Positions 1 to 64,000 of a stretch of 64,000 nt of DNA are shown piece by piece (the first letter of the stretch is position 1; each line of letters starts with the position of its first letter). This stretch comes from Clostridiales bacterium DTU070. GTDB lineage: Bacteria > Bacillota > Clostridia > DSM-8532. The notes below the pieces were generated by a model, which was not told where the DNA came from, made no database searches, and saw nothing but the letters and a program-made list of their open reading frames with translations. Both the position numbers and the translations under genes were made by a program. The stretch lies in the NCBI GenBank assembly GCA_001513105.1, contig LFSH01000072.1, forward strand, positions 5,646-69,645, read 5' to 3'.

Positions 1-187
1 CAACTGTTTGAGCAAAAATGCTTCATACTAAACTCTTTTTATAAGCATTTTTGCGAGTTTTGGCTTGCCCGAGCTGAACTGCCCAGCTCTTGCAAACGCA
101 GCGACTGTTTCAGAGCATTCGCACGATATCTTTACTTATTCAGCTACCGCCAAGTGTTTGGAGATATCGTAAAAAGCAATGCATTTG
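1..187. repeat. Multi-hairpin intergenic repeat, copy A (cut by the window start)
   Basis: This intergenic stretch matches 37225-37405 closely. Shared blocks include the hairpin arm AAGCATTTTTGCGAG, then GGCTTGCCCGAGCTG, GAGCATTCGCACGATATC and CAAGTGTTT. Stems visible here are GCAAAAATGCTT with AAGCATTTTTGC (12-55), GAGCTG with CAGCTC (71-89), and ACGATATC with GATATCGT (123-170). Loop sequences differ between copies while stems persist. It follows the 3' end of the MFS gene on the minus strand. No coding potential is apparent. The left part of the first hairpin lies outside the window. Confidence 0.75.
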
Positions 188-204
188 TAAGAGCTTTGTG
201 ATAT

Positions 205-1530
205 TTACACCTTTTTAGTTCCCGGCTTTATTATTGCAAACCAGATATAGGCAGCGGTAACAAGTGTAAGCTGGCCAGATATCAGGAAAATCAGCTGAAA
301 CTGTGTTATGGACAGGCCCAGGAAAATGCCGTTGTAATCCGACATCCTTCCAACCATATCGGAAGCAAGCATTGACGAAATAAAACCTATAAGCCCGCTT
401 AATGCGGCATTGAAACCCAGGTATACAGTCCGCCCGTCTTCGGGGGTGTATTCATACGGTATATTGTACAGGGATATTCCAATTCCCGCCCAGGAAATTC
501 CCCCCAAAATATGACCGAGCATAACAATAATATACTCCAAAATTGTTCCGTCAGCGGCGAAAAACCAGATTGTATGCGTAATCCCAAGCAATCCGATTGA
601 AATCATCGCAGTGTATGTAAAGGATTTTTTATCCGCTATCCTGCCCCATATGCTTACGGCCAGAACATAGCAAAGCGAGTTCACAAGTCCTGCAATTGTA
701 ATGAAGGTATAGCTGAGTTTCAGTTTTGAAACCATAAAAACCGAAAAAAACGGGCTGGAAAAATTCACCGACAATCCCCATAAAAAAAACAGAATTATAA
801 TTTTTCTGAATCTGCTTTCCTTCAAAGGCATTATAAATAATTCCTTAAGGCTGATCCTGCTCCTGGTCCGCGGCTGCGGCGGTTCCTTCATCCCAAGGTA
901 CGACGCAAGGTTCATCAGCATCCCGAAAAATACAATGACAAACATCAGGATATAGCCTTCATAGGTTTTGCCCTGAAGCTCAAAATTGTCAAGAATCCCG
1001 CCCAGTACTACGTTTACAACGCTTGAAATAAATATAAGGTATTTTTCCCTGAGACTGAAAAAACTTCCCCGCATTTTCTGCGGTACAAGGCTTATGAATA
1101 TGGTAGTGGTGGCCGGAGCAACCATATTCACCATAAGATTTGACAGTAAGTACAGCCCGCCTGCAATATACAGCCGGAATGTCACTGATACCGGAAAAAC
1201 GGGTACAAATACAAGCAATACCAGCAATATCCTGTGAAGAGCATTGAAAGTTGTCACAATGGGCTTTCTGCGATTAAGTTTTTCAAGAAGTATAGGAGAA
1301 AAAAATTGTATAATACTTGCTAAAACCGGAATTGCGGCTATTTGCCCGCAAAGCTCGTCATCGGCTCCAAGAAACTTCAGAAAACCTGTCAAAAATGCAC
1401 CTGTGGTCAGCCCAAAAACTATCCTGCCAGATATACCTTCAAGTATAACCATTAAGCGGCTTTTCTCGTAGTCTTTCTCTGACAGCGTGTAATTAATATC
1501 CGCGGTATTGTTTCTATACTGCTTGTCCAT
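205..1530 (-). CDS. MFS transporter
   Basis: A 441-residue, strongly hydrophobic protein with the length and roughly 12 membrane-segment pattern of the major facilitator superfamily, so most likely a secondary transporter in the cytoplasmic membrane. The N-terminal 30 residues are polar. A charged central loop (about residues 205-235, rich in Arg, Pro and Lys) separates two six-helix halves. The ATG at 1530 is preceded by AGGAA at a normal distance. It is encoded alone downstream of darA with a 119 bp gap. The substrate cannot be read from the sequence. Drug or sugar efflux are both possible. Confidence 0.8.
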   Translation of the reverse strand: MDKQYRNNTADINYTLSEKDYEKSRLMVILEGISGRIVFGLTTGAFLTGFLKFLGADDELCGQIAAIPVLASIIQFFSPILLEKLNRRKPIVTTFNALHRILLVLLVFVPVFPVSVTFRLYIAGGLYLLSNLMVNMVAPATTTIFISLVPQKMRGSFFSLREKYLIFISSVVNVVLGGILDNFELQGKTYEGYILMFVIVFFGMLMNLASYLGMKEPPQPRTRSRISLKELFIMPLKESRFRKIIILFFLWGLSVNFSSPFFSVFMVSKLKLSYTFITIAGLVNSLCYVLAVSIWGRIADKKSFTYTAMISIGLLGITHTIWFFAADGTILEYIIVMLGHILGGISWAGIGISLYNIPYEYTPEDGRTVYLGFNAALSGLIGFISSMLASDMVGRMSDYNGIFLGLSITQFQLIFLISGQLTLVTAAYIWFAIIKPGTKKV

Positions 1531-1649
1531 GATTAGTTCCTGTTATGCATCCTTTAACAATTAATCAGTTGCATGGTTAATTTTTATCGCTCGGCCGTGG
1601 AATTTATAATTTTATATCATAAAACAGAACCTGGCAAGAGCAAAAGTGA

Positions 1650-1979
1650 CTATAACTTTTCAAACCTCTCAACATTGAGTACAAAAACCGTTGCACCCCC
1701 AACAGTAACCTCAACCGGGAAGGCCATGCTCATAACACTCGCACCGCTGGACATATCGAGATTGGGCATTGCTTTCTTCCTTGTCTTGCATTTTCTCTTG
1801 ATAATATCTATAACTTCAGGTATTTTTTCCTCATCTGCGCCTACCATTATTGTGGTGTTGCCTGATCTTAAAAAGCCGCCGGTTGAGCAGAGTTTCGTAA
1901 CCCCAAAGCCTTCCTTTCCCAGTTCGCTGATAACCGAATTACTGTCCTCGTCGCTTATGATGGCTAAAATTAATTTCAC
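1650..1979 (-). CDS. darA: Cyclic-di-AMP receptor, PII-like (DarA/PstA family)
   Basis: A 109-residue protein of the DarA (YaaQ/PstA) family, which forms PII-like trimers that bind cyclic di-AMP. The N-terminal strand KLILAIISDED, the segment TKLCSTGGFLRSGNTT around residues 28-43 that carries the glycine-rich ligand loop, and the C-terminal beta segment VTVGGATVFVLNVERF fit the family in order and length. The chosen start is GTG at 1979, eight bases after GGAGG. A TTG one codon earlier is too close to that site. In many Firmicutes this gene sits near tmk and holB; here it stands between an MFS gene and tRNA-Thr. Its output pathway is unknown. Confidence 0.88.
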   Translation of the reverse strand: MKLILAIISDEDSNSVISELGKEGFGVTKLCSTGGFLRSGNTTIMVGADEEKIPEVIDIIKRKCKTRKKAMPNLDMSSGASVMSMAFPVEVTVGGATVFVLNVERFEKL

Positions 1980-2111
1980 CAATACTTCCTCCCTTCTTTG
2001 AAATAAACCTTTGAAAGCGCGTAATTACGCAAATGAAAATAAAACTCATTTATATTTTATTATATTTTCGCTTATAATGGAATAGAAGAAAAATTAATGA
2101 AACTGAAAATC

Positions 2112-2139
2112 TTGAAATTATAAATAATACTGCTATAAT
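2112..2139 (+). promoter_or_regulatory. Promoter of tRNA-Thr
   Basis: TTGAAA at 2112-2117 and TATAAT at 2134-2139 are separated by 16 bp. A TG one base before the -10 gives an extended element. It lies 32 bp upstream of the mature tRNA 5' end, as expected for a stable-RNA promoter. Confidence 0.7.
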
Positions 2140-2171
2140 AAATATATCTCAGTTTCTGACGCTCTGATAAT

Positions 2172-2246
2172 GCTGGTGTGGCGCAGCGGTAGCGCAATTG
2201 ATTCGTAATCAATAGGCCAGGGGTTCGAATCCCCTCACCAGCTCCA
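2172..2246 (+). tRNA. tRNA-Thr(CGT)
   Basis: The cloverleaf folds fully. The acceptor stem is GCTGGTG (2172-2178) with CACCAGC (2236-2242). The anticodon stem flanks loop TTCGTAA with anticodon CGT at 2204-2206. The T arm AGGGG-TTCGAAT-CCCCT is canonical, and CCA is encoded at 2244-2246. Anticodon CGU reads the threonine codon ACG. It precedes gltX on the same strand. Confidence 0.95.
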
Positions 2247-2284
2247 TTTTAATCAATAATGCCGTTGCTTTTAACTGCAGGCAT

Positions 2285-2313
2285 TTGGAATTACTAAGCG
2301 GGGTTTTTATAAA
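2285..2313 (+). promoter_or_regulatory. Possible gltX promoter overlapping the tRNA terminator hairpin
   Basis: TTGGAA (2285-2290) and TATAAA (2308-2313) have a 17 bp spacer. The -10 falls in the loop and 3' arm of the hairpin at 2300-2317. It would start transcripts about 20 bp before the gltX ribosome site. The -35 match is weak. Confidence 0.4.
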
Positions 2314-2323
2314 CCCCTGTTTT
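2300..2323 (+). terminator. Terminator between tRNA-Thr and gltX
   Basis: GGGGTTT (2300-2306) pairs with AAACCCC (2311-2317) around a TTAT loop, followed by TGTTTT. It could end the tRNA-Thr transcript or attenuate read-through into gltX. Confidence 0.6.
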
Positions 2324-2354
2324 AATAAAAATATTGAATGTCAGGAGAATCTGT

Positions 2355-3809
2355 ATGTCCGTTGTTCGAACCCGTTATGCTCCAAGCCCTACAGGTTATA
2401 TCCATATAGGGAATTTGCGATCCGCACTGTATGAGTATCTCATTGCCCGTGTCAACGGCGGCAAGTTTATTCTGCGTATAGAAGATACCGACCAGGAACG
2501 CCTTGTTGAAGATGCGGTGGATGTTATATACCGCACTTTAAAGATATGCGGGCTGAAGCACGATGAAGGCCCGGATATAGGCGGCCCCTATGGTCCATAC
2601 ATTCAAAGCCTGCGTAAGGACCTGTACCTTCCCTATGCAGAGGAGCTTGTAAGAAAAGGTCACGCATATTATTGTTTCTGCTCAAAGGAAAGGCTGGAAG
2701 CCCTTCAGAATCAGTACAAGGAAAGGGGCGAGGTTTTCCGGTACGACCGTCACTGCCTTGGATTGCCCGAGGAAGAGGTAAGAAGAAGACTTGAAGCAGG
2801 CGAGCCTTACGTAATACGCCAGAAAATGCCGACAGAAGGCACCACAACATTCCATGACGTGGTCTATGGTGAAATAAGCGTTGAAAACAGCGAGCTGGAG
2901 GACCAGATACTTATTAAGTCCGATGGCTATCCGACCTATAATTTTGCCAATGTCATAGATGATCACCTGATGAAGATAACACATGTGGTGAGGGGTTCGG
3001 AGTATTTGTCATCCACGCCTAAGTATAATCTTCTTTACGAGGCTTTCGGGTGGGAAATACCTACTTACGTGCATCTGCCGCTGATTGTAAAGCCTGACGG
3101 TTCAAAAATTTCAAAACGCAAAGGCGACGCCACCTTTGAGGACCTTTTGGCAGAAGGCTATCTCGTGGAAGCCATTATAAACTACCTCGCCCTTCTTGGG
3201 TGGTCGCCCGACAGCAACCAGGAGATTTTCAGCCTCAGTGAGCTTGAGAAAATATTCTCGATCGAGCGGATCAGCAAATCTCCTTCGGTTTTTGATATGG
3301 CGAAGCTGCGCTGGTTTAACGGTGAATACATTCGTGCCATGTCTGTTGAGGATTTCCATGAAATTGCACTGCCCTGGATTAAAAAGAGCCTTGAAAAGGA
3401 CCTGCCCACCCTTCCTATTGCACGGATGATCCAGCCGCGTACCGAGGTCCTGTCAGAAATACCCGGAAAACTTGGCTTTTTCAATCGCCTCGAGGATTAT
3501 GACCTGGAAATATACACCCATAAAAAGATGAAAACAGATCCGGAGGTTTCGCTGAGAAGCCTGAAAGCTGCAGTCCCGGTCCTGGAAAGTCTTCCTGAAT
3601 GGAATGAAAAGAGTATTTATGATGCGCTGATGGCACTTGTTGAAGAACTTCAGATTAAAAGCGGGCAGATGTTCTGGCCTGTAAGAATAGCTGTTTCAGG
3701 TCAGCTTGTGACTCCGGGCGGCGCTGTTGAAATAGCCGAGGTCCTCGGCAGGAAGGAAACACTGAGACGAATCAATATCGGTATTGAAAGGCTGTCTGCG
3801 GTGGTATAA
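2355..3809 (+). CDS. gltX: Glutamyl-tRNA synthetase
   Basis: A class I aminoacyl-tRNA synthetase of 484 residues that charges tRNA-Glu in the cytoplasm. In organisms using GatCAB it often also mischarges tRNA-Gln, but discrimination cannot be judged here. The HIGH-type motif HIGN is at residues 16-19 after SPTG, and the KMSKS-type motif KISKRKG is at 251-257. Cysteines 107 and 109 with HC at 133-134 resemble the zinc-binding insert seen in some GluRS. The ATG at 2355 follows AGGAG closely. The in-frame TTG at 2334 has no ribosome site. A tRNA-Glu gene converges on its 3' end. No T-box leader is visible upstream. Confidence 0.96.
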   Translation: MSVVRTRYAPSPTGYIHIGNLRSALYEYLIARVNGGKFILRIEDTDQERLVEDAVDVIYRTLKICGLKHDEGPDIGGPYGPYIQSLRKDLYLPYAEELVRKGHAYYCFCSKERLEALQNQYKERGEVFRYDRHCLGLPEEEVRRRLEAGEPYVIRQKMPTEGTTTFHDVVYGEISVENSELEDQILIKSDGYPTYNFANVIDDHLMKITHVVRGSEYLSSTPKYNLLYEAFGWEIPTYVHLPLIVKPDGSKISKRKGDATFEDLLAEGYLVEAIINYLALLGWSPDSNQEIFSLSELEKIFSIERISKSPSVFDMAKLRWFNGEYIRAMSVEDFHEIALPWIKKSLEKDLPTLPIARMIQPRTEVLSEIPGKLGFFNRLEDYDLEIYTHKKMKTDPEVSLRSLKAAVPVLESLPEWNEKSIYDALMALVEELQIKSGQMFWPVRIAVSGQLVTPGGAVEIAEVLGRKETLRRINIGIERLSAVV

Positions 3810-3850
3810 GCCGCACAAAAGCGAAAAACAAAAACAATTAAAACAAAAAA

Positions 3851-3876
3851 CTCTTGTTCTCGAACAAGAGTTTTTT
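3851..3876. terminator. Bidirectional terminator between gltX and tRNA-Glu
   Basis: CTCTTGTTC (3851-3859) pairs with GAACAAGAG (3862-3870). The stem is flanked by A6 on the left and T6 on the right, so it can end gltX transcripts on the plus strand and the tRNA-Glu/addAB side on the minus strand. Confidence 0.85.
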
Positions 3877-3891
3877 ATTTCTGTATTCAGA

Positions 3892-3963
3892 TGACCCCAA
3901 GGGGATTCGAACCCCTGTTACCGCCGTGAGAGGGCGGCGTCTTAACCGCTTGACCATGGGGCC
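3892..3963 (-). tRNA. tRNA-Glu(CTC)
   Basis: On the minus strand the acceptor GGCCCCA pairs with TGGGGTC, with discriminator A. The anticodon stem CCGCC/GGCGG holds loop CTCTCAC with anticodon CTC (plus-strand GAG at 3928-3930). The T arm contains GGTTCGAATCC. CCA is not encoded. It lies 66 bp beyond the addA stop and tail-to-tail with the gene for its own synthetase, gltX. Confidence 0.93.
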
Positions 3964-4028
3964 GTCATATCGGGATATTTTCATTTTACTGCTGTTTTTA
4001 ATTCAAGTCAATATTCTTCGTAAATAAG

Positions 4029-7000
4029 TTATAATTCCAGGATTTCACCGGTGGAAAACAGGTATATATATCTTTCCTTCACCCTTTTACCCGTTAAAAC
4101 TGAGAGGGTCTGCGCATAATACTCTATCTGGACCCTGTATCTTTCAATGATTATATTGCTGTCGCCAAAAGGTACGTAATCTGTTTTATAGTCAACCAGG
4201 ACCAGGCCGTCCTGTTCTTCAAAATAGCAGTCAATAACACCCTGGAGCAGTATGGTTTCATTCCGGTACTTCTCTTCAATCATTTCAGGATACAGTTCAT
4301 GGCAGGGTATTTCAATATTGAACGGTATCTCTCTGTGAACATTGCCTGATGCAAGCATCCTCCTGCCAAGCCCGGAGCTGAGGAAAAGGGCTATCTTTTC
4401 CGCACTCACCGTTTCTGCCTGCTCCTTCGTCAGCAAATCATTTCTGACCATTTCTTCAATCTGCCCTTTAATATCGGTATTATCAAAATTTAGGTGCTGC
4501 ATAACAAAATGAAGGACCGTTCCCTTCTCAGCAGGGCTTAACCCCTTTCGTTTTTCAAGGAACAGGGGTTTCTTTACCAGCGCGGGTATATGGACGGGAA
4601 TACGCCCGGTCACTTCGGTCAGTTCTGCTTCAAATCTTCTCTTTAACTCGGTTACCGTTACCTTTGCAGGAACCATGCCCAGCTTTAAATACGGGTATTC
4701 CCAGTTAAGCCGTCTGTCTGTTTCATCTTTGAATCCGGTGTATTCCGTCTTCCCGGTTAAACTGTCAAGCCAGTCAATAAAGCGGTTTTCGGTATCTTTG
4801 GATACTGAACCCGGATTCAGCATATCCCCCTTGTTCCATACCCGTATCAGCCATTTGCCCCGGTTTTCATCCTTATCATTCCCGGATGCGTATACATAGG
4901 CCGCATTCGCTGCCTCCTTCGGTAGTCCGGGATTATGCTTTACCAGGGATGCACCGATCCAGTCGGCATAGCTTGTGCATTTCAACACGCTGCTGCCGTC
5001 TATCCTGTTTCCCGGGCCATACGAGTTTTCAGCCCATTTTGCCAGGGCGTTTCCGATATTTTTCACCGCTCCGGTTATAATGAGCTTTTCACGGGCCCTT
5101 GTCATTGCTACATAAAGCACCCTCATTTCCTCAGACAGGTTTTCCCTTCTTATTCTCTCGCTGATTGCAGTTTTGGCCGCAGAAGGACGTGAAAGGCGAA
5201 GCCGCAAATCCACAACTTCAGGACCCAGCCCTAACTCCTGGTGTATAAGCACATCCCCGCGCGTATCCATCAGGTTGAACTGCTTTCCGCAGCCCGCGAG
5301 GATAACAACAGGAAACTCCAGGCCCTTGCTCTTGTGGATGCTCATAATACGGACCACATTGTCATTCTCGCCTAAAATTTTGGCGCTTCCCATATCACCC
5401 CTGCTGCTTTTTATCCTGTCGATGAAATTAATAAAATTAAACAGCCCTTTATAGCTCGTTTCCTCAAACTGCCTTGCCCTGTCATACAGGATTCTCAGGT
5501 TGGCCTGGCGCTGCTCTCCCTGGGGCATTGCACCGACCATATTGTAATACCCGGTATCATCATAAAGATGCCAGATCAGTTGTTCTGTCGGCATATGCCG
5601 GGCTTTTTCCCTCCACTGTGAAAGTTTTTCAATGAACAAAGCTGCTTTTCCTGCGGCGGATTTGTCAGCTTCGGTTCCGTCGTTAACAGGATGCCTTCCT
5701 GCCAGGTTTTTCAGCGCGTCATATATTGATGCTCTCCTGTCTGCTATGCGCACTGCGGCAAGTTCAGTCGTTGTAAATGAAAAAACAGGCGAACGCAGTA
5801 CCGAAAGCAGCGGGATGTCCTGCAGGGGATTGTCGATGATCTGCAATAACGACAGCATTACCTGGATCTCGGTTGTTTTGAAAAAACCAGTTCCCGTATC
5901 GGCAAAAGCGGGTATTCCTTTTGCCGCAAGTTCGTCGATAATTACATCCGACCAGCTTTTAGTAGCGCGAAGAAGGATTACAATGTCCCTGTACTCGGCT
6001 TTCCGGTATGCATTTCTGCTTTTGTCGAATATGTAAAAATACCTTCCGTCGCTGTCCTGGCCTGTTAACTCAAGAATCTTTCCGGCAATCAGCCTCGCCT
6101 CGGCCTGGATGTTGTCAATTATCTCTTCGGCTTCAGCCTCGTCTGTGTCTTCGTATGTATTATCTTCACCGGTATCGGTATCTCCCCCGCCTTTTTCGTC
6201 ACCCGTCTCTATCAAATGGAATTCAACACAGCCTCCCGTCCTGGCGTCCTCTGCATCGCATTCCCTGAAACCGGCACCCGCGTTAAGGGCTTCTTCCGCG
6301 GTATAGTCGAGTTCACCGGCATCAACGGATATTATCGTGCCGAACACGAAATTTACAGCGTCAATGATTTCCCTGCGGCTGCGGAAGTTCCTGTACAGAA
6401 GGATTTTTCGGTTCCTTTCGCCTTCTTCGGTTCGGTACGTATTGTATTTGTCGAGAAACAGTTCGGGACTTGCCTGGCGGAAACGGTAAATGGACTGTTT
6501 TACGTCCCCTACCATGAATACATTCGGTCTGTCGGTGTCATAGCGCGAGACCATATGCAGGATTATTTCCTGTACGAGGTTACTGTCCTGGTACTCGTCC
6601 ACCATTACCTCGTCAAAGTATTTCCTGTATTCCAGTGCCGCTTCAGAAGGCACAATACCCTTTTCAGTGGTCCGTGCAAGTATCTTAAGGCACAGATGTT
6701 CAAGGTCGTTAAAATCGATAACAGTCCTGTTTTTCTTTTTTTCGTTATAACGTTTCGTAAACTCGTCAACAAGCATGCCGATACAACGCATTACAGGATA
6801 AGCCTTATGAAAATCGCTGATGATATTGCAGGATTTATCAGTTATGAGTTTTTCCCTTATTTTTTCAACTATAACCTTCTTAACGGCATCCCGAATATCC
6901 TTAACTGTTTTCTGCAGCTTTTCGTCGGCATTCTTTCCGGCTCTCGGAAGCCTTGGAAATGAAAATCCGCTGAGAAACTCATACAAGTCATCCCAGGATG

Positions 7001-7943
7001 TGCCTGGTTCTTTATGTTTCCCTGTTTCTGAAACCATATCCAGAAGCCTCTGAACATTTGCAAGATCCTCCTCAAACACGGGTATGTACCGTTCAAGGCC
7101 TTCAGCGCTGCAAAGCAGACTTATGGCTCTCTGCAGCATGTTTTTCGCATTATCAAGCTCCATCCTGCATGATTTCAGGATCTCCCTGCCCCATATGGTT
7201 TCGGCGAAATCGGCATCATCGCTTATTTTCATTGCTTCAATTTTCTCTTCAAGCCATTTCTCCGGCCACGGGCTGCTTTGTATGAAGCTGTATACACTCA
7301 GAACCATATCATGTATTTTCTGTTCGTTCAGATTTCCGCCGTACCAGTCAAGGAGTTCAAGAAAGTCCTTGTTTTCCTGCTCATACTGTTCATTTATAAC
7401 CTCGTTCATCGTCTCAATCCGCATAAGGGCGCTTTCGGTCTCGTCGGCAATCCTGAAGCCCGGATCAATTTCAACAGACTCTATATGTCTTGTAATAACC
7501 TCTTTGCAGAATGAATGGATGGTCATTATATTTGCCCTTGCAAGAAGGCTTAACTGCCGCCTCAGGTTTTCCGATGCCGGGTTTTTTTCCAGTTCCCTTG
7601 AAATGGCCTCTCCAATTCGTTCGCGCATCTCCGACGCAGCGGCGTTTGTGAAAGTTACTATAAGCATCCTGTCCACATCAACGGGATTTCTTTTATCGGT
7701 TATTTTTTGAATTATTCTTTCAACCAGTACAGCGGTCTTGCCGGCACCTGCCGCAGCAGCAACAAGCAGGTTGCAGCCGCGGGCATATATTGCTTCCATC
7801 TGCTCCCTGGTCCACTTCGGTCCGGCAGATACTGCCCGGGTTTCGCCGCCGTTATTGTTCATAATCCCATTTTCATTTTGCATACCCATACCCGGTTTTC
7901 TTACATCCGACATAAACTTCACTGCCTTTTCATCAGTCTCCAT
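4029..7943 (-). CDS. addA: ATP-dependent helicase-nuclease subunit A
   Basis: AddA is the UvrD-like 3'-5' helicase and nuclease subunit of AddAB, which resects double-strand breaks for RecA loading. The protein has 1304 residues, near the family's roughly 1230, with some extra N-terminal sequence. Walker A AAAAGAGKT lies at about 62-70, the DEYQD Walker B box is in the first half, and GDVKQSIYRFR follows. The C-terminal RecB-type nuclease motif VLVDYKTDY is present. The start overlaps the end of addB by 25 bp, so translation is probably coupled. An in-frame ATG at 7913 is an alternative start, since the first 30 residues are not conserved-looking. Only the 4-5 kb part precedes tRNA-Glu. Confidence 0.95.
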   Translation of the reverse strand: METDEKAVKFMSDVRKPGMGMQNENGIMNNNGGETRAVSAGPKWTREQMEAIYARGCNLLVAAAAGAGKTAVLVERIIQKITDKRNPVDVDRMLIVTFTNAAASEMRERIGEAISRELEKNPASENLRRQLSLLARANIMTIHSFCKEVITRHIESVEIDPGFRIADETESALMRIETMNEVINEQYEQENKDFLELLDWYGGNLNEQKIHDMVLSVYSFIQSSPWPEKWLEEKIEAMKISDDADFAETIWGREILKSCRMELDNAKNMLQRAISLLCSAEGLERYIPVFEEDLANVQRLLDMVSETGKHKEPGTSWDDLYEFLSGFSFPRLPRAGKNADEKLQKTVKDIRDAVKKVIVEKIREKLITDKSCNIISDFHKAYPVMRCIGMLVDEFTKRYNEKKKNRTVIDFNDLEHLCLKILARTTEKGIVPSEAALEYRKYFDEVMVDEYQDSNLVQEIILHMVSRYDTDRPNVFMVGDVKQSIYRFRQASPELFLDKYNTYRTEEGERNRKILLYRNFRSRREIIDAVNFVFGTIISVDAGELDYTAEEALNAGAGFRECDAEDARTGGCVEFHLIETGDEKGGGDTDTGEDNTYEDTDEAEAEEIIDNIQAEARLIAGKILELTGQDSDGRYFYIFDKSRNAYRKAEYRDIVILLRATKSWSDVIIDELAAKGIPAFADTGTGFFKTTEIQVMLSLLQIIDNPLQDIPLLSVLRSPVFSFTTTELAAVRIADRRASIYDALKNLAGRHPVNDGTEADKSAAGKAALFIEKLSQWREKARHMPTEQLIWHLYDDTGYYNMVGAMPQGEQRQANLRILYDRARQFEETSYKGLFNFINFIDRIKSSRGDMGSAKILGENDNVVRIMSIHKSKGLEFPVVILAGCGKQFNLMDTRGDVLIHQELGLGPEVVDLRLRLSRPSAAKTAISERIRRENLSEEMRVLYVAMTRAREKLIITGAVKNIGNALAKWAENSYGPGNRIDGSSVLKCTSYADWIGASLVKHNPGLPKEAANAAYVYASGNDKDENRGKWLIRVWNKGDMLNPGSVSKDTENRFIDWLDSLTGKTEYTGFKDETDRRLNWEYPYLKLGMVPAKVTVTELKRRFEAELTEVTGRIPVHIPALVKKPLFLEKRKGLSPAEKGTVLHFVMQHLNFDNTDIKGQIEEMVRNDLLTKEQAETVSAEKIALFLSSGLGRRMLASGNVHREIPFNIEIPCHELYPEMIEEKYRNETILLQGVIDCYFEEQDGLVLVDYKTDYVPFGDSNIIIERYRVQIEYYAQTLSVLTGKRVKERYIYLFSTGEILEL

Positions 7944-10900
7944 ATTTCTTCCCTGCTTTTCTCATGCAGAAGCCGGTATTTGTTTTCCTCGAAGGCCGTA
8001 TCAAACTGGCATACCGGAAGGTAGGCACAGTATTTGCATGCGGTATCGCGCCGGCTCTTTGTCGGCCTGATATGAACTGAACCCTTTAAAATTTCCGAGC
8101 TCAATTCCTTTAACAGTTTGCGTACGTAACCCTTAAGAATATTAAACTGTTCCATTGTTGCAACGGAGGAGTTTTTCCCCAGTGTACCGCCCTTGTTAAC
8201 CGAAGCGGGTATTATTAAGGACGTGCCGTCAATTGCATGATCCATTTCCCTGATAAGTTTTACATCAGCCAAAAGCAGCCCTTTCATACGAAGGTGTTTC
8301 ATAACGGCCTTCTCAACCTCTTCCTCGGATGTAACTCCCCTTATCTTCAAAATGGGATCGTCTATTTTGAAATAAAGCATGCCGGCCGGAAACACTGGTT
8401 TACCGGTGTTTTTCGAAAGGTATTCCCATATCGCGTCAAGGTACGTAATCAGCTGAACCTGGAGCCCGTAATAAACATTTTCAAGTTTAAAATCCTTTGC
8501 GCCCGACTTGTAGTCAATAATCCGAAGGTATCTGCCGTCGTCCGAATCCATGGCGTCAATACGGTCTATGCGCCCATACAGAAACACTTTTTCCCCATTA
8601 TCAAGCTCAATGACAATGGGCGGGTATTTCTCGTTATTTCCAAACCCTGCCTCATAGTCCACAGGTTCGAAGCTGCCCCTCCGGATGTGCCCGGCAATAA
8701 GCCATACAGCCCTTGCTGCAACCCGTTTTAAACGGTTTGCCAGCGCAACCATTCTTTTTGACGATGAAAAGCCTGACCTGCCCATCCCTTCAAGCATTTC
8801 ATCTATTATCTCCGACACCTTTTCTTCGCACCATTCCCTGTCAATCGTACGCCATGTCCGCTCATTACTGCTGTCCACCGCCATTGAAAACCGCTCCACG
8901 GCCATATGAAGGAATGTTCCTGCATCCGGTGGGCTGAACTCAAAGATTTTCCTTTCCCTTGCCCCGAGCCCGTACTGCACAAAGAAAGAAAAGGGGCACG
9001 CACTGTACCGTTCAAACTTTGAAACACTCGTCAGAAAGGATTCTCCGTACAGCTTCTTAACCTTGTCCCCGTCTATCGGCTGCGCAATATTTTTATACCT
9101 GAACGCTTCACGAACCCTGTCCAGTTCTTCCTTCCAGTCATTATTATTAAAAAACCACAGTGCAACATCCTGCCAGACGGGAAGTATCTCCATGCCATCG
9201 GCTTTCCGGCGCAAAACCGTGATAAGCTGCCTGAAAGCAGCCCGCCTCGATGTTATCCCGTCCAGTACCTCCTCATTTGACCGGGGCGGCAGAATATTGC
9301 TGTATTGCCTGCATTTCGGGAACATCTTCCTTATCTGCGATATAATAATCGAAGGCCTTAAAGTTCTGCCTTCCTGGTCGGCTATCGGCCAGCTTATACG
9401 CAAATAATCCGACGGGGTTGTAAGGCTTCTGTATACCAGGAAATTCTCGTCAAACACCTTGTCCCTGGTGGTTTTGGCAAGTTCCATCCCCAGACTGTTT
9501 AGTTTAATCCTTTCATCATCGGCCAGGATTCCTTCTTCGCCGCCCTTTGACGGAAAAACACCGTCATTCGTGCCAAGTATGTACAATGCCTTTACGGCAT
9601 GGCTTTTTGATCTTTCCACGCTCCCTACGAGGACCTGGTCAACAGAGGCAGGAATCAGTCCTGTTTCATACTCTGAAAAACCAATTCTAAGAATATTTTT
9701 AAAGCGTTCAATTCCGAAGGTTTCATCCGCCATTACTTCAACTGCCTGATCCATCAGCCCGATAACCATGTTCCAGACCTGGGAGTATTCATTTGCAAGA
9801 ACCAGTTCTCCGCTGCTGCGGAAGGTTTCAATGAGTTCCTCCAGCTGTTCCGGGACTTTCAGGTAACACAGGAAATCAAACAGTGCCGAACAGAACTCCT
9901 CCGCCGTTCTGCGGCCCCTGGTCCTGTACCTGAATTTCATAAGGGGTTCAACTATTTCCCTGCGTATTCTGTTTATTTCTTCAAGGTAATAAGGGCTGTA
10001 TCCGATGCTTCGGTCATCAGCAAAGAGCCCGGGAATCATGTCCCAGTCTTCATCACTTGTCCACTTGCTGCCGCGTATTCCGCATGCCAGTACGTAATTC
10101 TCCAGCCTGTCAATCCTTTCCTGGTCTATTCCTGTCAAACCCGACTTAAGATAGCGAAAAACCGATTCATAGGACCAGTTGTCGGTGAAAATTTCAAGCA
10201 TCGATAAAATAAGTCTCACAAGGGGATGGTCCGAAATATCCCGTTTCCTGTCCAGGAAACAAGGGATGCCATAGTCATTGAACACTGCTTCAATCAGTTT
10301 TTGGTAATCATCCAGGTTCCTGGTGACCACTGCTATATCACGAAACCTGTACCCTCTCTCGCGGCACAGCCTAAGAATATCCTTTGCGGTATCCTCAATC
10401 TCCGAGAAAATGTTGACCGACGAAAAAAGCGTAATGCTGCGGGTTTCATGCGGATAAACCCTGAACGGGCGTGCGTTTAAACTGTTTTCAAGGTGTGAAA
10501 GCTCAGGATTGTCCCTGAACCGGTATAACGGTTCAGGATCCAGGAAAACAGGAGTCTCTGCGGGTATATTGTTTTTTTCGGCAAGTTTCATAACCTTTCG
10601 GTATACCCTTTTTGCCGGTGCGAATATATCCAGTTCCGATGACCCGTTATTCAAACTATCGCATGTAAGGGTTATCGTAACCCTTTTTGCCTGTGTCAGC
10701 AAAACCTCGATTATCCTGTATTCCTGCGGTGTAAAATCGGTAAAGCCGTCAATCCATACTTCAGAGCCGACAAACTGTCCGGAGTGCTTCATTTTTTCAG
10801 AAGCCACCGTAAGATCGTCATCAACATCCCTGTACCGTTCCTTCAGTGTTTTTTCAAAAACCTCGAAAATATTCTTAAGTTCAATCATTTTATCCTTTAA

Positions 10901-11353
10901 CGGTGTTTCGTCTTCAATCTTATTATAAACTTCCTCAAGTTTTTCAACGGTTACATTATAGTGCTTGAATTCCTTTATCAGATCGGACAGCATGCCGACA
11001 AAGCCCGGTTTCTCCGCCGAGTTCCTGAAATACCTGAAACTTTTGTCCATCCTGTCAAGTATCCGGTACAAGATCATGCTTTTCCCGGCAGGATGAATAT
11101 GCGGGTATGTAATACCTCCCACCTCATTGAATACCTTGTAAGCAAGCCGGCGGAAGCTCAGCACTTCATTTTTCAGGATACCGCCCGACATCAGCATATG
11201 AATCAAATCTCTTTCGGCCTGGAAGGTATACTGTTCGGGAACCAGCAGGTACAAGGGACTGGTATCCCGGCTTTCTATCCTAATTTTCATCTCTTCAAGG
11301 CAGAAATGTGTTTTTCCGCATCCGGCCCTGCCATATACGAAACGCAGACTCAT
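7919..11353 (-). CDS. addB: ATP-dependent helicase-nuclease subunit B
   Basis: AddB partners AddA. It supplies the second nuclease and the Chi-scanning module of the break-resection complex. The protein has 1144 residues. Walker A GRAGCGKTHF is at 8-17, a degenerate helicase body follows, and the nuclease motif RIIDYKSG is in the last quarter. Four cysteines that should hold the stabilising iron-sulfur cluster are visible: one in YSACPF before the nuclease domain, and three in CKYCAYLPVC near the C terminus. The ATG at 11353 follows GAAGGAAG. It is 52 bp downstream of the aldehyde dehydrogenase gene and overlaps addA, so the three may share a transcript. Confidence 0.95.
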   Translation of the reverse strand: MSLRFVYGRAGCGKTHFCLEEMKIRIESRDTSPLYLLVPEQYTFQAERDLIHMLMSGGILKNEVLSFRRLAYKVFNEVGGITYPHIHPAGKSMILYRILDRMDKSFRYFRNSAEKPGFVGMLSDLIKEFKHYNVTVEKLEEVYNKIEDETPLKDKMIELKNIFEVFEKTLKERYRDVDDDLTVASEKMKHSGQFVGSEVWIDGFTDFTPQEYRIIEVLLTQAKRVTITLTCDSLNNGSSELDIFAPAKRVYRKVMKLAEKNNIPAETPVFLDPEPLYRFRDNPELSHLENSLNARPFRVYPHETRSITLFSSVNIFSEIEDTAKDILRLCRERGYRFRDIAVVTRNLDDYQKLIEAVFNDYGIPCFLDRKRDISDHPLVRLILSMLEIFTDNWSYESVFRYLKSGLTGIDQERIDRLENYVLACGIRGSKWTSDEDWDMIPGLFADDRSIGYSPYYLEEINRIRREIVEPLMKFRYRTRGRRTAEEFCSALFDFLCYLKVPEQLEELIETFRSSGELVLANEYSQVWNMVIGLMDQAVEVMADETFGIERFKNILRIGFSEYETGLIPASVDQVLVGSVERSKSHAVKALYILGTNDGVFPSKGGEEGILADDERIKLNSLGMELAKTTRDKVFDENFLVYRSLTTPSDYLRISWPIADQEGRTLRPSIIISQIRKMFPKCRQYSNILPPRSNEEVLDGITSRRAAFRQLITVLRRKADGMEILPVWQDVALWFFNNNDWKEELDRVREAFRYKNIAQPIDGDKVKKLYGESFLTSVSKFERYSACPFSFFVQYGLGARERKIFEFSPPDAGTFLHMAVERFSMAVDSSNERTWRTIDREWCEEKVSEIIDEMLEGMGRSGFSSSKRMVALANRLKRVAARAVWLIAGHIRRGSFEPVDYEAGFGNNEKYPPIVIELDNGEKVFLYGRIDRIDAMDSDDGRYLRIIDYKSGAKDFKLENVYYGLQVQLITYLDAIWEYLSKNTGKPVFPAGMLYFKIDDPILKIRGVTSEEEVEKAVMKHLRMKGLLLADVKLIREMDHAIDGTSLIIPASVNKGGTLGKNSSVATMEQFNILKGYVRKLLKELSSEILKGSVHIRPTKSRRDTACKYCAYLPVCQFDTAFEENKYRLLHEKSREEIWRLMKRQ

Positions 11354-11405
11354 AAGATATCTTCCTTCAATTGGTTGTATGGTGAATATTTTAGTTTCGA
11401 TATGC

Positions 11406-12776
11406 CTATTTCATAAATCTTTTTATTGTATTCAGCTTGTCTCCAAAAGGCGGATACCTGAGCTCTATGTCAATTAAGAATGATTTTTTCATAATGCTTT
11501 TTTTATGGGTAAAGGTGTCAAAACTCCATTTCCCGTGATAACCGCCCATCCCGCTTTCCCCGACACCGCCGAACGGCATTTCGGACGTTGCAACATGAAC
11601 CACCGTATCATTAATGCACCCGCCCCCGAAGGATACCCTTTCCACGATTCTCCGTTCCAGTTCCTTGCTGCGTGTAAAAAGGTACATGGCCAACGGTTTC
11701 GGCCTGCTGTTTATATATGCAATGACTTCCTCTATATTCTCGTAGCCGATAACGGGAAGAACCGGCCCGAAGATTTCTTCCTGCATGACAGGTGAATCAA
11801 GGCCTACATTATCCAGTATCGTGGGCGATATCTGCAGCGTTTCCTCGTTAAAATCCCCGCCGGCAACGATGTCACCGCTGTCCATGAGTGCTTTAAGCCT
11901 GTTGAAATGCTTTTCATTTACAATTCGCGGGTATTCCGGGTTTCTGCATGGTGTTTCGCCGTAGAATTCCTTTATGCATTTTTTCATCGCGCCAATAAGC
12001 TCATCCTTTATATCCTTATGCGCAAAACAGTAGTCGGGCGCAACGCAGGTCTGGCCGCTGTTTATCGTTTTCCCCCAGATAATTCTTTTTGCCGATAATT
12101 CTATATTCGTATCCCTGTCCACAATGCACGGGCTTTTTCCTCCCAGCTCCAGCGTAACGGGCGTCAAATGCCTTGAGGCTGCCTCCATGACCGTTTTCCC
12201 GACAGCAACACTTCCTGTGAAAAAAATATAGTCAAATTTCTGGTTAAGCAGTTCATTGTTGGCCTCTCGGCCTCCTTCAACCACACTGATATATCTCTCG
12301 TCGAAACATTCTCCGATTATTTTCGCAACAACCGACGATGTATGAGGGGAGTACGCCGATGGTTTTACTACAGCGCAGTTCCCTCCGGCAATCGAACCAA
12401 TCAGCGGAGCTATTGACAGCTGAAAGGGATAATTCCACGGCGACATTATAAGAACCACTCCATAGGGTTCTGACACGATATAAGAAGCTGATTTGAACTG
12501 TGTAAGCGGCGTTCTGGCTCTTTTAGGTTTCACCCATCGCGGAAGTTTTCTTATCATCTCATTCAGTTCTGTATAAACAAAACCAATCTCTGTTGCATAC
12601 GCTTCAAATCCGGGCTTGTTCAGGTCCTTTACAAGGGCCTCGAAGATCTCAACTTCATGCTTTCTGATACCTTCTTTAAGGGCTCTTAGGGCTTTAAGCC
12701 TGAATTCCGGGTTCAGCGTTTCGCCTTTATAAAAATAGTCCCTTTGTTTGTTTATAAGACTTTTTATGTCTGTCAT
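11406..12776 (-). CDS. NAD(P)-dependent aldehyde dehydrogenase, family 3-like
   Basis: An aldehyde dehydrogenase of 456 residues, the compact length of class 3 enzymes (YwdH/fatty or coniferyl aldehyde type). It oxidises aldehydes to acids. The nucleophile is Cys244 in SGQTCVAP and the general base is Glu210 in LELGGKSP. The cofactor-binding segments MSPWNYPF (111-118) and FFTGS (185-189) are intact. The ATG at 12776 follows GAGGAG. It precedes addB by 52 bp and follows the ftsZ terminator. The physiological aldehyde is unknown; detoxification of fermentation or lignocellulose aldehydes is a guess. Confidence 0.9.
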   Translation of the reverse strand: MTDIKSLINKQRDYFYKGETLNPEFRLKALRALKEGIRKHEVEIFEALVKDLNKPGFEAYATEIGFVYTELNEMIRKLPRWVKPKRARTPLTQFKSASYIVSEPYGVVLIMSPWNYPFQLSIAPLIGSIAGGNCAVVKPSAYSPHTSSVVAKIIGECFDERYISVVEGGREANNELLNQKFDYIFFTGSVAVGKTVMEAASRHLTPVTLELGGKSPCIVDRDTNIELSAKRIIWGKTINSGQTCVAPDYCFAHKDIKDELIGAMKKCIKEFYGETPCRNPEYPRIVNEKHFNRLKALMDSGDIVAGGDFNEETLQISPTILDNVGLDSPVMQEEIFGPVLPVIGYENIEEVIAYINSRPKPLAMYLFTRSKELERRIVERVSFGGGCINDTVVHVATSEMPFGGVGESGMGGYHGKWSFDTFTHKKSIMKKSFLIDIELRYPPFGDKLNTIKRFMK

Positions 12777-12907
12777 GGTTCAGCTCCTCTTTTAATTTGT
12801 TTATATATCTATGATACCACATCCCGGAAGATACCGCACCTGGTTGATTTCCTGAACACCCTGCCAGTCCGCGGAGAAGCCGTGCTGCTTCACTGAATGG
12901 AAACAAC

Positions 12908-12949
12908 AATGCCGGACCGCTTCTTCCGAAGCTGATCCGGCATTCATCA
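12908..12949 (-). terminator. Probable ftsZ terminator
   Basis: On the minus strand AATGCCGGA (12944-12936) pairs with TCCGGCATT (12916-12908) and the inner arms AGCTTC/GAAGCG extend the stem. TTGTTGTTT follows, a weak U tract. It sits 27 bp after the ftsZ stop. Confidence 0.6.
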
Positions 12950-12970
12950 AAAATGCTCATATCATTATTG

Positions 12971-14071
12971 TTATCTGAACCTGTTTCTCTTTAAGAAAAT
13001 CGGGATATCGAGGCCGTCGTCCTCTTCTTCCTGTTGCTGCGGGGGTTGTGCGGTATTCTTTACTGCCGAACTTGCTTCACCGGCATTAAACAATTTGTTC
13101 GGCTTTTTCAGTTCAGGTGTTTTATCAAAACCGGTAGCTATAACGGTGATTATTATTTCATCCTTGAGATTCTCATCTATAACAGCACCAAATATAATGG
13201 TTGCTTCTGGGTCTGCCGAGTTCTGGATCAGTTCTGCAGCAGTGTTGACTTCCTGCAGGCCGAGGTCAGGTCCGCCGGTAATATTAAGCAATACGCCCTT
13301 TGCACCTTCAATGGATGTTTCAAGGAGAGGACTTGAAATAGCCTGTTTCGCTGCGTCTTCAGCTTTGTTTTCACCTGTTCCTTTTCCAATACCCATATGA
13401 GCAAGCCCGGTTTCGAGCATGATTGTCTTCACATCGGCAAAGTCGAGGTTGATCAAACCGGGAACGGCAATTAAATCCGATATGCCCTGGACGCCCTGGC
13501 GGAGAACATCATCAGCAATTCTGAATGCATCAAGCATCGATGTCCTTTTATCTGCTATATGTAAAAGCCTGTCGTTGGGAATGGTAACAAGCGTATCAAC
13601 CACAGCCCTCAAATTCTCAATGCCGCGTTCTGCCTGCTGCATTCTTTTCCTGCCTTCAAACATGAACGGTTTTGTAACAACACCGACAGTGAGAATTCCC
13701 ATTTCCTTTGCTATCTGGGCAATTACAGGGGCTCCTCCGGTACCTGTACCGCCCCCCATTCCTGCTGTAACAAACACCATATCGGCATCCTTGATTGCCA
13801 TGGCTATTTCATCGCGGCTTTCATTTGCCGCCTTTTCTCCAATCTCTGGGTTTGCACCTGCTCCAAGTCCTTTTGTGAGCTTGTCCCCTATCTGGATTTT
13901 GGTGTTGGCCTTAGACAGGAACAATGCCTGTTTGTCGGTATTAACAGCAATAAAGTCAACACCCCTGAGACCGGCTTCTATCATCCGGTTCACGGCATTG
14001 TTGCCGCCTCCGCCGACACCTACGACTTTAATTCGGGCAAAGTTTTCCATATCAATATCAAATTCCAGCAA
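12971..14071 (-). CDS. ftsZ: Cell division GTPase FtsZ
   Basis: FtsZ polymerises into the Z ring that organises septal synthesis. The protein has 366 residues. The tubulin signature GGGTGTGG is at 106-113 and the nucleotide-binding N-terminal [11 protein letters not shown] near 20-30. A short linker carries a proline and glutamine stretch, and the conserved C-terminal tail [15 protein letters not shown] (352-366) is the docking site for partners such as SepF or FtsA. The start is TTG at 14071, eight bases after GGGGG. The gene has its own promoter downstream of sbp. ftsA is not adjacent, and no spoIIGA-sigE pair follows, unlike many spore-forming relatives. Confidence 0.97.
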
Positions 14072-14140
14072 ACCCGTATCCCCCTTTAACTACCTTTATC
14101 ATATGTGAAGAATCAGCTTTTTTGCATACCTCATACTTTT

Positions 14141-14168
14141 ATTATATATTAATGAGCTTTAAAATCAA
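14141..14168 (-). promoter_or_regulatory. ftsZ promoter
   Basis: On the minus strand TTGATT (14168-14163) and TATAAT (14146-14141) are 16 bp apart, about 70 bp upstream of the ftsZ TTG start and between sbp and ftsZ. It lets ftsZ be transcribed apart from the rest of the cluster. Confidence 0.7.
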
Positions 14169-14176
14169 GCATGGCT

Positions 14177-14518
14177 CTACGATTTTTCAGCGTTTTTTTC
14201 AATCAGTTTCCTGCGTATCAGTCCAAAATTCAGGAAAATTCTGTTCCCGAAAGCGAACACGGCAGCAAGGTGCAGGGAAATCCCCAGCCTGTCTCCAATA
14301 TAGGCCAACAATGCAGCAAGAAGGGAATTTCCGAAAAAACCCGACAGAAACACCTTGATCTTGAAATTATTGTTCATTGACGCTGCAAGACCGCCGAAAA
14401 CAGAATCCAGGGCCGCAAGTATGGCCACTGCGGCATAATTTGAATATTCCTTCGGAATATTATACGGAATCAGAATCCCTATTATCAATCCGAGTATTAG
14501 TCCAAGCAACGGAATCAT
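14177..14518 (-). CDS. sbp: Small basic protein, DUF1290 family
   Basis: A 113-residue membrane protein of the Sbp (DUF1290) family, encoded between divIB and ftsZ in many Firmicutes. Three hydrophobic segments are visible (about 3-20, 29-45 and 55-75). The C-terminal 15 residues are basic (RRKLIEKNAEKS). The ATG at 14518 follows GAGGAA. The function is not established. Its position in dcw clusters suggests a division or cell-wall role. Confidence 0.9.
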   Translation of the reverse strand: MIPLLGLILGLIIGILIPYNIPKEYSNYAAVAILAALDSVFGGLAASMNNNFKIKVFLSGFFGNSLLAALLAYIGDRLGISLHLAAVFAFGNRIFLNFGLIRRKLIEKNAEKS

Positions 14519-14552
14519 TCGTTATTCCTCACTTTCCTGCAAAAGATACCTG

Positions 14553-15365
14553 TCATTCGGCTACAAAACGTGCGTATTTGTTGTCAAAAAAGTCTATCAT
14601 GCCTCTTTCCTCAGGCTTAATATAATTGTAATATAACTCCTTTAAATAGGAAAGCCTGTATATCAAATCATCGTCCATTTTAACCTTTGCCGTGATCCGG
14701 TTGTCAAGGGAAAATAACAATTCCCTGTTTTTCGGGATGTCTATCCAGTCCAGAACATCAATCAGTTTCTGAGGCGAATCGGTATCCACTACATTCAGAC
14801 CCTGCAGTAACTGTACCAGCACCGTTATCTTCTCGGGTTCCTTTGTCTGGATTTTATCACCAAGAGTAAACTTGTCAAGCTGTACGCCTCTTATTTCCGG
14901 ATAGCTGCCATCCAGTTCGCTGGCCACATCAAGGACATAGCCTTCCTCATCCACAAGCAGATAATTCCCGAAATAGCGAATCCATGCTATGGCATTCCTT
15001 TCGGTTACCGTTATATAGACCTTGTCGGGAATTACATACCGAACTTCAGAGAATTTAACCCAGGGAAGTTTATTTATATTACTTTCCGCTGCCCCCATCC
15101 GAAGGTTAACAAGATGATTAAAACTTCCTCCAAGGTATTTTATCGCGTTTTCACCCTTTTCGATGCCCGCCGCCTCAATTATTTCATCAGCAGTATAATT
15201 AACCGTTTCATTTACCTGGATATCCCACAACAAAAGCAGCGGAGAAAACATTAACACCGCTGCCGCGCTGCCGAATAGAACAATCAGAATAAGTACTGAT
15301 TTTATAGCCTTTCCTTTTTTTCTGCTATGTACTGAATCCTTATCACCATTTACCGTTCTTTTCAT
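14553..15365 (-). CDS. ftsQ: Cell division protein FtsQ/DivIB
   Basis: A bitopic division protein of 270 residues that links FtsL-type partners with the septal synthase outside the membrane. A basic cytoplasmic N terminus (about 1-20) precedes one membrane segment (about 22-43). A POTRA domain follows (about 48-118, starting IQVNETVNYTADEII). The beta domain holds the NAIAWIRYFGNYLLVDEEG stretch typical of the family. The ATG at 15365 follows GAGGAG. Lengths match DivIB proteins. It is 34 bp upstream of sbp. Confidence 0.92.
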   Translation of the reverse strand: MKRTVNGDKDSVHSRKKGKAIKSVLILIVLFGSAAAVLMFSPLLLLWDIQVNETVNYTADEIIEAAGIEKGENAIKYLGGSFNHLVNLRMGAAESNINKLPWVKFSEVRYVIPDKVYITVTERNAIAWIRYFGNYLLVDEEGYVLDVASELDGSYPEIRGVQLDKFTLGDKIQTKEPEKITVLVQLLQGLNVVDTDSPQKLIDVLDWIDIPKNRELLFSLDNRITAKVKMDDDLIYRLSYLKELYYNYIKPEERGMIDFFDNKYARFVAE

Positions 15366-15498
15366 TTGTACTCCTCATACTGCTGCCTGAAGAACTGATT
15401 CCGGCCTGAAAAACCCGGTTCGGGCAACAAATACCAGCCAAATAAATTATAGCATATCGGCGGTTTATCTGCAACGTAAGGCCTTTTCCCGGCAATAC

Positions 15499-16758
15499 TC
15501 ACTCTCTCCTTATTTTTGCCCCGACCATGCCCAGGCTTTTTTCAAGTGCCTCGTATCCCCTGTCGATATGCATTACATTGTTTATAACGCTTGTTCCCTC
15601 TGCCGAAAGCGCGGCAATGGTTAACGCTGCCCCTCCCCTTAAGTCGCTGGCGTCAAGAAATGCACCCGTGAGCCTTTTTACGCCTTTAATAACCGCCACC
15701 CTTTCTCTTACCGTGATATCGGCTCCCATCCGCATCAGCTGTTCCACATACCCGTAGCGGTTTTCAAAAACCGTTTCAATAACGACACTTGTGCCAGATG
15801 CCTTTGATAGCACAGCTACAAACTGGGGCTGCATATCGGTAGGAAACCCGGGATATGGAGAAGTACGTATTACCTCGATTGCTTTAAGATTCTGATCGGA
15901 TTTTATCCTCATGTTCCTGCCGTTTATGCGTTCAACGGAAACACCGCAGTTCCTGAGCAAATATGCAATTGAACTGACATGTTCATAATCAATGCCTGTT
16001 AAGACAAGCTCGCCTCCGGCGGCCGCCACGCATGCCATATACGTGCCCGCTGCTATTCTGTCGGGAATAACGCTGTATGTAATGTCTTTTTCTATTTCCC
16101 TGCATCCGTTGATATGAATAACCCCCGTACCCGCACCGTTTATTTCCACTCCCAGTCCCCTGAGGAAATTCTGAAGATCCACTATTTCAGGTTCTTTCGC
16201 AGCATTTCGGATTATCGTTTCACCATCTGCAAGACAGGCTGCAAGCATTATGTTCTCGGTTGCTCCGACGCTCGGATAATCCAGTAATATCTCTGTTCCC
16301 TGGAATCTTTTAACCTTACAGTGCAGTATACCTTTATATAAATCATCTATTTCGGCACCCATTTTCCGCAAAGAGCTTAAATGCAGATCAATAGGCCTCG
16401 GCCCGATGGCACAGCCTCCGGGATAGCTTATATAAATTTCTCCAACACGCCCTAAAACGGCACCCATAAGAACTATCGAGCTCCGCATTTTACCGGCAAG
16501 GGATTCAGGGATTGCATTTGCTGAAAGATTTTTCCCGCATACTGTAATGCTTTGACTGTCACGCTGAACTTCAAGACCCAGTGAAGCAAGAATCTCCTGC
16601 ATTGTCCTGACATCTTCAAGGCTGGGACAGTTTTTTATTGTACTTGTTCCACGGTTGAGAATGGTTGCTGCCAGAATCGGCAAAACAGCGTTTTTTGCCC
16701 CCGGTATCCTTAATTCACCATGCAGACGGTTACCACCTTCTATGATAAACCTGCTCAA
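15499..16758 (-). CDS. murA: UDP-N-acetylglucosamine 1-carboxyvinyltransferase
   Basis: MurA catalyses the first committed step of peptidoglycan synthesis, transferring enolpyruvate from phosphoenolpyruvate to UDP-GlcNAc. It is the fosfomycin target. The protein has 419 residues. The reactive Cys116 lies in YPGGCAIGPRPIDLHL, so the enzyme should be fosfomycin-sensitive in principle. The conserved GAKN segment is at residues 20-23. The start is TTG at 16758, eight bases after GGAGG. The upstream in-frame GTG at 16767 overlaps that ribosome site and cannot be used with it. Upstream, where murG normally sits, is 1.1 kb without any minus-strand gene. Confidence 0.95.
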   Translation of the reverse strand: MSRFIIEGGNRLHGELRIPGAKNAVLPILAATILNRGTSTIKNCPSLEDVRTMQEILASLGLEVQRDSQSITVCGKNLSANAIPESLAGKMRSSIVLMGAVLGRVGEIYISYPGGCAIGPRPIDLHLSSLRKMGAEIDDLYKGILHCKVKRFQGTEILLDYPSVGATENIMLAACLADGETIIRNAAKEPEIVDLQNFLRGLGVEINGAGTGVIHINGCREIEKDITYSVIPDRIAAGTYMACVAAAGGELVLTGIDYEHVSSIAYLLRNCGVSVERINGRNMRIKSDQNLKAIEVIRTSPYPGFPTDMQPQFVAVLSKASGTSVVIETVFENRYGYVEQLMRMGADITVRERVAVIKGVKRLTGAFLDASDLRGGAALTIAALSAEGTSVINNVMHIDRGYEALEKSLGMVGAKIRRE

Positions 16759-16899
16759 GAAAAACACCTCCGCCTTGTTTAAACTTCACGGGGTTACTCA
16801 TATAAGAAGTTGATATGTCTGTTGAATGAGTTCCTGATTTTTTCATAGTTTATATTATGCGAATCGCAAAATTCTGTTACTTTGAGGCTTGTCGCATAT

Positions 16900-17015
16900 T
16901 GTTCCGGGAAACATAAAGCAAAAACAAATATACGTATTTGCCCGGAACATGAGCAAAACGTAAATATCCTCTGCCCGAACTGTCATACGGCAGAAATGTT
17001 ATTTCAAAAGAAATA
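16900..17015. other. Cluster of inverted repeats upstream of murA (candidate structured RNA)
   Basis: TGTTCCGGG (16900-16908) pairs with CCCGGAACA (16941-16949). Immediately inside the 3' arm is a second perfect hairpin, CAAATA-TACG-TATTTG (16925-16940). Two more follow: CTGCC/GGCAG (16971-16993) and TATTTC-AAAA-GAAATA (17000-17015). No ORF covers the stretch and no known RNA family was recognised. It could act in the murA leader on the minus strand or precede the small plus-strand ORFs. Confidence 0.45.
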
Positions 17016-17110
17016 TTTGCCGGATTTTTTGTGTAAAGATTAAATTATACCTGGAAATACATGTTTATATTATTATATAATAGCAGTGTAAACTATTTGC
17101 AGGAAACTAA

Positions 17111-17163
17111 AGCCGACGCAATCTCTCAAGTACCCGGTGCTGTTACTGAATGAGGTTAAGGCT
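17111..17163 (+). other. Three nested stems in the leader of the small ORF at 17192
   Basis: AGCC (17111-17114) pairs with GGCT (17160-17163), AATCTC (17120-17125) with GAGGTT (17152-17157), and AGTA (17129-17132) with TACT (17144-17147). The structure ends about 20 bases before the AGGGG ribosome site at 17181. A TATAAT at 17076-17081 may be the -10 of its promoter. Partial resemblance to c-di-GMP aptamers was considered and not supported. Confidence 0.35.
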
Positions 17164-17191
17164 GACAATATGAATCGATGAGGGGATGAAC

Positions 17192-17370
17192 ATGAAAAAA
17201 TTTTAATGTTTGTATTAATTTCGGCATTGCTGTTATGTATATTATCGGGTATTAATGCTGAAGAAATTGAAACTGACTATATAGTAAAAACCGTTGAAGC
17301 AGGCCTTGGCATTGATGGTGTTGAAGGTTTAGGCGACATTGAAAACGACGAAAATGAATCTTTCAACTGA
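17192..17370 (+). pseudogene. Small exported peptide, apparently frameshifted
   Basis: An ATG at 17192 with a good ribosome site (GAGGGG) opens MKKF and then stops at once. Adding one A to the A6 run at 17195-17200 would give MKKILMFVLISALLLCILS, a clear signal peptide. It would continue into an acidic tail of about 35 residues ending ENDENESFN. As written, the longest uninterrupted reading frame starts at the ATG at 17206 (54 residues, to 17370) and lacks its own ribosome site. This is a one-base deletion, a sequencing error in a homopolymer, or slippage-dependent expression. The function is unknown. It lies antisense to the dcw genes. Confidence 0.45.
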
Positions 17371-17455
17371 AGCCAAAATGTTATTCCAATGAATTTATTC
17401 AGATGACAGATAACACTGGAATTAATTAAATCTCTTTATAAATGAGGGAGGATAT

Positions 17456-17623
17456 ATGAAATCGGTATTGGCAGGCGGTTTTTTTCTTGTAAGCGGCAGT
17501 ATACTGTTTTCAGCAGTTATCAATTCCACAAACAGTAGAGATTTTATAGGGTGGCTTGGTATTATAAAGGGTATTATTGGTGTAATATTGATCGCAATAG
17601 GTTTATTCGTTGAAGAAGATTAG
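17456..17623 (+). CDS. Small two-segment membrane protein
   Basis: A 55-residue ORF with a strong ribosome site, GGGAGG, six bases before the ATG. Two hydrophobic stretches (about residues 4-24 and 35-52) flank a short polar loop, INSTNSRDF, and the protein ends in EEED-like acid residues. It is not a family I recognise. It follows the small exported peptide by 85 bp and precedes the sigma-factor remnant, all on the strand opposite to the dcw cluster. Confidence 0.55.
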   Translation: MKSVLAGGFFLVSGSILFSAVINSTNSRDFIGWLGIIKGIIGVILIAIGLFVEED

Positions 17624-17646
17624 CGCTGACATTGAATTAAATATGA

Positions 17647-17832
17647 GAAAAAAGAAAACTGTCAAATCTTATTAATGAGCTTCCGGGTAATTATAGAGAT
17701 TTGATATTATTAAGGCATTATAAGCAATTGTCGTTTAGAGAAGCAGCTATTATCTTAAATCAAAACCACAGCACAGTACGGACCTGGCATAAGAGAGCGA
17801 AAAAGAATATTTCAGATAAATTAAAGATATAA
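17647..17832 (+). pseudogene. Sigma-70 family (ECF-like) region 4 remnant
   Basis: An open frame of about 61 residues without a start codon reads EKRKLSNLINELPGNYRD, then LILLRHYKQLSFREAAIIL, then NQNHSTVRTWHKRAKKN to a TAA at 17830. This is the helix-turn-helix region 4 of an ECF-type sigma factor: the LP..YR motif, the LS.REAA helix and the STVR..HRA-like recognition helix. Everything upstream (regions 1-3) is absent, with in-frame stops at 17644 and 17638. It is probably the stump of a deleted or inserted gene in the slot where murG is expected. Confidence 0.75.
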
Positions 17833-17878
17833 TTACAAGCTAAAAATAAGCAAATTATATTTCGGCAGCCTCATTAAG

Positions 17879-19000
17879 TCAGTATTTCTCTCTTTTTAAG
17901 CGGTATTTATCACCGCAGTGCCTCGATATGTTTAGAAGCATTCCCACACCGACCAGCAAAAATGCAAGGGAGCTTCCGCCGGCTGTAAAAAAGGGCAGGG
18001 GCATTCCCGTAACAGGCATTGAAGAGGTTACAACCGCGACATTTACAATCACCTGCAGCGAAATCAGGGTTGTAATTCCAACCGCTATAAGGCTTCCGAG
18101 CGTGTCCGGGGCATGCATAGCAATTCTGATCCCGCGCCATATCAGAACAAGGAACAGCAACAAAATGGTGGTGGCTCCTATAAAGCCCAATTCTTCGGCA
18201 GCAATGGAGAAAATAAAATCTGTATGCGGCTCAGGTATATAAAGGTGTTTCTGCATGCTTTGACCAATGCCTTTTCCGAATATCCCGCCCGACCCGATTG
18301 CGTACAGTGAGTTAATAATCTGATACCCTGCATCGGTCGGATCCTCAAACGGATCAAGAAAGGTAAGCACTCTTTTAAGCCGGTATTCCTCCGATATGGC
18401 AAAATATATGCCAAGAGGTATTACGGGTATTGCAAGCAATACAAGGTGCCATATTCTTGCTCCGGCTACAAAAAGCATAATCACCGCAACACCGGTTACA
18501 AGAATGGTAGCGCTGTAATGCGGCTGCAGCATTAAAAGGGCGTCAACAACCCCTATTACCAGAAGATAAGGCACAAGCCCCTTCCAGAAATACTGTAGCA
18601 CATCATCTTTTCTTGAAAGGCTGAACGAAAAGAATAAAATAATTGACAGTTTCGCCATCTCTGAGGGCTGGAATGACATAAACCCGAAATTGAACCATCT
18701 CCATGCATCGTTTACTTTGCTGCCTATGCCCGGGATTCTGACAAGGATCAGCAGGACAATGCTTATACCCATAAGAATGGGGGAAAGTTTCGCAATTTTT
18801 CTGTAATCAATCCTGGATACAACAAGCATGGCAACAATTCCTATTGCAGCCCAAACAAGCTGCCTGATCAGGTAATACTCCTTATTGCCGAATTTACGGC
18901 TGGCATAATATGAGCTTGCACTGTATACCATGCTTACGCCCAAAGCCAGCAGCAAGAGTACCGTAACAAATATCCAGAAATCAAAATCCCTTCGCTTCAT
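17879..19000 (-). CDS. ftsW: SEDS peptidoglycan glycosyltransferase, FtsW/SpoVE type
   Basis: A SEDS-family lipid II polymerase of 373 residues with about ten membrane segments, acting with a class B penicillin-binding protein in the septum. Family motifs are visible: FQPSEMAKL in the first half, a PHTDFIFSIAAEELGFIGA segment in the second half, and GMPLPFFTAGGSS near the C terminus. The GGSS form is typical of FtsW/SpoVE rather than RodA. The ATG at 19000 follows GAGGTG, which overlaps the mraY end, so the two are tightly coupled. Division FtsW versus spore-cortex SpoVE cannot be separated from sequence alone. Confidence 0.9.
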   Translation of the reverse strand: MKRRDFDFWIFVTVLLLLALGVSMVYSASSYYASRKFGNKEYYLIRQLVWAAIGIVAMLVVSRIDYRKIAKLSPILMGISIVLLILVRIPGIGSKVNDAWRWFNFGFMSFQPSEMAKLSIILFFSFSLSRKDDVLQYFWKGLVPYLLVIGVVDALLMLQPHYSATILVTGVAVIMLFVAGARIWHLVLLAIPVIPLGIYFAISEEYRLKRVLTFLDPFEDPTDAGYQIINSLYAIGSGGIFGKGIGQSMQKHLYIPEPHTDFIFSIAAEELGFIGATTILLLFLVLIWRGIRIAMHAPDTLGSLIAVGITTLISLQVIVNVAVVTSSMPVTGMPLPFFTAGGSSLAFLLVGVGMLLNISRHCGDKYRLKREKY

Positions 19001-19003
19001 TAT

Positions 19004-19975
19004 TCACCTCAAGGAAAAAAAGGCTATCGCACAAAAAATTACAGTCGCTATGAGAAATACAATTACAACCTTCGTCTCGCTCCACCCCATCAATTCAAAA
19101 TGGTGGTGAATCGGCGCCATTCTGAAAATCCTTTTTCCCGTTTTTTTGAAGTATGCCACCTGGAGAATAACCGAAACATTTTCAATAAAGTAGACCATCC
19201 CGGCAATAACAAGTATGAACGGCATCTGAAGCAGTATCGCCACAGATGCGACCGCACCGCCGAGTGCCAGTGAACCCACATCACCCATAAAAACCCTGGC
19301 GGGATGCAGGTTGAAAGTGAGAAAGCCAAGACAGCCTCCTGCCAATATGGCGCAAAAAAGTTTAATTGTATTCCACTCCTCGTTCAGCATTGCAATCAGC
19401 GTGAATAAAACCAGGACTACAATTGTAACGCTTCCGGCCAGACCGTCCAGGCCGTCTGTCAGGTTCACGGCATTTGTGTACGCAAGGAGCAGGAAAATAC
19501 AGAAGGGGATAAATACAGTTGCCGGGACATTTATAGGGTTATCCAGCCCTATGAACGGAATAACCGTTTTCTCCCCCGCATCGGTCATTGTAACTGTATA
19601 GGCTGTAAAACTTGCAGCTACGATTAAAAGCCCCAGCATTTTCTGTTTCGGTTTCAAACCATCCTTGTTATGTCTTTTAACTTTCAGGTAATCATCTATA
19701 AACCCGACAAGCGCAAAGCCCAGCGTGGTCAAAACCAGGACCAGCATATTTCTGTCGCCGACAGCATAATACCCGCCGATGATAACGAGAGGAACAAGAA
19801 ATATAAAACCGCCCATTGTGGGTATTCCCTGCTTGACCAGGTGAGTCTTGGGACCATCGTCCCTGATTGTCTGGCCGGCTTTAAGTTTCTTCAGCAAGGG
19901 TATCAGGATCATACCCGATAACAGGGCAATTACAAAGGAAACAATAAACAATACTATATGAACTGGTATCTTCAT
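19004..19975 (-). CDS. mraY: Phospho-MurNAc-pentapeptide translocase
   Basis: MraY transfers phospho-MurNAc-pentapeptide from UDP to undecaprenyl phosphate, making lipid I in the membrane. The protein has 323 residues and about ten membrane segments. Catalytic aspartates are in DDYLK (about residues 91-95) and NLTDGLDGLAG, and the HHHFE loop near the C terminus is intact. The ATG at 19975 follows GGGAGG. Only three bases separate its stop from the ftsW start, so murD, which usually lies between them, is absent here. Confidence 0.96.
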   Translation of the reverse strand: MKIPVHIVLFIVSFVIALLSGMILIPLLKKLKAGQTIRDDGPKTHLVKQGIPTMGGFIFLVPLVIIGGYYAVGDRNMLVLVLTTLGFALVGFIDDYLKVKRHNKDGLKPKQKMLGLLIVAASFTAYTVTMTDAGEKTVIPFIGLDNPINVPATVFIPFCIFLLLAYTNAVNLTDGLDGLAGSVTIVVLVLFTLIAMLNEEWNTIKLFCAILAGGCLGFLTFNLHPARVFMGDVGSLALGGAVASVAILLQMPFILVIAGMVYFIENVSVILQVAYFKKTGKRIFRMAPIHHHFELMGWSETKVVIVFLIATVIFCAIAFFSLR

Positions 19976-20051
19976 TTTTATCCTCCCGAAGCTGCGTTTA
20001 TCCGGTTAAGTATAACAATAAGGGTCAGCTTAAGTATAATACTGTCTGCGC

Positions 20052-21446
20052 TTATTTACCATCCGTTGTTTCAAAAATATTTTCTATCACCCTGTCCAGA
20101 TGCATTCCTCTCGAACCCTTGAAAAGCACCACATCATTCGGCTCAATGAGTTCTTTCAGAAAATCCGCCGCACTTTCGGGATCTGGAAAATGATATATAT
20201 AATTTTTATCCATTCCGGCTTCAATTGCTCCCTGAACATAGTCCCTTGCCAGTTCTCCTATCGCAACGAGGTAATTGATTTTCTCACTGGCAACCCGTGC
20301 TCCTACACTTCTGTGTGCTTCGCCTGAATATTCTCCCAGTTCGAGCATATCGCCAAGAACTGCAATACTTCTTCTTGAACCGGCAATTTCAGTTAAAACG
20401 GCCAAAGCAGCCATGGTAGAAGATGGTGCGGCATTATACGCATCGTTTATTACCTTTACATTTCCGTAATCTACTATATTAAGCCTCATTTTCTCCTGGG
20501 AATACTCTATCAGCCCTTTTTGGATGTTTTCATTCGTTATTCCCAGCTCAAGGCCGCAGGCCACTGCTGCCAATGCATCGGACACATTATGAATACCGGG
20601 GACCGGGAGGAATATATCAACTTCACTGTTCCTGATATTAACCGTAAAACGGACTCCTTTTTCCCCCAGTGATTCAATGCCGTATGCCTGTATATTGCAG
20701 TATTCATTGATGCCGTAAAAGGTAATCGGCATCGGAAGCAGTCCTTCAAGTCCTGACAACAGTTCATCGTCGCCGTTCAGTATCAGTACCCCGTTTTCTT
20801 TCATTCCGTTGATTATTTCAAGTTTGGCCCTTAAAATATTCTGTCTTGAACCCAGTCTTTCTATGTGTGAAATACCTATGTTTGTGATAACTCCGATGTC
20901 GGGTCTTATAATCTTTGAAAGATAATCTATTTCACCAAGGGCATTCATTCCCATTTCAAAAACCGCCACTTCATGATCCCTGTTCAGGCTCAGGACAGAT
21001 AATGGCAGCCCGATGTGGTTGTTGAAATTGCCCATGGTTTTATGTACATTGTACTGGGTTGACAAAACCTGGGCTATCATTTCTTTTGTCGTGGTTTTTC
21101 CGACGCTTCCTGTAATACCGATAACGGTTAAATCAAAAGTGCTAATATAGTTTCTTGCAAGGTCGCCAAGAGCCCTGACCGTGTCTTCAACAACAATTAC
21201 AGCCGAACTTTCACAGGCAGGATACTCTTCTTCCGAGATAACAATTGATGCACCTTTTTTTAAGGCCTCGTCAATAAATTGATGACCATCGAATTTTTCG
21301 CCGCGCAATGCAACAAACAGACTGCCCTCGGTCAGTGCCCTTGAATCGGTACTGACCTTGTCTGCAATAGCGAATTTGTTGCCGTAAAGCCTGCCGTTTA
21401 CCCATCTGGATATTTCATCGGCCCGTAATTTCTCCATCCTTTTCAC
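20052..21446 (-). CDS. murF: UDP-MurNAc-tripeptide D-Ala-D-Ala ligase
   Basis: MurF adds the D-Ala-D-Ala dipeptide to UDP-MurNAc-tripeptide using ATP. The protein has 464 residues. The ATP-binding loop GITGSVGKTTTKEM is near residue 110 and the conserved MGNFNNHIGLPLS segment near 138-150. The reading frame overlaps the murE stop by four bases at a GTG. An in-frame ATG at 21437, eight bases after GGAG, is equally plausible and would give 461 residues. Its dipeptide substrate would be made by the ddl product at 51.8 kb. Confidence 0.95.
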   Translation of the reverse strand: MKRMEKLRADEISRWVNGRLYGNKFAIADKVSTDSRALTEGSLFVALRGEKFDGHQFIDEALKKGASIVISEEEYPACESSAVIVVEDTVRALGDLARNYISTFDLTVIGITGSVGKTTTKEMIAQVLSTQYNVHKTMGNFNNHIGLPLSVLSLNRDHEVAVFEMGMNALGEIDYLSKIIRPDIGVITNIGISHIERLGSRQNILRAKLEIINGMKENGVLILNGDDELLSGLEGLLPMPITFYGINEYCNIQAYGIESLGEKGVRFTVNIRNSEVDIFLPVPGIHNVSDALAAVACGLELGITNENIQKGLIEYSQEKMRLNIVDYGNVKVINDAYNAAPSSTMAALAVLTEIAGSRRSIAVLGDMLELGEYSGEAHRSVGARVASEKINYLVAIGELARDYVQGAIEAGMDKNYIYHFPDPESAADFLKELIEPNDVVLFKGSRGMHLDRVIENIFETTDGK

Positions 21447-22897
21447 TCCATACTTTCGAGTATTTCTTTTACAATTTCGCGCTCATCATAGTGTATGGTT
21501 TTGTCCCTGAATATCTGGTAAGTCTCATGTCCTTTCCCGGCCAATACTATAATGTCACCCTCAAGGGCATTCTTCATTGCATACCGGATTGCTTCGGTCC
21601 TGTCCTGAATAATAATATATTGTCCGTTTGTCTGTTTTATGCCTTCTTCTATGTCCCTGATAATTGCCATCGGTTCTTCTGTTCTCGGGTTGTCGGATGT
21701 AATAATGGTCAAATCTGCAATTTCACCCGAGATTTTTCCCATTTGCGGCCTCTTTGTCCTGTCGCGGTCGCCACCGCACCCGAAAACACTGATAAGGCGG
21801 TTCGGAACAAACTCCTTAACGGTTGAAAGAATGTTCCTCAGGCTGTCGGGGGTGTGCGCGTAATCTATCATAACCGTATAAGGTTTGTTGGGCGTGGGTA
21901 CAATTTCAGCCCTGCCGGGAATCTGAATATTCTTTAGTCCGTTAACTATATGCTCCTGATCAATTCCCAGCATTCCTGCAACGCCGATTGCCGCAAGAGC
22001 GTTGTATACACTGAACCTGCCCGGAACAGATACACTGACGGGGCAGCTGAACCAGGGCGTTTTTACTGTAAATTCAACACTTCTGGCATGCGTGACTATG
22101 TCTTCTGCGCATATGTCAGCCTTGTTCTGAATTCCAAAGGTCAAACAGGGACATTTACTTTCACTGAGAACTCTTTCCGCGTATTCGGAGTCGATGTTGA
22201 CAAGACCCTGTTTTGACATCGAGAACAGTTTTATCTTCGATTTCAAATAGTCTTCCATGTCCGGATGCTCGCTGCCGCCGATATGGTCCTCGGACAGGTT
22301 TGTAAATACGCCTATATCAAAGGTTATCGCTCCGACCCTGTTAAGTTTCAGACCCTGGGATGAAACTTCCATAACCACCGCATCCGCACCCTTATCCTTC
22401 ATATGGCTGAAAACTTCCTGGAGATCCAGCGACTCGGGTGTTGTCCTTTGGGCCGGTATTTTTTCACTGCCGATAATATTCGCCACCGTTCCTATCAGTC
22501 CTACAGTCTGTCCTGCCTGCTCAAGGATGGATTTTACCATGTATGTTATTGTGGTTTTCCCTTTTGTACCGGTAATACCTATTAGTTCAAAATGTTCGAA
22601 AGGACGTTCAAAGAAAGCTGCCGATACATGGGCAAGAGCATAACGGGTATCCGGAACCTTTATAACTGTCATGCCTTCCAGGACAGGTACGTCCTTTTCC
22701 ACCAAAAACGCAGCAGCTCCATTATCAAGTGCCGACTGTATATATCTGTGTCCGTCGGTTTTAAAACCGTCTATACATACAAACAGTGAGCCGGGTACAG
22801 CCCGCCGTGAATCATATACAATCCTTGAAATATCCCTGTCAATACTTCCTTCAATTTTTAAAACATCCAATCCTTCAATCAGTTTAGAAAGTTTCAT
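21443..22897 (-). CDS. murE: UDP-MurNAc-L-Ala-D-Glu meso-diaminopimelate ligase
   Basis: MurE adds the third residue of the peptidoglycan stem peptide. The protein has 484 residues. The ATP-binding loop TGTKGKTT is at 109-116. The substrate-recognition motif DNPR (in TSDNPRTEEP, about residue 405) is the form associated with meso-diaminopimelate, not lysine. The ATG at 22897 follows GGAGG at eight bases. The in-frame ATG at 22915 overlaps the end of spoVD and is unlikely. It ends four bases into murF. Confidence 0.95.
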   Translation of the reverse strand: MKLSKLIEGLDVLKIEGSIDRDISRIVYDSRRAVPGSLFVCIDGFKTDGHRYIQSALDNGAAAFLVEKDVPVLEGMTVIKVPDTRYALAHVSAAFFERPFEHFELIGITGTKGKTTITYMVKSILEQAGQTVGLIGTVANIIGSEKIPAQRTTPESLDLQEVFSHMKDKGADAVVMEVSSQGLKLNRVGAITFDIGVFTNLSEDHIGGSEHPDMEDYLKSKIKLFSMSKQGLVNIDSEYAERVLSESKCPCLTFGIQNKADICAEDIVTHARSVEFTVKTPWFSCPVSVSVPGRFSVYNALAAIGVAGMLGIDQEHIVNGLKNIQIPGRAEIVPTPNKPYTVMIDYAHTPDSLRNILSTVKEFVPNRLISVFGCGGDRDRTKRPQMGKISGEIADLTIITSDNPRTEEPMAIIRDIEEGIKQTNGQYIIIQDRTEAIRYAMKNALEGDIIVLAGKGHETYQIFRDKTIHYDEREIVKEILESME

Positions 22898-22914
22898 TGT
22901 CAATACCTCCGTCA

Positions 22915-25116
22915 TCAGTCGGTTTCGGTCAGCTCAAACCACACGGTAACAACCTGGCCCTTATTAAGTTCCACACCTGGTTCGAATTCCTGCCTGTGCG
23001 CCTGTCCTATACCTTCAACCTTAATATTCAGCCCTGCTTTTCTCAAAGTCTCTGCAGCTTCACTTATCTCCTTGTTAAGTACATTTGGCATTATTACCTT
23101 AACTTCCTCTTCGGGTTTATATGTGTACAGGATAACGGTGGAACCGCTTGGAACACTGCTGTTCGGCTTCGGTGTCTGTTCATATACAATTGCGTCATCC
23201 TCCTGGTTTTCGCCTTCAATTGCATAGTTAAGTTCATATGCCTTCAGCTTGGCTTTTGCATCAGCAAGTTTCAAGTTCCTTACCTCGGGCACATACATTT
23301 TCTTCAGCATCAGTTGTATATCCTTTTCACTATATTCCCTCTCAACTCCCAGGTAATCAAGTATTTCCTCCATCAGTTTTCCTGCAACCGGAGCCGCAAG
23401 AGCACCGCCAGTATGGGGGTAAACCTGCGGATGGTCAAGCACTACAATAAGGGCTACCACAGGGTCATCGGCAGGCGCAAAGCATGCAAAAGAAGCAATG
23501 TATCTGCCTTCCGAGTCTGTTTCAACCGTTTCGGAAGTTCCTGTCTTTCCTGCAATCCTGTATCCGCTGACATATGCATTTCTACCTGTTCCATCGGATA
23601 CAACACCCTGCAGCAGGCTGCGCAATGTGTCGGATGTCTCCTTTGATATTACTTTTCTCACTACCTGGGGTTCTGTCTTTTCTATTATGTTGCCTTCACT
23701 GTCGCTTATCTGCCTTACCAGGATGGGTTTCATCAAATCCCCGCCGTTGGCAATTGCACAATATGCCGTAATCAGCTGCAGCGGAGATATTGTAAAACGC
23801 TGGCCGAAAGAACTGACCGCCATATCAATCTCTTTCGGATCCTTATGCCACTGGTATTCGCTGTTCCCAGGCTCGCCATTCAGTGTTATTCCCGTCTTTT
23901 CCATGAACCCGAAATTCCTGACGTATTTATAAAACTTATCTATGCCGAGAGCCATAGCAGTCTTTACAAACACCGGGTTGCAGGAGTTATACACGCCAAG
24001 CCTGAATGTTTCGGCGCCATGTCCTCCTGCCTTCCAGCAGTCTATGTCAAACCCGGCAAGATGAATGGTAGTGCACACAAACTCTGTGTCGGGAGTAACC
24101 ACGCCTTCTTCAAGGGCAGCTGCCGCGGTAATGGCCTTGAATGTGGAACCTGGTTCATAAGTGTCCATCAGCGCCTTATTCCTGAACACCGTTTGAAACA
24201 GAAAGTCCACGTCTTCAGAACTGGACTTGCCTTTCCAGTCATCGTTTTCCAAAAAATCCGGCTTTGCAAAGGGCTCGTTCGGATCATAATCGGGTTTTGA
24301 TGCCATTGCAAGAATCTCCCCGGTTTTTGGATCCATTACTATGGCTGCAGCGCCTCTTTTCAGGTTATAGTCCAGCATTGCCTTTTCGAGAGCTTTCTCG
24401 GTAAAATACTGGATTGTTTCGTCAATCGTCAGGTATATATTATACCCATCCACCGGTTCAACATAAGTTTCGGGACTGTACTTCACCTGTCGGCCTCCCG
24501 CATCAAATTCACTCATGATCATTCCCGGCTTCCCGCTCAGTATTTCATCAAAGGTTTTTTCGATGCCGTTCAGCCCCTGTTCATCATCACCGGTAAAGCC
24601 CAGAACATGGGATGCAAGTTTTCCGTTGGGGAAATACCTTCTTGAGTCCTCATCTACATAAATGCAGTCTATGCCATTCTCAACAAGGTATTCACGAACC
24701 TTCAATCCCACTTCCTTGTCAACTTTTCTCTTTATAAAAGCCCAGCTCAGGTTGGAAGTCAGTTTCTCCTTCACGCTCTCAGGGGTCATATCCAGCATTT
24801 CGGCCAGGTCATTCGCAACCTGGTCTATCTTCTCCGGGGTATCCTTCATTTTATCCATGAAACCCGGAGGGTTTACCGAAATTGTTTCCACCGACGCACT
24901 GATTGCCAGGTCTTTTCCATTGCGATCATATATTGTTCCTCTTTTCGGGTTGATGATCCTGCTCCTTGTCTGCCTCTGGTACGCTTTAACCGAGAATTCT
25001 TCACCTTTTACAATCTGGAAGTAGCCAACGCGTAAAACAAGGGCTACGATTAAGACAGAGTATACTATCAGTAACACGAGAGAACGCTTTTTTACCTTTA
25101 TCATGTTTCCAGCCAA
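22915..25116 (-). CDS. spoVD: Class B penicillin-binding protein with PASTA domains (SpoVD/FtsI type)
   Basis: A membrane-anchored transpeptidase of about 733 residues that cross-links septal peptidoglycan with its SEDS partner. A signal-anchor (about 10-30) is followed by a dimerisation domain and the transpeptidase with STFK (nucleophile Ser about 324), SCN and KTGTSE. Two C-terminal PASTA repeats begin VPEVRNLKLADAKAKL and MPNVLNKEISEAAETL. The likely start is TTG at 25116, eight bases after AGGTGG. An ATG at 25104 and an upstream ATG at 25155 are alternatives. Only one class B gene is present in the cluster, so FtsI-like division versus sporulation use is undecided. Confidence 0.92.
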   Translation of the reverse strand: MAGNMIKVKKRSLVLLIVYSVLIVALVLRVGYFQIVKGEEFSVKAYQRQTRSRIINPKRGTIYDRNGKDLAISASVETISVNPPGFMDKMKDTPEKIDQVANDLAEMLDMTPESVKEKLTSNLSWAFIKRKVDKEVGLKVREYLVENGIDCIYVDEDSRRYFPNGKLASHVLGFTGDDEQGLNGIEKTFDEILSGKPGMIMSEFDAGGRQVKYSPETYVEPVDGYNIYLTIDETIQYFTEKALEKAMLDYNLKRGAAAIVMDPKTGEILAMASKPDYDPNEPFAKPDFLENDDWKGKSSSEDVDFLFQTVFRNKALMDTYEPGSTFKAITAAAALEEGVVTPDTEFVCTTIHLAGFDIDCWKAGGHGAETFRLGVYNSCNPVFVKTAMALGIDKFYKYVRNFGFMEKTGITLNGEPGNSEYQWHKDPKEIDMAVSSFGQRFTISPLQLITAYCAIANGGDLMKPILVRQISDSEGNIIEKTEPQVVRKVISKETSDTLRSLLQGVVSDGTGRNAYVSGYRIAGKTGTSETVETDSEGRYIASFACFAPADDPVVALIVVLDHPQVYPHTGGALAAPVAGKLMEEILDYLGVEREYSEKDIQLMLKKMYVPEVRNLKLADAKAKLKAYELNYAIEGENQEDDAIVYEQTPKPNSSVPSGSTVILYTYKPEEEVKVIMPNVLNKEISEAAETLRKAGLNIKVEGIGQAHRQEFEPGVELNKGQVVTVWFELTETD

Positions 25117-25298
25117 ACGGATCACCACCTTTTGCCGGGCAATAAAAACCGGCATATTATAAAAAAGGACTATAGATTGCCGCCTTCACGAATGTATTCG
25201 CATCCCTGCAGTTCAATCCATTGTCCCTGAAATTTTCATATTAATATATATTCGGAACATACCCCCATATTAACTCCGATTCTCTCAAAATCAAATCT

Positions 25299-25805
25299 TT
25301 ATTCAAGACCGAAAAACATCAGCACAGTTCTTAACGGACTGTTTTTCTCTTCCTGTGCCTGAACAGCAAGAGTACTGTAATTAACTTTAGGAACCTTCAC
25401 GGGTATTTTCTGATAGCTGTCGGGCATTTTCATGTTTAAACGCTCTTCAGCAATTCTTCTGATGTTTTCCTGGTTTATTCTTGAACCGATACTGACCTGC
25501 AGCTTCCGATTGCTGTCCTTCAAAGCCTCATATTCCTTGTTCAGGGCAGAAAGTGCATAGTTCATTTCCGTTATTGTACTATACCTGTAGATAATGACAG
25601 AAAAAACTGCAAACACCATTATTATGCAGATGATTGTTTGTGCCAGGGGAAAGGATTCTGCTTCCGGCTTTGGCACAACTCTGGGCGCAGGGGTGGTTTT
25701 CCTTCCTGTACTTTGTCTGCTCTGCCTTTCGGGTTTCGGCTGCTCATTAAGTTTTGGCGCTGCTGAGCCGTATATGTAGTTATACCTGTATTTTACTTCT
25801 TTCAT
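25299..25805 (-). CDS. ftsL: FtsL-like septum protein
   Basis: A bitopic protein of 168 residues at the usual ftsL position between rsmH and spoVD. A Pro- and Lys-rich cytoplasmic tail of about 52 residues precedes one membrane segment (53-73). A short coiled coil (about 78-105, LSALNKEYEALKDSNRKL) follows, with a RIAEERLNM motif typical of FtsL/DivIC proteins. The ATG at 25805 follows GGGGTG. The tail after residue 135 is longer than in most FtsL proteins. It is preceded by an unusual 378 bp leader with heptamer repeats. Confidence 0.8.
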   Translation of the reverse strand: MKEVKYRYNYIYGSAAPKLNEQPKPERQSRQSTGRKTTPAPRVVPKPEAESFPLAQTIICIIMVFAVFSVIIYRYSTITEMNYALSALNKEYEALKDSNRKLQVSIGSRINQENIRRIAEERLNMKMPDSYQKIPVKVPKVNYSTLAVQAQEEKNSPLRTVLMFFGLE

Positions 25806-25853
25806 TATCTTTCACCCCTTTTCCCGGGAAACGTGTTGCATAAAACAATAGAC

Positions 25854-25880
25854 TCCCGAGGCCAGATTCTGGCCGCGGGA
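25854..25880 (-). other. Hairpin in the ftsL leader
   Basis: TCCCG (25854-25858) pairs with CGGGA (25876-25880), and GGCCA (60-64) with TGGCC (70-74), with one A/G mismatch. The hairpin is GC-rich and ends about 48 bases upstream of the ftsL start. The minus-strand sequence after it, GTCTATTGTTTT, is only weakly U-rich, so it is a poor terminator and may be an RNA processing or attenuation element. Confidence 0.55.
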
Positions 25881-25922
25881 TTGGATCAAAATATGAAAAC
25901 TCTCATTTCCGTATGATTTTAT

Positions 25923-26150
25923 CTTTTGTAGTATTTTTTTGTATTTTCTTTTGTAACTTTTGCCTTTTTCTTTTGTAAACCAAATCTTGCATTCTTCTTT
26001 TGTACCTGTAAGAAAGTTTTTCTTCAGTGTCTTTGACCTTTTAATCCTTTGTGTCCTGCTTCCCCTGTATATAAATTCTGAGTAAAGGTTCTGCAAATCT
26101 TTTGTGTTTTACTGCCTTCTCCTTTGCGCTTAAGTATTTTCTTCTTTTGT
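25923..26150 (-). repeat. Array of six ACAAAAG heptamers between rsmH and ftsL
   Basis: On the minus strand ACAAAAG occurs exactly at 25923-25929, 25948-25954, 25970-25976, 25997-26003, 26099-26105 and 26144-26150. Near-matches such as CAAAGGA lie between. The first four are 22-27 bp apart. The copies fall in different frames of an overlapping Lys-rich ORF (25812-26096, TTG start, no ribosome site), so the signal is at nucleotide level. It lies in the rsmH-ftsL transcript, upstream of the hairpin at 25854. Confidence 0.6.
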
Positions 26151-26183
26151 GAATCAGTATTCTTGTCGGTTGTATTGCTTGTG

Positions 26184-27125
26184 CTAAAGTTTTTCAGCTA
26201 TTCTGAGTTTTGCACTGCGCGCCCTGTGGTTTCGTTCAAGTTCTTCTTCCGAAGGTGTTATGGGTTTTGTTGTAACTGGTTTCAGTTCCTTTACCGCATT
26301 GCACACACATTTCGGAAAATCCGGCGGGCATTTGCAGCGTCCTGTTCTGTCACGGATAAACTGTTTAACAATTCTGTCTTCAAGCGAGTGGAAAGTGATA
26401 ATGCACAATCTTCCTCCCCTGTCAAGACTCTCAAGCATCTTCGGCAGCACCGTTTCCAGTACTTCAAGTTCCCTGTTGACCGCTATGCGTATTGCCTGAA
26501 AGGTTCTTTTCGCAGGGTGCTGCTTTTCCTTTCTTGCTGATGCAGGTATTGCGGCCTTTATGATGTCCACCAGCTGCGACGTTGTCTCAATCACATAATT
26601 TTTGCGGGCTTCACCTATGAATTTGGCAATCCTGGCTGCCCACCTTTCTTCCCCGTAGTCCCTGATGATTCTTGCAATGTCGTCCTCCGGCCAGGTATTG
26701 ACAAGTTCCTTTGCCGTAAATTCACTTTCCTGGTTCATTCTCATGTCAAGCGGCGCGTCTTCCTGGTATTTAAAGCCTCTTTCATCGGCACTAAGCTGGT
26801 AGGACGATACTCCAAGATCAACCAGTATACCGTCTGCCAATTTTATCTTTTGTACCTCAAGTATTTGTCTTATGTTTTCAAAGTTCTCATGTATCAGAAC
26901 AAAGCGTCCTTTGCTGTTCACCTTTCCGAGGTTTTCACGGGCTGCCGCAAGGGCTTCCCGGTCCTGATCAATTCCAATCAGCAGGCCTTCAGGTCCCAGT
27001 CTTTTCAGGATCTCCGCCGAGTGTCCCGCACCTCCGACGGTGCAGTCGACATATATCCCATCCGGCCTTATATTCAAACCTTCGATGCATTCCTTCAGTA
27101 AAACAGGTTCATGTGAAAATTCCAT
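26184..27125 (-). CDS. rsmH: 16S rRNA (cytosine-1402-N4)-methyltransferase
   Basis: RsmH (MraW) methylates C1402 of 16S rRNA using S-adenosylmethionine. The protein has 313 residues, the usual length. The SAM motif [15 protein letters not shown] is at about 26-40, LGVSSYQL follows, and [11 protein letters not shown] is in the C-terminal half. The ATG at 27125 follows AGGAAC and lies 15 bp after mraZ, the standard gene order. Confidence 0.96.
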
Positions 27126-27140
27126 TTTCGGTTCCTACTG

Positions 27141-27563
27141 CTAAAATTCTATATCCATCTCTTCAAGCATTGCCCCGATTTCTTCCGCATCAGTATCTTC
27201 ATAGAATTCAGGACTCCATATTTCCACTTTGTTCAGACTTCCAACGAACAGGAGTTCCTTGTTCAGCGATGCATATTCCCTGAGATGCTGGGGTATTAAT
27301 ATTCTTCCCTGTTTATCCAATTCGCATTCAGCCGCGTTTGAGGAAAAAAACCTTAAGGCTTTGCGGTTTGCCTCCTTGGAGGAAGGCATCGCCTTTTTCA
27401 GTCTTTCAACCAAGTCTGCCCATTCTTCTTCGGGGTATATGTAAAGACATTTTTCTATGCCCTTGGTGAGAATAAATCTATCCTTGAGGTCATAACGGAA
27501 TGCTGCCGGTATTATTACTCTTCCCTTTGGGTCCAATGTATTGGTATATTTACCGATTAGCAC
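27141..27563 (-). CDS. mraZ: Transcriptional regulator MraZ
   Basis: MraZ is a ring-forming AbrB-fold DNA-binding protein that represses its own dcw operon. The protein has 140 residues with two SpoVT/AbrB-like repeats: N-terminal LIGKYTNTLDPKGRVIIPA and a second around DKQGRILIPQHLREYA. The start is GTG at 27563, seven bases after AGAGGTG. The longer frame to 27614 has no ribosome site and would run through the operator repeats. Three MraZ boxes and a promoter lie directly upstream. Confidence 0.95.
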   Translation of the reverse strand: MLIGKYTNTLDPKGRVIIPAAFRYDLKDRFILTKGIEKCLYIYPEEEWADLVERLKKAMPSSKEANRKALRFFSSNAAECELDKQGRILIPQHLREYASLNKELLFVGSLNKVEIWSPEFYEDTDAEEIGAMLEEMDIEF

Positions 27564-27596
27564 CGTTTTCACCTCTTTTCTGATATCAGTGTTTCG

Positions 27597-27626
27597 CCCT
27601 CCACTTTCCTCCACTTCCCACCACTT
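27597..27626 (-). promoter_or_regulatory. MraZ operator: three direct boxes
   Basis: On the minus strand AAGTGG repeats three times at exactly 10 bp spacing (27626-27621, 27616-27611, 27606-27601), each followed by a G-rich tetrad (TGGG, AGGA, AGGG). This matches the AAAGTGKKKN / TGGG direct-repeat boxes known to bind MraZ. They lie between the promoter and the mraZ start. Confidence 0.85.
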
Positions 27627-27633
27627 AGTTTAT

Positions 27634-27663
27634 ATTTTACTCCATAAATAAACCACCAGTCAA
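27634..27663 (-). promoter_or_regulatory. dcw operon promoter (PmraZ)
   Basis: On the minus strand TTGACT (27663-27658) and TAAAAT (27639-27634) have an 18 bp spacer. The MraZ boxes start eight bases downstream of the -10, so a bound MraZ ring would block initiation. Confidence 0.75.
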
Positions 27664-27676
27664 CCCTGGCTTAAAA

Positions 27677-27728
27677 TGTAAAATAATAAAAACAGGCATC
27701 CTTGCCACTTTTCGGGCCAGGATGCCTG
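27677..27728 (-). terminator. Terminator of the rodA operon
   Basis: On the minus strand CAGGCATCCT pairs with AGGATGCCTG (27728-27719 with 27702-27693) and is followed by TTTTTATTATTTT. It separates the lgt-rodA transcript from the mraZ promoter beginning at 27663. Confidence 0.85.
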
Positions 27729-27850
27729 CACAAAAACACAATATATTGTATAAGCTAATCAATAACCATACTATACTTATTAGACGCCAAAATGCCTGTT
27801 ATATTTTGTAACATTATAGTAATATAAATTTAATATTTGTAATATTAATA

Positions 27851-28978
27851 TTATTCAAACATCGGCCGCTTTTTTCTCAGCGAAATGCTTAGAACAATAC
27901 CTATAGATACAAGGTTTGTTGTTACCGAGCTTACACCATAGCTTATAAACGGAAGCGGTATTCCCGTAACAGGGAGCAGCCCGATATTCATTCCCACATT
28001 CTCCATGAAATGAGCAAAAATCATTGCCACAATCCCCATTACGACAAAAGAGCCGTATTTATCACGGGCATACCATGCAACATAAATGCATCTTGCAAAC
28101 AACGCGAGAAATAAAACAATCAGTACAGCGGCGCCAAAAAAGCCGAACTCCTCCGCAACAACGGAGAAAATACAGTCGGTCCATGAAAAGGGTACATTCT
28201 CAGCCGCCATGCCCTTACCCCAGCCGCGCCCCCACAGCTGGCCGGAACCGGTGTACTGAACCGCAAGCCTTACCTGGTAGTTCTTCCCCAAAGGATCGGC
28301 ATTCTTGTTAAAAAAACTTACGAAACGATCAAGCATGTGCTGGGGAAGCCGCTCATATAAACCCGAGATGTAAACCACAAGCAATGAAGCAACTCCCGCA
28401 CCTGCCGCTGCAAAAATATACCTGTACGGTATTCCGGCAAAAAAGACCATGCAAATGAAAATAAACACATAAACCAGGCTTGTTCCTATATCAGGCTGAA
28501 GCAGCACAAGTCCAACCGGTATTGCGGCAAAGAAAACCAGTTTCAGGTAATTGTATTTCCCTGTATTGGTAACAATCCGCTCCAGGTACAGGGCAACCAT
28601 AAGTATGAAAGTAACTTTACCAAGCTCGGAAGGCTGATATGATACCGGCCCCAGAACAAACCAGCCCTTAGTACCGGTTTCCTCCCTCCCTCTGCCGATA
28701 ATAAGAACAAGAACCAGCAGCAGTGTTGAAAAAGCATATGCAATGTACCCCAGCATTTTGAAATCCTTGTAGTCCAAAAGGCTGAGGATCACCATTGCTG
28801 CTGTTCCTGCAGCAACACCGATGACCTGTTTCATTATTAGACTATAATTGTTCAGCTGTTTTGACACGCTTGCAATAGCTATCAGGCCGTAAGCGCATAA
28901 AGCCATCGTGAGTATTACAATCAGCCAGTCATAGTGCTTTATTTTGTTTAACCCCTGACTTTTTTCCACCTGGAGCAT
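27851..28978 (-). CDS. rodA: SEDS peptidoglycan glycosyltransferase, RodA type
   Basis: A SEDS-family protein of 375 residues with about ten membrane segments, acting in cell elongation with a class B penicillin-binding protein. Motifs: YQPSELGKV in the first half, LLQPDIGTSLV mid-protein, WTDCIFSVVAEEFGFFGA, and GIPLPFISYGVSS near the C terminus. The YGVSS ending favours RodA over FtsW. The ATG at 28978 follows GGAAGG. It is the last gene of the M16-lgt-rodA group and lies directly upstream of the dcw operon. Confidence 0.88.
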   Translation of the reverse strand: MLQVEKSQGLNKIKHYDWLIVILTMALCAYGLIAIASVSKQLNNYSLIMKQVIGVAAGTAAMVILSLLDYKDFKMLGYIAYAFSTLLLVLVLIIGRGREETGTKGWFVLGPVSYQPSELGKVTFILMVALYLERIVTNTGKYNYLKLVFFAAIPVGLVLLQPDIGTSLVYVFIFICMVFFAGIPYRYIFAAAGAGVASLLVVYISGLYERLPQHMLDRFVSFFNKNADPLGKNYQVRLAVQYTGSGQLWGRGWGKGMAAENVPFSWTDCIFSVVAEEFGFFGAAVLIVLFLALFARCIYVAWYARDKYGSFVVMGIVAMIFAHFMENVGMNIGLLPVTGIPLPFISYGVSSVTTNLVSIGIVLSISLRKKRPMFE

Positions 28979-29035
28979 GTGTTAACCTTCCCAATCAATA
29001 TTATTGTCATACCAGGCACTCAAAATCCATGTATA

Positions 29036-30106
29036 CTATTGGCCTGTTTCCCCCGGCACTGCAGGGTCTTCAGTTTCTTCATTCCCTTCTTTTTCTACGA
29101 CTTCTGCTTCCTGATTGTCTGAACCGTTATCGGTTTCATGCAGGTTTTCATCATCGGATTCAACCGCCCGGGTATCCTCTTCGGACTCTTCTCCCGGGGC
29201 TTCAGTTTCAGGGGACTTGTCCTCTATTTCATCAATAATCTCCCTGTATACGCTGGGTTCATACTCTTCTTCCCCGGCATCAGCATCTTTTTTACGTATG
29301 CGTCTTGCTATGAATATTGCAATGAATGCAACTGCAAAAATAATGCCGATAACCCGGTTTATATTAACATCCCCGACTTTCAGGTCAAAGCGGAGGCTGT
29401 CTATTATAAACCTGGCCATACCGTACGAAATCATATAAAGGGAAAACACTTCCCCGTCGTTCTTTTTTCGCTTCCTGAACCAAAGCAGGATAAAAAATGT
29501 AACAAGGCTCCACAGGGATTCATACAGGAAAAGCGGATGAACGGGCAGGTCCGGATCCACACCCGGAAACTGTGAAGGGGATTTGCTAATGGTATCACTG
29601 ATAATATCGCCTGTCATTCCCCATGGCAAATCGGTATTAGGCCCAAACAGTTCCTGGTTTACAAAATTGCCCCACCTTCCGACAGCCTGACCAAGTACGA
29701 GATAAACCACAATATGGTCAAACAGTTTCAACGGTTTTATTTTCTTTATCCTGCAGAATATCAAAATTGTAATTATACCGCCTATAATGCCTCCGTATAT
29801 AGCAAGCCCGCCATTCCATATTTTGTATATCTCGCTTAAATCGTTCCTGTAATAATCCCAGTTTACAAGTACATAATAAATTCGCGCGCATATTATGCCC
29901 ACCGGGGTGGTAATAAGCATCAGGTCAATAAGATCGTCCTGTTTAAAACCATACTTTTCGCTGTTTCTCAGTATCCCGATTATGATGATCAGAAATGACA
30001 GTGCCGTTATTATGCCATACCAGTAAACAGTTATCGGTCCGAGTGAAAATACTTCCCGATTCATTTCCAGCTTAATGCCAAGTTCCGGAAAACCAATGTA
30101 GTGCAT
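29036..30106 (-). CDS. lgt: Prolipoprotein diacylglyceryl transferase with acidic tail
   Basis: Lgt attaches diacylglycerol to the lipobox cysteine of prolipoproteins in the cytoplasmic membrane. The core (about 1-265) has seven membrane segments. The family motif with GQAVGRWGNFVNQE (about residues 130-143) contains the essential Arg and Asn. The protein has 356 residues against a usual 260-290. The extra 85 or so C-terminal residues are very acidic, repeating Glu and Asp with almost no hydrophobics, and would be cytosolic. The ATG at 30106 follows GAGGG. A client lipoprotein is the serpin at 43.4 kb. Confidence 0.94.
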   Translation of the reverse strand: MHYIGFPELGIKLEMNREVFSLGPITVYWYGIITALSFLIIIIGILRNSEKYGFKQDDLIDLMLITTPVGIICARIYYVLVNWDYYRNDLSEIYKIWNGGLAIYGGIIGGIITILIFCRIKKIKPLKLFDHIVVYLVLGQAVGRWGNFVNQELFGPNTDLPWGMTGDIISDTISKSPSQFPGVDPDLPVHPLFLYESLWSLVTFFILLWFRKRKKNDGEVFSLYMISYGMARFIIDSLRFDLKVGDVNINRVIGIIFAVAFIAIFIARRIRKKDADAGEEEYEPSVYREIIDEIEDKSPETEAPGEESEEDTRAVESDDENLHETDNGSDNQEAEVVEKEGNEETEDPAVPGETGQ

Positions 30107-30262
30107 ACATATCCCTCACTTTTCTCTAAAAGCCTCTTTAGTTACGATATTTTTAATTGTTCTTATCAAAATAGTAACATATTTTTACCTTATATACAGC
30201 ACCTACGATTTTTTATAACATAGTTTGCCGTTATGTCAAGATGTTCAACATCCCTGAAATTT

Positions 30263-31537
30263 CTACTTCATGGGCAGAACAACCGACAAGGCGGGCTCTT
30301 TTGAAAAGTGATCCCTGAAAATTTTCTCGGCATCGTCTATTGTCAATTCCTCATACACCCTTGTGAGTTCAAAAAAGTATGCACCTTTAAAATACAACGG
30401 TATAAACTCATGGGAAATGTTTTCGGGAGAGTTCAGGTTTCCGATAAACCTTCCTTCGTGGGCTTTTTTTATGCGTTCAAAACTTTTTTTGTCAAGCTCG
30501 TTTTTATGGGCCTGACCTATAGCATCAGTTATTATTTCGTATACCTTTTTCGGATCCTTTGACTGGCCGCCCCATACGGTATATCCGAATGATCCCTCAA
30601 GGGTTGCTTCGCTTCCGAAACCCTGGTTTATCAAGCCTTCATTGTACAACTTATTATACAGTGCCGAACTACGGCCCATAAGCATTGAGAGAATAATCTC
30701 GAGAGCGGCTTTTCGTTTTAACAGGTCATAACCTGTAACACAGGAATTGTCCTTGATTCCCATATTAAACTGCGGCATGGCTACGGCAAGTCTTTTTTCA
30801 ATATAATTCATGTTATGGTGTGCGGGTTCGTCGGGGAATATTTTCTTAATACTGCCGGGATTGCTTTTCGCTTTTATCCCCTGTTCCACCATATCGAAAA
30901 CAGCCCCGGGATCAACATCCCCGACCGTTACAATTATCATGTTCGAAGGATGATAAAACGTGTTATAGCATTTATACAGCATTTCCTTCGTAATCTCCGA
31001 TATGCTTTCAACCGTTCCGGCAATATCCGTTGATACCGGATGATTCACGTACATTGCGTTGAGAAGGTTGAAAAACACCCTCCAGTCTGCATTGTCGTCA
31101 TACATTTTTATCTCCTGCCCGATGATCCCCTTTTCCTTTTCAACATTCTCATCGGTCAGGTAAGGATTTTGAACAAAATCTATAAGAAGCCTGAAATTTT
31201 CATCGAACGAGTCGGTGCATGAAAAGAGATAAACTGTCTGCGTAAACGATGTATAGGCGTTGGAGTCTGCCCCCAGTCTTGAGAATTTATCCATTACGCT
31301 GCCGTCTTCCTGCTCGAAAAGTTTATGTTCGAGGAAATGGGCAATACCGTCGGGCACCCTGGTTGCCTCATCCTCATCAGGCGCAACAAAGGTATTGTTT
31401 ATTGAACCGTAATTGGCGGCGAATGTCGAGTAAATCCTGTTATAACCTTTCTTCGGAATCACGAAAGCCTTCAGACCGCTTGAATGCTCATGTATATATA
31501 CTTTTTCGCGTATTCTGCCAAACTCCGTTATTTTCAA
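30263..31537 (-). CDS. M16 family zinc peptidase (YmfH-like)
   Basis: An M16 (pitrilysin/processing-peptidase fold) metallopeptidase of 424 residues. The inverted zinc motif HFLEH is at 67-71, and a downstream glutamate in KEKGIIGQEI (about 140-150) should complete the site. The start is TTG at 31537, preceded by AGGAGAG within the end of the upstream gene. It pairs with the inactive-looking partner at 31540-32850, two bases apart. Active/inactive M16 pairs of the YmfH/YmfF type are common in Firmicutes. The substrate is unknown. Confidence 0.88.
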   Translation of the reverse strand: MKITEFGRIREKVYIHEHSSGLKAFVIPKKGYNRIYSTFAANYGSINNTFVAPDEDEATRVPDGIAHFLEHKLFEQEDGSVMDKFSRLGADSNAYTSFTQTVYLFSCTDSFDENFRLLIDFVQNPYLTDENVEKEKGIIGQEIKMYDDNADWRVFFNLLNAMYVNHPVSTDIAGTVESISEITKEMLYKCYNTFYHPSNMIIVTVGDVDPGAVFDMVEQGIKAKSNPGSIKKIFPDEPAHHNMNYIEKRLAVAMPQFNMGIKDNSCVTGYDLLKRKAALEIILSMLMGRSSALYNKLYNEGLINQGFGSEATLEGSFGYTVWGGQSKDPKKVYEIITDAIGQAHKNELDKKSFERIKKAHEGRFIGNLNSPENISHEFIPLYFKGAYFFELTRVYEELTIDDAEKIFRDHFSKEPALSVVLPMK

Positions 31538-31539
31538 CT

Positions 31540-32850
31540 TTATTCTCTCCTTTCCCCTTCACCTGACAGAGACGTTAAGAAGTATACGGTATCACGGGTT
31601 ATTCTTTTGGATACCCTTACAACATCTTCCTTTGTGACCGCCAGAAGTTTACTGATAACCGTGTCTATGCTGTCATCCACTCCCGACAGGTGCTGGCTGA
31701 GGTAAAAATCCACCATGGCACCCTGGCTGTCCTGCATGGATTTCAGGCCGGTTACAAAACTCTTTTTCGTTGCTTCCATTTCGTAATCGGTTATATCTCC
31801 GTTTTCAATGGCATTAAACTGTTCCATTATTATTCTTTCGGCCTTCTCCCGATCGGAAATCTCAATGCCGCTTACTGCAACAAGCAGGCCCTTGAACTTT
31901 TCAATGCTTGAAAACGCGGAATAAGCAAGGCTTTCCTTTTCACGCACATTTCGAAACAGTTTTGAATGAACTCCTCCACCGAGTATTCCGTTATAAACAG
32001 CAAGGGGGTAATACTCCGGGCTGTTTGCCTCGGTCTGTGTTCTGAACCCGATGCAGAGTTTTCCCTGGCTGACATCCATGGGCTCTTCTATGCGGCGAAC
32101 CTCTTTAATTTCCTTTTTTACCTGTATTTCTGGAAGCGATATGATATTTCCCCTTTCAATGGCATCAAACCTCCTGATGAAGTTTTCCAGTTCCGAATCG
32201 CTGACATCACCTGATATATACACATATACGGGGCTATGTGCCATAAGTTCCCTGTAACGGATCATAAGCTCATCGTTTGTCAGGGTTTTCGCGCTTTCCT
32301 CGTCCCCGTCTTCATAAACCGCAAACGGTTCGTCTTTACACATCTCCTCCATGCATCTCAGGAGCGAATAAAACATTTTGTTGTTTACACGGCTGCGGAT
32401 TCTTTGAACAAGGTTCTCCCTTTCCTGTTCGAAATAGTCTTTCAAAAACAATCCGTTTTCGGTAACAGGATCGGTCAATATCTCAAGCAGAAGCCCGCCG
32501 GCCTTTTCAAACAGCTTTTCACCGTTTACAGTGTATTTGTCCGAAACAAACCCGGTATTCAGATAAACCACCTGGTATTCGCCCTTTTTATACACCGCAA
32601 CATTGATACCCGCCCCGTATAATTCCTCAAGTTTAAAGAACAATTCCTGCTGCGTAGGGTAATTCCTGCATCCTCTTTTGAGAACATACGGAATAAGTGC
32701 GTTAGGCGTGGCATTTTTTTTACTCAGAGGTTCAAGGATGAAAATATCTATCCTGACCGTTTTGAATTTGTCTGATTTTACATGGTAAAAGGAAATCCCG
32801 TTTTTCTGGCCAAGTTTAACAACCGATGAAGAGCTCTCTTCCCTTTTCAC
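31540..32850 (-). CDS. M16 family protein lacking the zinc motif (YmfF-like)
   Basis: A 436-residue M16-fold protein. At the place of HxxEH the sequence reads GCRNYPTQQELF, so the zinc ligands are missing, as expected for the non-catalytic subunit of a YmfF/YmfH pair. The chosen start is GTG at 32850, eight bases after GGAGG. The ATG at 32856 is too close to that site. Its stop is two bases from the start of the active partner, so the two are made together. It starts the operon that continues to lgt and rodA. Confidence 0.85.
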   Translation of the reverse strand: MKREESSSSVVKLGQKNGISFYHVKSDKFKTVRIDIFILEPLSKKNATPNALIPYVLKRGCRNYPTQQELFFKLEELYGAGINVAVYKKGEYQVVYLNTGFVSDKYTVNGEKLFEKAGGLLLEILTDPVTENGLFLKDYFEQERENLVQRIRSRVNNKMFYSLLRCMEEMCKDEPFAVYEDGDEESAKTLTNDELMIRYRELMAHSPVYVYISGDVSDSELENFIRRFDAIERGNIISLPEIQVKKEIKEVRRIEEPMDVSQGKLCIGFRTQTEANSPEYYPLAVYNGILGGGVHSKLFRNVREKESLAYSAFSSIEKFKGLLVAVSGIEISDREKAERIIMEQFNAIENGDITDYEMEATKKSFVTGLKSMQDSQGAMVDFYLSQHLSGVDDSIDTVISKLLAVTKEDVVRVSKRITRDTVYFLTSLSGEGERRE

Positions 32851-33050
32851 CGTCATTTCCTCCTTTCTTCCGCGGGTTCTGTCTCCTAAAACAGGCATTC
32901 CGTCCGGTATTCAATATTAGTTATATTCATACCCATTGTTTATACAGTAAATACATATCTGTTACTCCTGATTATACAAAATTTTTGGTTAATATTGCCG
33001 ATATATTAATTAGTTCAAATTATTTGCGAAAAGCATGGAGGCGTGTTGAA

Positions 33051-33701
33051 TTGTTCTATATCAGGCTTGAGAACCAGATTCATCTGCTGATTGTTCTTAT
33101 CTTTTCAGCATATATCTACCTGTCGTCACTGGCAGTTAAGGATGAACCTTTTTTCAAAAACCTGGGAACATCATTCCTGTCTTCACTGATACTTGGCATA
33201 ATGTCCTTTTTATCGCTTAATACATTGCTGGCGGAATCCTATATCTTCTTTTCCGAGTTTGTCCTGGTAACTGCCCTTTTTATAGTACTTGCCGCTAAAA
33301 GAAACAGGGATCTCAATACTATAGTTTTTATCCTGCTTTATGTTTTCCCTCTTGTCATTGCGGTTTTAAGCCCGAATACAGATTCGCTGCACAGGCACAT
33401 GGCAGTCAAAACAAGCCTGTTTGCATATACGGGATTAATACTGGCGATTATTGTCATCAGCATTGTGAAGAAAAAGTATTCTTTGCTTGTTATATACTCA
33501 GGTATCTTTTCCATCTGTGCATCGCTGCTCATACCCGGAATTATTTCTCAAAGCAGAGCGGCAGTCATAGTTTCGTTAATCCTTAAAACGTCCGGTTACA
33601 TGTTTTTTACCTATTTCTTCAGCAAATCTTCGGTTTTACGGCCGGAAATCAGCAGACAGGAAATTCAGCAAAAATTCAGTGACTCTGGGAAATCACAGTA
33701 A
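33051..33701 (+). CDS. Integral membrane protein of unknown function
   Basis: A 216-residue protein with about six hydrophobic segments. The start is taken as TTG at 33051, nine bases after GGAGG at 33037. The longer frame back to 32826 has no ribosome site and overlaps the divergent M16 gene. The C-terminal 20 residues are polar (SRQEIQQKFSDSGKSQ). I do not recognise a family. It converges with gatB, their stops being ten bases apart. Confidence 0.7.
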   Translation: MFYIRLENQIHLLIVLIFSAYIYLSSLAVKDEPFFKNLGTSFLSSLILGIMSFLSLNTLLAESYIFFSEFVLVTALFIVLAAKRNRDLNTIVFILLYVFPLVIAVLSPNTDSLHRHMAVKTSLFAYTGLILAIIVISIVKKKYSLLVIYSGIFSICASLLIPGIISQSRAAVIVSLILKTSGYMFFTYFFSKSSVLRPEISRQEIQQKFSDSGKSQ

Positions 33702-33711
33702 CCGGTAATTC

Positions 33712-35178
33712 TCATTCATGGAACAGCCTTTCCAGTTCTTCGAAAATCAGCCGGTTGACAATGCCAGGGGACGCCTTACCGCCCGTTTTACGCATGACCT
33801 GGCCTATTAAAAAACCTATTGTCTTTTCTTTTCCGTTTCTTATATCTTCAACGGCTTTCGGATTCTCTTCTAAAACCTGTATAATCACTTTCCGGATCTC
33901 TTCTGTATCATTTATAACCCGAAGCCCTTTTTCCTCAATAATTTCAGCAGGATCCCTGTTTGTATCCCACATGACTACAAACACCTGCTTGGCTATTTTC
34001 CAGCTGATAATACCAGAATCGGTGAGCTCAACAAGTTTCGCAAGGTTTTCAGGACTTACCGGTATATCCGATACTTCAATATTACTTTCATTCAGCTTCT
34101 TCGAAATATCACCCATCAGCCAGTTGCATACGGCCCTATGATTCCTGCATCTTTTTGCCGCCTCCTCAAAATAGTCGGACAATTGTTTTGAGCCTGTTAT
34201 GAAATCCGCATCATATGCGGGAAGTTTATATTCCAAAACAAAACGTTTCTTCTTTTCATCGGGCAGTTCCGGGAGAGATGATTTGATTTCATTCAGCCAC
34301 GCGTCATCAATGACTATCGGGCAAAGATCCGGGTCAGGGAAAAACCTGTAATCATCGGCCCCTTTTTTCTCTCTCATCGGATAACTTACTCCCCTTGCGT
34401 CATCCCATCTCCTTGTTTCCTGGCGGACTGACCGGCCTTTTTCAAGTTCTTCGGCCTGCCTTTTTGCTTCATATTCCACGGCCCTGACGATTGCCCTGAC
34501 AGAGTTCAGGTTCTTAATCTCGGTGCGGTTTCCGAAGGTACTTTCGCCCCTTCGCCTTACCGACAGGTTTATATCCACCCTTAGCGAACCTTCCTGCATT
34601 TTGCAGTCGCAAACGCCGGTGTACTCAAGTATTGTTTTCAGTTTCAGTATAAATGCCCTGACTTCCTCCGAAGAACCAAGATCGGGGGCGGTGACAATTT
34701 CAATCAGCGGCACTCCGCTGCGGTTATAGTCTACAAGAGAATACTTCCCGGATTCATCGTGAATAAGTTTCCCTGCATCCTCTTCGATATGGATTCCCCT
34801 AATTCCTACTTTTTTCGCAGACATGTTAACCTCTATTTCCAGGAAGCCGCCGGTGCACAAGGGCAGGTTGTGCTGGGAGGCCTGGTAACCCTTCGGCAGA
34901 TCGGGATAGAAATAGTGTTTCCTGTCCTGCCGGGAATACCGGATTATGCTGCAGTTAGTCGCAAGCCCTGCCTTTATGGCATACTCCACTGCTTTCCTGT
35001 TCAGAACGGGCAAAGCCCCGGGCATGCCTGTGCAGACAGGGCAGCATTGGGTATTCGGTTCTGCTCCGAACTCTGTTTTGCAGCCGCAGTACATTTTGGT
35101 ATTAACAGCAAGTCCGGCATGAACCTCCAGGCCAATAACAGCTTCATATTCGGTTTGCCTGATATTTAAGCCTTTCAT
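33712..35178 (-). CDS. gatB: Asp/Glu-tRNA amidotransferase subunit B
   Basis: GatB is the kinase-like subunit that activates Glu-tRNA(Gln) or Asp-tRNA(Asn) and receives ammonia from GatA. The protein has 488 residues. The metal and active-site segment VIGLEVHA (about 14-21) and EEDAGK are present. The CxC...CPVC zinc motif (CGCKTE...CCPVC) and a C-terminal YqeY-type helical tail are intact. The ATG at 35178, eight bases after GGTGG, is preferred over GTG at 35190. It is 46 bp downstream of gatA. Unlike GatA, it looks catalytically complete. Confidence 0.9.
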   Translation of the reverse strand: MKGLNIRQTEYEAVIGLEVHAGLAVNTKMYCGCKTEFGAEPNTQCCPVCTGMPGALPVLNRKAVEYAIKAGLATNCSIIRYSRQDRKHYFYPDLPKGYQASQHNLPLCTGGFLEIEVNMSAKKVGIRGIHIEEDAGKLIHDESGKYSLVDYNRSGVPLIEIVTAPDLGSSEEVRAFILKLKTILEYTGVCDCKMQEGSLRVDINLSVRRRGESTFGNRTEIKNLNSVRAIVRAVEYEAKRQAEELEKGRSVRQETRRWDDARGVSYPMREKKGADDYRFFPDPDLCPIVIDDAWLNEIKSSLPELPDEKKKRFVLEYKLPAYDADFITGSKQLSDYFEEAAKRCRNHRAVCNWLMGDISKKLNESNIEVSDIPVSPENLAKLVELTDSGIISWKIAKQVFVVMWDTNRDPAEIIEEKGLRVINDTEEIRKVIIQVLEENPKAVEDIRNGKEKTIGFLIGQVMRKTGGKASPGIVNRLIFEELERLFHE

Positions 35179-35224
35179 AAATAAAGCCACCGTCGTTTAT
35201 TATTTTTAAACTGTAAGTCAACAC

Positions 35225-36685
35225 TTAACATATCACATCGAAAGGTTTATCAAACCGGGTGTTCTTCTCAAAGGCATGCGCAGCTTTTAACAGTGTTCCC
35301 TCGTCAAAGGGTTTGCCGATGAGCTGAAGACCTGTCGGAAGCCCTTTGCTGTCGGTTCCGTTTGGTACCGAGATCGCGCAAAACCCGGCAATGTTCGCCG
35401 CTACGGTGTATACATAGCTCATATGCATCCCGATGGGATCATCGGCTTTTTCTCCTGCTCTGAATGCAGTCACGGGAACCGTCGGGCAAACAATTATGTC
35501 AACCTTATCAAACGCTTTTTCAAAATCTTCGGTAACCAGGCGCCTTGCTTTCAATGCTTTTTTATAGAAAGAATCATAACAGTCCCTGCCTGTAAAATAA
35601 GTTCCGAGCATGATTGTTCTTTTAACCCCGAAGCCGAACCCTTCGCTCCTGGTTTTTTTGTATAAATCCCCTGCATCCGGATAATGTTCCGCCCTGTAAC
35701 CATACCTGATGCCGTCATATCGGCCAAGGTTCGAGGCGGCTTCAACTGAAGACAATATGTAATATGCACTAACGGCGTATTCGGTCATAGGAAAGGAAAC
35801 CTCCTCCACAACGGCCCCCATCGATTCAAATACCTTTAATGCTTCAAACAGTCTTTGCCTTACATCTGCCTGAATCCCGGTTCCGATATATTCCTTCGGC
35901 AGGCCCATCCTGATTCCTTTTATATCGTTATTAAGAAATACCGTGTAATCCGGGTGCCTGGATTTAGCAGAAACTGAATCCTTAGGGTCATGACCCGCTA
36001 TGGCATTTAACACAACTGCCGCATCTTCAACACTACGGGTTATCGGACCTATCTGCTCGAAGGACGATGCAAAGGCAATAAGCCCATATCTTGAAACCAG
36101 GCCGTAAGTCGGCTTTAACCCCACAACCCCGCAAAAGGATGCAGGCTGCCTTAACGAACCACAGGCATCCGAGCCAACGGCAAAACATGCCATATTAGCT
36201 GCAACCGCTGCGGCGGCACCACCGTTTGAACCGCCCGGGACCCTTTCAAAGTCCCATGGATTTTTTACAGGCCCGTAATATGAATTTTCATTCGAATTTC
36301 CTGCCGAGAACTCGTCCATGTTGAGTTTACCCAGAAGAACTGCGCCGCTGTTTCGCAGTTTCTCACTAACGGTTGAATCATAGGGTGGTATAAAGTTGTG
36401 AAGCATTTTAGACGCACATGTGGTTAAAACACCGCGGGTTACGATATTATCAGCAAGCGCCGCCGGGATTCCCGCCAACGGAAGATTCTCTCCGGTATCC
36501 AGTTTATTCTGTATGTCTTCCGCCCTTTTTTCACAGTCCTCCCGGCAGACCGTAATATAGGCACCTATTGTTTTGTTCAGGTTTTCAATCTGGTCAAGGT
36601 ATGCACTGACAAGTTCGGCAATGCCAATCTCTTTGCCTTTTATTTTTTTCAATGTTTCACTGACTGTTAACCGGGTAAGTTCCAA
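35225..36685 (-). CDS. gatA: Asp/Glu-tRNA amidotransferase subunit A, active site degenerate
   Basis: GatA is an amidase-signature enzyme that releases ammonia from glutamine through a Lys-cisSer-Ser triad. The 486-residue length and overall sequence fit, but key residues differ from the family consensus. The catalytic-lysine motif IKDN reads LADN, with Ala78 encoded GCT. GGSSGGSA reads GGSNGGAA (Ser153 retained, then Asn154 and Ala157). DTGGS reads DACGS (nucleophile Ser177 retained). The LNDIYT segment with the glutamine-binding Asp reads MSYVYT. The TTG at 36685 follows GGAG by ten bases, 16 bp after gatC. Glutaminase activity is doubtful; this may be a paralogous complex. Confidence 0.85.
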   Translation of the reverse strand: MELTRLTVSETLKKIKGKEIGIAELVSAYLDQIENLNKTIGAYITVCREDCEKRAEDIQNKLDTGENLPLAGIPAALADNIVTRGVLTTCASKMLHNFIPPYDSTVSEKLRNSGAVLLGKLNMDEFSAGNSNENSYYGPVKNPWDFERVPGGSNGGAAAAVAANMACFAVGSDACGSLRQPASFCGVVGLKPTYGLVSRYGLIAFASSFEQIGPITRSVEDAAVVLNAIAGHDPKDSVSAKSRHPDYTVFLNNDIKGIRMGLPKEYIGTGIQADVRQRLFEALKVFESMGAVVEEVSFPMTEYAVSAYYILSSVEAASNLGRYDGIRYGYRAEHYPDAGDLYKKTRSEGFGFGVKRTIMLGTYFTGRDCYDSFYKKALKARRLVTEDFEKAFDKVDIIVCPTVPVTAFRAGEKADDPIGMHMSYVYTVAANIAGFCAISVPNGTDSKGLPTGLQLIGKPFDEGTLLKAAHAFEKNTRFDKPFDVIC

Positions 36686-36701
36686 GGCAAAACAACTCCG
36701 T

Positions 36702-36995
36702 TCAGATTTCTTCGATAATTTTCGGCACCGCAAAACAGCCGTTTACTGTCTCGGGTGCGTTACTGAGCAGTTCCTCCCGTTTCAGCGGGTCACTTTCGTT
36801 ATCATCGCGGAATACATTTGTTATATCAGACACATGTACCATCGGTTCTGTGTTTCGGGTATCAAGGCCCGAGAGTTTTTCAGCAAGGTACTGCGATATG
36901 TTCCTGATGTCATTGAACAACTTTTCGGCTTCAATATCCGAGAGACTTAATGCTGCCATATTAGTCAACTGTTTTAATTCTTCATGGTTCTTCAT
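36702..36995 (-). CDS. gatC: Asp/Glu-tRNA amidotransferase subunit C
   Basis: GatC, 97 residues, wraps around the GatA-GatB interface and stabilises the complex. The NMAALSLSDIEAEK helix, the HVSDITNVFRDD segment and the ending NAPETVNGCFAVPKI match the family. The ATG at 36995 follows GGGGTGG. It is first in gatC-gatA-gatB. Upstream are 540 bp of repeat-bearing intergenic DNA. Confidence 0.92.
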   Translation of the reverse strand: MKNHEELKQLTNMAALSLSDIEAEKLFNDIRNISQYLAEKLSGLDTRNTEPMVHVSDITNVFRDDNESDPLKREELLSNAPETVNGCFAVPKIIEEI

Positions 36996-37114
36996 TGTTC
37001 CACCCCGGGTATTTATAACGGTTTACAAAAGCATTTAAGCATCCGCATTAGAAATCATTTACTTTTTCGTGGTTAGAATAATAATACTATTTTTATATAA
37101 TGAGTTCAATCTCC

Positions 37115-37170
37115 GCACGGCTTCGTACGGTATCTTTACCGTCAAGTGTTTACAGATATCGTGCAATGCG
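37115..37170. repeat. Hairpin repeat, copy C (terminal module only)
   Basis: GTACGGTATC (37125-37134) pairs with GATATCGTGC (37155-37164), with T.G and G.T wobbles relative to copy B that keep the stem. The loop TTTACCGTCAAGTGTTTACA and the flank GCAATGCGAGGAAACC match copies B and D. It precedes the fuller copy B by about 50 bp. Confidence 0.7.
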
Positions 37171-37224
37171 AGGAAACCTTCAGCGAAGTGCAGCTTAGAG
37201 ATGGGCAAAAAGAAGCGAGGATTA

Positions 37225-37408
37225 GCAAGCCAACGGAGCAAAAATGCTTCATACTAAATTCTTTCAAAAGCATTTTTGCGAGTTTTGGCTTGCCCGAGCT
37301 GATACTTACCAGCTCCTTCAAACGAAGCGGCTGCTTCTGAGCATTCGCACGATATCTTTACATCTTCAACTATCGTCAAGTGTTTAGAAATACCGTGCAA
37401 TGCAATGT
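37225..37408. repeat. Multi-hairpin intergenic repeat, copy B (full)
   Basis: Stem I: GCAAGCC...GCAAAAATGCTT with AAGCATTTTTGC...GGCTTGC (37225-37293). Stem II: GAGCTG with CAGCTC (37296-37315). Stem IV: GCACGATAT with ATACCGTGC (37347-37399), followed by AATGC. The same order is seen at 1-187. There is no ORF; a short frame from 37202 is broken. This and copy C occupy the gatC to LCP gap (36996-37536). Confidence 0.75.
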
Positions 37409-37449
37409 TAGATTATTTTTTGCCGTAAATGGAATATATATCTCCGTAA

Positions 37450-37478
37450 TTGGTCATTAAAACGTGATTATTTATAAA
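37450..37478 (+). promoter_or_regulatory. Possible promoter of the LCP gene
   Basis: TTGGTC (37450-37455) and TATAAA (37473-37478) are 17 bp apart and 58 bp upstream of the start codon. The -35 is a moderate match. Confidence 0.45.
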
Positions 37479-37536
37479 CTTATTGCAGAAAATAATTTAT
37501 GTTTCAGCTTAAAAAGACAGAACATGGAGCGGTTGC

Positions 37537-38619
37537 ATGAGCAAAAAGATTTTTCTTGCCTTTACTGTTGTGATGGTTGTTATATCAGGAACATGCATAT
37601 ATTCTATTGTATCAGGTGCAAAAAAGGAACTGGCAAGGCTGAGAAAAATCCAGGCAAAAATCACTGATGAAAGTTATGATGAGCCGGCCATAACTCCTGC
37701 CGCAACTCCAGCACCCGAAGCAGATACAGATGATACCAGCGCTCAAAGAGAAGAAAAAACAGCCATAACAAAAAACCAGAAATATTATACAGGCATTACT
37801 GATACAGGTGACAGGAATGTTTTACTGATAGGCAAGGACCCTGCCTACTCAAATTACGATACCATGATCATCGTCAGCATAAACGAGGAAAAAAAATCAG
37901 TCAGGCTTATTGATATACCAAGGGATATCTACATTGATTATTCGCCTGATTTGCTGAAAGAGCTTAAAAAAAAGGCACCCCAGTTTTACAGCGAAAAAGG
38001 AAGCAGAAAGATAAACGCAGCCCATGCATTCGGCAGGATGCTTGAATACTCGCCGGATAACGCCAGGTTTCCGGGAAAACCGGGTATTAATTTCCTGACC
38101 GACTTAATATATGAAATATTTGCTGTTGAGATTGATGATTATATTGCCGTTGAAACCGACGGGTTTCGTGAAATAGTTGATTTTTTCGGGGGTGTTGTAA
38201 TAGATGTTCCAATGTATATGCATTACGAGGATCCGACCCAGGATCTCTACATCCATCTCGAACCGGGAATCCAGCGTCTTGACGGCAGAAAAGCCGAAGG
38301 GTTCGTAAGGTTCAGGCAGGGCTATACCCGTGACGGAAAATATATAACCTGTTCAAGAGCCGACAACACCTTTCTTTTTTTTAAATCGTTCTTTGAACAG
38401 CATGTTAATCTGAAAAACCTGAACAAGATCGGCAAGATATACGAGATAGTAAAACGAAATACCGAAACAAGCGTTGGGAATATCAGCGAAACCTATGAGT
38501 ATGCAGTGCTTGCAAGGAAAATAATAAGCGAAGGCTACAGCATAGAGCATGTTAGTGTAAAAACAGAGGGTAAAAAAACATTTAACGGTGCGCTGTATGA
38601 ACTGCTGAAAACCGAATAG
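37537..38619 (+). CDS. LytR-CpsA-Psr (LCP) family protein
   Basis: An LCP-family phosphotransferase of 360 residues. Such enzymes attach wall polymers such as teichoic acids or capsule to peptidoglycan outside the membrane. A signal-anchor (about 4-26) is followed by a Pro/Thr-rich linker (about 45-75) and the LCP domain. The domain contains GDRNVLLIGKD, LIDIPRDIYID and a C-terminal EGFVRFRQGYTRDGKY segment. The usual GD..R..RQ motif reads DGKYITCSRADN, so one conserved arginine/glutamine position is altered. The ATG at 37537 follows GGAG. It is monocistronic, converging on the phosphodiester glycosidase gene. Confidence 0.85.
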   Translation: MSKKIFLAFTVVMVVISGTCIYSIVSGAKKELARLRKIQAKITDESYDEPAITPAATPAPEADTDDTSAQREEKTAITKNQKYYTGITDTGDRNVLLIGKDPAYSNYDTMIIVSINEEKKSVRLIDIPRDIYIDYSPDLLKELKKKAPQFYSEKGSRKINAAHAFGRMLEYSPDNARFPGKPGINFLTDLIYEIFAVEIDDYIAVETDGFREIVDFFGGVVIDVPMYMHYEDPTQDLYIHLEPGIQRLDGRKAEGFVRFRQGYTRDGKYITCSRADNTFLFFKSFFEQHVNLKNLNKIGKIYEIVKRNTETSVGNISETYEYAVLARKIISEGYSIEHVSVKTEGKKTFNGALYELLKTE

Positions 38620-38786
38620 GTCTTATAATCTGAAGGCTTTGGCAGAATTAATTCAATACCGGAAAGAAGATGCTGTGAATTCGTCAAATCTTATGCGATT
38701 TTCGATGTAACTTTTTACGCCCTGATAAAAAAGGCTATAAAGGCAACCATCCTGAAAAGATAACCGCCATTATTTTCGTTATAACA

Positions 38787-38830
38787 TGTAAAAAAGGGCT
38801 GCCGGATAAAATTTCTCCGGACAGCCCCTT
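38787..38830 (-). terminator. Terminator of the phosphodiester glycosidase gene
   Basis: On the minus strand GGGGCTGTCCGG pairs with CCGGCAGCCC with small bulges (38828-38817, 38804-38795), followed by TTTTTT at 38794-38789. It may also stop LCP transcripts arriving on the plus strand. Confidence 0.85.
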
Positions 38831-38847
38831 TGGCAGGTATGTTAGTT

Positions 38848-41800
38848 CTATTCTATAGGCTTGTATTCATAGGTTACCTGATCACCCATAATGGTAACAA
38901 GGATGTACAGTGCTGCTTTTTTGTTTTCCGGGGTAAGATTTTCCACGTCAAACCCGCATGTTGAAAGGTATCTTACACCCCTGTCCTTTGTAACCATGTT
39001 CCTGTCACCTTTATAAAACACCCATACATTTTCAAATTTCGAGCCGGCATATTCGGCCAGAATGTCTCTTAACAGCTTGCCTTCAAGTTTATCGGTAAAT
39101 GAATCCGGGGTATTTTCGAGGAACAGGAATACATTCTGCCCGGTAAAGGATTCAAGCTGATCCAAAAGCCATTGCCACTGCCCCGTGGTACCGTTCCTGA
39201 GGCTTTTTGACCTCATATCCAGCTGTATGAACCTTGAACCTTGCATATCCATTGATTTATAACCGCTGCCTGTTGCAAGCACTGGTTTTTCTACCTTTGA
39301 TACCACCTGGTGGGAACCGTTTCCTACAAACACGCCTATTTCAATATACTTGTTAATTTTGTCCGCCAGGAAATCTACCAGGTATTTTTCCACGTCATTT
39401 GCAGGTTCACGGGATTCACCGAATACAGAAAACCTGTAGTTGTTCTCGCCTATCGCATAAGTTACTGCCTGGTTCTTCCTGTCCGAAGGAACGGTATCTG
39501 CAGGGATATTATTGAAATTCACCGTTTTACCCGTTTTTATATTAAACTGTAGATCGTCAAGGTATATATGCCCTTTTTCATCTATCGGGCTCGGGTTTAC
39601 AACATATAACCGCGTAACCCTTGCAGGTTTCTTAATATGTGATACCTTCCCCTCGACATAAGCCCAGCCTGTCCAGGTAATTCCCTCTGAGAGCATCACA
39701 TAGTTTACCTTACCGTCTGCGTCTATTACCTCAGCCCTGAGCCAGCTTTTGGTGAACCTCTGGCTGTATGCCCACAGCCCGATTGTTTCAGTTCCTTCGG
39801 GAAGGCTTATTCCCTTGTTCGGCAGCACGATATAGGCAGCCTGGGTTTCGGGTGAATCCTTGAACACATAATCCAGGCGAACACTTGAAGTCCCTGAATT
39901 TGCATATTCACCTGCAATGGCGGCTTCTGCAGGAACATAGGAAGGATATGATGTAAAGCTGATGTTGTTTTCTTCAAAACTATTGACCACTATGGTTTCC
40001 AGCCCTGCTATTTCCGTATTGGCGGTCACCTTATCCCGCTCAACTGTAATAATGCTCAGATCGTCAATATAGATTTCACCGGCTTCTTCAATGGGGTTAA
40101 CCTGTACGAGGTAGATTCTTGTCAGTTTCGCGGGAAGAGGAACACCGTTTAACGGTATCTCGACATACCGCCAGCCAACCCAGTCCAGTTTTGTCAAATC
40201 GCCGAGCCTGTGTGTTTTGTTCTGGCTGTCCTGTACCTCAATCCTTAACCAGTTTGAGTTTTCATGGTCATTATAAACCCAGAAACCAACCCTGATCGCA
40301 TTGGCCGGCAGAGAGATACCTCCTCCGTTCAGAACCGCGTACACAGCCCTGTTGGTTTCAGCCAGTTCGAACCTGTATGACAGTTTACCCGATGTTTTGC
40401 CGCTGTGTTTCTGTTCGCCTGAAAGCTGATAGGATCCGGCAACTGTAGAAGGATACGATAAAAACGTTGCATTTTCTTTTTCAAAGTCATCAACAAGGGT
40501 TGACACAGTCGGCAGAACGGTTACTGCGCAGTATGCATGAGTATCTCCGACCGTAGCCGAGATATAGCCGTATCCGGGATTTGTAGCGATGAATGTATCG
40601 TTTGAAAAGATACCTATACCGCCCACGGTCTTCCAGCTGACATCCGCCGGGTTAATGGATGCCGTAAACCCTTCCGGATCCTCACCCGTGACAGTGAATT
40701 TCTTCCGTTCTTTATTAATAAGCGTTATGTCTTTACTGCTCAGTGTTAACTTTACAGGTCCGCTTAACACTTTAACATCCGTTTCTGCAGATATTTCGCC
40801 CACTGTTGCTGTAATTTTTGCAGTACCGACAGACGCGGGTCTGAATACATTGCCTGTGAAACTGCCTTCAACACCTTCCACATGCCATGTAACTTCTTCG
40901 GGATTTATCTGCACCGGATTATAATACTCGTCGTAGCCTTTCACAGTAAACTCCCTTGATGTATTAACAAACACATTCGGATCCTTTGTTTCTATGTAAA
41001 GCCCAGCCAAAGGAGAAGGCGGTGCCATGGAGAATACTCCTATGGCATTTGGTATTCTTCTCTGAACACCATCACTTGGCTTGTTCTGAACGGCAATATT
41101 CTCGGTTCCGGGTTCCCTTGAAGCAATGGTGGAAGAACCGCCGCCGTCCATCGCAAGAGCGTTGTATGCTCCAATTTCAAGCATAAACTCCGCAAGTTCT
41201 GTCATTGTCATTCCAATGCTGTGAGACTGTCTTCCGTCAACAACCACCATGTAAATGGTCTTTCCGTCCTCGCTCACTCCCACTGCGGTTCTTGGATGTC
41301 TTCCCGCCACTTCATGGGTAAATGTCTGGGGTATTTCACCGTCAACAACAACCATTCCTCCGCCGCTGACCGCCATTTTCATTCCAATCCAGTCCGGGGT
41401 TGTTGTAATATCAAAACGGACAGGATCACCCACTTTAAAATTCTCTAAAATCTTCGGCGTATTCTCTTTTCCAGTTATTACCACAAATCCGTTTAACGGA
41501 ATTTCTGTTGCCGGCATGTTTATCCGGATTTCCTTGACTATCCCGTCTTCAACAATCATTTCGGTTACGTTGGAATAATAACCGTTCCGTGTACCAACCG
41601 ACATGGTGGTCCATTTCCTGTCCAGCACCGTGAAGTCACTATACCCGTAATAAGGCTCATTGTATCTTGCAACGCTCAAATACTCGCCGTTCGGCGCATA
41701 AATCCGGATGTCGGTTTTCCAGTACTTGATTATGCCGCTTCTTGCTGCATCTATCGCAAATGTGGCCATATTATCCCTGTCAAGGTTAAAAGTTGAATCC

Positions 41801-42210
41801 GCAGTTTTTATATTCTGGGACTGTACCATGGGCCCGATAAGATTCTGCTTGCCGGGCTGATCCGAACTGAGAAAAAAACTGCCGTTTATTCCTGCTATTG
41901 CGCCCCATTCCTGCATATGCTCGGTTGTAGTCAACGGTGTTTGGATTGATTCACCGTTTGTTAACGCATCAATATGTACATTCGGATCATTCAGGTCTGC
42001 CTTGAGCACATAAATCTTCTGCCATCCGAGATCGGTATACCTTGTTATGGTATCCTGTGTTACACCTGAAGTAATAATTTTGCTTTCAACTGTCTGGTAA
42101 ATAACGGAACTGCCGGGCTGGCCAGGTTCAGATGCATACGAACCCGTAACCGCTCCTGAGAATAATACTGCAAGTGATAAGAATAGTACTGCTGCTTTTT
42201 TCACCCTCAT
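38848..42210 (-). CDS. Secreted phosphodiester glycosidase-like multidomain protein
   Basis: A 1120-residue exported protein. A signal peptide (about 1-26, ending SYAS) precedes an NAGPA-type phosphodiester glycosidase domain (about 70-400), shown by GINGSFFL, RHPRTAVGV, VVDGRQSHSIGMT and ALAMDGGGSSTI. Two Ig-like (Big-type) repeats follow (about 400-570), then two related jelly-roll modules (about 575-880) with matching ends YIDDLSII and YLDDLQFN. The last 220 residues resemble a metallophosphatase fold without clear metal ligands. The ATG at 42210 follows GGAGG; the TTG at 42228 overlaps that site. Likely substrates are phosphodiester-linked glycans at the cell surface. It has its own promoter and a long leader hairpin. 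Confidence 0.82.
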   Translation of the reverse strand: MRVKKAAVLFLSLAVLFSGAVTGSYASEPGQPGSSVIYQTVESKIITSGVTQDTITRYTDLGWQKIYVLKADLNDPNVHIDALTNGESIQTPLTTTEHMQEWGAIAGINGSFFLSSDQPGKQNLIGPMVQSQNIKTADSTFNLDRDNMATFAIDAARSGIIKYWKTDIRIYAPNGEYLSVARYNEPYYGYSDFTVLDRKWTTMSVGTRNGYYSNVTEMIVEDGIVKEIRINMPATEIPLNGFVVITGKENTPKILENFKVGDPVRFDITTTPDWIGMKMAVSGGGMVVVDGEIPQTFTHEVAGRHPRTAVGVSEDGKTIYMVVVDGRQSHSIGMTMTELAEFMLEIGAYNALAMDGGGSSTIASREPGTENIAVQNKPSDGVQRRIPNAIGVFSMAPPSPLAGLYIETKDPNVFVNTSREFTVKGYDEYYNPVQINPEEVTWHVEGVEGSFTGNVFRPASVGTAKITATVGEISAETDVKVLSGPVKLTLSSKDITLINKERKKFTVTGEDPEGFTASINPADVSWKTVGGIGIFSNDTFIATNPGYGYISATVGDTHAYCAVTVLPTVSTLVDDFEKENATFLSYPSTVAGSYQLSGEQKHSGKTSGKLSYRFELAETNRAVYAVLNGGGISLPANAIRVGFWVYNDHENSNWLRIEVQDSQNKTHRLGDLTKLDWVGWRYVEIPLNGVPLPAKLTRIYLVQVNPIEEAGEIYIDDLSIITVERDKVTANTEIAGLETIVVNSFEENNISFTSYPSYVPAEAAIAGEYANSGTSSVRLDYVFKDSPETQAAYIVLPNKGISLPEGTETIGLWAYSQRFTKSWLRAEVIDADGKVNYVMLSEGITWTGWAYVEGKVSHIKKPARVTRLYVVNPSPIDEKGHIYLDDLQFNIKTGKTVNFNNIPADTVPSDRKNQAVTYAIGENNYRFSVFGESREPANDVEKYLVDFLADKINKYIEIGVFVGNGSHQVVSKVEKPVLATGSGYKSMDMQGSRFIQLDMRSKSLRNGTTGQWQWLLDQLESFTGQNVFLFLENTPDSFTDKLEGKLLRDILAEYAGSKFENVWVFYKGDRNMVTKDRGVRYLSTCGFDVENLTPENKKAALYILVTIMGDQVTYEYKPIE

Positions 42211-42249
42211 GCTAAATCCTCCGAACAACTTTTTCTTGTCTTTTGTAAA

Positions 42250-42338
42250 ATATGCACTTTATTAGACGGATTAAGCCGCATTCAGTTCCAAAAACAACGG
42301 AATTCAATGCTTTTATAATCAATCCGTAAAGTGCATAT
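42250..42338 (-). other. Long imperfect hairpin in the leader of the phosphodiester glycosidase gene
   Basis: ATATGCACTTT (42250-42260) with AAAGTGCATAT (42328-42338), ACGGATT (66-72) with AATCCGT (21-27), then GCATT/AATGC and GTTCC/GGAAT toward the loop. The whole element spans 89 bp. It lies between the promoter (42399-42427) and the ribosome site at about 42218, so it is in the transcribed leader. It could be a regulatory RNA or a small MITE-like insertion. Confidence 0.6.
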
Positions 42339-42398
42339 CCTCTATCTGGTATTTTATCATGCGCAAGCAAAAATAACCACTTTACTCTGTTTACTTTT

Positions 42399-42427
42399 GT
42401 ATTAAGAAAATAACAAGTTTGAGTCAA
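42399..42427 (-). promoter_or_regulatory. Promoter of the phosphodiester glycosidase gene
   Basis: On the minus strand TTGACT (42427-42422) and TAATAC (42404-42399) are 17 bp apart. Transcripts would carry a leader of about 180 bases. Confidence 0.65.
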
Positions 42428-42549
42428 TTATATTACATGGCACAAGCAGTAATAAAATTCAGGAGTACCTGCTGTTTGCCGTAAGACGCGCGCAATCAGC
42501 CTGTATTTGTGTTATAGTTAAACTATCAATACAGTTATGGTGATTTGGA

Positions 42550-43371
42550 ATGCATACAGACAAATATCTGCAGATCAACGGGTTTTCGGTCCGCTACAGG
42601 GAAGAAGGAAGAGGGGATGCCGTTGTCCTTGTCCACGGCATTGCAGGCTTTTTGGAGGAATGGGAGCCTGCGATGGAAATACTGTCCAAAAACTACAGGG
42701 TAATTGCCCTGGACCTTCCCGGGCATGGCTTAAGCGACAAGCCGGAAATCCCATATACCCTCGACTTCCTTACTGGTTTTCTGAAAGACTTTATTTCCGT
42801 AATAAGTCCCGGGAGGATTTACCTTGCAGGACATTCGCTCGGCGGAGCCATTTGCCTGAATCTTGTTATAAAATACCCATCCCTGGTTAAAAAGCTGATG
42901 GTTCTGAACAGTGTCTTTATAAAAATTCCGTTTTCATTAAGGTTTTTTTCGCCGGGGTTCTTTCAGAAAATAAACATCCCGGTACCGCTCAGCATCGTGA
43001 GGCTCATTACCAGGCAAAGCTTTTACAACAACAGCACGCGAAGCAGAAACTGGCTTAACCATGCATACAGTTATATCAACAAGCCAGGAGCTTTAAGAAC
43101 GATGTTCTCGATCTTTCACGAGTTCATGACCTTACGCGGTCCCAATAAAGAGCTTGTGAACACGTTTCTGCATGGATTAAGCCAAGTGGAGGTTCCGGTC
43201 CTTATTGTATACAGCGGCAAGGATCGGGTGATATCGAACAAAAACTCACTACTGTTGCATAAACATATTAATAACTCAATGATCCGCAAAGTTCAGAACT
43301 GCGGTCACGAGCTCCAGTATGAATGCTGTGAGGAGTTTTGCAGCATTGCTTCCGGGTTTTTTAATGCCTGA
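42550..43371 (+). CDS. Alpha/beta-fold hydrolase
   Basis: A 273-residue hydrolase of the alpha/beta fold. The oxyanion-side HGIAG is at 29-33, the nucleophile elbow GHSLGG has Ser96, the acid is Asp225 in YSGKDRVIS, and His253 is in NCGHELQ, giving a full catalytic triad. A cap region lies between about 125 and 195. The ATG at 42550 follows GGTGATTTGGA, a moderate site. No signal peptide is visible, so it is probably cytosolic. The substrate is unknown; esterase, lipase or C-C hydrolase are all possible. It converges with the serpin gene six bases away. Confidence 0.88.
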   Translation: MHTDKYLQINGFSVRYREEGRGDAVVLVHGIAGFLEEWEPAMEILSKNYRVIALDLPGHGLSDKPEIPYTLDFLTGFLKDFISVISPGRIYLAGHSLGGAICLNLVIKYPSLVKKLMVLNSVFIKIPFSLRFFSPGFFQKINIPVPLSIVRLITRQSFYNNSTRSRNWLNHAYSYINKPGALRTMFSIFHEFMTLRGPNKELVNTFLHGLSQVEVPVLIVYSGKDRVISNKNSLLLHKHINNSMIRKVQNCGHELQYECCEEFCSIASGFFNA

Positions 43372-43376
43372 GATTA

Positions 43377-44726
43377 TCACCTGTCTCCAAACAGCTTCTT
43401 GCCGACGAAAAGAATATTCCGGTCCCCGGTATCATAAATAACAAATAAAAAGGGTCTGTCGGCTATAAACCGTACAGGTTCAATGAATGAGGTTGTCTCA
43501 AATTCAATCACAGTTGCGGCAGCAGCCTCTGTTCCTTCCTCGTTTACATCCACCACCGCCTTATGAAGAACACTGCTGATGTATATATCTCTCGCAATAC
43601 CACTGAAATCTGCACGTTCCGAAAAAATCTCCCCCATACCGAGAGCAGTCAGAGAGCTGTTCAGTTCCCTGATGCCGTATTCCATTTTGAATTTCGGAAG
43701 CTGCAGATGCAAATCATTAACCGGTCGTAAACTTTCAAGCATTGCATCCCATTTTTCGTCGTCAAAGTTTTTTATAAACTGATTTATATCTTTGCCTGGC
43801 AGAATTACCATCATGGCAGTTTTTTTATCGCCGTAGGGAAGGCTTACCGCCCTGTATTCGTTCGATTCCGCCAGCTCTATCCTGTCTTCCTTCTGCATCA
43901 TCTGTATCCTGTCTTTCCTGCCGTCATAGGAATGAAAATCGGTTTCAAAGGTTCTTTCGGCCTTAAAGGCTTCTGTCCATTCACCCTTGAAATAAATGGC
44001 ATTTATAAGATACACCATGACTTCATCCGGTATCGGGGGGCTGATGACCGAGGGTATAAGGTTGTGTGTCTTTTCGGCCACCCAGCTGTTAATTATATTT
44101 GCTGACCCGGGCTCCGCAAAATCAAGGCTTTCCACGTCAGACAGAAAATAGTTTCTGCCTATGCCAATAAAGTTTTTCTGTATTTCAAACCCCTGCCTTG
44201 ACCATATCGAATTTGCAATCTCTATTTTAACCTTTTCATCCAAACTGCTTAACCTGCTGATTAAATCCCTGTAACCCTCATTCAGCTCATCAATCGGTAT
44301 GCCTTCACAGTACATCGCCTCTGCCATCGCATCCCTTGTGGTTCCTCCGGCACCGTTGTACGCCATCATAAGCACGCTTGATACCGAAAACGGGGAAATG
44401 AAGATTTCCTTGTCCTGATCCTCCTCGTTTATTTCCCTGAAAAGGTTCCATGCGAATTTTCTGGTTGCCCTGATAACTATGTTGGGCGTTTCAATTTCTT
44501 CACCTGTTTCTGTTTCTGTTGCTTCTGTCACTTCGCTTTCTTCGGTTATCCCGGTCATTTCAGGAGACCCTGTTTCAGTTCCTTCATCTGTTCCGTATGC
44601 CTCAATATCAGATGCATTTTCGGTTCCTTCGGCCTTTTTGGGGCCCGGTTCCAGGTATCCGGTTGCGGTACACCCGGCAAGAATTATTGCAAAAACGAAA
44701 ATTAAAATCAGTATTCGGTTTCTCAT
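43377..44726 (-). CDS. Serpin-type protease inhibitor, lipoprotein
   Basis: A serpin of 449 residues, an inhibitor that traps serine or cysteine proteases by a conformational change. A lipoprotein signal with lipobox ILAGC (Cys19) anchors it outside the membrane. A Glu/Thr/Ser-rich linker follows (about 25-75). The hinge of the reactive loop, EEGTEAAAAT from about residue 396, has the small residues of inhibitory serpins. Alignment by eye to alpha-1-antitrypsin puts the cleavage at Thr412-Ser413. The C-terminal ADRPFLFVIYD is typical. Serpins are sparse in bacteria and known from some cellulolytic clostridia, where several are cellulosomal. No dockerin is present here. Confidence 0.92.
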   Translation of the reverse strand: MRNRILILIFVFAIILAGCTATGYLEPGPKKAEGTENASDIEAYGTDEGTETGSPEMTGITEESEVTEATETETGEEIETPNIVIRATRKFAWNLFREINEEDQDKEIFISPFSVSSVLMMAYNGAGGTTRDAMAEAMYCEGIPIDELNEGYRDLISRLSSLDEKVKIEIANSIWSRQGFEIQKNFIGIGRNYFLSDVESLDFAEPGSANIINSWVAEKTHNLIPSVISPPIPDEVMVYLINAIYFKGEWTEAFKAERTFETDFHSYDGRKDRIQMMQKEDRIELAESNEYRAVSLPYGDKKTAMMVILPGKDINQFIKNFDDEKWDAMLESLRPVNDLHLQLPKFKMEYGIRELNSSLTALGMGEIFSERADFSGIARDIYISSVLHKAVVDVNEEGTEAAAATVIEFETTSFIEPVRFIADRPFLFVIYDTGDRNILFVGKKLFGDR

Positions 44727-44842
44727 AATTCACAACACTTCCTCAGGTAACTTAAAAAAACTGTTTATGCCGGAAACCATGCCATAGCTTTTTCCTGCAT
44801 GGTACCCATTTTTTTAGACGCCAAAGGTTCCAGGAAGTTCCA

Positions 44843-44944
44843 TTAGGCTAAAAAGCATAAATCATGAGACTGCTTTTTATTTATCATTCTTGTATCTTCT
44901 ACAATCTCACCATCTGCATTGTAATAGCATTCTATAATCGAAAA
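44843..44944 (-). pseudogene. Possible short coding remnant
   Basis: Between the serpin and GH94 genes (44727-45090) an open stretch on the minus strand reads IIECYYNADGEIVEDTRMI and ends HDLCFLA before TAA. It has no start codon or ribosome site and I cannot assign a family. It looks like the C-terminal scrap of a lost gene. A weak 7 bp hairpin, AAAAAGC/GCTTTTT, lies within it. Confidence 0.3.
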
Positions 44945-44952
44945 AAAACAAC

Positions 44953-44996
44953 AAAAAAGCATAGCTGAAACCGTTTAAGTTGTCAACTATGCTTTT
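44953..44996. terminator. Terminator downstream of the GH94 gene
   Basis: AAAAAGCATAG (44953-44963) pairs with CTATGCTTTTT (44986-44996), giving an 11 bp stem that is A-rich on one side and T-rich on the other. It works in both directions and ends the GH94 transcript before the serpin gene. Confidence 0.85.
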
Positions 44997-45090
44997 TAAG
45001 TTGCGGGTAGCCAGTTATATTATATAGACTTTATAATACCTGAAAAAGTTCCCGCAACTGATTATAATTATAAAATATTTTTTCTGAAAA

Positions 45091-47445
45091 TCAACCCATT
45101 ACAATAACGCAGTCACAGACCGTTCCTGCAGGTTTTACAGGTATCCTGTCGGTTTCGGCACCGTCGACTATAATTTTCTTAACACCCCTGCATACCCCGT
45201 CAGGATTCTTCACTTCTATATTGTAAGTGCAGCCTCTGAACTTCCTTCTTACCTTAAAGCCTTTCCATTCCGACGGTATGCACGGATCTACCGTAAGGCT
45301 GTCGTATTCAGGCCTCACTCCCAGTATATACTGGCTTACTGCTACCATATTCCATGCTGCTGTACCCGTAAGCCAAGAGTTCCTTCCTGTTCCGAACTGG
45401 GGATGCTCCTTTCCGAGAATATTCTGGCAGTATACATAGGGCTCCACTTCGAACAAATCCACATCGTCGTTTCTCCTTGCGGGAAGTATCTGTGTATAAT
45501 ACTCGTAAGCCCGGTTTCCGTTGCCCATCAGGCATTCGGCAATCATAACCCATGGATTGGTATGAGCAAAAATACCGCCGTTTTCCTTCGCTCCCGGCGG
45601 GAATGTAGTCATTCCGCCTATTTTCGGATCATATTTCGGGTATGCCGGATATACCTTAACAATTCCATATTTCGTATTCAGGTGCTGATATACCGAACCG
45701 AGGCATTTCCCGGCATATTCCTCAGGGGCAACCTGGCTCAATACAGCCCATGGCTGGCTGTTAATGAATATTTTACCGTATTCGCAATTCTTTGAACCCA
45801 TAACGTTTCCTTCATCGTCAAATGCCCTTACATACCATTCTCCGTCCCAGCATGATTCGTTTATCGCCTTTTTCATTTCTTCGTACCAGTTCCTGTACAT
45901 ACGCGCGAGCTCTTTTTCCCCTGTATATTCGGCTATTTCAATCATCTCAAGAGCAGCCCTGCAGAACAGCATTGAAGTAAACACGCTCTCGGCAATCCCG
46001 TTTCCGAGGTCCAGGTTCAATGTGTCGTTCCAGTCGGCTCTTCCTATAAGGGCAAGATTATGAGGGCCGCGATGGTTGTATGTGAATTCCATTGCCTTTT
46101 TCAGGTGTTCCCAGACGGTGTCTTCGGTCTTGTTGTCGTTGTATAAAACAATACTGTTCAGGAATTCGAAATTCCCTGTTTCCTTCAGGTATGCATTCAC
46201 AGCAAGAGGAAGCCAGAGATGGTCATCGGAATACCAGTCGTATTTTACAATGGGTGCATCTCCCTCTCCACCTTCACCCGTCAGCGGGAAGAACAGGTGA
46301 TAAACACGCCCGTCGGTGTACTGGCAGTGGATCAATTTTTTAAGCAGCTCACTTGCCTGTTCGGGAATTGAATGCATAACCCCGAGAGTATCCTGTGCGC
46401 TGTCACGGGTTCCCATTCCTCTTCCGAGGCCAAGCTGGTACATGGACACAAACCTTGACCAGTTGAAAGTAATCTTGCACTGATACTGGTTCCATGTATT
46501 TACGAACAGGTTCATATCCTCGTCGGGGGTTTCGGCATAAAGGTTATCCAGGTATTCCTCCCAGTAATCCTTTAACCTGGCAAGGGCCTCCTTTGCATAA
46601 TCCACATTTAAGTAACTTTGTATTTCATCCCGTATTGTCCTTTTGTCATCGGTATATCCGAGAATAAATATTATTTCCTTCTCTTCACGGGCTTTCAAAT
46701 CAAGATCAATGCAAAAGGCTCCCACACCGTTCATCCTGTAGGATATGGAATTGGAACAGGCTCCGGTTTCAACCGCGATGGGATTTGATTCACAGCGGTA
46801 TCTGCCTATAAATGCCTCAAGATTTGTGTCAAAACTGTTTATTTCCGCATTTGTTGCAAAGAATGCGCATTCGCTGTCAAAATGGTGCGGGTGCCAGGTT
46901 ATAATCCCGTCATTGTATCTTCCCTGGTTTATCTGCTGGACCCAGTCCACATTCTGCTGATCCTTAACGGCGTCCCAGAAACAGAACTCGGAATAACTGA
47001 AAACCTGGAGTTTTCTCTCTGTGTGGCCAAGATTTCTGATATGTACAAGCCAGATCTCAAAATCCCTGTCATCGGGCACAAAGTATGTAACATCGGCCGC
47101 AATTCCCCTGTATTCCCCCTCAATGACAGTATAACCCATACCATGCCTGCACCTGTACGCATCAAGTTTTCTCTGTACCGGCTGGTACCCGGGATTCCAG
47201 TACTCTCCGGTTATCCTGTCCCGGACATAGATATACCTGCCCGGCCTGTCCATGGGAAGATTGTTGTACCTGTACCTTGTTATTCTCCTGTTTTGAGGGT
47301 CCCTGTGGAAACTATAGCCTCCGCCGGTGTTTGTAACTATCCCTCCGTATTTCCCGCTTCCGATGTAGTTTATCCAGGGTGTTGGAGTATCAGGTCTTGT
47401 AATTACATATTCGCGGGCTTTTCGATCAAAATAACCATACTGCAT
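45091..47445 (-). CDS. GH94 family disaccharide phosphorylase
   Basis: A glycoside hydrolase family 94 phosphorylase of 784 residues. These enzymes split beta-linked disaccharides with phosphate, saving ATP. The N terminus YGYFDRKAREYVITRPDTP is shared with cellobiose and N,N'-diacetylchitobiose phosphorylases. The catalytic-acid segment GRADWND is at 468-474, with YSDDHLWLP, ENGGIFAHTNPW and a TGTAAWN phosphate loop following. The ATG at 47445 follows GGAGG. No signal peptide, so it is cytosolic and acts on imported sugar. Cellobiose or chitobiose specificity cannot be decided by eye. Confidence 0.9.
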   Translation of the reverse strand: MQYGYFDRKAREYVITRPDTPTPWINYIGSGKYGGIVTNTGGGYSFHRDPQNRRITRYRYNNLPMDRPGRYIYVRDRITGEYWNPGYQPVQRKLDAYRCRHGMGYTVIEGEYRGIAADVTYFVPDDRDFEIWLVHIRNLGHTERKLQVFSYSEFCFWDAVKDQQNVDWVQQINQGRYNDGIITWHPHHFDSECAFFATNAEINSFDTNLEAFIGRYRCESNPIAVETGACSNSISYRMNGVGAFCIDLDLKAREEKEIIFILGYTDDKRTIRDEIQSYLNVDYAKEALARLKDYWEEYLDNLYAETPDEDMNLFVNTWNQYQCKITFNWSRFVSMYQLGLGRGMGTRDSAQDTLGVMHSIPEQASELLKKLIHCQYTDGRVYHLFFPLTGEGGEGDAPIVKYDWYSDDHLWLPLAVNAYLKETGNFEFLNSIVLYNDNKTEDTVWEHLKKAMEFTYNHRGPHNLALIGRADWNDTLNLDLGNGIAESVFTSMLFCRAALEMIEIAEYTGEKELARMYRNWYEEMKKAINESCWDGEWYVRAFDDEGNVMGSKNCEYGKIFINSQPWAVLSQVAPEEYAGKCLGSVYQHLNTKYGIVKVYPAYPKYDPKIGGMTTFPPGAKENGGIFAHTNPWVMIAECLMGNGNRAYEYYTQILPARRNDDVDLFEVEPYVYCQNILGKEHPQFGTGRNSWLTGTAAWNMVAVSQYILGVRPEYDSLTVDPCIPSEWKGFKVRRKFRGCTYNIEVKNPDGVCRGVKKIIVDGAETDRIPVKPAGTVCDCVIVMG

Positions 47446-47535
47446 TACAATACCTCCAAACAATATATATTTCGGATTGTGCCCGGTCCAGGCCATGCAC
47501 AGGCATGCACGGTTCTAAATCCGGGAACAACATGT

Positions 47536-48165
47536 TTATTTCAGGGACTTGATATAAGGCATGCATTTTTCAAGGAAATACCGCATGTTCCTTTTTTCTT
47601 CTGACAACACCCTTTCTGTTACTTCACCGCGTCCCAGCCTGTCGCACATGGCAAGCAACGCGATCTCGTAAACAGGCACTTCCCTGACCATCGTTTCAAT
47701 GTCGGCAAAGGGCAGGTTTTTGATCACCATTAAAACCTGCATGTGCCACCTGACCATCTTTGAAACTTTATATATAAACTCATCATCACAATTGAGAGCA
47801 CCCAGGAAATCAACAGACAACTTCTCGCCTGCCCTGTCATGGTCATAGGCTGTTATTTTTCCCCTTCTTATTTTAGTTGTAGCAGGTTTTCCTATATCAT
47901 GCAACAGGCACGACCACATAAACACTTTTTTATCATCGCTTTTGTCCCTTACAAGGGCACCGTTGTCAACAACTTTAAGTGTATGATTCCATACATTACC
48001 CTCGGGATGCCATTTGGGGTTCTGCTCTGTATGCTTTAACCTGCTGAGCAGCGTAAAGGGGTAATCATTATTGAAAAAATCTTCATCCTCAATCTTCCTG
48101 AAATACCCGGAAGGTTTGTCGTCCGAAATCAGATGTTTGCTGAACTCGTCAAAATAGTCTGGCAT
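47536..48165 (-). CDS. HD domain phosphohydrolase
   Basis: A 209-residue HD-superfamily metal-dependent phosphohydrolase. The histidine in NHTLKVV, the HD pair in LLHDIGKPATT and the downstream HD in YDHDRAGEKL give the metal ligands in order. It resembles the HD domains attached to tRNA nucleotidyltransferases, but no transferase domain is present. The ATG at 48165 follows GGAG at eight bases. It lies 61 bp downstream of the HTH-methyltransferase gene. The substrate is unknown. Confidence 0.82.
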   Translation of the reverse strand: MPDYFDEFSKHLISDDKPSGYFRKIEDEDFFNNDYPFTLLSRLKHTEQNPKWHPEGNVWNHTLKVVDNGALVRDKSDDKKVFMWSCLLHDIGKPATTKIRRGKITAYDHDRAGEKLSVDFLGALNCDDEFIYKVSKMVRWHMQVLMVIKNLPFADIETMVREVPVYEIALLAMCDRLGRGEVTERVLSEEKRNMRYFLEKCMPYIKSLK

Positions 48166-48226
48166 TAAACAGTCTCCGTTGCATATAGTAATTTTCTGTT
48201 ATTATTGTCCCTTCATAAAGAGGTAT

Positions 48227-49030
48227 TTATACCCGTTCTGCCTTTATGGCAGTCAGTACGAATATATTCTTTTTCTCCTTGCCCATATCGGTTAATCTTT
48301 CGATACCGATGCTGCCAAACCCTGTATCCAGGAGCCAGTGCTCAAGCTCAGCAGGGTTTATTCCGCTGTGGTAGTCATGCATGTTTATCCGGAATTCCTC
48401 GTCATCATGCGGTAAAAGATCGGCAATAAAAAGAATTCCGTTCGGTCTGAGCACCCGGTGGAACTCCTGTATTATTTCTTCCGGGTACTTGATATGGTGC
48501 AGAATCATGGATGCGCAAACCATGTCAACCCGGCCGTCTCTCAGCGGAACCTCGCTTTCTTCGCATTCCACGGTCAGTATGTTTGCAATGCCCTGCTGTT
48601 TTGCCTTTCTTTCCAGCTCGTCCAGCATTGACCCGGACATATCCATCGCTATGATTTTTCCGACGTGTGAAGCTATACCCCGGGAAATAAATCCGTCACC
48701 CGAACCGTAATCCAGGACTGTCATGTCCTTGTTCAGAAGACCCGAATCAATTAACTTGTTAATAATCGAATGATCATATATTCCGGAGCTTATTTCCTCC
48801 CACTTGTCGGCTATTTTCTCAAAAAACTGCCTCACATCCTGCTCGCTGGATGAATACATTTTTGAACTGCCCTTCGACAGCCAGTCAATCAATGCCGTTC
48901 TTGAGAATCTCCACTCTCTTCCTATTTTTCTTGCTGGAACATCTTCCTCCCTTAAGAGTTTTATAAAAGTCTTTATGCTTACTCCAAACAACTCGGCTGC
49001 CTCATCCATGTTAAGAATTTCTTTTTCCAA
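48227..49030 (-). CDS. Excisionase-type HTH fused to SAM-dependent methyltransferase
   Basis: A 267-residue protein in two parts. Residues about 1-55 are a MerR/excisionase-like helix-turn-helix (LNMDEAAELFGVSIKTFIKL, then GREWRFSRTALIDWL). From about residue 65 a class I methyltransferase follows, with motif I VLDYGSGDG and the post-motif segment GRVDMVCASMILHHI. The start is uncertain: TTG at 49030 lies ten bases after AAAGG, and GTG at 49042 is the alternative. It is encoded 79 bp after ahcY, whose product removes S-adenosylhomocysteine. The methyl acceptor is unknown. Confidence 0.82.
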   Translation of the reverse strand: MEKEILNMDEAAELFGVSIKTFIKLLREEDVPARKIGREWRFSRTALIDWLSKGSSKMYSSSEQDVRQFFEKIADKWEEISSGIYDHSIINKLIDSGLLNKDMTVLDYGSGDGFISRGIASHVGKIIAMDMSGSMLDELERKAKQQGIANILTVECEESEVPLRDGRVDMVCASMILHHIKYPEEIIQEFHRVLRPNGILFIADLLPHDDEEFRINMHDYHSGINPAELEHWLLDTGFGSIGIERLTDMGKEKKNIFVLTAIKAERV

Positions 49031-49109
49031 CCTGAACCGCACCTTTCATCAAAAAAATGCTTCGGGCCGTACCCGGAAGGCATTCTGCATCAATCCGGGC
49101 TTATTGCCG

Positions 49110-50351
49110 TTACCAGCTGCTAATATATTTCTTCTGCTCATCGGTAAGCTCGTCTATTGAAATGCCGAGACTTTGCAGCTTCATCATCGCTATTTTCCTG
49201 TCAATCTCTTCGGGTATTTCAAAAACGCCGGGCTTAAGTTCCGAACGGTGATTCAGTATATACAGCGCGGCATAAGCCTGCACTGCAAAACTCATGTCCA
49301 TAATCTCGGCTGGATGCCCGTCACCGCATGCAAGGTTTACAAGCCTTCCTTCTCCGAGCAGATAGAGCTTTTTACCGTTATTCAGCTCATAGCAGGTTAT
49401 ATTCTTTCTTGTCTCTTCGATTTTGCTGCTTAGCTCCTCTAAGTCAGGGATACAGATTTCAACGTTAAAATGCCCTGCATTGCACAGTACTGCGCCATCC
49501 TTCATTTTCAGAAAATGCCTTTTTACAATCACTTTATTGCATCCTGTTACGGTAATAAAAATATCACCATACCCGGCTGCCTCATCCATTGTCATGACCG
49601 AGAAACCATCCATAACAGCCTCAATGGCTTTAACAGGATCCACTTCGGTAACTATGACTTTTGCACCCAAACCCTTGGCTCTCATCGCAACACCCTTGCC
49701 GCACCAGCCATAACCCGCTACAACAACGGTCTTTCCCGCCGCTATCAGGTTCGTCGTTCTGTTTATTCCATCCCATACAGACTGCCCCGTTCCATACCGG
49801 TTGTCGAACAGGTGCTTGCACATGGCGTTATTAACAGCCATCATCGGGAATTTCAGCGTACCTTCCTTTTCCATAGCCTTAAGACGCAGTATACCCGTTG
49901 TCGTCTCCTCACACCCTCCGTAAATCCCTGGAAGCAGTTCCTTTTTCCTTGTATGAAGGGCATGGGTTAAGTCACCGCCGTCATCAATGACTATATGCGG
50001 CCCATGACTTAATGTTTCATCAATAAAATGATCGTATTCCTCTGGTGTGGCATCGTACCATGAATAAACGTTAATGCCGTCTTCCACAAGCGCCGCAGCA
50101 ACATCATCCTGTGTTGAAAGGGGATTGCTCCCTGTGACTGCCATTATGGCGCCGCCTGCCGCAAGCACCTTCGAAAGATATGCGGTCTTTGCTTCAAGAT
50201 GAATTGAAAGGGATATTTTTACACCTTCAAAGGGACGTGTTCTTTTAAACTCCTCTTCAATTCTGTTTAAAATGGGCATGTTTCTTTTTGCCCATTCAAT
50301 TTTCTGCCTGCCCGTCGGGGCTGATTTTATATCGCGGATAATACTTTTCAT
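49110..50351 (-). CDS. ahcY: Adenosylhomocysteinase
   Basis: AhcY (SAH hydrolase) splits S-adenosylhomocysteine to adenosine and homocysteine, recycling the product of methyltransferases. The protein has 413 residues. The NAD-binding loop VVVAGYGWCGKGVA, the active-site segments GSNPLSTQDDVAAAL and DDGGDLTH, and CKHLFDNRYGTGQSVWDGI are all present. The ATG at 50351, nine bases after GGAG, is preferred to ATG at 50366. It belongs to the shorter bacterial/archaeal type. No SAH riboswitch core was seen in the AT-rich 140 bp upstream. Confidence 0.93.
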   Translation of the reverse strand: MKSIIRDIKSAPTGRQKIEWAKRNMPILNRIEEEFKRTRPFEGVKISLSIHLEAKTAYLSKVLAAGGAIMAVTGSNPLSTQDDVAAALVEDGINVYSWYDATPEEYDHFIDETLSHGPHIVIDDGGDLTHALHTRKKELLPGIYGGCEETTTGILRLKAMEKEGTLKFPMMAVNNAMCKHLFDNRYGTGQSVWDGINRTTNLIAAGKTVVVAGYGWCGKGVAMRAKGLGAKVIVTEVDPVKAIEAVMDGFSVMTMDEAAGYGDIFITVTGCNKVIVKRHFLKMKDGAVLCNAGHFNVEICIPDLEELSSKIEETRKNITCYELNNGKKLYLLGEGRLVNLACGDGHPAEIMDMSFAVQAYAALYILNHRSELKPGVFEIPEEIDRKIAMMKLQSLGISIDELTDEQKKYISSW

Positions 50352-50507
50352 ATTTAAATTCTCCATTTTTATAATAATTTTTACCTTTTGAGTTATTATT
50401 ATATCATTGTATAACTTATTTATTCAAGAAAATTTACAGCCAAATTCAGCTATCGTTATTTTATTTTCAGTGAATTATTGCGTGATATAAACTGTACCAT
50501 AAAAACA

Positions 50508-51551
50508 CTAAGCATTTATGTATTGCTTAAGAACATCGTATTCCGTCTTGTCAATATGGTTCATCAGGGCTATAGCTTTGCTTTTGCAGGATTCATTCCT
50601 TGTAATATTATATTTTATGATAACAGTCACCAATGTTTTTGCTTTCCTTTCTATTTCGTCGAGCTGGTTTTCATTTTGACTGTTATGCTTAAAATACCCT
50701 TGCTCGCATAAATACCTAATTCGCAGGCACATCATTTTTTTATGGTCGGCAAGCAGAAAAAAAGGCCTTATATCTATTTCAGACCTGTCATCCATTTTTG
50801 CGGTTATATAATTTATTAATGTATTGTATACTTCCCTGTTGAATACTATGTTTTCGCTGTTTTTACGGTTGTACTTATCCCAGTATTCAGGGATGCTGTT
50901 ATCCAGGTATGCCTTGATGGAACTGGTAATGTTGTGGATACTGAATTCATAGTCGCAGTTTTTGTTTACGTTGTATAAATATATAAGCCCATTCAGGTAA
51001 TCATGGTTTGTTGCAATATTGTATGTATTAAAGGCCTGTTCAAAGTCAGAAAAGGAAATAACCTCGTAGCAGTACTTTCCGTTTCTGAAAAAATCAGCTA
51101 TATAAAATACTTTTTCATCCAGGTCATAACCGTAAATCAGCATGTCATGAAGTAAATTCAATCTTTTATAGCGTACACTTGACGGTACGTAGTAATAATT
51201 CAGCATTGTATGAACATAATTATCGGAATTAATACAATCAACTGCAAAGTCTGTTGCCGAAGCCCATTTTTTTACAACAGTCTCCCGTTTTATTTTCTGA
51301 CTCAGAATCCATTTGCATGTATCTGAAGGTCTTAGTTCGTAAGGAAGCGGAAAATAGAAATCTCCCCAGTTATGCTTGTAGTCCCTGTTCATATATAACT
51401 GTATGAAGTTACTGAATATCCATCCTTTTGTAAACTCGTAGCTCTCTAATATTGACAACAAATGTGCATGCTGAGTATAAGTTGTTATCATCGGGTAAGT
51501 GACAGGCAGGGTTTTCATTCCTGTTGCGCTGCATCCAGTATTATCTTCCAT
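50508..51551 (-). CDS. Uncharacterised protein, possibly BtrH/C39-like fold
   Basis: A 347-residue soluble protein, rich in Tyr, Asn and Lys, and visibly more AT-rich than its neighbours. No catalytic motif is certain. One stretch (about residues 130-172: DMLIYGYDLDEKVFYIADFF, then GKYCYEVISFSDFEQAF) recalls the papain-like BtrH_N/C39 fold proteins found near nonribosomal peptide and lantibiotic genes. No such cluster is in the window. The start ATG at 51551 has AGGAG nine bases upstream. Its composition and isolation between housekeeping genes suggest acquisition by transfer. Confidence 0.6.
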   Translation of the reverse strand: MEDNTGCSATGMKTLPVTYPMITTYTQHAHLLSILESYEFTKGWIFSNFIQLYMNRDYKHNWGDFYFPLPYELRPSDTCKWILSQKIKRETVVKKWASATDFAVDCINSDNYVHTMLNYYYVPSSVRYKRLNLLHDMLIYGYDLDEKVFYIADFFRNGKYCYEVISFSDFEQAFNTYNIATNHDYLNGLIYLYNVNKNCDYEFSIHNITSSIKAYLDNSIPEYWDKYNRKNSENIVFNREVYNTLINYITAKMDDRSEIDIRPFFLLADHKKMMCLRIRYLCEQGYFKHNSQNENQLDEIERKAKTLVTVIIKYNITRNESCKSKAIALMNHIDKTEYDVLKQYINA

Positions 51552-51660
51552 GCATTCTCACTCCTCTCATAACAGGTATTTATAAACTTTTTTGGTACGA
51601 TATATATATAATCATACAATATTATGGGCTAATTGTAAATTTAATGCACAAAAGAAAGAA

Positions 51661-51702
51661 AAATTGCCCGTAACGTCAGAAAATGTTTTCTTACGGCAAT
51701 TC
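51661..51702 (-). terminator. ddl terminator
   Basis: On the minus strand ATTGCCGTAA (51700-51691) pairs with TTACGGGCAAT (51673-51663), with one bulged G, followed by TTTTTCTTTCTTTT. It lies about 130 bp after the ddl stop. The rest of 51552-51828 shows nothing else. Confidence 0.75.
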
Positions 51703-51828
51703 AGAACCAATCCTCGACCATTGAACGGACAATTCCTGTTTGCAGGGCAAACATACAACGGAAAAGAAATGAAGAAATGAGCAATATATGTACATAAAGC
51801 TGCTGCAAATGTTTTATTCAACAGTATA

Positions 51829-52866
51829 TCACAGAAATCCCAAGGCGAGCCTGACAATCCTGTCACATAACTCCACGTATGAAATTCCTATGGCCTTTGC
51901 TTCCTGCGGCAATAAACTTGTGGGCGTCATTCCCGGTAATGTATTGGCTTCAAGGCATACAAACTCACCTTGCTCGTTCATGATAAAATCGATACGCGAG
52001 TAACTACCAAGGCGGAGAATTTGATGAACTTTTAATGCCGTAGCCTGTAATTTTCCGGTATCATCTCCGGACAAGTCAGCGGGACAAATTTCTCTCGTCA
52101 GTCCTTCCTGATACTTGTTTTTGTAGTCATAAAACCCTTCACAAGGCAAAATTTCAATAACCGGAAGCGCTGTTCCGCCTAATATTCCAACCGAGAATTC
52201 CCGTCCTTTAATCATTTTCTCTACAAGTATGTTTTCATCAACGCTTCTTGCATAGTTTATCGCATGGTCCAGATCATTCCTGCTTTCCACAATTGATACG
52301 CCGATACTCGAACCTGCACTACATGGTTTGACAACACAAGGCACTCCTATAGTATCAATGATACAGGGTACAGTGACGGTATGATCGACAACCATCCAGT
52401 CAGCGGTCGGGATGCCGGCTCCGCGCATCAAACGTTTTGCAAGGTCCTTATCCATTGCAAGCAGGCTGCCGATATATCCGGTTCCGGTATAACGGATCCC
52501 CATGGTATCGAAAACCGCCTGCAACTGACCATTCTCACCCATCGCCCCATGTAAGGCAATAAATACAACATCTGCCGCTTCACACAAGGTTAACACATTC
52601 GGACCAATCAATGATTTCCTGTTGTTATTCCGCCTGCGGATTTCATCCAAATCAGGCTCGGTATCCGGTACCCTGTAAGAATAGGGATTACCTGCTTTAT
52701 CCTCGAAAAGGCGGTCAACATCGCCTGTTATTTGAATTCCCTCATAAACATCCACCAAAACCACACGGTGCCCTGCTTCCAGCAGTGCATTTGCAATCAT
52801 GCTGCCCGAGGACAATGACACATCTCTTTCAGGACTTAATCCACCTGCCAGAACCACTATTTTCAT
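51829..52866 (-). CDS. ddl: D-alanine-D-alanine ligase
   Basis: An ATP-grasp ligase of 345 residues making the D-Ala-D-Ala dipeptide used by MurF. The N-terminal GGLSPERDVSLSSG, the HGAMGENGQLQA loop, VVKPCSAGSSIGVS and the GFYDYKNKYQEG omega loop with its tyrosine point to D-Ala rather than D-lactate specificity. The terminal EANTLPGMTPTSLLPQ supplies Mg2+ ligands. The ATG at 52866 lies nine bases after GGAG; the TTG at 52881 overlaps that site. It is monocistronic with its own terminator. Confidence 0.93.
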   Translation of the reverse strand: MKIVVLAGGLSPERDVSLSSGSMIANALLEAGHRVVLVDVYEGIQITGDVDRLFEDKAGNPYSYRVPDTEPDLDEIRRRNNNRKSLIGPNVLTLCEAADVVFIALHGAMGENGQLQAVFDTMGIRYTGTGYIGSLLAMDKDLAKRLMRGAGIPTADWMVVDHTVTVPCIIDTIGVPCVVKPCSAGSSIGVSIVESRNDLDHAINYARSVDENILVEKMIKGREFSVGILGGTALPVIEILPCEGFYDYKNKYQEGLTREICPADLSGDDTGKLQATALKVHQILRLGSYSRIDFIMNEQGEFVCLEANTLPGMTPTSLLPQEAKAIGISYVELCDRIVRLALGFL

Positions 52867-53002
52867 ACTAACCAGCTCCAATCGAACAGACAGCCTGTTA
52901 TTAACACTGTGGCTGCTGTCATAATAATCACAGTTATTTTATTCCCTGCACTATTTTACCATTACGCTGACAAAAAAATAACTATTTTTCAAAAATTTTG
53001 AT

Positions 53003-53380
53003 TTATGTAAACAGGTCCTTGTTCAGGCCGGGCTTTCCGATTATATTCCTGGATATGCACACGCTTCTTTTTCTGTTTTTCGCATCCAGTGAAAAAGCTG
53101 CCTTCCGGGTAAAAGCCCTTTTTTTACCTTCAGATTCAAATTTGCAGAAATACAGAATTGCAGCCAATATCAGGCTGCTTATAACAGGGACAATGTAATG
53201 GGGAATAGAGTATGACATCCACTCATAATCAAAATCGTTTATAAGCAAATAATGAGAAATTCCCAACCCTCCCGCCAGGATAAGAATTATGAATATAAAT
53301 TTGACCAGTCTTCCAAAGACATTTTCTTTCAGCATGTTTTTTGCCAATAATACGGATAACGGTACACCAGCTATTGCCAT
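53003..53380 (-). CDS. Small membrane protein of unknown function
   Basis: A 125-residue ORF with two clear hydrophobic segments (about 26-47 and 64-80) and a basic C-terminal tail (about 85-125). No clear ribosome site precedes the ATG at 53380; an ATG at 53332 (residue 17) is an alternative. I do not recognise a family. It is divergent from the thrE-like genes and 136 bp beyond ddl. Confidence 0.5.
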   Translation of the reverse strand: MAIAGVPLSVLLAKNMLKENVFGRLVKFIFIILILAGGLGISHYLLINDFDYEWMSYSIPHYIVPVISSLILAAILYFCKFESEGKKRAFTRKAAFSLDAKNRKRSVCISRNIIGKPGLNKDLFT

Positions 53381-53433
53381 AAAACCATATACCGGTCATA
53401 TCCCCGGATAATGTCATAATTCTGTCCATTACG

Positions 53434-53463
53434 TTAAACATTATTAAGACTAAATGATATAAT
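53434..53463 (+). promoter_or_regulatory. Promoter of the ThrE-type exporter genes
   Basis: TTAAAC (53434-53439) and TATAAT (53458-53463) with 18 bp spacing. The TG one base before the -10 compensates for the weak -35. Confidence 0.6.
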
Positions 53464-53504
53464 ATTTATATGTTTAAAATCGCTAATCAGTGGAAGGTTT
53501 TGTT

Positions 53505-54260
53505 ATGAAACTTCGGGAAGTGCTGGATATAGCCCTTGAGGCAGGCGAAATACTTCTGCGCAACGGTGCTGAAACATACCGGGTTGAGGAAAGCATAACA
53601 AGAATATGCAGCGCATATGGCCATTCCTGTGAAGCCATAGTTCTTCCGACGGGAATTTTTTTAACTGTATATTCTTCCGAGTACGAGTCAGAGACATCGG
53701 TACGGAGAATAAAGGTCAGAACCCTGGACCTTACCAAAATTGACCGTATAAATTCCTTTTCAAGAAAGATAGCTTCGGTTACGCTGTCATATGAGGAAGC
53801 AAAAAAAGAACTGGAAGAGATTAAAGCGGTGAAATATTACCCCGTTCCCATACAGATAATTTCATCCACGGCAGTATCTTTTGCCTATGCCCTCCTTTTC
53901 GGCGGCAGCTTAACTGACGGAGGCATTGCATTTGTAACAGGCGGGCTGCTTTATTTGCTGAACCTGTTTATGGTTAAAGCCGGGTATTTCCCGTTTCTGA
54001 TATATTTCGTCAATGGTTTTTCGGGCGGATTTATAAGCATAATCTCAGAGTTTATAATACCCGGCGCCAATGCCTATATTATTATAATATCATCAATAAT
54101 CATGTTTCTGCCCGGAGTAGCAATTACGAACGGAATAAGGGATCTTCTTGCCAGTGATACGATAAGCGGATTAACAAGGCTGGGTGAAGCATTCTTAACG
54201 GTGCTTGCCCTTGGAATGGGAGTATGGATTGGCATTTTGACAGTTCACTATATAATCTGA
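53505..54260 (+). CDS. Threonine/serine exporter N-terminal-type protein (YjjP-like)
   Basis: A 251-residue protein of the ThrE N-terminal (YjjP, PF06738-type) family. The cytosolic first half has the signature GAETYRVEESITRICSAYG near residues 20-38, followed by five or so membrane segments in the second half. Together with the next gene it forms a split ThrE, proposed to export small amino or dicarboxylic acids such as threonine or succinate. The ATG at 53505 follows GGAAGG; the GTG at 53490 overlaps it. Confidence 0.87.
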   Translation: MKLREVLDIALEAGEILLRNGAETYRVEESITRICSAYGHSCEAIVLPTGIFLTVYSSEYESETSVRRIKVRTLDLTKIDRINSFSRKIASVTLSYEEAKKELEEIKAVKYYPVPIQIISSTAVSFAYALLFGGSLTDGGIAFVTGGLLYLLNLFMVKAGYFPFLIYFVNGFSGGFISIISEFIIPGANAYIIIISSIIMFLPGVAITNGIRDLLASDTISGLTRLGEAFLTVLALGMGVWIGILTVHYII

Positions 54261-54272
54261 CCGGAGGTTTTT

Positions 54273-54713
54273 ATGAGCCGTATAATATTGTCTTTCCTGG
54301 GCAGTCTCTGCCCTGCGGTAATGCTTAATACAGAAAGAAAAAACCTGGTTTGGGCCGGGTTGTCGGGTACGCTCGGCATGCTGGTAAATGACCAGGTATT
54401 GGCCCTGTTCCCGAATGCAGCCATGCTGACAGTCTTTTTCGGAGCAGCGGCAGTAGCAGTATATAGTGAATTAATGGCCAGAGTAAGAAAAACTCCGGCC
54501 ACAATATTTCTGATACCAGGTATTATTCCATTGGTTCCTGGGGTTGACGCATATCGTACAATCCAGCTCATTGCCGAAAAGGATTATACCGCCGCCGCAT
54601 CCTTCGGTGTATCTGCAATAGCAAAGGCCTGTTTTATTGCGTTCGGTATCATGACAGTCTCTGCTGTTTTCAGGAAAATGAACCGTTCGAAAAAACAGCT
54701 GTTACGGCCATGA
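54273..54713 (+). CDS. Threonine/serine exporter C-terminal-type protein (YjjB-like)
   Basis: A 146-residue membrane protein with about four membrane segments, of the ThrE C-terminal (YjjB) family. The segment TPATIFLIPGIIPLVPGVDAY is typical. The ATG at 54273 follows GGAGG, 12 bp after the partner gene. Its last 12 bases overlap the convergent purine nucleoside phosphorylase gene. Confidence 0.87.
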   Translation: MSRIILSFLGSLCPAVMLNTERKNLVWAGLSGTLGMLVNDQVLALFPNAAMLTVFFGAAAVAVYSELMARVRKTPATIFLIPGIIPLVPGVDAYRTIQLIAEKDYTAAASFGVSAIAKACFIAFGIMTVSAVFRKMNRSKKQLLRP

Positions 54714-55526
54714 CTTAACGATTTCAGTTACAAGAGCCGCAAACTTTCTTTCAACCTTTTTCCCTGCTTCTATAACCTCTTCATGGTTCAGGGTTTTTTC
54801 AAGAACCCCGGCTGCCATATTCGTTATGCATGATATTCCCAAAACCTTCATACCCATGTGCCTTGCGGTGATTGCTTCGGGAACGGTTGACATACCCACG
54901 GCATCTGCACCAAAGTATTTAAGTGCTCTTATCTCAGATGGAGTTTCAAAGGAAGGCCCTTTCGTATATGCATAAATACCCCTTCTTATATCACTGCGAA
55001 GGCGCATTGAGCATTCTGCAGCCATTTCCAGGAGTTCCCGGTCATAAACATGGGACATGTCAGGAAATCGAGGCCCCAGCTCATCAATGTTTGCGCCCCT
55101 TAACGGGTTTTCGGCAAAGAAACCGATGTGATCCTTTATAAGCATCAGGTCGCCGGGCCTGAACTGTGTATTTATACCTCCTGCGGCATTCGTCAGAAAC
55201 AGATTGTTCACACCAAGAATCTTAAAAAGGCGTATAGGGAATACAACCTCTTCCATGTTCCATCCTTCGTAGTAATGGAACCTGCCTTTCATCGCAACTA
55301 TATATCTTCCGCCAAGCTCACCGAAAATCAGCCGCCCGTCGTGGCCGACAACAGTGGTCCTGGGGAAATTAGGTATTTCCTCATAAGGTATTTCAATGGT
55401 GTTCGACATATAGTTTGCGAGATTTCCAAGACCTGAACCCAAAACAATGGCTATATACGGTGTTCTGTGAATTCTCTGACGTATATAGTCCGCGGTTTCT
55501 TTCAGTTTATCATAATAATTATCCAT
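54702..55526 (-). CDS. punA: Purine nucleoside phosphorylase, trimeric type
   Basis: A PNP of 274 residues that splits inosine and guanosine with phosphate in purine salvage. The phosphate loop GSGLG is at about 31-35, GRFHYYEG follows, and TNAAGG is near 114. The base-binding residues are Glu in GPSFETPSEIR and Asn in SCITNMAAG, giving the high-molecular-mass trimeric family's specificity. The ATG at 55526 follows AGGAGG. A near-perfect promoter lies 50 bp upstream. Confidence 0.94.
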   Translation of the reverse strand: MDNYYDKLKETADYIRQRIHRTPYIAIVLGSGLGNLANYMSNTIEIPYEEIPNFPRTTVVGHDGRLIFGELGGRYIVAMKGRFHYYEGWNMEEVVFPIRLFKILGVNNLFLTNAAGGINTQFRPGDLMLIKDHIGFFAENPLRGANIDELGPRFPDMSHVYDRELLEMAAECSMRLRSDIRRGIYAYTKGPSFETPSEIRALKYFGADAVGMSTVPEAITARHMGMKVLGISCITNMAAGVLEKTLNHEEVIEAGKKVERKFAALVTEIVKSWP

Positions 55527-55573
55527 GAAAAGCCTCCTGATTTTTTATACCTTATCAACTGATGACAATGAAA

Positions 55574-55602
55574 ATATTATCCAAAACGGTTTTGTTTGTC
55601 AA
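55574..55602 (-). promoter_or_regulatory. punA promoter
   Basis: On the minus strand TTGACA (55602-55597) and TAATAT (55579-55574) with a 17 bp spacer. It is divergent from the argJ promoter. Confidence 0.8.
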
Positions 55603-55630
55603 CGGTACGCAAAAATTCTACATTTCAGGA

Positions 55631-55660
55631 TTGACTTCATAATTATGGTTGATGTATAAT
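55631..55660 (+). promoter_or_regulatory. argJ promoter
   Basis: TTGACT (55631-55636) and TATAAT (55655-55660) with an 18 bp spacer, 42 bp upstream of the argJ start. No ARG-box palindrome is evident. Confidence 0.75.
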
Positions 55661-55701
55661 TATACAAAATTTATGTATTTTTAATCATCGTGGAGGTATA
55701 T

Positions 55702-56892
55702 ATGAGTGCAATAAAGCTGCCAACAGGTTTTCAAACTGCAGGAGTTGCCTGCGGAATAAAAAAGGATAATAAAAAGGATCTGGCACTTATTATCTCTGAT
55801 CCCCTGTCAGACGCTGCGGGAGTTTTCACAAGGAACCTGGTCAAGGGACATTCCCTTAAATGGACGATGAAAAAGTATAAAAGCAATAAAATAAAAGCCA
55901 TTGTAATTAACAGCGGAAATGCCAATGCCTGTGTAGGTCCGAAGGGTGATGAAGACGCTGAAAAAATTGCGGAAATTACAGCAAAACTTGCAGGCTGTAA
56001 TAAGGACCAGGTATTGCTTGGTTCTACCGGCGTCATAGGCTTTCCTCTCCCGGTGGAAAAAATAGAGTCGGGGCTTAAGGAAGCATGCAGCCGGTTAAGC
56101 TCTGACAATTCGGAGGATGCCGTCCGCGCAATTATGACGACCGATACATTCCCGAAGGAGGTTTCCGTTGATATAAACTTATCCGGGAAGAAAGCAACCT
56201 TGTATGGTATGGCAAAAGGTTCGGGAATGATCCACCCGAATATGGCTACAATGATAGGAGTTTTTCTTACCGACGCTTTCATTTCACAGGAGATGCTTCA
56301 GAAAGCTCTTGAAAGGGCAGTAAACAAGTCCTTCAACCGCATTTCGGTGGACGGTGATACAAGCGTCTGCGATATGGTTATTGTCCTGGCCAACGGCAAT
56401 GCGGCAAACGAGAAAATAACCCGGGAAAACGACGATTTTGAAACTTTTGCCGAAGCACTGGAAAAAGTATCGGTAACTCTTTCCAAGATGCTCGCGAGGG
56501 ATGGCGAAGGCGCAACAAAACTTATTGAAATTCATGTTAAGAATGCCCTCGACAATGAAACAGCCCATAAAATAACCAATTCAATTGCAAAATCCCCGCT
56601 GGTAAAAACCGCAGTATTCGGGCATGATGCAAACTGGGGAAGGATACTTACAGCAGCAGGCTATTCAGGCGCGGAGTTTGACCCGGACCTGATTGACATA
56701 TTCATCGGTGATCTGCAGGTGTGCAAAAACGGGGTCGGACTCAGCTTTGACGAAAACAAAGCCCTCGAAATACTGAAGAAGGATGAAGTGAAAATAACAG
56801 TGGATTTGAAAATGGGCAGTTCTGAAGACATTATGTGGACATGCGATTTTTCATTTGATTATGTTAAAATAAACAGCGCGTACAGAACCTGA
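55702..56892 (+). CDS. argJ: Glutamate N-acetyltransferase / ornithine acetyltransferase
   Basis: ArgJ moves the acetyl group from N-acetylornithine to glutamate in the cyclic arginine pathway; some forms also use acetyl-CoA. The 396-residue precursor cuts itself. The site is predicted between Ala182 and Thr183 in HPNMATMIGV, Thr183 becoming the nucleophile. The C-terminal motif GHDANWGRI is intact. The ATG at 55702 follows GGAGG; the GTG at 55690 contains that site. Other arg genes are not in the window, so it is an isolated unit with its own promoter. Confidence 0.94.
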   Translation: MSAIKLPTGFQTAGVACGIKKDNKKDLALIISDPLSDAAGVFTRNLVKGHSLKWTMKKYKSNKIKAIVINSGNANACVGPKGDEDAEKIAEITAKLAGCNKDQVLLGSTGVIGFPLPVEKIESGLKEACSRLSSDNSEDAVRAIMTTDTFPKEVSVDINLSGKKATLYGMAKGSGMIHPNMATMIGVFLTDAFISQEMLQKALERAVNKSFNRISVDGDTSVCDMVIVLANGNAANEKITRENDDFETFAEALEKVSVTLSKMLARDGEGATKLIEIHVKNALDNETAHKITNSIAKSPLVKTAVFGHDANWGRILTAAGYSGAEFDPDLIDIFIGDLQVCKNGVGLSFDENKALEILKKDEVKITVDLKMGSSEDIMWTCDFSFDYVKINSAYRT

Positions 56893-56901
56893 TTTTTTCC
56901 G

Positions 56902-56951
56902 GCATTGCACGGCATATTTACCATTAAGTCCCGGCAGGTATCGTGCAATGC
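56902..56951. repeat. Hairpin repeat, copy D (terminal module)
   Basis: GCATTGCACG (56902-56911) pairs with CGTGCAATGC (56942-56951). The loop TTTACCATTAAGTCC and the flank AGGGGAACCTTCA match copy C (TTTACCGTCAAGTG, GAGGAAACCTTCA). It lies ten bases after the argJ stop. No T run follows, so it is not an obvious terminator. Confidence 0.7.
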
Positions 56952-56995
56952 AGGGGAACCTTCAACCGGCCAAACTTTCCGGTGCCATTTATTTA

Positions 56996-57024
56996 TTGCT
57001 TATTTCCCGGCTTATTGATAAAAT
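56996..57024 (+). promoter_or_regulatory. cheW promoter
   Basis: TTGCTT (56996-57001) and TAAAAT (57019-57024), 17 bp apart with TG before the -10, 65 bp upstream of the cheW start. Confidence 0.55.
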
Positions 57025-57088
57025 GAAAGAAGAACAGGCATTGCTTGTTTATCTTTACGTTCAACCGCTGAGGTTAGGGGGTAAATTT

Positions 57089-57565
57089 ATGGCAATTCGT
57101 CAGTTTGTAAAATTCTCTGTCGGAGACGAAGAGTTTGGTGTAGAAATAAGTAAAGTCAGGGAGATTATAAAGCTCCAGGATATGCTTAGGGTACCCAATG
57201 CACCTCCGTATATTGAAGGCTTGATGAATCTCCGCGGTAAAGTTTTAACCATTTATAACTTAAGAAAACGCCTTGGCATGCAGGACAAGGAATTTGATGA
57301 AAACTGCAAAATTATTACCGTTTACCATAACGATTTACTGGTTGGTTTTACAGTAGACACGGTAAATGAAGTAATCAGGGTTGAGGAAGAAAACATTGAT
57401 GATACACCGCCTTCAGTTCCCGGCATCGACAAAAGGTTCCTGTCGCAGGTTGTCAAACTCGGTGAGAAACTTATGTTTGTACTTGATTTGAATAATGTGC
57501 TGTCACCTGATGAAGAGGCGGAACTGAGGGAATTTGTCAGCAATAATGAAGATACGGTTTTATAG
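57089..57565 (+). CDS. cheW: CheW-like chemotaxis coupling protein
   Basis: A single CheW domain of 158 residues. CheW couples chemoreceptors to the CheA kinase under the membrane. The family features VKFSVGDEEFGVEISKVREI, MLRVPNAPPYIEGLMNLRGK and the closing FVLDLNNVL are present. The ATG at 57089 follows GGGGG; the longer frame from 56948 contains the promoter. No cheA, receptor or cheY genes are nearby, so its partners are encoded elsewhere. A diguanylate cyclase gene lies 0.9 kb downstream on the other strand. Confidence 0.9.
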   Translation: MAIRQFVKFSVGDEEFGVEISKVREIIKLQDMLRVPNAPPYIEGLMNLRGKVLTIYNLRKRLGMQDKEFDENCKIITVYHNDLLVGFTVDTVNEVIRVEEENIDDTPPSVPGIDKRFLSQVVKLGEKLMFVLDLNNVLSPDEEAELREFVSNNEDTVL

Positions 57566-57633
57566 ATAAATATAATATTTAATACTTTTTACAGCCAAAC
57601 ATGCATATACTTACACAGACATATTTTCAGGCA

Positions 57634-57669
57634 CCCCTGCCGGTTCATACCGGCGGGGTTCAGAGCCGG
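57634..57669 (+). promoter_or_regulatory. Mutually exclusive hairpins before the gene at 57682
   Basis: The arm CCGGC (57650-57654) can pair back with GCCGG (57639-57643), extended by CCCC/GGGG, or forward with GCCGG (57665-57669), which abuts the GAGGAG ribosome site at 57671. The two folds exclude each other, as in an RNA switch. No aptamer class was recognised. Confidence 0.45.
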
Positions 57670-57681
57670 TGAGGAGTTAAT

Positions 57682-58398
57682 ATGCATGTTTTGGTGATTA
57701 CAAAAAAGAGAAGCAGAACCCTTTTCCTGTTATCAGGTATTTTTTTAGTCCTTTCAGGCATTTATATGCTTATCCGTTTTTTGGTTTCCGGTTCGGAGAT
57801 TTCCATAGGGCAACGGCTTTTTTTAAAGCTCCCGGTTTCGGTTGAAATGTCGGACATTTATGTAACAGAACCGGGCCAGCCTTATGTCCAGGTCAGTTCC
57901 ATTTCAGCAAAGAGTCTTAAGACAGAAACAATTAAGCGCCAGGGTCTTTCCGATATAACCTTTCAATACCCTGAAACTGTCAGAATGGGCGAAATTCAGA
58001 ACCTGAACCGGGAAATAACCGTACATATTAATTTCAGACATAGTGACGGCAAAATGATAGGGTTCTTCCAGGTATGGAATCTTAACCAGCCCGTTGAAAA
58101 ATTTCTTGAAAACGCGAAAAAGGTTTCATCATTTACGTTCATGGAATTCGATGAGAAAAAGCTCAAAATACAGGGAATGGATGCCGTTCTGTGGGAGTAT
58201 GTATTTGTCACCAGGACACAGGATATAAAAGGGACAGAGATTTTCATTGAAAACGGCCACGAAATGTACAGGTTCTCAATGTTTGTTCCGAAAAGCGATT
58301 ATAAATCCGCATATAAAAGAACCCTGATGCGTATGGCGAAATCACTTAAGATTAAGGATATGATCGGTGCAATTCTTCTTTTGGCAAAACATTATTGA
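57682..58398 (+). CDS. Membrane-anchored protein of unknown function
   Basis: A 238-residue protein. A basic start (ITKKRSR) and one membrane segment (about 13-35) precede an extracytoplasmic domain of about 200 residues with alternating strands and no cysteines. There is no lipobox. The C-terminal part (IKGTEIFIENGHEMYRF onward) resembles PsbP/LpqN-like small folds in pattern only; I cannot assign a family. The ATG at 57682 follows GAGGAG. It converges with the diguanylate cyclase gene. Confidence 0.7.
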   Translation: MHVLVITKKRSRTLFLLSGIFLVLSGIYMLIRFLVSGSEISIGQRLFLKLPVSVEMSDIYVTEPGQPYVQVSSISAKSLKTETIKRQGLSDITFQYPETVRMGEIQNLNREITVHINFRHSDGKMIGFFQVWNLNQPVEKFLENAKKVSSFTFMEFDEKKLKIQGMDAVLWEYVFVTRTQDIKGTEIFIENGHEMYRFSMFVPKSDYKSAYKRTLMRMAKSLKIKDMIGAILLLAKHY

Positions 58399-58419
58399 CA
58401 ATACTTCGCAAAACCACAA

Positions 58420-60153
58420 TCAGGAGGTACACGGCTGCGCCAGCGAAACACAGTTTTTGCCTCTCTCTTTTGCCGCATACAGAGCCTTATCAGCACTGTT
58501 CAGCAGTTCAATTTCATTTTTTGCCAGTGTCGGGAAGGTGGAAACACCCATACTGACCGACACCGAGCTGGCAACGTTATTGTTCTGATCGCAGATAACA
58601 AGCTCCGATATCTTTCTGCGAAGCTCCTCGGCTTTTTCATAAGCCACTTCCTTGCCGGTATACGGAAGAAGAATGATAAATTCCTCTCCTCCGAAGCGTG
58701 CCACAACATCGTCCTTGCGTACCGAATCCTTAACTGCCAGAGCTATCGACTGCAATATCATGTCACCGAACAGGTGGCCGTATGTATCGTTATAAATTTT
58801 GAAATCATCAATATCAAAGAATATAATCGACACTTCGTAATCCTGTTGCCTTGCACGGCTTAGTTCCTCATACAAGCGCTTCTGAAAATATGCCCTGTTG
58901 TAAACCTGCGTCAGCCCGTCGGTGTTTGCGTAATCCTGGAGTTTCTCGTACAATTTCGCGTTTTCAATCGCAATACTGACCTGCTGTGTTATAACTTCGA
59001 GCAGCCTCACACTGTTTTCGTCAAATGCATTCGTAATGGTGTGTTCGATAAGTATAAGGCCGTAAGTGTTGCCCTTGACCTGCAAAGGCACACACATAAG
59101 CGATTTGACATTTCTTCCCTTCGTAAAGGAGTACTTGTTCGTATCCACCGAATTATCTATTATTGTCATGCCCTTATCCAGGCACTCCTTAAGGGCGGGT
59201 GAGTTTATATTGTCTGTAAGAAGCGCACGCTCTCTTGCATTGCTTATATTTGTAACCTGAACCTTAAGCCTGTTTCCTTCCTTGTTGTAAAGGGCGATGT
59301 TTGAAGTGGCAACTCCCATAACTCCGAGGATAATATCGTTTACAAATTTCAGAAGCTCATTCATATCAAAAATCGAACTGATGGCCTGGGAAATCTGCTG
59401 CAGTGTAAAAAACTCGGCCAGGCTTGAAGTCAGCTTCCTGTTCATTTCCTCAAGCTGTGAATTGACTTCCTTCAGCTTTTCAAACTGCTCCTGTCTTTCG
59501 TTCCTGGCCTGCATCAGCTGATCATATTCTTTTTTAAGCTCAGACAGGTGTTTCTGATTATCCAGTTCCCTCAATGTATACAGGTCGTTATGCATGTCAA
59601 GGATTCTTAGTAATACAATAAAAACAAGATAAAGGGTTATAATAAACAGTTCCCGTGAGAAATTCAGACTGTTAATCAACGTGATTTCGGCATCAATAAT
59701 AATAGGCACAAGCAGCGCCGAAAAGAACTGAATTACAGTTGCATAAAACACATACCACATTGACGCCCAGAAGCCCTCTGTTATGCAAATGCTCACGATG
59801 GGGACAAAAACTATAAAGCAGAATAACAGGCCATACTTAAGCGTACTGAGGATTAATGATACAAGCAGGATATCAATAAGTTTCAATATTCTGCACAGCT
59901 GCCCGGGTTTCAGATTATTTCTTTTTATTTGGGATAACTTATATAAACCGGCTGTGATTAAGGTTATATACAGAGCTGACTGCAGAAAAATCTTGCGGTA
60001 GTTTATCATATTCTGCTTTGCAAAATATTCTACATATGAATCAGACAGGACTAACAGGGGTATTATTACTCCCAGAAAAATCGAAATTACTTTCTCGTAG
60101 CTGCTGAATTCAACCGGCAGGTTAAAAGGTATCCGGTACTTCTTTTTAAACAC
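58420..60153 (-). CDS. Membrane diguanylate cyclase with GAF domain
   Basis: A 577-residue enzyme predicted to make cyclic di-GMP. About six membrane segments (20-190) are followed by a coiled coil (about 200-250), a GAF sensor domain (about 255-400) and a GGDEF domain. The active site reads RFGGEEFIILL. An inhibitory I-site RKDD lies five residues before it, so product feedback is likely. The GTG at 60153, eight bases after GGGAG, is preferred to TTG at 60183. It is monocistronic. The signal sensed by the membrane or GAF parts is unknown. Confidence 0.92.
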   Translation of the reverse strand: MFKKKYRIPFNLPVEFSSYEKVISIFLGVIIPLLVLSDSYVEYFAKQNMINYRKIFLQSALYITLITAGLYKLSQIKRNNLKPGQLCRILKLIDILLVSLILSTLKYGLLFCFIVFVPIVSICITEGFWASMWYVFYATVIQFFSALLVPIIIDAEITLINSLNFSRELFIITLYLVFIVLLRILDMHNDLYTLRELDNQKHLSELKKEYDQLMQARNERQEQFEKLKEVNSQLEEMNRKLTSSLAEFFTLQQISQAISSIFDMNELLKFVNDIILGVMGVATSNIALYNKEGNRLKVQVTNISNARERALLTDNINSPALKECLDKGMTIIDNSVDTNKYSFTKGRNVKSLMCVPLQVKGNTYGLILIEHTITNAFDENSVRLLEVITQQVSIAIENAKLYEKLQDYANTDGLTQVYNRAYFQKRLYEELSRARQQDYEVSIIFFDIDDFKIYNDTYGHLFGDMILQSIALAVKDSVRKDDVVARFGGEEFIILLPYTGKEVAYEKAEELRRKISELVICDQNNNVASSVSVSMGVSTFPTLAKNEIELLNSADKALYAAKERGKNCVSLAQPCTS

Positions 60154-60319
60154 TAGTATTTCTCCCGTTTCTAAAATTAACAATCATTCGCCGATACAAC
60201 TGTCCGCTATAACTGTCAATTTTATCTGTTTATATTTACAGAACGCAAGTGTTCATCTTAATTTTACCATAAATACTCAACAGTTTGCATACCCAAATCC
60301 TGAAACTCTATTCTGATTA

Positions 60320-60958
60320 TTATTTTAGCTTCTTTTGCCCGTAAACGCAATATGGCTTTAACGAACAGGACTCACAGTCCGGCTTTCTTGCATTGCATAC
60401 CGCGCGTCCATGAAAAACCAGCTGGTTGGAAAACCTGCTCCACCGTTCCCTCGGAATTATCTTCATCAAATCAAATTCTATTTTTGTCGGGTCCTGCTCT
60501 TTTGTCAGTCCCAGGCGGTTTGACAGGCGCTTTGCATGCGTGTCCACAACAATACCCGGAGTATTGAAAATATTTCCAAGGATCACATTCGCAGTTTTTC
60601 TTCCCACACCTGGCAACGTCAGAAGTTTTTCCATCGTGTCCGGCACCTCGCCGTCATACTCATCAATTATCTTCTGACAGCACGCTATTATATTCCTTGC
60701 CTTGTTCCTGTAAAAACCTGTGGAGCGAATATCCTGTTCCAGCACCTTAATATCGGCATTTGCAAAATCTTCAGCCGTTTTATATTTCTCAAAAAGGTCC
60801 CTTGTAACAATGTTCACCCGTTCATCGGTGCACTGAGCCGCAAGCTGTGTGGCAATCAGAAGCTGCAGCGGCGTCTTGTATGTGAGGCTGCATCCTGCAT
60901 CAGGATACAGCCTGTCCAGTTCTTCAATTATCTTCAATGCTCTTTGCTTTTTGTTCAT
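60320..60958 (-). CDS. nth: Endonuclease III
   Basis: A DNA glycosylase/AP lyase of 212 residues for oxidised pyrimidines. The helix-hairpin-helix LLTLPGVGRKTANVILGN contains the catalytic lysine, and the catalytic aspartate is in VVDTHAKRLSNRLGL. The 4Fe-4S ligands are Cys188, 195, 198 and 204 (C-x6-C-x2-C-x5-C). The ATG at 60958 follows AGGGCTGG, a modest site. It lies 48 bp downstream of glgA. The 136 bp between it and the cyclase gene holds nothing obvious. Confidence 0.95.
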   Translation of the reverse strand: MNKKQRALKIIEELDRLYPDAGCSLTYKTPLQLLIATQLAAQCTDERVNIVTRDLFEKYKTAEDFANADIKVLEQDIRSTGFYRNKARNIIACCQKIIDEYDGEVPDTMEKLLTLPGVGRKTANVILGNIFNTPGIVVDTHAKRLSNRLGLTKEQDPTKIEFDLMKIIPRERWSRFSNQLVFHGRAVCNARKPDCESCSLKPYCVYGQKKLK

Positions 60959-61006
60959 GATCCAGCCCTTATTGCAACAATATCAGTGAACAGCTTTAAT
61001 AATATG

Positions 61007-62440
61007 TTATACTTTTAAAGTCCTGTTGTAAACATAGAAATATTCCTTTGCCGAATTCTTCCATGAGAAATCGGTCCTTAAACCTCTTTTTATCATATCA
61101 AGCCAAAGCCCCGGATTATCCCTGTATACATTAACGGCCCTGCCAAGCGCGTCAATGAAGGCCTTGGGGGTATATTCACTGAAGCTGAATCCATTTCCCT
61201 TTTCCGGATCCCTGTCAATGTCTATTATCGTATCTTTCAAGCCGCCGGTTTCACGCACCACGGGGATTGTTCCGTAACGAAGGCTGATCATCTGGCCGAG
61301 CCCGCATGGTTCAAACCTTGACGGCATAAGAAAAATATCGCTTCCGGCATATATTTTATGTGCAAGCACTTCATTGAACTCTATTCTGACCGATACCCTG
61401 TCGGGGTATTTTTCCATCAGGCGGGTGAAGGTATCTTCAAGATGCGGATCGCCAATTCCCAGTAAAACAAACTGTATTCCCATCGCCATCATTTCTTCAA
61501 AAGTTTCAACAACAAGATCCAGGCCTTTTTGCGAAACAAGGCGGTGCACCACTCCAATTATGGGATCATTATTCACGGGAAGACCAAGTTCTTTCTGGAG
61601 CTCTTTTTTATTCTGCACCTTACCGCTTAAGTTCCTTTCATCGTAAGCATAATAAAGGAAAGCATCATCGGCGGGATTAAACTCGTTATAATCTATGCCG
61701 TTAATTATGCCGAACAGGTCATTCCTCCTGTTCAGAAGAACACCTTCAAGACCTTCCCCATATTCAGGAGTCAGGATTTCCCTTGAGTAAGTCCTGCTTA
61801 CTGTATTTATTTTGTCCGCATACAGAATCCCTGCTTTCAGGAAATTGAACCTGCCGTAAAACTCCACCTTTTCGGGCACGAACAGTTCACCGGGAAGCCC
61901 GAGCAAATCCAGTATCTCTTTGTCGAAATGGCCCTGGTATTCGAGGTTATGAATCGTTAAAACGGTTTTAATGTCCCGGTAAAAAGGATCTTTTTTCTTG
62001 TACTCCTCTTCAAGCAGCAATGCGACAGGTCCTGCATGCCAGTCATTCATATGAATCAGATCGGGTTTGAAACCCGTTGCCTTGCACAAATCAAGGGATG
62101 CCTTGCACAAAAAGGCAAATCTTTCACCGTCGTCATGGTGCATGTATAACCCGTTTCTGTGATAATAGTGGTAGTTATTAACGGTGTAGGTGGTTGCCGC
62201 AGCGTCCTTAACCTGCTTTAAAACACATGTTTCCCGGCGATTGCCCATTTTAACGGGAAAGTCTGTAATGTACACCTGTTCAGCATCTATTTCCCTGTAT
62301 CCGGGCAGGACAACCTGCACATCCATTCCCATATCCGAAAGAACCCCGGGAAGAGATCCTGCTACGTCGGCGAGGCCTCCGGTTTTTGCATAGGGTGCCA
62401 CCTCCGCGGATACGAACAAAATCCTCAGGTCTTTTTTCAT
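61007..62440 (-). CDS. glgA: Glycogen synthase (ADP-glucose)
   Basis: A GT5 glycosyltransferase of 477 residues that elongates alpha-1,4-glucan from ADP-glucose. The ADP-glucose loop KTGGLADV is at 19-26. The second Rossmann domain carries SRFEPCGLGQM and a TGGL motif near the end. The ATG at 62440 follows AGGAGG; the longer frame to 62485 runs into the pnp terminator. No glgC, glgB or glgP are adjacent. It stands between pnp and nth. Confidence 0.95.
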   Translation of the reverse strand: MKKDLRILFVSAEVAPYAKTGGLADVAGSLPGVLSDMGMDVQVVLPGYREIDAEQVYITDFPVKMGNRRETCVLKQVKDAAATTYTVNNYHYYHRNGLYMHHDDGERFAFLCKASLDLCKATGFKPDLIHMNDWHAGPVALLLEEEYKKKDPFYRDIKTVLTIHNLEYQGHFDKEILDLLGLPGELFVPEKVEFYGRFNFLKAGILYADKINTVSRTYSREILTPEYGEGLEGVLLNRRNDLFGIINGIDYNEFNPADDAFLYYAYDERNLSGKVQNKKELQKELGLPVNNDPIIGVVHRLVSQKGLDLVVETFEEMMAMGIQFVLLGIGDPHLEDTFTRLMEKYPDRVSVRIEFNEVLAHKIYAGSDIFLMPSRFEPCGLGQMISLRYGTIPVVRETGGLKDTIIDIDRDPEKGNGFSFSEYTPKAFIDALGRAVNVYRDNPGLWLDMIKRGLRTDFSWKNSAKEYFYVYNRTLKV

Positions 62441-62477
62441 ACTTTTCCTCCTGGCGAAGACATAATAAATTAAATAA

Positions 62478-62503
62478 AAAAACAACCTCTGTTAAGAGGT
62501 TGT
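62478..62503 (-). terminator. Terminator of the polynucleotide phosphorylase gene
   Basis: On the minus strand ACAACCTCT (62503-62495) pairs with AGAGGTTGT (62490-62482), followed by TTTTTT. It separates the polynucleotide phosphorylase gene from glgA. Confidence 0.88.
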
Positions 62504-62511
62504 CTGTTTTT

Positions 62512-64000
62512 TTATTTTTCTATACAATCTTTCAACGAAAGATTTATCCTGCCCTGCTTATCTATTTCTATAACCTTGACGGGTACTTCATCGCCTACCT
62601 TGACCACATCCTCCACTTTGCTTACGCGTTTATGGGCCAGCTTCGAAATGTGTACCATTCCTTCCTTTCCGGGCAGGAACTCAACAAAGGCACCGAAATT
62701 CATGATTCTCGTGACTTTACCCTTGAACTGCTGGCCTACCTGTATATCTCCGGCGATACCCTCTATCATTGCGATTGCTCTCTTTCCGGCTTCCTCATCA
62801 GATGTCGCAACAAATACTTTTCCGTCATCCTCAATATCTATTTTTACACCAGTATCGGCAATAATACGCTGTATTACTTTACCGCCGGGGCCGATAACTT
62901 CGCGGATTTTGTCAATATCTATGGTAGTTGTGAAGACTTTGGGAGCATATGGCGACAACTGCGGCCTTGGCGCGCTTATTGCCTTCAGTATCACGTCGTT
63001 CAGTATCGTAAGCCTTCCCTTGCGTGTTATTTCAAAAGCCTGCCTTATAATTTCATAGGTAAGGCCGTCAACCTTTATATCAACTTGGATGGCAGTAATT
63101 CCGTTCTTTGTTCCTGCCACCTTAAAGTCCATGTCTCCAAAGAAGTCTTCAATCCCCTGGATATCAATGAATGTTATGAATTTATCCGGGTTTTCTTCAT
63201 CTACAACAAGACCTGCCGATATCCCGGCCACAGGTTCCTTTATCGGCACTCCTGCATCCATAAGCGCAAGTGTGCTTCCGCATACGCTTCCCTGTGAAGT
63301 TGAACCGTTTGACATTAAAACTTCGGATACAAGACGGATTGCGTACGGGAACTCGGATTCGGGCGGTATTACGGGTTCAAGGGCACGCTCGGCGAGCGCA
63401 CCGTGACCGATTTCACGTCTTCCCGGGCCGCGGGTCGGTTTTGCCTCTCCCACGCTGAAAGCAGGGAAGTTATAGTGGTGCATGTACCGCTTTGTTTCCT
63501 CTTCATCAACGCCATCCAGCATTTGTACGTCACCGAGCGGGCCAAGGGTAACACTTGTAAGAACCTGCGTCTGACCTCTCTGGAACAGGCCAGAACCGTG
63601 CGTTCTTGGCAAAACGCCGACTTCGGCATGAAGGGGCCTTATGTCCATCAATCCTCTTCCGTCCACACGTTTTCCTTCATACAGCAGTTTTTCGCGTACT
63701 ATCTTCTTCTGAAGTTTATAAAAGGCTTCAGAAATTTGTGTAACTTGTTCAGGATACTTGGGATCGAGAGCCTCGTGAACCTTTTTGGATATTTCCTCCA
63801 CATTCTTTTCACGTTCGCTCTTATCATCATTCATCATTGCCGCAGTCAGTTCTTCCCTGCACATATCAGATACTTCATCATAGATTTCCTGCGGCACTAC
63901 GGCAGGTACATAGGTGAACTTCTCCCTGCCCACTTCCTTTACAATACCGTCTATGAAATCAATAAGACGTTTAATCTCCTCATGGCCTGTCTTGATGGCT
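62512..64000 (-). CDS. pnp: Polynucleotide phosphorylase, 3' part (5' end outside the window)
   Basis: PNPase degrades RNA from the 3' end with phosphate and forms a trimeric ring in the degradosome. About 496 residues are present and the frame stays open to the window edge (AIKTGHEEIKRLIDFIDG upstream of the GTG at 63933), so roughly 200 N-terminal residues are missing. Visible parts are the second RNase PH domain with GHGALAERAL and the KH domain with IGPGGKVIQRI. The S1 domain reads KGKVTRIMNFGAFVEFLPG and ends SLKDCIEK. The GTG at 63933 is internal, not a start. Confidence 0.96.
   Translation of the reverse strand, partial: AIKTGHEEIKRLIDFIDGIVKEVGREKFTYVPAVVPQEIYDEVSDMCREELTAAMMNDDKSEREKNVEEISKKVHEALDPKYPEQVTQISEAFYKLQKKIVREKLLYEGKRVDGRGLMDIRPLHAEVGVLPRTHGSGLFQRGQTQVLTSVTLGPLGDVQMLDGVDEEETKRYMHHYNFPAFSVGEAKPTRGPGRREIGHGALAERALEPVIPPESEFPYAIRLVSEVLMSNGSTSQGSVCGSTLALMDAGVPIKEPVAGISAGLVVDEENPDKFITFIDIQGIEDFFGDMDFKVAGTKNGITAIQVDIKVDGLTYEIIRQAFEITRKGRLTILNDVILKAISAPRPQLSPYAPKVFTTTIDIDKIREVIGPGGKVIQRIIADTGVKIDIEDDGKVFVATSDEEAGKRAIAMIEGIAGDIQVGQQFKGKVTRIMNFGAFVEFLPGKEGMVHISKLAHKRVSKVEDVVKVGDEVPVKVIEIDKQGRINLSLKDCIEK

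Follow-up and report, generated by a model that had tools for sequence, protein, structure and literature searches.

A GatCAB operon with a dismantled GatA glutaminase site in Clostridiales bacterium DTU070 and its proposed use of free ammonia

The gatCAB operon and the active site of GatA

The window, a 64,000-nucleotide stretch of contig LFSH01000072.1 of Clostridiales bacterium DTU070 (genome G000), contained gatC (36702..36995), gatA (35225..36685) and gatB (33712..35190), all on the minus strand. The place and frame of gatA, which lies between gatC and gatB in one operon and encodes 486 aa from a TTG start, were confirmed. The NCBIfam profile search matched GatA to TIGR00132 at 586 bits (cut-off 481), GatB to TIGR00133 at 580 bits and GatC to TIGR00135 at 78 bits, the latter two also above cut-off; as equivalog family members encoded in a single operon, the three were assigned to GatCAB. 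GatB was full length, with the GatB_N and GatB_Yqey domains (PF02934, 397 bits; PF02637, 179 bits), and departed at 14 of 150 columns invariant in the partners of intact GatAs, a count at the upper end of that for the intact GatBs themselves (0–14). GatB and GatC had been called intact in a preliminary description of this DNA, and as full-length family members they bore this out.

GatA was aligned to S. aureus GatA (2df4), whose catalytic positions we take from established family knowledge. A78, S153, S177 and Y424 corresponded to K79, cis-S154, the nucleophile S178 and D425, respectively. The catalytic Lys position was occupied by Ala78 (codon GCT, 36452..36454, minus strand). The segment at 36155..36229 (minus strand) retained cis-Ser153 (TCA) and the nucleophile Ser177 (TCG), and carried N154 (AAC), A174 (GCC) and C175 (TGT). 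Further along the minus strand, the glutamine-pocket residues Glu354 and Arg358 were replaced by G353 and T357 (ACA) (35615..35629), and the glutamine-binding Asp425 by Tyr424 (TAT, 35414..35416). In S. aureus numbering, the changes were K79A, S155N, T175A, G176C, E354G, R358T and D425Y. The Lys-cisSer-Ser triad was thus incomplete, with both serines kept, and none of the glutamine-binding residues E354, R358 and D425 was retained. In yeast GatFAB, D418 and R334 bind glutamine and its gamma-carbonyl is recognised by E330 (PMC4027206); by numbering offset, these residues were equated with D425, R358 and E354.

The alignment agreed with the preliminary description on the lost lysine, the two remaining serines, the change of DTGGS to DACGS and the lost aspartate, and added R358 and E354 to its altered positions. 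Its reading of GGSSGGSA to GGSNGGAA held in part: Asn154 belongs to the damage, whereas Ala157 does not, because intact GatAs of relatives (G019 and the intact copies of genus g3) carry the same change. Taken together, the loss of the lysine and of the pocket residues suggested, as had been proposed, that the site encoded at 35225–36685 cannot plausibly hydrolyse glutamine. Bacterial GatCAB (S. aureus 2df4/3ip4, Aquifex 3h0l) has the same subunits, domain order and operon, and GatA and GatB aligned with it end to end; in contrast to those enzymes, the complex of the window would not be expected to use a glutamine donor. AlphaFold prediction of GatA from an 8-row alignment gave a mean pLDDT of 53, too poor to use.

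All 26 intact GatAs agreed at 93 columns, and G000 GatA departed at 14 of these, more than chance would explain; intact GatAs in a leave-out test (n = 7) departed at 0–4 of the invariant columns. In G025, the independent genome of a congener, the Lys was replaced by Ser and D425 by Asn, and A174, C175 and T357 were as in G000. Between G000 and G025, GatA shared 76% identity (gatA dN/dS 0.12–0.13) and GatB 73% (gatB dN/dS 0.09–0.11). Sequencing error was ruled out by the same state in G025, and a pseudogene by the open frame and a dN/dS of about 0.12. Purifying selection acts on GatA and GatB of G000 and G025. The divergence of GatA and GatB between these genomes was about 3 times that of GluRS; the corresponding ratio for intact neighbours was 1.1–1.6 (G019–g3 pairs) and 1.4–2.6 (GatA only, other intact pairs). 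This fast divergence may reflect loosened constraint or re-optimisation.

Routes to Gln-tRNA and Asn-tRNA in the genome

GatA was the sole amidase-family protein of the G000 assembly (99.95% complete), and one GatB/GatE-type protein was present. The PF00749 search for class-Ic Glu/Gln synthetases returned one protein, a GluRS (2334..3809, plus strand, converted from contig C6), which is presumed to be non-discriminating; a tRNA-Glu (CTC) gene lay at 3892..3963 on the minus strand. GlnRS was not found in this draft, the best match to its model being GluRS itself at 65 bits (cut-off 425.8). The tRNA-Gln (UUG), located by a loose sequence-pattern search, has a U1-A72 pair. The signs of the indirect Gln-tRNA(Gln) pathway in the draft were therefore the single GluRS, this tRNA(Gln) and no detected GlnRS; the U1-A72 pair is not discriminating, since the GlnRS-bearing G024 has it too. 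The anticodon domains of GluRS in the genus were alike with or without GlnRS, with no clear difference. Across 30 long ORFs in the window, 2.47% of the codons specified Gln, so that Gln-tRNA(Gln) is required in bulk.

PF00152 matches in G000, named by sequence reading, were AspRS, LysRS, AsnRS and AsnA, with AsnRS matching TIGR00457 at 647.6 bits. Because AsnRS and the ammonia-dependent AsnA are present, Gln-tRNA(Gln) is the only product for which GatCAB can be required. The searches for a second gatCAB, GlnRS and AsnRS that the preliminary description had proposed thus yielded AsnRS and neither of the others. It had also argued that, if this were the only copy, amidation of tRNA-Gln and tRNA-Asn must proceed in an unexpected way; this stood for Gln and fell for Asn.

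GatA in the order and the class

A tree of 33 genomes of the order, constructed with the active-site columns removed, required five or more transitions between an intact and a dead GatA. Dead GatA occurred in (i) the genus of the window (G000, G025 and G024); (ii) genus g3, in which one of two gatAB copies has Lys replaced by Asn or Ser and the other is intact; (iii) G004, G008, G012, G020 and G021, with a GatA of 375–376 aa beside a second AspRS; (iv) G006 (cis-Ser to Leu, Ser to Glu); and (v) G011 (Ser to Gly). Related lineages thus appear to have lost the site repeatedly, ending in the shortened GatA beside AspRS.

Genes for an LCP protein and an M16-like peptidase flanked gatCAB in G000, G025, G024, G019, G015 and G016. 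These shared flanks and the tree indicate that the gatCAB of the window is syntenic with, and by vertical descent orthologous to, the intact operons of sister genera, including the one in G019. The operon had been taken for a paralogue, a reading that the single copy, the tree and the synteny ruled out. GlnRS was not detected in G019 (99% complete), nor in G025 (98% complete), which has one GatA. In the congener G024, GlnRS was present and the GatA nucleophile Ser was replaced by Asp. In the closed congener G026, GlnRS was not detected, and gatCAB was intact, of a different lineage and adjoined AspRS. In the drafts G015, G028 and G029, GlnRS was recognised even though its gene was split. In the drafts G020, G021 and G022 (75–91% complete), the GlnRS model search gave no GluRS or GlnRS match.

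Saad et al. are said to have reported, in 2012/2013, an AspRS2-gatCAB T-box operon for Clostridium acetobutylicum. A like arrangement, AspRS beside gatCAB, was found in G004, G008, G012, G020, G021, G026 and others, while the genome of the window lacks such an operon. Different from the C. acetobutylicum operon, GatA of G004, G008, G012, G020 and G021 is shortened and without catalytic motifs. These genes (L094 2237-3367, L095 2835-3965, L096 4925-6052, L097 5907-7151 and L098 5009-6139), in operons downstream of the second AspRS, encode neither the GGSSGGS motif nor the N-terminal region, and the one in G008 has a longer start; Lys is replaced by Asp or Glu and the nucleophile Ser by Lys or Arg. 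With a dN/dS of about 0.11–0.15 the shortened GatA is conserved, and its complex is possibly an ammonia-dependent Asp-tRNA(Asn) amidotransferase.

AspRS-gatC-gatA-gatB operons with intact GatA (L092 in G026 and L101 in G016) were very similar across genera, and the GatA/GluRS divergence ratio of G026–G027 was 0.36, which suggested horizontal transfer of the operon. A T-box lay upstream of it in G026. The two gatAB copies of genus g3 (L103 4626-10999, L100 1487-8004, L104 and L105) are in tandem in G015 and G016; AsnRS was not detected in the two-copy genomes, and the intact and Lys-less copies are perhaps divided by substrate. A fourth gatA of G016 (L102 2455-3915), adjoining a full-length gatB, has an in-frame stop (369 + 93 aa) and is likely a pseudogene.

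Across 391 genomes of the class, the pattern GIPxxxXDN, with the codon for X not A-initial, matched in 12 genomes. Eight of the matches were GatAs adjoining gatB, namely that of the window and seven more, which fall in a further four families (f5, f50, f54 and f85). This count is a lower bound, as the pattern does not match a replacement by Asn (AAY), any other codon that begins with A, or variant sequences. GlnRS was present in 5 of the 7 genomes outside the family of the window; a second GatA, its motif intact, was present in G151, and in G321 (82% complete) neither GlnRS nor an intact second GatA was found. The Lys-to-Ala GatA of G298 lies in a single-contig genome, so fragmented assembly does not account for the Lys-less state. 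GatA decay recurs in the class, mostly where another Gln-tRNA route exists. G000 and G025, both drafts, are the clear cases without a detected alternative route.

Source of the amide nitrogen

The apparently sole GatCAB is predicted to be glutamine-dead and no GlnRS was found, so Gln-tRNA is probably built with free ammonia. Of the three possibilities raised beforehand (free ammonia, another donor or a new role), free ammonia fits best. The favoured reading, which we regard as probable, is that a vertically inherited Glu-tRNA(Gln) GatCAB lost its glutaminase and now takes ammonia from solution. GluRS would charge tRNA(Gln) with Glu, GatB would use ATP to phosphorylate the side chain of that Glu, and the phosphate would then be displaced by ammonia; GatA would persist as a structural scaffold and tunnel wall. 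The GatB step is proposed because its domains are retained and because a related enzyme has published ammonia-driven activity: yeast GatFAB transamidates with NH4Cl when its glutaminase is bypassed, and N-terminal deletions of GatF reduced the glutaminase while NH4Cl transamidation was retained or raised (PMC4027206). Those deletions were engineered, whereas the loss in the window is natural. NadE, an ATP-dependent amidotransferase with no glutaminase part, reportedly draws on free ammonia in vivo (PMC3376133). The likeness lies in ammonia use, reported there in vivo and proposed here from sequence; the substrates are unrelated, and NadE has no glutaminase domain while the GatCAB of the window keeps a dead one. 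Ammonia-dependent amidation also occurs elsewhere in the G000 genome, through AsnA. The stronger form of this reading, an essential natural glutamine-independent GatCAB that makes all Gln-tRNA from free ammonia with GatA as scaffold only, has about an even chance of being correct.

The main rival, considered unlikely although with some weight, is that GlnRS was missed through an assembly gap or extreme divergence; GatCAB would then be unneeded for Gln-tRNA, and decaying or in a minor role such as repair of mischarged Glu-tRNA(Gln), the glutaminase having decayed first. G024 fits this well, since a GlnRS and a GatA without nucleophile occur together within the genus, as do the Lys-less genomes outside the family, five of seven with GlnRS and a sixth with an intact second GatA. 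Most Lys-less genomes have one or the other, so GatA usually decays once it is no longer needed. GatA and GatB also evolved faster than GluRS between G000 and G025, and in these drafts a GlnRS could sit in unassembled DNA. However, it went undetected in both, at 99.95% and 98% completeness, while even split GlnRS genes were picked up in other drafts; the closed G026 lacks it as well, and the GatA and GatB ORFs remain full length with a dN/dS of about 0.1.

That GatCAB is still glutamine-fed, by a recruited glutaminase supplying ammonia in trans, is improbable. Separate glutaminase subunits do occur in other amidotransferase families, as in the T. thermophilus NAD synthetase with its two subunits (PMC3376133), but the amidase-family search of G000 returned no second GatA or other amidase, and the operon, flanked as in intact relatives, has gained no new gene. 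Residual amidase activity through the Ser-cisSer pair, or another amide donor in the remodelled pocket, is very improbable: both serines are kept in G000 and G025, but the general-base lysine is gone and the pocket has R358T and D425Y. Parallel lineages, moreover, lost differing parts, including the nucleophile (Asp in G024, Glu in G006, Gly in G011), a pattern more readily explained by loss of function than by a new activity common to them all.

In published accounts GatCAB depends on glutamine and has an ammonia tunnel and two sites that are coupled. The literature searched yielded no naturally glutaminase-dead GatA and no description of free-ammonia Gln-tRNA synthesis by a natural GatCAB. 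A gatA annotation, even by a curated model far above its cut-off, is no proof of a glutamine-dependent pathway. If the use of free ammonia is true, the existence in nature of a conserved GatCAB that is glutaminase-dead and apparently the only copy would mean that the enzyme can do without the coupling in vivo. It would offer natural material for separating the structural from the catalytic role of GatA, and the decoding of Gln codons would be tied to the ammonia supply of the cell.
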